DNA of 21,554 nt from a virus, in the IMG/VR virus record IMGVR_UViG_3300025133_000692, positions 1 through 21,554 of that record. One strand, written 5' to 3'. Of this stretch, positions 1 to 21,554 are shown in pieces. The notes beneath the pieces were generated by a model. The model did not search any database and was not told where the DNA came from. It was given only the letters and a program-made list of their open reading frames with translations. The stretch's first letter is position 1; every line of letters starts with the position of its first letter. The position numbers were made by a program, and so were the translations under genes.

Positions 1-1
1 A

Positions 2-775
2 AGGAATTTAATTTTATTGGCTATGCTTATAACCATAGCTATGATTGCCAAACCAGTCATAGCTGACTCAGCCAATGACGAAAATACGCAGACGAACACT
101 TCGGGAAGTAACACGAATATTACAGGTGGGTACGAATCAACTACTACTAACAATAACGATGGACAAACGAACACAACGACAAATACCACTACATCTACTA
201 CCAATGGGTCAGACATACCCGTTAACTCGGCTAACAGCCCATCATTTTCTTCCATGTCTCAAGATGTGTGTAGCATGGGTGTTAGTGGTTCCCTTTCTAC
301 TCTTGGGGTTGGCATATCTGGGGGCAAACACGTTAGGGACTTAAATTGTGAGAGAATAAAACTTTCAAAGGTACTGTATGACTACGGTATGAAAGTTGCG
401 GCTGTGTCAATTTTGTGTCAAGACCCTCGTGTTCATGCGGCAATGCAATCTGCGGGAACTCCATGTCCTTGGAATGGTAAGATAGGCTCAGATGCTCAAG
501 CTATGTGGGATAAATACCCCGAACTTCGGCCCGATTATGAGGATTATTTAGTAAAAGCAGAAGCTATAGCTAAAATAGATGAGAAGATAGCTAAAGAAAA
601 AGCTAGAATAGAAGCAGAAAAAATAGCAGAGCAAGAAAGAATTGCTGAAGAAAAGAGAATACAACAAGAAGAAGAAGCTGAAAAAGAAAAAGAAAGACTT
701 AAAAAGATAGAGGAGAATAAGAAAAATGAAAAAGCTAATAGTAATAATAATCCTCCTGTTTCCGTTCACGAGTAA
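2..775 (+). CDS. Exported Cys-containing phage protein with C-terminal coiled coil (5' end cut by window)
   Basis: Function is unknown. The reading frame is open to the left edge. The in-frame TTG at 17 and ATG at 23 fall inside a hydrophobic stretch (RNLILLAMLITIAMIA) ending in a VIADS-like signal-peptidase site, so the true start is probably only a few codons before the window. Counting from the TTG, residues 18-66 are a Thr/Asn/Ser-rich linker. Residues 80-180 form a compact core with four cysteines (85, 111, 134, 150) around the segments LNCERIKLSK, LCQDPRVHAAM and GTPCPW. I recall this core from marine-phage hypothetical proteins. Residues 185-240 are a highly charged Glu/Lys coiled coil. 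The cysteines could form disulfides if the protein reaches the periplasm. The next gene starts inside its last 50 bases. It is surely a gene; its role is not known. Confidence 0.85.
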   Translation, partial: RNLILLAMLITIAMIAKPVIADSANDENTQTNTSGSNTNITGGYESTTTNNNDGQTNTTTNTTTSTTNGSDIPVNSANSPSFSSMSQDVCSMGVSGSLSTLGVGISGGKHVRDLNCERIKLSKVLYDYGMKVAAVSILCQDPRVHAAMQSAGTPCPWNGKIGSDAQAMWDKYPELRPDYEDYLVKAEAIAKIDEKIAKEKARIEAEKIAEQERIAEEKRIQQEEEAEKEKERLKKIEENKKNEKANSNNNPPVSVHE

Positions 776-1085
776 TGGCGAAGAATTTTCTAAACCAGAG
801 AAAATTGGAGAATTATCTTTTCAATTAGTTAACTTTCTTGACATGATGCAAACAATTGAAATTGTTCAGCATGATGATTTATATTACGAAACAAATCCTA
901 TATTAGGTAAACACCCTCAACAGCATGAGGTAATTACATACTTTATGTTAAGAGGATATGCTCACTATCGTATTACAGAGTGGTTGCCAGAAAAATTTAG
1001 AATGCCGTGGTTAACTATATCAGTATTACCACAAATACCTATTTTAGAGCATAATCATAATTTGGGAATTAGAATAGGATGGTAA
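726..1085 (+). CDS. Small exported protein with ETNPILGKHP motif, unknown function
   Basis: A 119-residue protein with a clear signal peptide or N-terminal anchor (MKKLIVIIILLFPFTSNG). The body contains a DMMQT segment, then YETNPILGKHP around residues 53-63, followed by hydrophobic stretches near residues 68-80 and 92-110. Similar short proteins with an ETNP-LG-HP core occur in phages and bacteria without an assigned function (from memory, not searched). The ATG at 726 is favoured because it creates the signal sequence and is preceded by AGGAG at 711-715. The gene therefore begins 50 bases inside the upstream coding region. Its own stop overlaps the start of the next gene (ATGGTAA). Confidence 0.85.
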   Translation: MKKLIVIIILLFPFTSNGEEFSKPEKIGELSFQLVNFLDMMQTIEIVQHDDLYYETNPILGKHPQQHEVITYFMLRGYAHYRITEWLPEKFRMPWLTISVLPQIPILEHNHNLGIRIGW

Positions 1086-2872
1086 AATATCTATTAGCAT
1101 TACTATTATTAAGTTTTACTATAAATGCTGAAACAATAGATACAGGAAACATATTATCTAATTCCACATTTGGCTCTAGTACAACCTATGATACAACTGG
1201 TTGGACTATATCGAGTGGAACAAGCGGTCACGACAATATGAACACAGCCGGTGGTAATGACCCCGGTGGTTCAGTTGCTGCGGAAGGTAATACAACTATA
1301 GAGCAAACTGTTAAGTTGTCTGAAAAGACTAACATGACAGAAGCTGAAATACAGAATGGTTGGTCGAGTACACTAGGTGCAGATATTTGGTATTGGAATC
1401 AATATGATAATACTACTACACTTAAACAAACTATTACTGGTTCTGATGGTTCTGTCTCTACTCAACAAAGAATTATACAAGATACAGGATGCGGAGGTAT
1501 CAACTGTGGGTCTTATACCAATTACACAGACACGCATATACAGGGGTCGAACACACAAACCGATTTTGATATAGAAGTATCAGTAGAAAATACTAATAAT
1601 AGAAGTGGTCATTGGGGGCCAGATATAGATGATATTACATTAGGTATAAATTACACATATATCAACCCACTCGATGAAGATACACAAGATGTTATTGATG
1701 ACATTGATGAAACTATTGATGATGCTATTGATGATATAGATTTTGAAGAGGATTATACCTTTGATGATTCATGGTATGAAGAAGAGTATACTTGGTATGA
1801 AGAAGATTACTCTTGGGAAGATGATTTTTATTTTGAAGAGGAATACGATACCTCTTTTGAAGAGGGAACTTCGTTTGAAGAATTTGAAATGGAGGAGTTT
1901 GACGAAATAGCCTTTGAAGAATTCGAGATGGAAGAATTTGAAATGGAGGATTTTGAAACTTTTGAAGAAATGCCTGTGATGGAAGAGGTATTTTTTGAGG
2001 AGGATTTCACTGAAACTCCAATGATGGAGGAAATATTTGAAGAAGAATTTGAGGAAGAATTTGCTGATTTTCTGGAAGAAACTGGCATGGAAGAAGAATT
2101 CATGGAGTTTCTTGAGGAGGAAGGTATAACAGCAGAGGAGTTCTTTGAAGAAGTCATAGAAGAAAGTTTTGAGGAAGAGTCTGACTTTGTAGAACCTACA
2201 GAGGAGGCTTTAGATGAAGAAATTACTGACGATAATATGGAAGAGCCTACAGAAGTCGTGGCAGAGGAGTCAGAGACTGAAGAAAGCTCATTCGAGGTTG
2301 CTTCAAATGAAGAAGAAACAATGGAGGAGTCCCCAAGTAATGACGGGGAATTAGAAGAAGACGATGGACAAGTATCAGAAGAATCTAATGAGGAAAGCGA
2401 ACCCAATAGCGAAACTTCTGATGAGTCCGACATTTCATCAACAGATGAAGATGAGCAAGAAGACGTACAACCGAAAGAAGATGGAGAAGTTGAAGGAGGA
2501 AATCTTAAAGGAAAAGTAGACATAGCAAAATTTGAGAAAAAACTAAAGAAAGACATAAAGAAATTAGTTCAACAAGTTAAGGCTAGCACTCAAAACTTAT
2601 CTAAGGAAGATATATTCTTTAAAAGTAACAATAACTTAAACGCCTATCTCAAAACTGATTTTTATAAACCAAAGGATATCTATACAGACCAGAATTTTGA
2701 TTTATTTAATCAGATAGATTTAGGCGTTTATGACAGAGATATTTACACAACTGTAACTCTTGCCAGTTATGTAAATAATGACCCTGTTGAAAAACATAAT
2801 AGAGAATTACAAGAAATAAAAATAAAGAAACAACAACTATTGATTGAATTGGAGGCACTGAGAAAGAAATGA
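1079..2872 (+). CDS. Exported protein with N-terminal beta domain and hyperacidic low-complexity middle
   Basis: A 597-residue protein of unknown function. Residues 1-17 are a signal peptide ending TINA-ET. Residues 20-197 look like a beta-sandwich or lectin-like domain: rich in Thr, Asn, Gly and aromatics, with the segment CGGINCGSYTNYTD and two close cysteines. I recall this domain from other marine-phage proteins. Residues 199-475 are dominated by Glu and Asp with regularly spaced Phe, Trp, Tyr and Met (EEFEMEEFE-like runs). Residues 485-597 are lysine-rich, with short Tyr/Asp motifs and a final coiled coil. The gene overlaps both neighbours by a few bases, so it is part of the same transcript. 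Possible roles are adhesion, calcium binding or charge masking in the envelope; none is shown. The Ser-rich reverse-strand reading frame here is a shadow of the acidic codons. Confidence 0.88.
   Translation: MVKYLLALLLLSFTINAETIDTGNILSNSTFGSSTTYDTTGWTISSGTSGHDNMNTAGGNDPGGSVAAEGNTTIEQTVKLSEKTNMTEAEIQNGWSSTLGADIWYWNQYDNTTTLKQTITGSDGSVSTQQRIIQDTGCGGINCGSYTNYTDTHIQGSNTQTDFDIEVSVENTNNRSGHWGPDIDDITLGINYTYINPLDEDTQDVIDDIDETIDDAIDDIDFEEDYTFDDSWYEEEYTWYEEDYSWEDDFYFEEEYDTSFEEGTSFEEFEMEEFDEIAFEEFEMEEFEMEDFETFEEMPVMEEVFFEEDFTETPMMEEIFEEEFEEEFADFLEETGMEEEFMEFLEEEGITAEEFFEEVIEESFEEESDFVEPTEEALDEEITDDNMEEPTEVVAEESETEESSFEVASNEEETMEESPSNDGELEEDDGQVSEESNEESEPNSETSDESDISSTDEDEQEDVQPKEDGEVEGGNLKGKVDIAKFEKKLKKDIKKLVQQVKASTQNLSKEDIFFKSNNNLNAYLKTDFYKPKDIYTDQNFDLFNQIDLGVYDRDIYTTVTLASYVNNDPVEKHNRELQEIKIKKQQLLIELEALRKK
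1673..2503 (+). repeat. Low-complexity GAA/GAG-rich coding repeat
   Basis: The region coding for the acidic middle of the exported protein is made of irregular repeats of GAA, GAG, TTT and ATG codons, densest at about 1850-2190. The repeats are imperfect at DNA level, with mixed GAA/GAG use, so the pattern is not a recent exact tandem expansion. Confidence 0.7.
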
Positions 2873-3345
2873 AAGTCATTGATAAATTATCTACATACGC
2901 ATCTCTCGTTGGAGTGGTCTGTGCAATCGGAGGAGGATTCTATGCTTGGGGGGAGTTTAACACTCGTCTTGACGTTTTAGAAAAAAAGAAGTTTGTTGTT
3001 AACGAAACTGTTAACCTTGACCCTGTTAATGAAAAAATATCTCAATTAGAAGTTGATTTAATTGATAGAATAAAAAAAGTTGATGATAAAATTACTCCTG
3101 TCGATTTAACACAAGTATTTAAAGAAATAGGTAAAGTTAAAGAACAAATAGCTATGTTACCTAAACCTGCTAATTTAAAACCTGTTCTTGACTCTATTAA
3201 AGAATTAGAAGAATACGCTTGGGAATTAGAAGAAGATATTGAAGAATTAAGCAAAGATGTTGCTATTGTTAAAAAAGAAAATGAATTACAGAATATATTA
3301 ATTGAAGAAGTAAAAAAATCTACAAGTAATCCACTTGGTGGCTAA
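2869..3345 (+). CDS. Membrane-anchored coiled-coil protein
   Basis: A 158-residue protein with one N-terminal membrane segment (about residues 10-27, ASLVGVVCAIGGGFYAW) followed by a long Lys/Glu-rich coiled coil from about residue 40 to 150. Topology by inspection is membrane anchor plus rod. It starts with an ATGA overlap with the acidic-protein gene and shares a TAATG junction with the next gene, so translation is probably coupled. The next product has the same plan (membrane helix, then RL..[LI]E heptads), so the two may be diverged tandem copies. A spanin-like or envelope-anchored structural role is possible, but no specific family is recognised. Confidence 0.85.
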   Translation: MKVIDKLSTYASLVGVVCAIGGGFYAWGEFNTRLDVLEKKKFVVNETVNLDPVNEKISQLEVDLIDRIKKVDDKITPVDLTQVFKEIGKVKEQIAMLPKPANLKPVLDSIKELEEYAWELEEDIEELSKDVAIVKKENELQNILIEEVKKSTSNPLGG

Positions 3346-3737
3346 TGAAAGTATCAGATAATACTTCTATTAGTATGCCTATGAGAAATCTTCTCAGCAT
3401 ACTTGCAGCGGTTGCAGTTGGGGTCTGGGCTTATTTTGGGGTTATTGAACGCTTGAATAACATCGAAACTCAAGGTAAGTTAATGTTATCAGATGTTGAG
3501 AAAAATACAGAATTCCGGATTAAGTGGCCCAGAGGTGAGATGGGCAGTTTGCCCGCAGATAGTCAGCAGGATATGCTTATAGAATTTATGGCCTCTCAAT
3601 TAGAGTCTATGGCTGAAGAGATGGAGGGTATGATGAGTAATACCGTAAATATAAAGAGAGCTCAGCAAGATATAGAAAAATTAATTTTGGATACGGAAAA
3701 GCTCGAGGACAAGGTGAGGCAAAATGGAGGTAATTAG
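3345..3737 (+). CDS. Membrane-anchored coiled-coil protein, possible tandem relative of the preceding gene
   Basis: A 130-residue protein. Residues 14-31 (NLLSILAAVAVGVWAYFG) form a single membrane helix. The rest is mostly helical and charged, with a Met-rich patch around residues 75-92 and a C-terminal coiled coil. The start is fixed by the TAATG junction with the previous stop. Compared with its upstream neighbour it shares the MKV.D start, the Ala/Gly/Val membrane helix ending in an aromatic-rich edge, and an RL...E motif just after it. No enzymatic motif is visible and the function is unknown. Confidence 0.85.
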   Translation: MKVSDNTSISMPMRNLLSILAAVAVGVWAYFGVIERLNNIETQGKLMLSDVEKNTEFRIKWPRGEMGSLPADSQQDMLIEFMASQLESMAEEMEGMMSNTVNIKRAQQDIEKLILDTEKLEDKVRQNGGN

Positions 3738-4038
3738 TATAATCGTCATGTTCATATTTGGAAATATGAATGATACAGAAGATAGAATGACACAGTATGT
3801 GCCAATGGAATCATTGTCATCGTGTATGAAAGAAGTGAGACTATTGAAAAAAGATAAGAAATTTCAGAAGGATGCTTTTTGTTCTCCGTCATTAGTGGAA
3901 TTGAAGGATGGAGTAGTTGTTACTCTTCATAGTGAATTACCCGAAGGAGCAATTATGGTAGATAAAAAAGTATCAAAGAAAGCATTAAAAGATTGGACTT
4001 TAAGAGCAAAAGAAAAATGGAATAAGGATAAAAAGTGA
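3724..4038 (+). CDS. Small two-cysteine protein with hydrophobic N-terminus
   Basis: A 104-residue protein that overlaps the preceding gene by 14 bases. GGTGAGG at 3713-3719 serves as ribosome-binding site. Residues 3-13 are hydrophobic (VISIIVMFIFG), which could be a weak signal or anchor sequence. Cys34 and Cys53 lie in an SSC...C arrangement, and the C-terminus is lysine-rich. The next gene has a similar plan (signal-like start, then two cysteines), so the pair may act together or be distant relatives. The function is not recognised. Confidence 0.8.
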   Translation: MEVISIIVMFIFGNMNDTEDRMTQYVPMESLSSCMKEVRLLKKDKKFQKDAFCSPSLVELKDGVVVTLHSELPEGAIMVDKKVSKKALKDWTLRAKEKWNKDKK

Positions 4039-4304
4039 TTAAGATATGGTTTATGTTAATGTTAGTATCTATGCCTAACGCACCTTCAGTTAAATATAAT
4101 GGATTTATATATTCTAGTGAAGAAGAGTGCCAAGTAGCAAGATATGAATTAATGGAATCATACAATGAAAAATCTACAGAATATAAATCAGTAACAGCAA
4201 TAGATTCATATTGTGTAGAATTTGAAAGTTTTCCAATACAAGGATTAAAACCTAAACAAGAATTAAAAAATCCAACACAAGGATTGAACAATACAGGAGT
4301 ATAA
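4035..4304 (+). CDS. Small exported two-cysteine protein (GTG start)
   Basis: An 89-residue protein starting at GTG 4035, which overlaps the upstream TGA stop (GTGA). AAGGA at 4024-4028 gives a six-base spacer and supports this start. The N-terminus (MIKIWFMLMLVSMPNA) is a short signal peptide. The mature part contains YSSEEECQVAR and a second cysteine (Cys32, Cys60) that could form a disulfide, and ends in a polar tail with two QGL..KQEL / QGLNN-like segments. The function is unknown. It closes the left-hand block of exported or membrane proteins and is followed directly by the tail fibre gene. Confidence 0.8.
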   Translation: MIKIWFMLMLVSMPNAPSVKYNGFIYSSEEECQVARYELMESYNEKSTEYKSVTAIDSYCVEFESFPIQGLKPKQELKNPTQGLNNTGV

Positions 4305-4307
4305 AAA

Positions 4308-5366
4308 ATGGCATCAACGTACACGACAAGATTACGTCTTGAAAAACAAGGTACAGGTGAAAATGCAAACACTTGGGGAGATAAGACTAATGATACCTTT
4401 GACCTCATTGATGAGTCTATCTATGGATACGCTGCAAAGAGTGTCGCAGGTAGTTCTGATGTAACCTTAACAAACAGTAACGCCACGTCAGACGAATCAC
4501 GTCAAAGTGTATTAGAATTTACTGGTACATTAACTGGAAACATTAATGTTTTACTACCAACAACAGAATCAAAATATATTGTTTATAATAACACAGCAGG
4601 AAGTTATACTTTAACTGTAGCGACTACAGGAAATACAGGAACTGGAACGGCTGTTGTTCAAAGCTCTCACGCTTTAATGTATAGTAATGGAACTTTTGTC
4701 AAAGATGTTTTTGCAAGTGGTATTAATAATTTAGTTTGTAAAGGAACTCTATCAGTTGCAGGTGCTGTTGAATTAGATGGTGGCAACGTAACAATTAATG
4801 AAAGTTCTGCTAGTGTAGACTTTAGGGTTGAATCAAATGGAAGTACCCATGCTTTATTTGTTGATGGTTCTGAAGACAAGGTTGGAATACTTAATAGTAG
4901 TCCTTCCGTAGCTTTGGATGTTACAGGAGCAGTCACTGCATCTGGAACTATTACAGGAAATTTATTTTCTGGAAGTGGTGAAGATATAAAAGATACAGTT
5001 CCTACTGGCGGAGTTATTATGGCGGGATTTTCTACCGAACCCACAAAATCAGATGACTCAACAAAACGATATTTATTATGTAATGGACAAGCAGTAAGTC
5101 GCTCAACTTACTCAGCATTATTCTCAGCTATTAGCACAACATATGGAACGGGGGATGGCTCAAGCACATTCAACGTCCCAGACATGATGGGTCGTGTTCC
5201 AGTTGGAACAGGAGCAGGCTCTGGATTAACATCAAGAAGCATTGGAGCAACGGGTGGAACGGAAAATACAGCCGCAGGAAGTAATTTATCCTCTGGCTCA
5301 AATTACAGTTACGCCATTATGCAACCATTTTCAGTCGTTTCATTCTTCATTGCTACAGGGAAATAA
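4308..5366 (+). CDS. Tail fibre protein with phage tail collar domain
   Basis: A 352-residue fibre or collar protein likely to sit on the virion tail and contact the host surface. The N-terminal 45 residues (TTRLRLEKQGTGENANTWGD, then a NDTFDLID segment) match a particle-binding region I know from many marine-phage fibres. Residues 60-130 and 150-225 are beta-rich repeats (VDGSEDKVGI, VTGAVTASGTITG) of the kind seen in trimeric fibre shafts. Residues 230-300 form a tail collar domain, with PTGGVIMAGF, LLCNGQAVSRSTYSALF and STFNVPDMMGRVPVG. The C-terminus ends in a short hydrophobic strand. The start has a good AGGAG at 4295-4299, eight bases before ATG. The receptor-binding portion is short. 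Confidence 0.9.
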   Translation: MASTYTTRLRLEKQGTGENANTWGDKTNDTFDLIDESIYGYAAKSVAGSSDVTLTNSNATSDESRQSVLEFTGTLTGNINVLLPTTESKYIVYNNTAGSYTLTVATTGNTGTGTAVVQSSHALMYSNGTFVKDVFASGINNLVCKGTLSVAGAVELDGGNVTINESSASVDFRVESNGSTHALFVDGSEDKVGILNSSPSVALDVTGAVTASGTITGNLFSGSGEDIKDTVPTGGVIMAGFSTEPTKSDDSTKRYLLCNGQAVSRSTYSALFSAISTTYGTGDGSSTFNVPDMMGRVPVGTGAGSGLTSRSIGATGGTENTAAGSNLSSGSNYSYAIMQPFSVVSFFIATGK

Positions 5367-5369
5367 TGA

Positions 5370-7205
5370 ATGCCAATAACAAAAATACAATTCCAACCGG
5401 GGTTTGATAAACAAAACACTGAGATAACATCTAAAGGTAAGTGGATTGATGGTGATAAAACTAGATTTCGATATGGCTTTCCAGAAAAGATGGGAGGTTG
5501 GAAGAAGGTTTCCGATACCACATTTACTGGAGTTGCTAGAGGGCAAATGTCTTGGAACTCACTTGATGGTACAGCTTATAATGCTCTTGGAACTAATAAT
5601 AAATTATATATTTATAACGAAGGTAATTTCTTTGATGCTACACCCGATAGGTCAACCGCTGATATAACAAGTTGCTTTACTACATCGAGTGGTTCATCAA
5701 TTTTTACGGTAACGCATTCATCACACGGTGCTGCCGAAGGTGATTACGTTACTATTACAAGCACCAGTGCCACCATTGGTGGCGTTGCTGCTTCTACAGT
5801 TAATGGAGAATACGAAATAGCGTCTGTGCCAACAACATCTACTTACACAGTGGATATTGGAACGAATGCTAGCTCGTCTGTTTCTACAACTGGAAATTGT
5901 ACTGTTACTTATGAAGTTACAGCAGGAAGAGACAAGGCTTTAGTTGGATATGGATGGGGAACTGGAGCATGGGATTCATCAAATACTTGGGATACCCCAA
6001 CATCGTCTTCCACAGTAACCATTGCTCTTAGAAACTGGGCGATAGATACTTGGGGTGAGGACTTGATTGCCCAAGACATTGACGGTGGAATTTACGTTTG
6101 GGATACATCTGATGGTATATTAACTGCAAGCAATATAGCAACAGCTATAAGTAACGCACCAACAAAATCAAAGTTTGCTATTGTTTCTAATCCAGATAGA
6201 CATTTAATTTGTATGGGGACAGAGACAACAATTGGAACAACATCTACCCAAGACCCAATGTTTATCCGTTGGTCTGACCAAGATGATTATACATCTTGGA
6301 CGGCATCAGCTACTAATACAGCGGGTTCACAAAGAATTACTGATGGAAGCCAAATACGAACTGCTGTTCGTACAAGAGGTCAGATAATTATTTTAACTGA
6401 TACCTCTGCACATGGTATGGCTTTTATTGGTGCACCATTTACTTTTGGTTTCCAACAGCTAGGTTCTAACTGCGGAGCTATTAGTGCTCACTCCGCTGTT
6501 GATGTTGGTGGTATTGTTCGATGGATGAGCAATGATGCTTTCTATCAATTTGATGGAACAGTTAGAAAATTACCGTGTACAGTTGAGGATTTTGTATTTG
6601 ATAACATTGAGCCAAAACAATTAGAGCAGGTGTATGCAGGTTCTAATTCTGCTTACGGTGAGGTTTGGTGGTTGTATTGCACAACAGCATCAAACCAAAT
6701 TGATAAATATGTTGTTTTTAATTATCAAGAGAACTTATGGTATACAGGTTCAATAGTGAGAAGCACTTGGATTGATACTGGAACTTATTCTTTGCCATAT
6801 GCTACGAAGTATGATGGAAGTAGTTCATCAACTCTTTACAGTCATGAAAACGGTAAGGATGATGATGGCTCTACGATGACATCTTATATTGAGAGTGGAG
6901 ATTTTGACATAGGTGATGGTGATGACATGATGTTTATAAAACGCATGATACCAGATTTTAAAGACCAAGTGGGTAATGTTAACATAAGTTTAAAATCACG
7001 ATATTATCCTAGTGACACGCAAACAACTAAGGGGCCTTTCTATTACACAACATCAACGCAACGACTCAACCCTAGAAGTAGAGGAAGACAAGTTGCTGTT
7101 CGTGTAGAGAGTAATGGATACGATGGAAGTAATAATGACGCTACGGGAGAGGATTGGCGTTTAGGTACAATACGATTTGAAGTGCAACCAGATGGTAAGA
7201 GATAA
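5370..7205 (+). CDS. Large tail hub/nozzle-type structural protein, possibly P22 gp10-like
   Basis: A 611-residue beta-rich structural protein. The N-terminus (QFQPGFDKQNTEITSKGKWI, then RYGFPEKMGGWKK and ARGQMSW) resembles the opening of P22 gp10-type tail stabilisation proteins, where a short PG motif is followed by a G[VW].RG segment. Residues 100-190 look like a small inserted beta domain (HSSHGAAEGDYVTITS, VNGEYEIASV). The remaining two thirds contain propeller-like blades: GGIYVWD, MFIRWSDQDDYTSWT, IIILTD, VRWMSNDAFYQFDG and NYQENLWYTG. It follows the fibre gene with a three-base gap and has AGGG at 5357-5360. Its place between fibre and internal proteins fits a tail tube or nozzle subunit. 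The gp10 assignment rests on weak pattern resemblance only. Confidence 0.8.
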   Translation: MPITKIQFQPGFDKQNTEITSKGKWIDGDKTRFRYGFPEKMGGWKKVSDTTFTGVARGQMSWNSLDGTAYNALGTNNKLYIYNEGNFFDATPDRSTADITSCFTTSSGSSIFTVTHSSHGAAEGDYVTITSTSATIGGVAASTVNGEYEIASVPTTSTYTVDIGTNASSSVSTTGNCTVTYEVTAGRDKALVGYGWGTGAWDSSNTWDTPTSSSTVTIALRNWAIDTWGEDLIAQDIDGGIYVWDTSDGILTASNIATAISNAPTKSKFAIVSNPDRHLICMGTETTIGTTSTQDPMFIRWSDQDDYTSWTASATNTAGSQRITDGSQIRTAVRTRGQIIILTDTSAHGMAFIGAPFTFGFQQLGSNCGAISAHSAVDVGGIVRWMSNDAFYQFDGTVRKLPCTVEDFVFDNIEPKQLEQVYAGSNSAYGEVWWLYCTTASNQIDKYVVFNYQENLWYTGSIVRSTWIDTGTYSLPYATKYDGSSSSTLYSHENGKDDDGSTMTSYIESGDFDIGDGDDMMFIKRMIPDFKDQVGNVNISLKSRYYPSDTQTTKGPFYYTTSTQRLNPRSRGRQVAVRVESNGYDGSNNDATGEDWRLGTIRFEVQPDGKR

Positions 7206-7378
7206 TGAGTAAAATAACAAATGTAAGATTACCTTCACCCTCTATTGAATATAATGTTCAACAAATGAGTGAGTTAATTAGAGCTATTGAAACGGTCATT
7301 CTAACTCTTAACACAAGTTATTCCGCAGAAGAAAATAAACTTGTTATGGAGAGAATGGTTTTTCTGTTTGGAGATTAA
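7205..7378 (+). CDS. 57-residue conserved small virion-cluster protein
   Basis: A small gene that exactly fills the space between its neighbours. Its ATG overlaps the preceding TAA (TAATG) and its TAA is followed immediately by the next ATG. The translation begins MSKITNVRLPSPSIEYN, continues with a helix containing MSELIRAIETVI, and ends VFLFGD. Proteins of this size starting MSK.T.V.LP...EY and lying next to tail genes recur in marine phages (recollection, not searched). No known domain. Perfect fit between neighbours and good reading-frame composition make it a real gene. Confidence 0.8.
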   Translation: MSKITNVRLPSPSIEYNVQQMSELIRAIETVILTLNTSYSAEENKLVMERMVFLFGD

Positions 7379-7750
7379 ATGGCAACAACAAATACATATA
7401 CAAACGCAAAAGCTATTTTAAGAGGCAACACAACTGTATACACAGCACCTTCAGCAGGTACATCTATTATTAAATCAATACGAGTATCAAACACGGAAGA
7501 AAATACTGATAGAGACATAACACTAACAGTTACTGATGGTGACTCGGTAGTATATTATTTAGAAGTTAACAGAACTATACAAAAGAAAAGTTCACAGGAA
7601 ATTTTAGCGGCAGGAAATATGAAAACAGATTCAGCCGATTCCTCTGTTAGTTCCTCTACACCAATTATTTTAAAGTCATCGGAGATTCTGAAGGCAACAG
7701 CAACTGGAAGTGATGTACACATCATAGTATCAGTATTGGAGATGACGTAA
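7379..7750 (+). CDS. Small beta-rich virion protein
   Basis: A 123-residue protein with alternating polar and hydrophobic strands throughout, rich in Thr and Ser and free of cysteine. Features are a start of TNTYTNAKAILRGN, the central DITLTVTDGDSVVYYL, and the final HIIVSVLEMT. The pattern suggests a single beta-sandwich such as a virion decoration or tail accessory subunit; nothing in the sequence identifies the exact role. GGAG at 7370-7373 precedes the start by five bases. The stop overlaps the next ATG (TAATG). Confidence 0.8.
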   Translation: MATTNTYTNAKAILRGNTTVYTAPSAGTSIIKSIRVSNTEENTDRDITLTVTDGDSVVYYLEVNRTIQKKSSQEILAAGNMKTDSADSSVSSSTPIILKSSEILKATATGSDVHIIVSVLEMT

Positions 7751-8418
7751 TGGGATTAATTGATTCATTAAAGAAAATAGCAAAGGTTGCAGCACCTATA
7801 GCGGGAGCGGGTATAGCAAGTTTACTTGTGCCCGGTTCTGGATTTTTAGCACCTGCATTAGGTGGTGGTATTGGTGCGTTGTTTGGCGGACAGAAACCCG
7901 GACAGGCATTACTCACTGGATTAATGGCGGGAGCAGGAGGAAAATTCTTAGGTGGTAGTAAACTAGGGGGTACACTAGGTAAATTTGCTGCACCTGTTGG
8001 AGCGGCAGCGGGGGCTGCGTTACCATCAATTGCTGTTGCAGAACAAAATGAATTAATGGAAAAAATGAGGAAAATGTATCCCAACGAAGATGAAGAAAAA
8101 TTACAGGAATTAGTTTTAAAGCAAATAGTAAAAGCACCTACTAATTATGAGGGATATGAAGATATGCAAGTTCAAAGTGAACTTATTCCTCTTATTAATA
8201 GAGCTAGTGGTGGTGGCGTAAAAGATTTACGTCAAGCAGGGGGAATGAGCTTAGGCCCCGGAACTGAAAAATCAGATAGTATACCTGCTATGTTGTCAGA
8301 TGGGGAATTTGTTATGACATCAAAGGCAGTAAGGGGAATTGGAAACGGAAGTAGAAAACTCGGAGCAAAAAGATTATATAATATGATGCACAAAGCCGAG
8401 AATAATGTATCAGTTTAA
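7750..8418 (+). CDS. Gly/Ala-rich internal virion protein with C-terminal SDGEFVM domain
   Basis: A 222-residue protein. Residues 1-100 are Gly/Ala-rich with long amphipathic or hydrophobic stretches (APIAGAGIASLLVPGSG, GGGIGALFGG, PVGAAAGAALP), typical of proteins that insert into membranes during DNA ejection. Residues 100-130 are charged and helical. The C-terminal 60 residues carry a recurrent phage motif: GTEKSDSIPAMLSDGEFVM, then KAVRGIGNGSRKLGA and a final LYNMM. I know this block from the ends of many phage tail or internal proteins, but its molecular job is not known to me. GGAG at 7738-7741 lies eight bases before the start. The gene overlaps the acetyltransferase gene by 14 bases. 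Confidence 0.8.
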   Translation: MGLIDSLKKIAKVAAPIAGAGIASLLVPGSGFLAPALGGGIGALFGGQKPGQALLTGLMAGAGGKFLGGSKLGGTLGKFAAPVGAAAGAALPSIAVAEQNELMEKMRKMYPNEDEEKLQELVLKQIVKAPTNYEGYEDMQVQSELIPLINRASGGGVKDLRQAGGMSLGPGTEKSDSIPAMLSDGEFVMTSKAVRGIGNGSRKLGAKRLYNMMHKAENNVSV

Positions 8419-8836
8419 GAGACCACGATATGATGAACTAGCAAATACTTTAAAGCTGTTAATGGCTTTTCGAGAGGAATTTGCAAATATTTATCCCGAA
8501 GCGGATATTGCTAAAGTAGCCATTACAATGGAAGAACATTTTAAGGATGGTTTCATTTGTAATGCTTACTTTAACAATAAAATAGTTGGGAGCGTGGGGG
8601 CGATGCCATCGGAGTGGTGGTTCAGCAACGACAAGTTTCTAGCGGAAACATGGTTTTATGTTTTACCCAAGCATCGAAACTTTAAAACGGCGAGAGGGCT
8701 TTTGAAGAAAATGAAAGAATACTCAAAAAACAAGCAACTAATGTTACAACTGCCAGTGAGTTCGGGAAAGGACTCACCCGCATTGTACGAGAGATTAGGA
8801 TTTAAACATATGGGAAATATTTGGAGGTATCAATAA
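8405..8836 (+). CDS. GNAT-family N-acetyltransferase
   Basis: A 143-residue protein with the GNAT layout. The N-terminal helix pair is followed by a beta strand (KIVGSVGAMPS), a motif-A-like stretch (FYVLPKHRNFKTARGLLKKM, residues about 88-107) and the C-terminal ALYERLGFKHMG signature, which is typical of the last strand-helix unit. The acetyl-CoA loop usually reads R..G.G/A, but here it is HRNFKTARG, so binding may be altered. GNAT genes embedded among virion genes are common in marine phages; the substrate is unknown and could be a virion or host protein. It overlaps both neighbours, so it is co-translated with structural proteins. Confidence 0.85.
   Translation: MYQFKRPRYDELANTLKLLMAFREEFANIYPEADIAKVAITMEEHFKDGFICNAYFNNKIVGSVGAMPSEWWFSNDKFLAETWFYVLPKHRNFKTARGLLKKMKEYSKNKQLMLQLPVSSGKDSPALYERLGFKHMGNIWRYQ
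8823..8827 (+). promoter_or_regulatory. Ribosome-binding site GGAGG deciding the start of the Gln-rich protein
   Basis: GGAGG lies eight bases before the ATG at 8836, which itself overlaps the acetyltransferase stop (TAATG). An in-frame TTG at 8821 sits upstream of this site and is less likely to be the start. Confidence 0.75.
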
Positions 8837-9888
8837 TGTGTTTCGGGTCACCAATGTATACAACAACTGAGAAGTCGGAGTTACCTCCCTTCTTAGAGCA
8901 GGCGTATAAAAAATTAGCACAACAGTCGGAGGCAGTCACAGACCCATCGGTAAAGTATGTTCCGTATGGTGGACAGCGTTTAGCCCCACTAACATTTGAA
9001 CAACAATATGCAAGACAGAGAGGAGTAGAACAAGCACAGGCTTATCAACCAGATTTAGCACAGGCTAGAGGTTTAACATCTCTCTCTATGCAACCTATTT
9101 CTCAATCAGATATTCAACAGTATGAAAATCCTTATTCCCAAATGGTTACGAAGAATGTCCTTGATGAAATGCGTAGACGTAGTGATATACAAGGTCAACA
9201 AACTTCTGATGCGGCTGTTCGTTCGGGTGCCTATGGTGGCTCACGACACGGCGTACAGGAATCAGAGAGAATGCGTAATCTAAGAGAACAGCAATCTCGA
9301 ACAGCGGCTGAAATGGGACAACAGAATTATCAGCAAGCCCTAGCGGCAGCCCAAGCACAGAAAGCTCAACAGCTATCGGGTGCGGGAGCGTATGGTAATA
9401 TTGCAGGACAGCAAATGTCATTAGGTCAGCAGGGTATTCAAGGATTAACACAAGCGGGTGCAATGGGACAACAGCAACAGCAAAAAGGAATGGATATTGC
9501 ATACCAAGACTTCTTGAAACAACAGCAGTTCCCTTACACGCAAGCGGCTACACTAGGTAATTTACTATCTGGCGTACCTGCGTCTCAAATGGGAACCGTT
9601 TACAGCCAACAACCCGGCCCAAGTCCGATGAGTCAAATGGGAGGAATGCTTGCTACTGGTATTGGTGCTTATGCGGCATTGAGTGATGAGAGACTGAAAG
9701 AGAATATTGAGTTGGTAGGTAAATCACCATCCAACGTAAACATTTATTCATTCAAGTATAAAGGCGAGGATGGCAAGTATGAGGGTGTTATGGCACAGGA
9801 AGTTCCTTGGGCTTCTATAATGGGCAATGACGGATACCTCATGGTTGACTACTCTAAACTGGATGTAGAATTTAGGAGACTAAATTAA
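8836..9888 (+). CDS. Gln/Ala-rich internal virion protein ending in a short S74-like chaperone/autoprotease domain
   Basis: A 350-residue protein beginning MCFGSPMYTT. Residues 85-240 are a long helical region rich in Gln and Ala, with YENPYSQMVTKNVLDEM, then RSGAYGGSRHGVQ. This pattern is seen in phage internal or ejection proteins with a conserved NPY and G.fGGSR core. Residues 265-280 are a hydrophobic turn. The last 68 residues start SDERLKENI and run through YSFKYKGEDGKYEGVMAQEV to DYSKL. This matches the intramolecular chaperone/peptidase S74 core, with Ser283 and Lys288 spaced five apart as in endosialidase tailspikes. Self-cleavage before Ser283 is therefore possible. The domain is shorter than classical S74 domains, and it sits on a protein that does not look like a fibre. 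The start choice follows the ribosome-binding site at 8823. Confidence 0.85.
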   Translation: MCFGSPMYTTTEKSELPPFLEQAYKKLAQQSEAVTDPSVKYVPYGGQRLAPLTFEQQYARQRGVEQAQAYQPDLAQARGLTSLSMQPISQSDIQQYENPYSQMVTKNVLDEMRRRSDIQGQQTSDAAVRSGAYGGSRHGVQESERMRNLREQQSRTAAEMGQQNYQQALAAAQAQKAQQLSGAGAYGNIAGQQMSLGQQGIQGLTQAGAMGQQQQQKGMDIAYQDFLKQQQFPYTQAATLGNLLSGVPASQMGTVYSQQPGPSPMSQMGGMLATGIGAYAALSDERLKENIELVGKSPSNVNIYSFKYKGEDGKYEGVMAQEVPWASIMGNDGYLMVDYSKLDVEFRRLN

Positions 9889-11561
9889 TGAAAAAAGCAA
9901 TTGGATTAACAGCAAACATATCAGACTTTAGACCAAACCTACCACAAACAAAACACCTTAACTACTTTATGGGAACTAACCCTATATACATGGCTAAGGG
10001 TGGTGATGTTAAGGCGGGTATACCAAATTATCCAGATGTCAATGTTACAAGGGGATTTCTCCCTGCGGCATTGGGATTTGATAATGGTGGAGAGGCTGAT
10101 TCATATTGGAGTAAATTATATAAAGCCGCAGTAAAAGTTGTTGCAGGATATCTAGGTAAAGATGAAAATGATGAAAAAGTTCAAGAAACAGCTAAAAAAT
10201 TTATTGGAACTGACCAAGGTAAAAAAATAGCTGAACAAATCATTCAATCTGAACAGGGTGCATCAGCAGGTGCATATGACTCTGGTTTCCCAATACCAGA
10301 AGAACAAAAAATAGCTTCTAAAGCCGATGAGGTATGGCCAACAACAGTTACACCAACAGAGACAGTTACAGAAATACCTAAAAATACTATTCCGGGTGGA
10401 TACTACGGTGCTCCACCTGCAACTAGTCAAACTACCCCCGGAATTGGCCCAAGATTAGAAACATCTCCGGGACTATCTACTGGTGCTCCAGTGAGAGCAA
10501 TAGCTCCAAAAGCTGATGAAGTTTGGCCACCTCAAAATGGAGGCATAACTGAAATTAAACCAGAATCAAAAAATCCATTAGACCTTAACGGCGATGGTGA
10601 AGTTAATATGGAGGATTTAGAGTATGCTAAAAATAATCCTCTTCTTAGTTGGGCAATTCCCGCACTTAAAAAAATATTAGGAATAGTAGAAGATTGGAAT
10701 CCAGATGAACCAGAAAAAGAAATAGAAAAAGATACAGAAAAAGAAATAGAAAAAGATACAGAAAAAGAAATAGAAAAAGATACAGAAAAAGAAATAGAAA
10801 AAGATGATGAAAAAATAATACCGAAAGATGGAATTACTGGATTACCAGAAATTTCTAAAGAACAAAGAGATAGAGATATAGAAGATGAGTGGACTGGCAT
10901 AGGCCCAGATGAACAAAAATTACTTAAACTATTAGCAGCAGAAAGAGCAAAAAACACTGGTCAACCAGATAGTGGAGGCATTACAGATAAAAAAGATGTC
11001 CCCGCTTGGGCACTACCAATGATGTCAGCAGGTTTTGCTATGATGGCATCCAAGAGTCCTAGCTTTATGCAAGCTCTAGGTGAGGGTGGACAGAAAGGTC
11101 TTGAAACTTTTACCGCACAAGAGACAGCTAAAGAAGAAAAACTTGATAAAGAAGCAGAAAGAGCATACAAAAAATCTATGGCTACTTACTATGAAGGCAG
11201 AGAACAAAAACCAGATATTAAGGTTATGACTGTAGATGGCAGGGGTGTTTATCATAGATGGGATGACGCAACACAGGATTATGTTTCATTAAATAGAATT
11301 GCAGTTCCAAGTGACGCTGATATAGAAAAAGAATTATCAGAAGGAGTTCACGCTCTTAGTTGGGCTACATACACTACAGAAAAAAAGCAAGAATTAATTA
11401 CAGAAAGAAGAAATAGATATCTTGGCATTGTACAATCTAATCTTTCAACCGTAGAAGAAAAGGGTGGTAGCATAATGGACAAAATAAAAAAACTTGAAGA
11501 AATAATTGAAAGTTGGAACCCAGATAAAAAAGACGGCGGAATAGTTTCACTAAGGAGATAG
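9888..11561 (+). CDS. Low-complexity virion-associated protein with dockerin-like calcium loop
   Basis: A 557-residue protein. The N-terminus contains MAKGGDVKAGIPNYP and RGFLPAALGFDNGGE, and the C-terminus ends KDGGIVSLRR; both are terminal signatures I associate with marine-phage internal proteins. The motif KADEVWP occurs twice (residues 145-151 and 208-214). A dockerin or EF-hand-type loop lies at residues 232-243, with D232, N234, D236, E238, N240 and D243 in calcium-ligand spacing. Residues 276-307 are four EKEIEKDT octads. Residues 360-400 form a conserved-looking helix (PAWALPMMSAGFAMMASKSP). The C-terminal 120 residues are coiled coil. AGGAG at 9874-9878 and a TAATG junction define the start. 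Likely a structural or ejected protein; no enzymatic site is seen. Confidence 0.82.
   Translation: MKKAIGLTANISDFRPNLPQTKHLNYFMGTNPIYMAKGGDVKAGIPNYPDVNVTRGFLPAALGFDNGGEADSYWSKLYKAAVKVVAGYLGKDENDEKVQETAKKFIGTDQGKKIAEQIIQSEQGASAGAYDSGFPIPEEQKIASKADEVWPTTVTPTETVTEIPKNTIPGGYYGAPPATSQTTPGIGPRLETSPGLSTGAPVRAIAPKADEVWPPQNGGITEIKPESKNPLDLNGDGEVNMEDLEYAKNNPLLSWAIPALKKILGIVEDWNPDEPEKEIEKDTEKEIEKDTEKEIEKDTEKEIEKDDEKIIPKDGITGLPEISKEQRDRDIEDEWTGIGPDEQKLLKLLAAERAKNTGQPDSGGITDKKDVPAWALPMMSAGFAMMASKSPSFMQALGEGGQKGLETFTAQETAKEEKLDKEAERAYKKSMATYYEGREQKPDIKVMTVDGRGVYHRWDDATQDYVSLNRIAVPSDADIEKELSEGVHALSWATYTTEKKQELITERRNRYLGIVQSNLSTVEEKGGSIMDKIKKLEEIIESWNPDKKDGGIVSLRR
10713..10808 (+). repeat. Four tandem 24-base repeats encoding EKEIEKDT
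   Basis: Four contiguous 24-base units begin at 10713, 10737, 10761 and 10785. The first three are identical and the fourth differs only at its last codon (GAT in place of ACA). Exact identity points to recent slippage or unequal exchange. The repeats add a rigid charged helix to the protein. Confidence 0.95.
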
Positions 11562-11562
11562 A

Positions 11563-14500
11563 ATGACACTTCTCGAAGAGATACGGGATTTAAATCCCTC
11601 TCTAGCATTAATTCCAGATGATGAGCTAATTGAAAATTTATTAGAGCAGTATCAAGGTGATTTAGACCCAGAGGTTTTCATGCGTTCTCTCACAGAAGAG
11701 AGACCAGTTGAATCTCCAGTTGTATCGCCTACAGAAATGCCTACAGCAGGCAAGAGACCATTCGGTGTGGGTGCAGACCCAGATGATATTGGATACGGTG
11801 AGGCTTTCGTTGGTGGAGTAAAATCCATGTGGGAGAGAACATGGGGGCCAAACATTACCTACCTTCGTGGTGGTATTGCGGGACTCATGGGTGATGAAGA
11901 GAGAGCGGCACAACTATACGAACAGGCGAGAGAACAAGACCAAGCTATATTAAGCAAGACAGGATACCTTTCATTTGAACAGGCAACCAAAGGCCCCGAT
12001 GCAGGCGTAGATACGTTTGTTAAGTGGGGATTACAGCAAGCAGGAATGTCTCTGCCATACACCCTTATGGGTGGCGTTGGTGGTATTGCAGGAAGAGTGG
12101 CACTGAAGGGTGCAATGGGAGCAGGTAAAGCAACATTCACTGGTTGGACATCTGCAATTGTCCCACAGTCAGCGTCATTCCTTTTAGCTAGACAGCATGA
12201 GCAAGTAGAGGCAGGAAATCTCGATGAGGTTAACGAGGGTGCGGCATTCGCATGGGCGTTACCATCCGCCATGCTAGAGGGTGCTCTATATCCAGTATTA
12301 GGAAAGTTATTTGGGCCAATTAGTCCAACGAATGCAATGAGAGCACTAGAGAGAGGTGTACTAGGTAGAGTTGCCAAGGGTAGTGCGATGGGGTCAGCCG
12401 TTGAAGCCTTAACAGAGGTTGGTCAACAGGCTATAGAGAGATATCAAGCGGGATTAGAACTTGATTCCGAGGATGCACTAAGAGAATACAAGGAAGCGGC
12501 GGCAGGAGCGGCTTTCGTTGGTGGATTATTTGGTGGTGTAACAACCACGGCAGGTGAGGCAGTAAGGGCAGTTCAACCAACTCCAAAGGTTGAAGAGGGA
12601 ATACAAAAAGAAGAAATCGCCAAACCAGAGGAAGTTGTCCAACCAGAAGACCAGAAGACAGCGGCACTAGACCAAGCTAAAGTTGAACAAGAGAAACCAC
12701 TTAACTTTGCTGTAGAGAAGCAAGGCGATAAGTTTGTTGTTAACAGACAAGAGTTAGATGAAGCGGGTAATATTGTAAGTAAATCACCCGTTGGCAGTGT
12801 CTTTAATACCGAAGAAGAAGCCAAAGCAAAGCAAGTAGAAATACAAGACCAAAAAAGTAAATTACCAGAGCAAACATTTTTTACTAAAGATGAAATCGTT
12901 AAGGAAAATCCCGCTCTAGGTAATATAATAAATGATTTAGAAGAGCAAGGGAACAAAATTGCTCCACACGTTAAACAAGTTTATTTTCAGAAAAATTTAG
13001 CCTTAGCGAAAGGCAATGCAGAGAATGTTGTAGCATCTGGGGGAACGGCAGGTTCCGTTGCCGATGGATGGTATGACAGGACATCCGACTACGCACACAT
13101 ATCACTCGTTGACCCATCAAAGGCGATGGAGACAACAGCCCACGAAAACTTTCACGCATTACAGAGAACATTAGATAGAGGATATCAAAGCGGTTTATTC
13201 AAGGAAGATGAACAAGCGGCATTAAATTCCTATTTCCCAGACAAACAAACTATAGAGAATATTCCACAGAGTGTTCAAAAGGGACTGGGCGAGGATGTCA
13301 TGGCTCGGTTACGGGAGAGACACGCCGACAGACCACTAGATAGTAGAGAGATGCAAGCCTACGCTTTTGGTGCCTACAGTGCATTAAAGGCACAAGGAAA
13401 GAGAATGGCGGCACCAAACCCCGTTATTCGTGCCTTCAAGAGATTATGGGATTTCATTAAGAGTGCGGGCAACGTATTCAAGAAGAATGAAGTTAACAGC
13501 GTTCAAGACTTGTTCGAGAAAGCTAGAACTGGTGAGATTGGAAAGAGACCTCTAGATGTCAAGGCAAGACCAAGAGAGGAAGTTGAAAAACTCAGACCGA
13601 AAGCATTAGTGGCGGCAGAGAAAGCGGCGGCTAAGGGTGTTGTTCCAAGCGAATTGGAATACAGTATTCTCGAAGATTTAGACAGGCAGTACGGCAAACA
13701 AATTTACAATATGGCTAGGCGTGTTGACAAGGAGGGAAAGCCATACACCAAACAAAAACTTATTGAGGTTCACGAGGCGAGACTTCCAAAAATTACGGAT
13801 GTAGAAAAGAAAAAAGAGAGAGATAAAAGAGTAAGAGCTATTGCCGATTTAGCATTTCTTGAAAAAGATTTAGAGGAATCTGGAGAGTATATAAAACTTT
13901 ATGATGAAGTAAGAGGAAGAGGAAAAACAATAGGAGTACCAGAGGAAGCAGGCGGTATAGAATACAAGATAGAAAATAAGGCAGAGAAAGCAATTTACGA
14001 TAAATACTTTAGAGAAGCAGCACCAGAGGATGTGGCACTAGAGTTTGCCGTAAGCACTCCTTTAAGGGAGAAACCACCAAAGATAGATTTTAAAACAGAT
14101 AAAAAAGTTAGAGAAATTGCTAAGTGGTTAGATAAAAAATCTAAGCGTGTTAAAGATTTTTCAAAAGAGCCTGTCTTGGATAAGATAGCTGATGATGCTA
14201 GTGAAGAAATTATCTGGAATATCAACAGAGTCAAAGGCACTGAAGAAACAGACGGCATTGGTTGGTACGATGCAGATATTACGAAGGCATTTGAAACTAC
14301 AGAAAAGGCAATACCAGAGTTAAAAGATGATATTGACACAAAAGTTTTACTAACAGCTTTAGCTGCTGTTACATCTTATGAAAAAAAAGCTGTAGAGAAT
14401 TGGCAAGTAGCTACACAAATTTTAAGAGACTACATAGATAATGGTAAGACCAGAATAATGACAACAAACCCAGACATTTGGGTTACCGAAACAATAAATA

Positions 14501-17500
14501 AAGAAGGAAAGAAAGTACCGATAGAGCCTCGTTTTGCAGGTTGGACTACAAGACCTGCTACATCACAGCAATTAAACTTAATTAAAGGTCTTATAGATTA
14601 CTTTAACGGTGATTTATCTAAGTTCAGTAATTTTTTAACTAGTGAAATAAATGTTAAAAAAATGCTAGAAATTAAAGGTAAGATTACAGGACAGGATTTA
14701 CCTAATCCTAATCAATCTAATATGGTTAAAATGAAAGGCAAGGATGTTGTCTTTGATTCTAAAACAAAATTATATAAATCATTACAACCACCTGCCGGTT
14801 ACGGTATGAGTGATGAAGTTTATGGTGCTTTTATGTTTGGGCCAAAAGCAGGGCCTTTCTTTGCAAACCTAAATTCACTATCTGGAGTAACAATAGATAT
14901 TTGGGCTTCTAGAAGTTTTAATAGACACATAGGTGCATTAACATATGGACTTCCTCCTTCATTAAAAAGTGGAGTTGCAAGTGCACCACGCTCAACAGCG
15001 AATAAAGGTTTACCAATTGAATGGACGGCTAAACAAGAGAGGATTGGAGTACAGAAATTTTTTGATAGAATAACTGAAAAAGTAAACGAAAAAACAGGAG
15101 AAAACTATACAACAAGGGATATGCAAGCCGCTATGTGGTTTTATGAGCAGGGCTTATTCACCGATTTAGGGGCTAGAAGCATACCGGGACTCTTTTCAGA
15201 AGGAGCAAATCGTGCTATAAAGGATAAAACATATGAAACAAGAAACACAGAATATACTCTCCCAGATGAAGCAGTTGAGGGAGAACTTGCAGTTGGCGAG
15301 AGAGGGGCAAAAGTTGCGAGGGACAAAGCCTTGGTGGAAAAACCAGACCTCTCAGTCAGCGAAAGAAAAGAAACAGAAGAAGTAGCTGTATCCGAAAACC
15401 TAGAAGACGTCATAGCACCAGAGTTATCTGTTAGAAAACCTAAACTAGAAGGTGACTTTAGTTTTGATTTTGTTGATAAGGATAATTTTAATGCAAATGA
15501 CCCCCAATTTGAAGATTTTACATCATTAAAAGATTTTTATGATAAAGTTATTGGGCCTGTAGATACACTTGAAGGAGAGTTTGAAACACAAGGAATTGGT
15601 AGTCAACTTAAAACTGATGACTATGGCGATGGAACTGGAAGGTTCTACGCAAACATAATTAAGGATGGCGATAAAGTTGGATTTATACATGGAGAAAATA
15701 CAGACCAAGATATAGCATACGTTCACTACGCTAGAGTGTTCGGATTTGTATCTTTACCAAATCAAGTTTGGAAAAATTTAGCAAAAGAATTTAAAAGAAA
15801 ATTTGGAATAAAAAGATTTGCCGGATATAGAATTACTGGTGCAAGAAAATTATCAGAAAAAAAACAAAGAGAAGTTGAGGAAAAATTATTAGGTGGTGCT
15901 ACATATGTTAGCCCTATTGCAATTAGCCCAGAGTTTTCTGTATCAAATGTAGAATCATTTTACAAAGACCCTGTAAATTATTCTGAATATTCTTTAAGTA
16001 ACAACACTCCACAAACTGATGATTTTTTTACTGAAGCGAAAGTATCTAGTGAAACAGATAATAGGGTGGGAAAAGTACCTTTCCCAAATGTAAGTGAGTT
16101 ATTATTTGAAAATAGAAAACTTAAAGAAGGAACGCCAGTTGCAGTTAGGTTGAATTTAAATACAACAATATTTTATGATGAAAATACAAGTAAAATTAAA
16201 GAACTAAAAAATAAGTTTGCAAACATAAAAAATGAAGAGGGTTTTAAATCATCAAAAGAAAAAGAAAAATATAGAAACAAAAGAAAAAAAGAAATAGCAA
16301 TAGAAACTGGGGTATCAGTTGCCACTTTACAAACTGCACACGATAAAGATACAGATGGAAATGCCCTAGGTTACGATAAGGCTATAACAGTTAAAGACCC
16401 TACTTTTGATGTTAATCAAAAAAAGAGATTTCAAGTTATTGCAAAAGGAGAAAAAACTCCTATGGCATCCGTTAAGGGTGGCATTGTACAGAAAAAAATT
16501 GATGAACCAATAGAAGGAAAAAGAATATTTTTTAATCCATTTAAACATCACTTGTTTATTGATGAGGCAGGGAATGCTGTTAAATCTGTTAAAGGTGAGG
16601 TTACTGTTTTTAATAGTGCCGCATATACAAATGGTGAAATAGAATATTATTCAAGAGAGCAAGGCGAAACTCTTGAGGTAGAAACTGAAAATAATAAATC
16701 TAATGTATCCTACAAGTTTGAAACTGAAAAAGAAAAGTCAGACTTTGAATTACCAGAAATGGATACACTCTCGCAAGAGAAGTTAGTTAAATACGGTCTG
16801 GAGTTTTCCGCATCAAAAGAGGAAGAGAATTTTTCTGATTTAACGAAAAACTTTCGCAGTCATATTAACCCAGAGAAAGTCAGAAGAACCATTCCCGGTC
16901 ATTGGAAGGCACTCACTGACAACTGGCGTGCAAGGTGGCATCAAGCAGGCGTAGACCAGTATTCATCCGTAAGGAGTATTGGCCTTGATGAGCCATACAA
17001 ATTACTAACAATGACACACGCATCATCGGGTGCGATAGAGGGTGCATTGAACTACGGCGTTCCATTCTTGGATAACGATGGAGCCATTGACTTAAAGGAA
17101 AACACTCTGGGAACGGGTCTGTTTACACGATTTGAAAAGTTGGGACAGAATTTACCAATTTTTCTGGAGTGGGTTGCAGCAAATAGAGCGAAGTATTTAG
17201 TAAGCGTAGGAAAAGAAACTGGCTTAGGAACTATAGAGGAAATAAATTCTGCCATTAAGGATTTCTCAAAAGGAAGAGAAAAATTATTTAATCAAGCAAT
17301 AAAAGACTTAAATGAATTCAGAGATGCATTCCTTCAGATAGGATTAAAGTCTGGGTATCTCAGTCAGAAAGCACACGATTCTTGGACTAGAGATGAGGGA
17401 TATGCTTTCTATCTGCCATTCTACAGGTTACTGGAGGATGAGACAAGCACTAGTGGCCCAATGTCTGCCGATGGTATTATTGACCAACCAGAGGTAAAGA

Positions 17501-19383
17501 AATACAGGGGCTCACACCTTCCCGTGAAGGATTTATTCTCCAATATGCTACAGAATTTTAACTTCTTGGCTGAGGCATCACTCAAGAACCAAGCGGGTTT
17601 GAAAACCCTAGAGCAGGGCGAGAAGATAGGCGTAACAAGAAAAGTTGACAAAGAAACCAAAGATTCTGTTTTTGTCAGAAAGAACGGAAGGAAGGTTCAC
17701 TACGAGGTTGATGAGCCTCTAGTTTTACAGGCGTTGCAGGCACTCAACTGGAGTGGTTGGAGTAATCCCGCAATGTCAACTCTAAGAAACTTCAAGAGAT
17801 GGCTCACCATTGGCGTTACAGCAAGTCCCGCATTTAGAATTAGAAACCTTATTCGTGATTCAATTCACTCCATTGCCGTTAGTAAGATAAGCTACAATCC
17901 ACTTGGCAATGTTATGCAGGGCGGAAAAGGTTTTAGTTTTAAAGGCAGGAAAATGTCAGAGCTAAGGGCGAAGATGGCTTTCGGTGGTGGACAGATTCAC
18001 TTCGGTCATATCTACGGCGGAGACCCTAACGCCACTAAGATGCTTCTTGACAGAAACATAGACCTCAACACCGTGATGGAATCGGATGGTTGGGGCAAGG
18101 GTTCTTTAAGACTCTTTAAATCAAAATTCGGAAAGGGTTTGAACTGGTGGCAGGAGATTGGTAACACGGCGGAGAATGTCAACCGTGCCGCCTTATATCA
18201 GCAATTAAGGGATAAAGGCGTTAGCCACTTTGAGGCGAGTTACCAAGCTAGGGATTTATTAAACTTTAGCAGACATGGTGCCCATCCCTTCGTTAGATTT
18301 CTTACCCAGTCAGTTCCATTCCTCAATGCCCGTATTCAAGGCTTGGATAAAATGGGAAGGGCATGGAACAAGGAACAGCGAGCACAGTTGTTAACTACTT
18401 TGGGAGTTTACTCTCTTGCATCAATTGGACTTTACTTAATGTTCAAAGATGACGAGGACTTTAAAGATAGGGAGCAGTGGGACAGGGATACATACCACTG
18501 GTTTAAGTTTCCCGGCACAGAGACAGCATACAGAATTCCACGACCATTTGAGGTTGGTGCAGTTGGCGTAATGTTCGAGAGAATGGTTGAGCAAATTGCC
18601 GATGACGATGTACACGGAATGCTATTTGCTGAAAGAATGGCTCACATTATCGGCGAAACATTCGCCTTTGACTTTAGACCACAGCTAATTACACCTTACC
18701 TTGAGGTATACTCAAACAAGGATACATTCACGGACAGACCAGTTGAACCCCTGTGGATGGGGGCACTCCCTCCAAGCGAGAGGAAATACGCCTACACAAG
18801 CAGTGCGTATGTAAACACAAGCAATATGCTACAGTTCATTCCTTGGAAGGCTATCCAGTTTTCCCCAGTACAAGTTGAGCATTTGGTTGAGGGATACTTC
18901 GGTTGGGTTGGCTCTAGTGTTGCACAGGTTGCATCATTCACGGATTACCCAAGAAAGTTAACCCAATTTACCAGTGCCGAGAGTCCATTGTTCATGGGTT
19001 TTGTTAAGCCTCTGCCATCAATTCAGACAAGATATAAGTCTGAATTTTATGAGGCAATGACTGAAATGAATGAGACTCAGAAACTGATGAATTTGTATAT
19101 GAAGAATGGCGATACGGATAAAGCCATGAAATTATACACCAAGAATAGGGATTTATTAAACTGGAGGGGTACTTACGTTAAGGTTAACTCCCAAATAATA
19201 AAAATAAACCAACAAATAAAATTCATTGAAGCGATGAAAGGTATCTCCGAAAGAGAGAGATATGATAAAGTTAAACAACTTAATTTACTGAAGGCTGAGA
19301 TTGTCAGAACTTTAAAAGAGAATGTTATTGCATATGAGAAAGCTAACAATACTAAGGTAAAAAGACAATCTTGGTGGCATTAG
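11563..19383 (+). CDS. Giant 2606-residue polyvalent internal/ejection protein
   Basis: A single open frame covers 36% of the window. AGGAG at 11553-11557 lies five bases before ATG. I read seven modules. (a) Residues 1-378: a helical start, then Gly/Ala-rich hydrophobic segments near 151-190, 226-252 and 312-330, likely membrane-penetrating. (b) Residues 385-435: a small beta unit (GDKFVVNRQELDEAGNIVSK). (c) Residues 440-745: a zincin-like peptidase, with HENFH at 527-531 and E596 in SREMQAYAF as possible third ligand. (d) Residues 832-1260: resembles HhH-GPD DNA glycosylases, with GPK at 1093-1095 and TIDIWASRSFNR at 1110-1121. (e) Residues 1292-1455: an unknown domain ending YRITGAR. (f) Residues 1462-1745: an LPD-type domain (FNPFKHHLFIDEAGN). 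(g) Residues 1752-2606: a large C-terminal region with RARW, PAFRIRNLIRD at 2089-2099, one membrane segment near 2279-2296 and a coiled-coil tail, resembling LPD38-type polyvalent-associated domains. A motif like PEFSVS recurs at the joints. It is inferred to be packaged and injected with the DNA, comparable in role to the large ejection proteins of podoviruses. Module names are from memory of motifs, not from a search. Confidence 0.9.
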   Translation: MTLLEEIRDLNPSLALIPDDELIENLLEQYQGDLDPEVFMRSLTEERPVESPVVSPTEMPTAGKRPFGVGADPDDIGYGEAFVGGVKSMWERTWGPNITYLRGGIAGLMGDEERAAQLYEQAREQDQAILSKTGYLSFEQATKGPDAGVDTFVKWGLQQAGMSLPYTLMGGVGGIAGRVALKGAMGAGKATFTGWTSAIVPQSASFLLARQHEQVEAGNLDEVNEGAAFAWALPSAMLEGALYPVLGKLFGPISPTNAMRALERGVLGRVAKGSAMGSAVEALTEVGQQAIERYQAGLELDSEDALREYKEAAAGAAFVGGLFGGVTTTAGEAVRAVQPTPKVEEGIQKEEIAKPEEVVQPEDQKTAALDQAKVEQEKPLNFAVEKQGDKFVVNRQELDEAGNIVSKSPVGSVFNTEEEAKAKQVEIQDQKSKLPEQTFFTKDEIVKENPALGNIINDLEEQGNKIAPHVKQVYFQKNLALAKGNAENVVASGGTAGSVADGWYDRTSDYAHISLVDPSKAMETTAHENFHALQRTLDRGYQSGLFKEDEQAALNSYFPDKQTIENIPQSVQKGLGEDVMARLRERHADRPLDSREMQAYAFGAYSALKAQGKRMAAPNPVIRAFKRLWDFIKSAGNVFKKNEVNSVQDLFEKARTGEIGKRPLDVKARPREEVEKLRPKALVAAEKAAAKGVVPSELEYSILEDLDRQYGKQIYNMARRVDKEGKPYTKQKLIEVHEARLPKITDVEKKKERDKRVRAIADLAFLEKDLEESGEYIKLYDEVRGRGKTIGVPEEAGGIEYKIENKAEKAIYDKYFREAAPEDVALEFAVSTPLREKPPKIDFKTDKKVREIAKWLDKKSKRVKDFSKEPVLDKIADDASEEIIWNINRVKGTEETDGIGWYDADITKAFETTEKAIPELKDDIDTKVLLTALAAVTSYEKKAVENWQVATQILRDYIDNGKTRIMTTNPDIWVTETINKEGKKVPIEPRFAGWTTRPATSQQLNLIKGLIDYFNGDLSKFSNFLTSEINVKKMLEIKGKITGQDLPNPNQSNMVKMKGKDVVFDSKTKLYKSLQPPAGYGMSDEVYGAFMFGPKAGPFFANLNSLSGVTIDIWASRSFNRHIGALTYGLPPSLKSGVASAPRSTANKGLPIEWTAKQERIGVQKFFDRITEKVNEKTGENYTTRDMQAAMWFYEQGLFTDLGARSIPGLFSEGANRAIKDKTYETRNTEYTLPDEAVEGELAVGERGAKVARDKALVEKPDLSVSERKETEEVAVSENLEDVIAPELSVRKPKLEGDFSFDFVDKDNFNANDPQFEDFTSLKDFYDKVIGPVDTLEGEFETQGIGSQLKTDDYGDGTGRFYANIIKDGDKVGFIHGENTDQDIAYVHYARVFGFVSLPNQVWKNLAKEFKRKFGIKRFAGYRITGARKLSEKKQREVEEKLLGGATYVSPIAISPEFSVSNVESFYKDPVNYSEYSLSNNTPQTDDFFTEAKVSSETDNRVGKVPFPNVSELLFENRKLKEGTPVAVRLNLNTTIFYDENTSKIKELKNKFANIKNEEGFKSSKEKEKYRNKRKKEIAIETGVSVATLQTAHDKDTDGNALGYDKAITVKDPTFDVNQKKRFQVIAKGEKTPMASVKGGIVQKKIDEPIEGKRIFFNPFKHHLFIDEAGNAVKSVKGEVTVFNSAAYTNGEIEYYSREQGETLEVETENNKSNVSYKFETEKEKSDFELPEMDTLSQEKLVKYGLEFSASKEEENFSDLTKNFRSHINPEKVRRTIPGHWKALTDNWRARWHQAGVDQYSSVRSIGLDEPYKLLTMTHASSGAIEGALNYGVPFLDNDGAIDLKENTLGTGLFTRFEKLGQNLPIFLEWVAANRAKYLVSVGKETGLGTIEEINSAIKDFSKGREKLFNQAIKDLNEFRDAFLQIGLKSGYLSQKAHDSWTRDEGYAFYLPFYRLLEDETSTSGPMSADGIIDQPEVKKYRGSHLPVKDLFSNMLQNFNFLAEASLKNQAGLKTLEQGEKIGVTRKVDKETKDSVFVRKNGRKVHYEVDEPLVLQALQALNWSGWSNPAMSTLRNFKRWLTIGVTASPAFRIRNLIRDSIHSIAVSKISYNPLGNVMQGGKGFSFKGRKMSELRAKMAFGGGQIHFGHIYGGDPNATKMLLDRNIDLNTVMESDGWGKGSLRLFKSKFGKGLNWWQEIGNTAENVNRAALYQQLRDKGVSHFEASYQARDLLNFSRHGAHPFVRFLTQSVPFLNARIQGLDKMGRAWNKEQRAQLLTTLGVYSLASIGLYLMFKDDEDFKDREQWDRDTYHWFKFPGTETAYRIPRPFEVGAVGVMFERMVEQIADDDVHGMLFAERMAHIIGETFAFDFRPQLITPYLEVYSNKDTFTDRPVEPLWMGALPPSERKYAYTSSAYVNTSNMLQFIPWKAIQFSPVQVEHLVEGYFGWVGSSVAQVASFTDYPRKLTQFTSAESPLFMGFVKPLPSIQTRYKSEFYEAMTEMNETQKLMNLYMKNGDTDKAMKLYTKNRDLLNWRGTYVKVNSQIIKINQQIKFIEAMKGISERERYDKVKQLNLLKAEIVRTLKENVIAYEKANNTKVKRQSWWH

Positions 19384-19393
19384 GGGGCGACAT

Positions 19394-19642
19394 ATGGTAG
19401 AAATGAGTGATGAGAAGGTACGAGATATTGTGGTAAAAACAGTTGACGAAACCCTTCAAAAAATGGGATTAAACCCCAGTGAAATATATGAGGCTCAAAA
19501 AGATTTTATGTATCTGAGGGAACAGAGGAAATTGCACGATAAAATTAGCTTTCGAGTTAGGTTCGTTATAGTTGGTTTTATTGTAACAGGTGCCTTAACC
19601 CTTCTTATTTTAGGAGTGAAAACAGCACTAGGAATAAAGTAG
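19394..19642 (+). CDS. Small single-TM membrane protein, holin-like candidate
   Basis: An 82-residue protein with a charged, helical N-terminal half (residues 5-50, including EAQKDFMYLREQRKLHDK) and one membrane segment at about residues 55-78 (RFVIVGFIVTGALTLLILGV). GGGGG at 19383-19387, six bases before ATG 19394, serves as ribosome-binding site; an alternative ATG lies at 19403. Small one-helix proteins of this shape sit between virion and lysis genes in many phages and can act as holin accessory proteins. That role is inferred from shape and context only. Confidence 0.8.
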   Translation: MVEMSDEKVRDIVVKTVDETLQKMGLNPSEIYEAQKDFMYLREQRKLHDKISFRVRFVIVGFIVTGALTLLILGVKTALGIK

Positions 19643-19652
19643 TTACATTATT

Positions 19653-20369
19653 ATGGCGGATAATAAGGTATATAAGCGTATACTCTGTATCTCAGATTTA
19701 CACGCACCCTACAATCACCCCAATAGCCTAGACTTTATTAGGGGATGCAAGAAGGCTTTTCGTCCCGATTTTGTGGTAGGAATGGGTGATGAGCTAGACT
19801 ACAGTGCATCCAGTTATCACGAGTCCTCAACAGAGTTATACAACCCTGCTAAGGAACTTGAAGAAGGAAAAAAAGTCATCAAGGAACTAGAGAAAATGTT
19901 TCCTTCCATGAGGCTCCTAGATTCAAATCACGGCAGTATGGCTTTTCGTAAAGCTAATACAGCGGGATTAGCACAAAGTTTATTAAAGCCTTACAATGAA
20001 ATGTTAGGCGTAAGCAACAAGTGGACTTGGCATGACACAATAACTTTACAGACTCCAATGGGTTCTGTTTATTTTGTGCATCAGCAATCCGCAAATGTCT
20101 TGCAGGTATGTGCGGCAGTATCAATGAATGTCGTACAAGCTCACTATCATACGAAATCGTGCATACATTACACAAGCAGCCCAGAGAGATTGATGTGGGC
20201 GATGAATACAGGATGCTTAATAGATAAGAATCATTTGGCTTTTAAGTATAGTAGAATTATAGTAAAGAGACCAGTTCTAAGTTTATCAGTTATAGATAAC
20301 GGTATACCTAGAATTGTTCCAATGGTGCTTAAAAGAAATGGAGAGTGGGATGGAAAAGTACACCTCTGA
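19653..20369 (+). CDS. Calcineurin-like metallophosphoesterase
   Basis: A 238-residue enzyme of the metallophosphoesterase superfamily, expected to hydrolyse phosphoesters with a two-metal centre. Motifs in order are D15-x-H17 (SDLHAPY), GD at 45-46 (GMGDELD), N92-H93 (SNHG in place of the usual GNHD/E), H143 (YFVHQQS) and H164-x-H166 (AHYHT in place of GHxH). All metal-ligand positions are present, although two flanking glycines and the usual acidic residue after NH are changed. Phage relatives are often single-domain proteins of this size. The substrate is unknown; nucleotides or nucleic acid ends are possible. No strong ribosome-binding site is seen. It overlaps the DUF3310 gene by 20 bases. 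Confidence 0.9.
   Translation: MADNKVYKRILCISDLHAPYNHPNSLDFIRGCKKAFRPDFVVGMGDELDYSASSYHESSTELYNPAKELEEGKKVIKELEKMFPSMRLLDSNHGSMAFRKANTAGLAQSLLKPYNEMLGVSNKWTWHDTITLQTPMGSVYFVHQQSANVLQVCAAVSMNVVQAHYHTKSCIHYTSSPERLMWAMNTGCLIDKNHLAFKYSRIIVKRPVLSLSVIDNGIPRIVPMVLKRNGEWDGKVHL
20340..20343 (+). promoter_or_regulatory. Ribosome-binding site GGAG favouring ATG 20350
   Basis: GGAG lies six bases before the ATG at 20350. The alternatives are weaker: the in-frame ATG at 20314 would force a 56-base overlap, and the ATG at 20374 has GAGG only two bases away. Confidence 0.6.
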
Positions 20370-20604
20370 GGATATGGTTAACAGACCACCACACTATCGG
20401 TTTGGTGGGTATGAGTTATTAGATGTTATTAAAGCGAAATTAAAAGAGTCCAAAATGGATGCTGTGCAAGCGGCTCTATGGATTCAATTAGTACAATACT
20501 TATTTAGATATGACGTAAAGGGTAAACCTTTCGAGGATTTGAATAAGGCTAAATTTTATCTCAATGATTTATACAAAGAAACCGAAAAAACCAATAGAGA
20601 CTAA
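20350..20604 (+). CDS. DUF3310-like small phage protein
   Basis: An 84-residue protein matching the DUF3310 pattern: VNRPPHYRFGGYELLDVI near the start, then QYLFRYDVKGKPFEDLNKA and a closing AKFYLNDLY. The family is often labelled a nucleotide-kinase-like protein of unknown function and is widespread in T7-like and other phages. The expected EC pair after the gly-gly motif is replaced here by EL. The start at 20350 is chosen for its ribosome-binding site; a 36-base longer form from 20314 is possible. It overlaps the metallophosphoesterase gene, suggesting a joint nucleotide-related role (inference). Confidence 0.85.
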   Translation: MEKYTSEDMVNRPPHYRFGGYELLDVIKAKLKESKMDAVQAALWIQLVQYLFRYDVKGKPFEDLNKAKFYLNDLYKETEKTNRD

Positions 20605-20713
20605 AGCTCTCAAGGACATGACTTTTAAAGAGTTTGTCATTGAGATGCAAAAAACTAACAAGCTCAAAGCCAGAGTTGGCAATGTGCGTGTAAAAATAGG
20701 AGGAAAGAAATGA
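20564..20713 (+). CDS. Tiny basic protein (49 residues)
   Basis: An open frame starting at ATG 20564 inside the end of the DUF3310 gene and ending in an ATGA overlap with the next gene. The product is strongly basic: MIYTKKPKKPIETK, then FKEFVIEMQKTNK and a final VRVKIGGKK. Without it, 20605-20709 would be the only real gap in the window, and the ATGA junction fits the coupling used by its neighbours. No ribosome-binding site is obvious before 20564; an internal ATG at 20618 would give 31 residues. Function unknown. Confidence 0.55.
   Translation: MIYTKKPKKPIETKALKDMTFKEFVIEMQKTNKLKARVGNVRVKIGGKK
20698..20703 (+). promoter_or_regulatory. Strong ribosome-binding site AGGAGG
   Basis: AGGAGG lies six bases before ATG 20710 and supports the 39-residue membrane-protein gene. 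It is the fullest Shine-Dalgarno match I noticed in the window. Confidence 0.8.
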
Positions 20714-20829
20714 ATCTATTAAAAGACTTATGGTCACATTTAAAAGAGTGGTCAGACTGGTCAATGAAGGATTGGATTAAGGCGGGTATTGTCGCTATAA
20801 TCGTAATCGTAGTAATTGGGGCAATCTAA
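20710..20829 (+). CDS. 39-residue single-TM membrane protein
   Basis: The translation is a Trp-rich amphipathic N-terminal half (LWSHLKEWSDWSMKDWIKAG) followed by one membrane helix (IVAIIVIVVIGAI) reaching the C-terminus. The gene has a consensus ribosome-binding site (20698-20703) and an ATGA overlap with the gene before it. Very similar tiny proteins (an LKD.W.HLKEW start and an AI.I.VIGAI end) sit beside holin genes in marine phages I remember. A holin partner or antiholin role is plausible but unproven. Confidence 0.8.
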   Translation: MNLLKDLWSHLKEWSDWSMKDWIKAGIVAIIVIVVIGAI

Positions 20830-20832
20830 CCC

Positions 20833-21228
20833 ATGTTAAATTTATTACTTAAACCCTTGCTCGGCGTTGCCGGGCAAGCGGTATCTGGATTTATAGAAAC
20901 GAAGAAAGCTAAAGCTGAAAATAAATTAGTTGAAATAAAAGCTAAAACTAAATTGAAAGAACAGCAAATAGCAGGCGAGGTTTCGTGGGAAGCATCAGCC
21001 GTAGACCAAATGAAGGGGTCGTGGAAAGATGAGCTAATTTTAATTTGCTTACTGACACCTGCCGTGCTCGTTTTCGTGCCGGGAATGACACCACACATAG
21101 AGGCGGGGTTTCTCGCACTCCATAATTTGCCGGATTATTATAAACATTTATTATATTTAGCCTGCTCAGTTTCATTTGGCGTGAAAATGGGGCCTGCGGC
21201 TATGGGATTATTTAAAAAGAAAAAATGA
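20833..21228 (+). CDS. Holin of the 3-TM type
   Basis: A 131-residue protein resembling the phage Holin_3TMs family, which forms holes in the inner membrane to end infection. An amphipathic N-terminus (LLLKPLLGVAGQAVSGF) and a Lys/Glu-rich linker (residues 22-50) precede WKDE at 64-67. The first clear membrane segment follows at about 68-84 (LILICLLTPAVLVFVPG). Next come the family signature GFLALHNLPDYYKHLL and the last segment CSVSFGVKMG (about 104-120), ending in KKKK. WKDE plus a GF..L..LP.YY...L.....SFG pattern is diagnostic in my experience. It lies three bases after the 39-residue membrane protein and overlaps the next gene by ATGA. A strong hairpin lies in codons 8-16. Confidence 0.88.
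   Translation: MLNLLLKPLLGVAGQAVSGFIETKKAKAENKLVEIKAKTKLKEQQIAGEVSWEASAVDQMKGSWKDELILICLLTPAVLVFVPGMTPHIEAGFLALHNLPDYYKHLLYLACSVSFGVKMGPAAMGLFKKKK
20856..20878 (+). other. GC-rich hairpin inside the holin start region
   Basis: CTTGCTCGGC (20856-20865) can pair with GCCGGGCAAG (20869-20878) across a three-base loop. This gives ten pairs, nine Watson-Crick and one G-U. It is strikingly GC-rich for this genome and begins 23 bases after the holin ATG. No T-run follows, so it is not a standard terminator. A translational brake or RNase III-type site is possible. Confidence 0.6.
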
Positions 21229-21458
21229 TAACACCAGAGAGACTTAGTGCGTGGCGAATATTTCCACGTCTATTAATTACTTTATATGGTGTAGCTTTTT
21301 TTCGTACAACGGAGTGGTTTATGCAACTACCCGACCCTACGAATGCACAGTCAGCCTTTGTATCAGTAGTTGTTGGTGCGGGAGCGGCGTGGTTTGGACT
21401 CTATGTAGGAGGAACCAGACTAGGAACTGCCAAAGCTGAAAATAAAGATAAGCTATAA
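21225..21458 (+). CDS. Two-TM small membrane protein of the lysis block
   Basis: A 77-residue protein starting with an ATGA overlap with the holin gene. ITPERLSAWRIFPRLLITLYG leads into the first membrane segment (about 14-33), then TEWFMQLPDPTNAQSAFVS, a second membrane segment (about 44-63, VVVGAGAAWFGLYVGG), and a charged tail. I recall this conserved WFM.LP.PT...S.FVS pattern from many phages, next to holin genes, without an assigned function. A hole-forming partner, antiholin or envelope role is an inference. Confidence 0.85.
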   Translation: MITPERLSAWRIFPRLLITLYGVAFFRTTEWFMQLPDPTNAQSAFVSVVVGAGAAWFGLYVGGTRLGTAKAENKDKL

Positions 21459-21554
21459 TGGGTGATAAAAAAAGAGATTATAAAAGAGAGTATGTCGAAT
21501 ATGATTCTAAACCCAAGAGGGTAAAGGCTAGAGTTAACAGAAATAAAGCTAGAA
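21458..21554 (+). CDS. HNH-endonuclease-like protein, 3' end cut by window
   Basis: Only the first 32 codons are present: a strongly basic start with KRDYKREYVEYDSKPKR, then a KARVNRNKAR stretch running off the right edge. This KREY..Y.SKP....R..RNKAR opening is what I remember from short phage HNH-type proteins, in which the catalytic DH..N..N segment would follow about 20 residues later, outside this window. The start is a TAATG junction with the preceding gene. The family call rests on the N-terminus alone. Confidence 0.6.
   Translation, partial: MGDKKRDYKREYVEYDSKPKRVKARVNRNKAR

Follow-up and report, generated by a model that had tools for sequence, protein, structure and literature searches.

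Three genes, g1, g3 and g4, form a conserved core unit at one end of a fragment of an HTVC023P-like pelagiphage (21,554 nucleotides, here called the window). Their products could plausibly form an assembly in the host envelope that contributes to its opening during lysis, the outer membrane being the most likely site; the probability of this reading is put at about 0.45. It draws on the strictness of the unit, on the concentration of export-type N-termini in the trio, on adjacency to lysis genes, on synteny with T7 and on the resemblance of g4 to an i-spanin. Counting against it are the distance from lysis genes in the window's own clade, a contig in which the trio coexists with a classical spanin pair, and the weakly supported topology of g4.

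A block of exported products and its conserved core

The block (positions 2-4304) consists of seven consecutive open reading frames (ORFs) on the + strand, each overlapping or abutting the next, and comprises two sub-modules: A, g1-(g2)-g3-g4, and B, g5-g6-g7. In sub-module A, g1 (2..775, +) encodes an exported protein of phrog_20531 (unknown function), whose 5' end is cut by the window edge so that its start lies outside; g2 (726..1085, +) encodes a small signal-peptide-like protein; g3 (1079..2872, +) encodes an exported protein with a jelly roll, an Asp/Glu-rich stretch and a conserved C-terminus; and g4 (2869..3345, +) combines a glycine-rich N-terminal hydrophobic helix with a coiled coil and a C-terminal NPL. 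Sub-module B begins with g5 (3345..3737, +), an N-terminal membrane helix plus coiled coil assigned to phrog_20984, which overlaps g6 (3724..4038, +), a small protein with a hydrophobic N-terminus and two cysteines; it ends with g7 (4035..4304, +), small, signal-peptide-like and also with two cysteines.

Export signals were called by a home-made rule, which looks for a positive n-region, a hydrophobic core and small residues at -3/-1 and also passes membrane anchors; in a trial, all six E. coli N-termini examined, four exported and two cytoplasmic, were assigned correctly. It finds g1, g2, g3 and g7 signal-peptide-like, as the first-pass annotation had read them. It gives calls for g4 and g5 too, but here the segment resembles an N-terminal anchor ahead of a coiled coil more than a signal peptide, in agreement with the membrane helices proposed for both; g6, previously considered borderline, gives a weak call because it has no positive n-region. 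The run of export signals is as unusual as had been suspected: an N-terminal hydrophobic call of any kind is made for 7/7 block genes vs 2/14 other genes of the window (Fisher p = 3e-4). The cysteine pairs and quartets remarked on earlier are likewise present, with four cysteines in g1 and two each in g3, g6 and g7; g4 has one, g2 and g5 none. Among five reference genomes (G001, HTVC202P, Baldr, 50 of the 53 kb of HTVC033P and 50 of the 61 kb of HTVC023P), 18/361 ORFs are signal-peptide-like, and 12 of these 18 are homologues of g1, g3 or g4. This corresponds to 12/15 such homologues; the three that the rule rejects or misses, among them a g4 of Baldr, are kept in the denominator.

The gene order g1-g3-g4 is kept in 36/36 testable SAR11-type loci, after exclusion of 44 of the 80 IMG/VR loci with less than 3 kb upstream of g4, and in 79/79 roseophage-type loci (one of 80 left out); the loci in these counts share ancestry, and some flanks are cut. 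Gene g2 is sporadic (3/36 loci) and has no match in phage records. The pair g5-g6 is separable and occurs without the trio in other pelagiphages, g5 being found in 45 phage records. The idea that the genes form a unit therefore fails for all seven and holds for the core. No description of sub-module A (g1-g3-g4) was found in the literature.

Proteins of the core

The g1 protein has a signal peptide, a conserved QTN..SGSNT.I.GGY segment, a four-cysteine domain and then a long charged C-terminal helix; cysteines 90, 116, 139 and 155 are invariant in 34 sequences. Its predicted model (pLDDT 63) has no match in the PDB. Against a library of viral models it gives six matches at E <= 0.001; the proteins hit, including one from S28-C10, are unnamed or uncharacterised.

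In g3, residues 19-193 are predicted to form a sugar-binding-type jelly roll, modelled with pLDDT mostly 70-97 over residues 21-200 and dipping to 48 at 51-60, and residues 230-480 make up an acidic linker with 46% Asp/Glu. The modelled N-domain matches Fbs1 (Z 16.4) and CBM61 (Z 14.1). It appears to share the fold of the Fbs1-type sugar-binding domain, CBM61 and CBM16 (Z 13-16) but differs from them in sequence, with 10-18% identity. As modelled, the domain is thus a carbohydrate-binding jelly roll by fold, and fold does not show function. The N-domain is exchanged between phages while the remainder of g3 stays near-identical: the proteins of the window and of locus L043 are 28% identical in the N-domain and 96% at the C-terminus. 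Outside ORFs with the g3 C-terminal profile, only 3 of 3748 ORFs match the N-domain, all at second-gene (g3) positions; no sharing with tail fibres was seen in this screen, which covered most genomes only in part.

The NPL tripeptide is the C-terminal end of 36/36 aligned g4 proteins and of 0/362 other ORFs. The N-side of the hydrophobic helix is more positive in 22/36 and less positive in 4/36, a weak pointer to a periplasmic coiled coil. Both g4 and g5 resemble an i-spanin in architecture, with an N-terminal helix followed by a coiled coil. The g4 of the window matches phrog_739 (Rz-like) weakly (E 0.009), and Rz-like matches occur in 3/36 members of the family (best E 5e-4). CRP-207 gp73, annotated as putative lysozyme, was initially taken as a case of endolysin adjacency; it was left out of the count because Pfam shows no lysozyme and its NPL tail marks it as g4. 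The same applies to CRP-810 gp51, another g4 under a lysozyme annotation.

Genomic neighbourhood and competing explanations

A holin or endolysin gene lies within 1 kb of sub-module A in 20/36 loci, or 12/26 when non-redundant. The lysis genes come from phmmer searches with nine queries, in which the holins owe their names to resemblance and position. As background, 42/364 ORFs have a lysis gene within 1.5 kb; at this rate 12/26 has p = 1e-5, and p is 0.002 at 20% and 0.015 at 25%, with the reservation that single ORFs at 1.5 kb are here the yardstick for a module of three genes. Loci L005 and L010 have the order XhlA-like, holin-like, g1, g3, g4, GH24 lysozyme. In Mosig a PF11351 holin precedes g1, in HTVC033P an amidase and a phrog_2524 gene do so, and in HTVC023P an M15 peptidase directly follows g4. 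In T7-like marine phages, A or B occupies the slot of Rz/Rz1 in T7. The other 16/36 loci, some with short flanks, have no lysis gene within 1.5 kb. In the window's clade the module sits between tail fibre-like and collar genes, with holin and endolysin more than 20 kb off; the sole lysis candidate seen in the window is a candidate holin of the phrog_2524 family (20833..21228, +), 16.5 kb from the block and outside the module. In HTVC202P and Baldr the module precedes the terminase, far from lysis genes. The envelope-located assembly suggested in the first-pass annotation is plausible. Of the three roles proposed there (superinfection exclusion, envelope modification, lysis), the evidence favours lysis most, since relatives of the module adjoin holins or endolysins and fill the T7 spanin slot, even though no lysis gene is near in the own clade.

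A less probable explanation is superinfection exclusion or receptor masking: g1 and g4 would tether g3, as a secreted lectin, to the envelope, where it would coat host glycans and so block competing phages or keep progeny off debris. The modelled sugar-binding fold and the swapping of the N-domain beside a near-identical remainder fit this explanation, and to our knowledge recognition-domain swapping is not a spanin trait, which counts against a role in lysis. The screen above, in which the N-domain is not shared with tail fibres, counts against this explanation; strict conservation of three genes across unrelated phages is, as far as we know, not the habit of accessory exclusion genes. The trio might instead time lysis or release endolysin, with g4 as a partner of the holin or a counterpart of the Mu releasin gp25 and with g1 and g3 as periplasmic regulators, which we consider improbable. 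The trio often touches a holin or endolysin gene, and the g4 of S28-C10 is annotated DUF2730, the family to which Mu gp25 is assigned (PMC9239132, as available to us); gp25 is likewise a small coiled-coil protein with an N-terminal helix near the endolysin. However, membership in DUF2730 was rejected, as Pfam gives no match for g4 of the window (E up to 1) or of S28-C10 (E up to 0.1). The available text also places gp25 N-out, C-in, opposite to the weak prediction for g4, and describes no lectin partner. The endolysins beside the trio, moreover, are of several types.

Somewhat less probable again is a curli-like role for the trio, as an adhesin at the surface or an aggregation device that keeps host cells together. 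The lectin-like domain of g3 would suit such a device, and curli genes with a proposed role in sibling capture are reported for pelagiphages (PMC7029224, PMC9599517, consulted in part). Because pelagiphages carry CsgF/CsgG, membership in this T8SS module was considered; as described there, it is likewise a conserved multi-gene exported cassette common to pelagi-myo- and podoviruses. It differs in its CsgG pore: CsgG is absent from 30/30 records searched, most of them with the trio, while 4/14 control genomes are positive, and membership was rejected. Nor did the block yield a recognisable export pore of the outer membrane. Least probable, and quite unlikely, are virion or tail-assembly proteins that merely look exported. 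The genes do follow tail fibre-like genes in the window and in L112-L114. Against this origin, export-type N-termini recur across relatives by the home-made rule (25/34 g1, 34/42 g3 and 36/36 g4 sequences), and family profile searches gave no structural-protein match to g1 or g3 and only scattered weak coiled-coil matches to g4. A targeted literature search for virion proteomes of relevant phages turned up none.

Relation to spanins and a proposed mechanism

Compared with two-component spanins (lambda Rz/Rz1, T7 gp18.5/gp18.7), the module likewise pairs an apparent inner-membrane coiled-coil protein with exported partners, lies beside holin or endolysin in many loci, and shares the genomic slot of gp18.5/gp18.7 in T7-like marine phages. 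In contrast to these systems, it has three proteins including a lectin-like domain, no lipobox in the window or G001 (lipobox-like starts: 0/122 and 0/360 ORFs), and no significant profile match for g4 of the window. L115 and CRP-810 do carry a lipobox-like start at the module. None of 34 membrane-type ORFs searched in four genomes matched a recognised spanin family; like the missing lipobox in the window and G001, this counts in favour of the lysis reading. No unimolecular spanin (lipobox plus C-terminal membrane helix) was found in the window, which has no lipobox-like ORF. The L116 contig carries both the trio and a classical Rz/Rz1 pair, and therefore the trio does not replace spanins there. 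Three findings spoke for rejecting the module as a plain spanin: the absent lipobox, the weak profile match and this coexistence. In Baldr, a coil protein together with a lipoprotein-like ORF of 54 aa was considered as a possible Rz/Rz1 pair and set aside, as the coil protein has no hydrophobic helix by eye.

In the proposed mechanism the trio would be expressed late. The glycine-rich helix of g4 would anchor it in the inner membrane, its coiled coil would lie in the periplasm and its NPL tail would serve as docking end. The secreted, probably disulfide-bonded g1 would act as a bridge, and the secreted g3 may bind an outer-membrane or wall glycan through its swappable lectin-like domain. After holin and endolysin have acted, the complex would pull on or disrupt the outer membrane and so do the work of a spanin with no lipoprotein involved. 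The pair g5-g6 probably makes up another device of broadly this type. More tentatively, the complex may represent a third architecture of outer-membrane opening among phages that infect Gram-negative marine bacteria, lipoprotein-free in pelagiphages. Its three parts, together spanning the envelope, would be a coiled coil in the inner membrane that docks by an NPL tail, a disulfide-rich secreted bridge and a secreted lectin on a host envelope glycan, the lectin domain being swapped as the host surface varies.

A survey of phages of Gram-negative hosts lists 91/677 without an identifiable spanin (PMC6139136, as available to us). No description of how pelagiphages or other SAR11 phages pass the outer membrane at lysis was found in the literature on holins, endolysins and spanins. 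The hitherto unexplained set g1-g3-g4 is common to unrelated marine SAR11 phages, roseophages and other marine and freshwater phages; as a conserved exported trio with a diagnostic tail, it is a concrete candidate for outer-membrane opening that can be assayed in E. coli.

An export-rich block of separable parts

In the window, a linear virus record of 21.5 kb, the opening 4.3 kb are taken up by seven closely packed + strand genes (g1, 2-775; g2, 726-1085; g3, 1079-2872; g4, 2869-3345; g5, 3345-3737; g6, 3724-4038; g7, 4035-4304), after which come genes for a tail collar protein (PF07484, 4308-5366) and for a virion structural protein (phrog_3287, 5370-7205). Because the latter shares 47% identity with a DSL-LC04 protein and ~40% with its HTVC023P and HTVC027P counterparts, the window is assigned to an HTVC023P-like pelagiphage. 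A close relative, G001 (61.8 kb), keeps the layout except for a different 86-aa gene at the g2 position. Further downstream, a 2606-aa protein (11563-19383) matches phage families only in its last third (~1771-2582), namely phrog_18222 and phrog_9854, both listed as function-unknown. An 82-aa protein (19394-19642, phrog_6420) with one C-terminal membrane helix, XhlA-like by look only, adjoins a metallophosphoesterase and precedes a holin candidate.

By a simple rule, all seven block products carry a hydrophobic export or anchor start, vs. 2 of the 14 other window genes (p = 3e-4), bearing out beyond chance the export-rich block proposed by the first-pass annotation. In five reference genomes the signal-peptide rule was passed by 18 of 361 ORFs, 12 of them g1, g3 or g4 homologues from 15 such genes in all (p = 9e-16); in HTVC033P (50 of 53 kb), with 79 ORFs, g1, g3 and g4 are the only three to pass. 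Across families, members pass for g1 (25/34), g2 (3/3), g3 (34/42), g4 (36/36), g5 (15/15) and g7 (7/14), and for none of the 11 g6 proteins, all weak. Since the rule also passes anchors, a pass for g4 and g5 means merely a hydrophobic N-terminus.

Relatives of g4 were collected from 164 IMG/VR stretches, 80 of which were kept, and gene order was tested in the 36 with 3 kb upstream. The order g1, g3, g4 occurs in all 36, with a 4-base g3/g4 overlap in 27; g2 was found in three. The g5-g6 pair lies 3′ of this trio in the window and 5′ of it in locus L015 (XhlA-like gene, 75-aa gene, holin-like gene, g5, g6, g1, g3, g4), and g5 occurs without the trio, for instance in HTVC010P and pelagiviruses. 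Among phage records, g5 is present in 45 and g1 in 11 (nine plus CRP-810 and MW202675), HTVC115P being the sole record common to both; there, a g5-like gene is third after g1, occupying the g4 place. Of the seven genes, the trio stands together, g2 is rarely present and g5-g6 is separable.

Reach of the trio, the g4 tail and the g3 domain

A search of genome contigs with g1 found 20 loci, whose titles mark them as metagenome-assembled or single-cell. The set of g1, a second, usually exported gene and a membrane-coil gene occurs in the roseobacter phages CRP-207 and CRP-810, in freshwater MW202675 and, among others, in loci L103, L104, L106, L108, L110, L111, L113, L116 and L118. In MW202481, g1 and a second gene are present and g4 was not recognised. 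All 79 testable roseophage-type loci keep the trio order, with the g4 product ending in NPL in 78 and KPL in one. The NPL ending is found in all 36 aligned g4 proteins and in the 15 remote membrane-coil proteins checked; that of MW202675 ends in NPM. In an alignment of 17 g4 members (24% mean identity) the three NPL residues are the sole invariant columns, and the five NPL-ending ORFs among 367 in six genomes are all g4. The NPL tail is diagnostic of g4.

CRP-207 gp73 (L123:3292-3873) and CRP-810 gp51 (L214:5375-5797) are recorded as "putative lysozyme" and "lysozyme", respectively; neither has a lysozyme domain, and both are g4-type membrane-coil proteins with the NPL end. Next to g4, L116:8601-9044 and L123:3870-4226 encode small membrane proteins that carry an acidic loop of DxDGDG type; the second has a homologue in 9 of 79 roseophage-type loci. 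In g1 of L110, L111, L115, L118, L119 and L102, a C-terminal hydrophobic stretch replaces the charged helix.

The AlphaFold2 model of g3 comprises a confident β-sandwich (~residues 19-193) and little confident structure elsewhere. This domain groups with sugar-binding jelly rolls (Foldseek, VIA-align), matching Fbs1 (Z 16.4, rmsd 2.7 over 164 residues), CBM61 (Z 14.1) and CBM16 (Z 13.2); HTVC033P gp45 is annotated as a putative carbohydrate binding domain. The modelled fold is of a sugar-binding type, which is no proof of binding. The N-domain is exchanged between phages: against L043, the window g3 has 28% identity over the N-domain, 89% over the linker and 96% over the C-terminus, whereas against L046 the values are 86% (N-domain) and 72% (C-terminus).

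A possible role at lysis

In 20 of 36 loci (12 of 26 minus near-duplicates) the trio has, on its own strand and no more than 1 kb away, an endolysin or holin-like gene, holin_c16 and phrog_2524 being named holin-like by size, membrane helices and place; the Mosig protein alone passes the Pfam holin cut-off. The association looks real, its strength depending on the background chosen, as the chance of 12/26 runs from 1e-5 at the rate for single ORFs of six genomes (42/364 within 1.5 kb of a lysis gene) to 0.002 at 20% and 0.015 at 25%. Phrog_2524 (window 20833-21228, L084:3833-4270, L087:4309-4677, L089:11817-12209), listed as function-unknown, has membrane helices and, in several pelagiphages, an endolysin gene as neighbour; it probably represents a holin family. 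Named g1 records with a nearby lysis gene are 6 of 11 (HTVC033P, HTVC023P, Mosig, S28-C10, MW202481 and MW202675, the last with a GH19/PG-binding protein ~1 kb 3′ of g4); none was found in the stretches read of HTVC202P, Baldr, HTVC115P, CRP-207 and CRP-810.

Gene order points the same way. In T7 the order is tail fibre, holin, small terminase, Rz/Rz1, large terminase. HTVC121P, S35-C6, Jormungand and HTVC109P share tail fibre-like genes, small genes (XhlA-like in 3/4, by phmmer), a holin-like gene (found in 3/4), g5, a small gene resembling g6, one or two further small genes and the large terminase, with lysozyme at most two genes downstream; the g6-like genes here were assigned on length, position and appearance, without a profile match. 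In S28-C10 the large terminase is preceded, in order, by a small membrane gene, a relative of holin_c16, g1-g3-g4 and two small genes. Both sub-modules therefore sit approximately at the T7 spanin position: where T7 places Rz/Rz1 between the terminase genes, the marine phages carry g5-g6 or the trio.

A role at lysis, spanin-like in effect, is the best reading of the trio, held tentatively (probability about 0.45); by membership the trio is not a spanin. Against it, the L116 contig (G052 C228), which has an endolysin ~340 bases 3′ of g4 (phrog_181, E 8e-77), carries beside the trio overlapping Rz-like (phrog_739, E 3e-11) and Rz1-like (phrog_812, E 4e-9) lipoprotein genes (L132:1915-2764). Also contrary to it, the window's own clade holds the module apart from lysis genes, G001 having its SleB-type hydrolase and, beside that, its holin candidate (the phrog_2524 gene) >20 kb from the module. 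No endolysin was recognised across window positions 1-21554 with the families scanned. Lipoprotein-like starts at the module, found in L115 (second gene) and in CRP-810 (a small gene 5′ of g1), would suit an outer-membrane anchor; a lipoprotein-free module is therefore not universal.

Published accounts cover curli genes of pelagi- and methylophages (PMC9599517, PMC7029224, PMC9004378), in passages that do not describe the trio; a peptidase M15 is named for lysis by a phage of HTVC010P type (PMC10504331). In the literature searched, with partial coverage, on pelagiphages, their lysis, curli and virion proteins, no description of the core trio with its diagnostic g4 tail was found. Overall, the block forms a modular region of exported products, and the trio at its core is a phage module with wide conservation.
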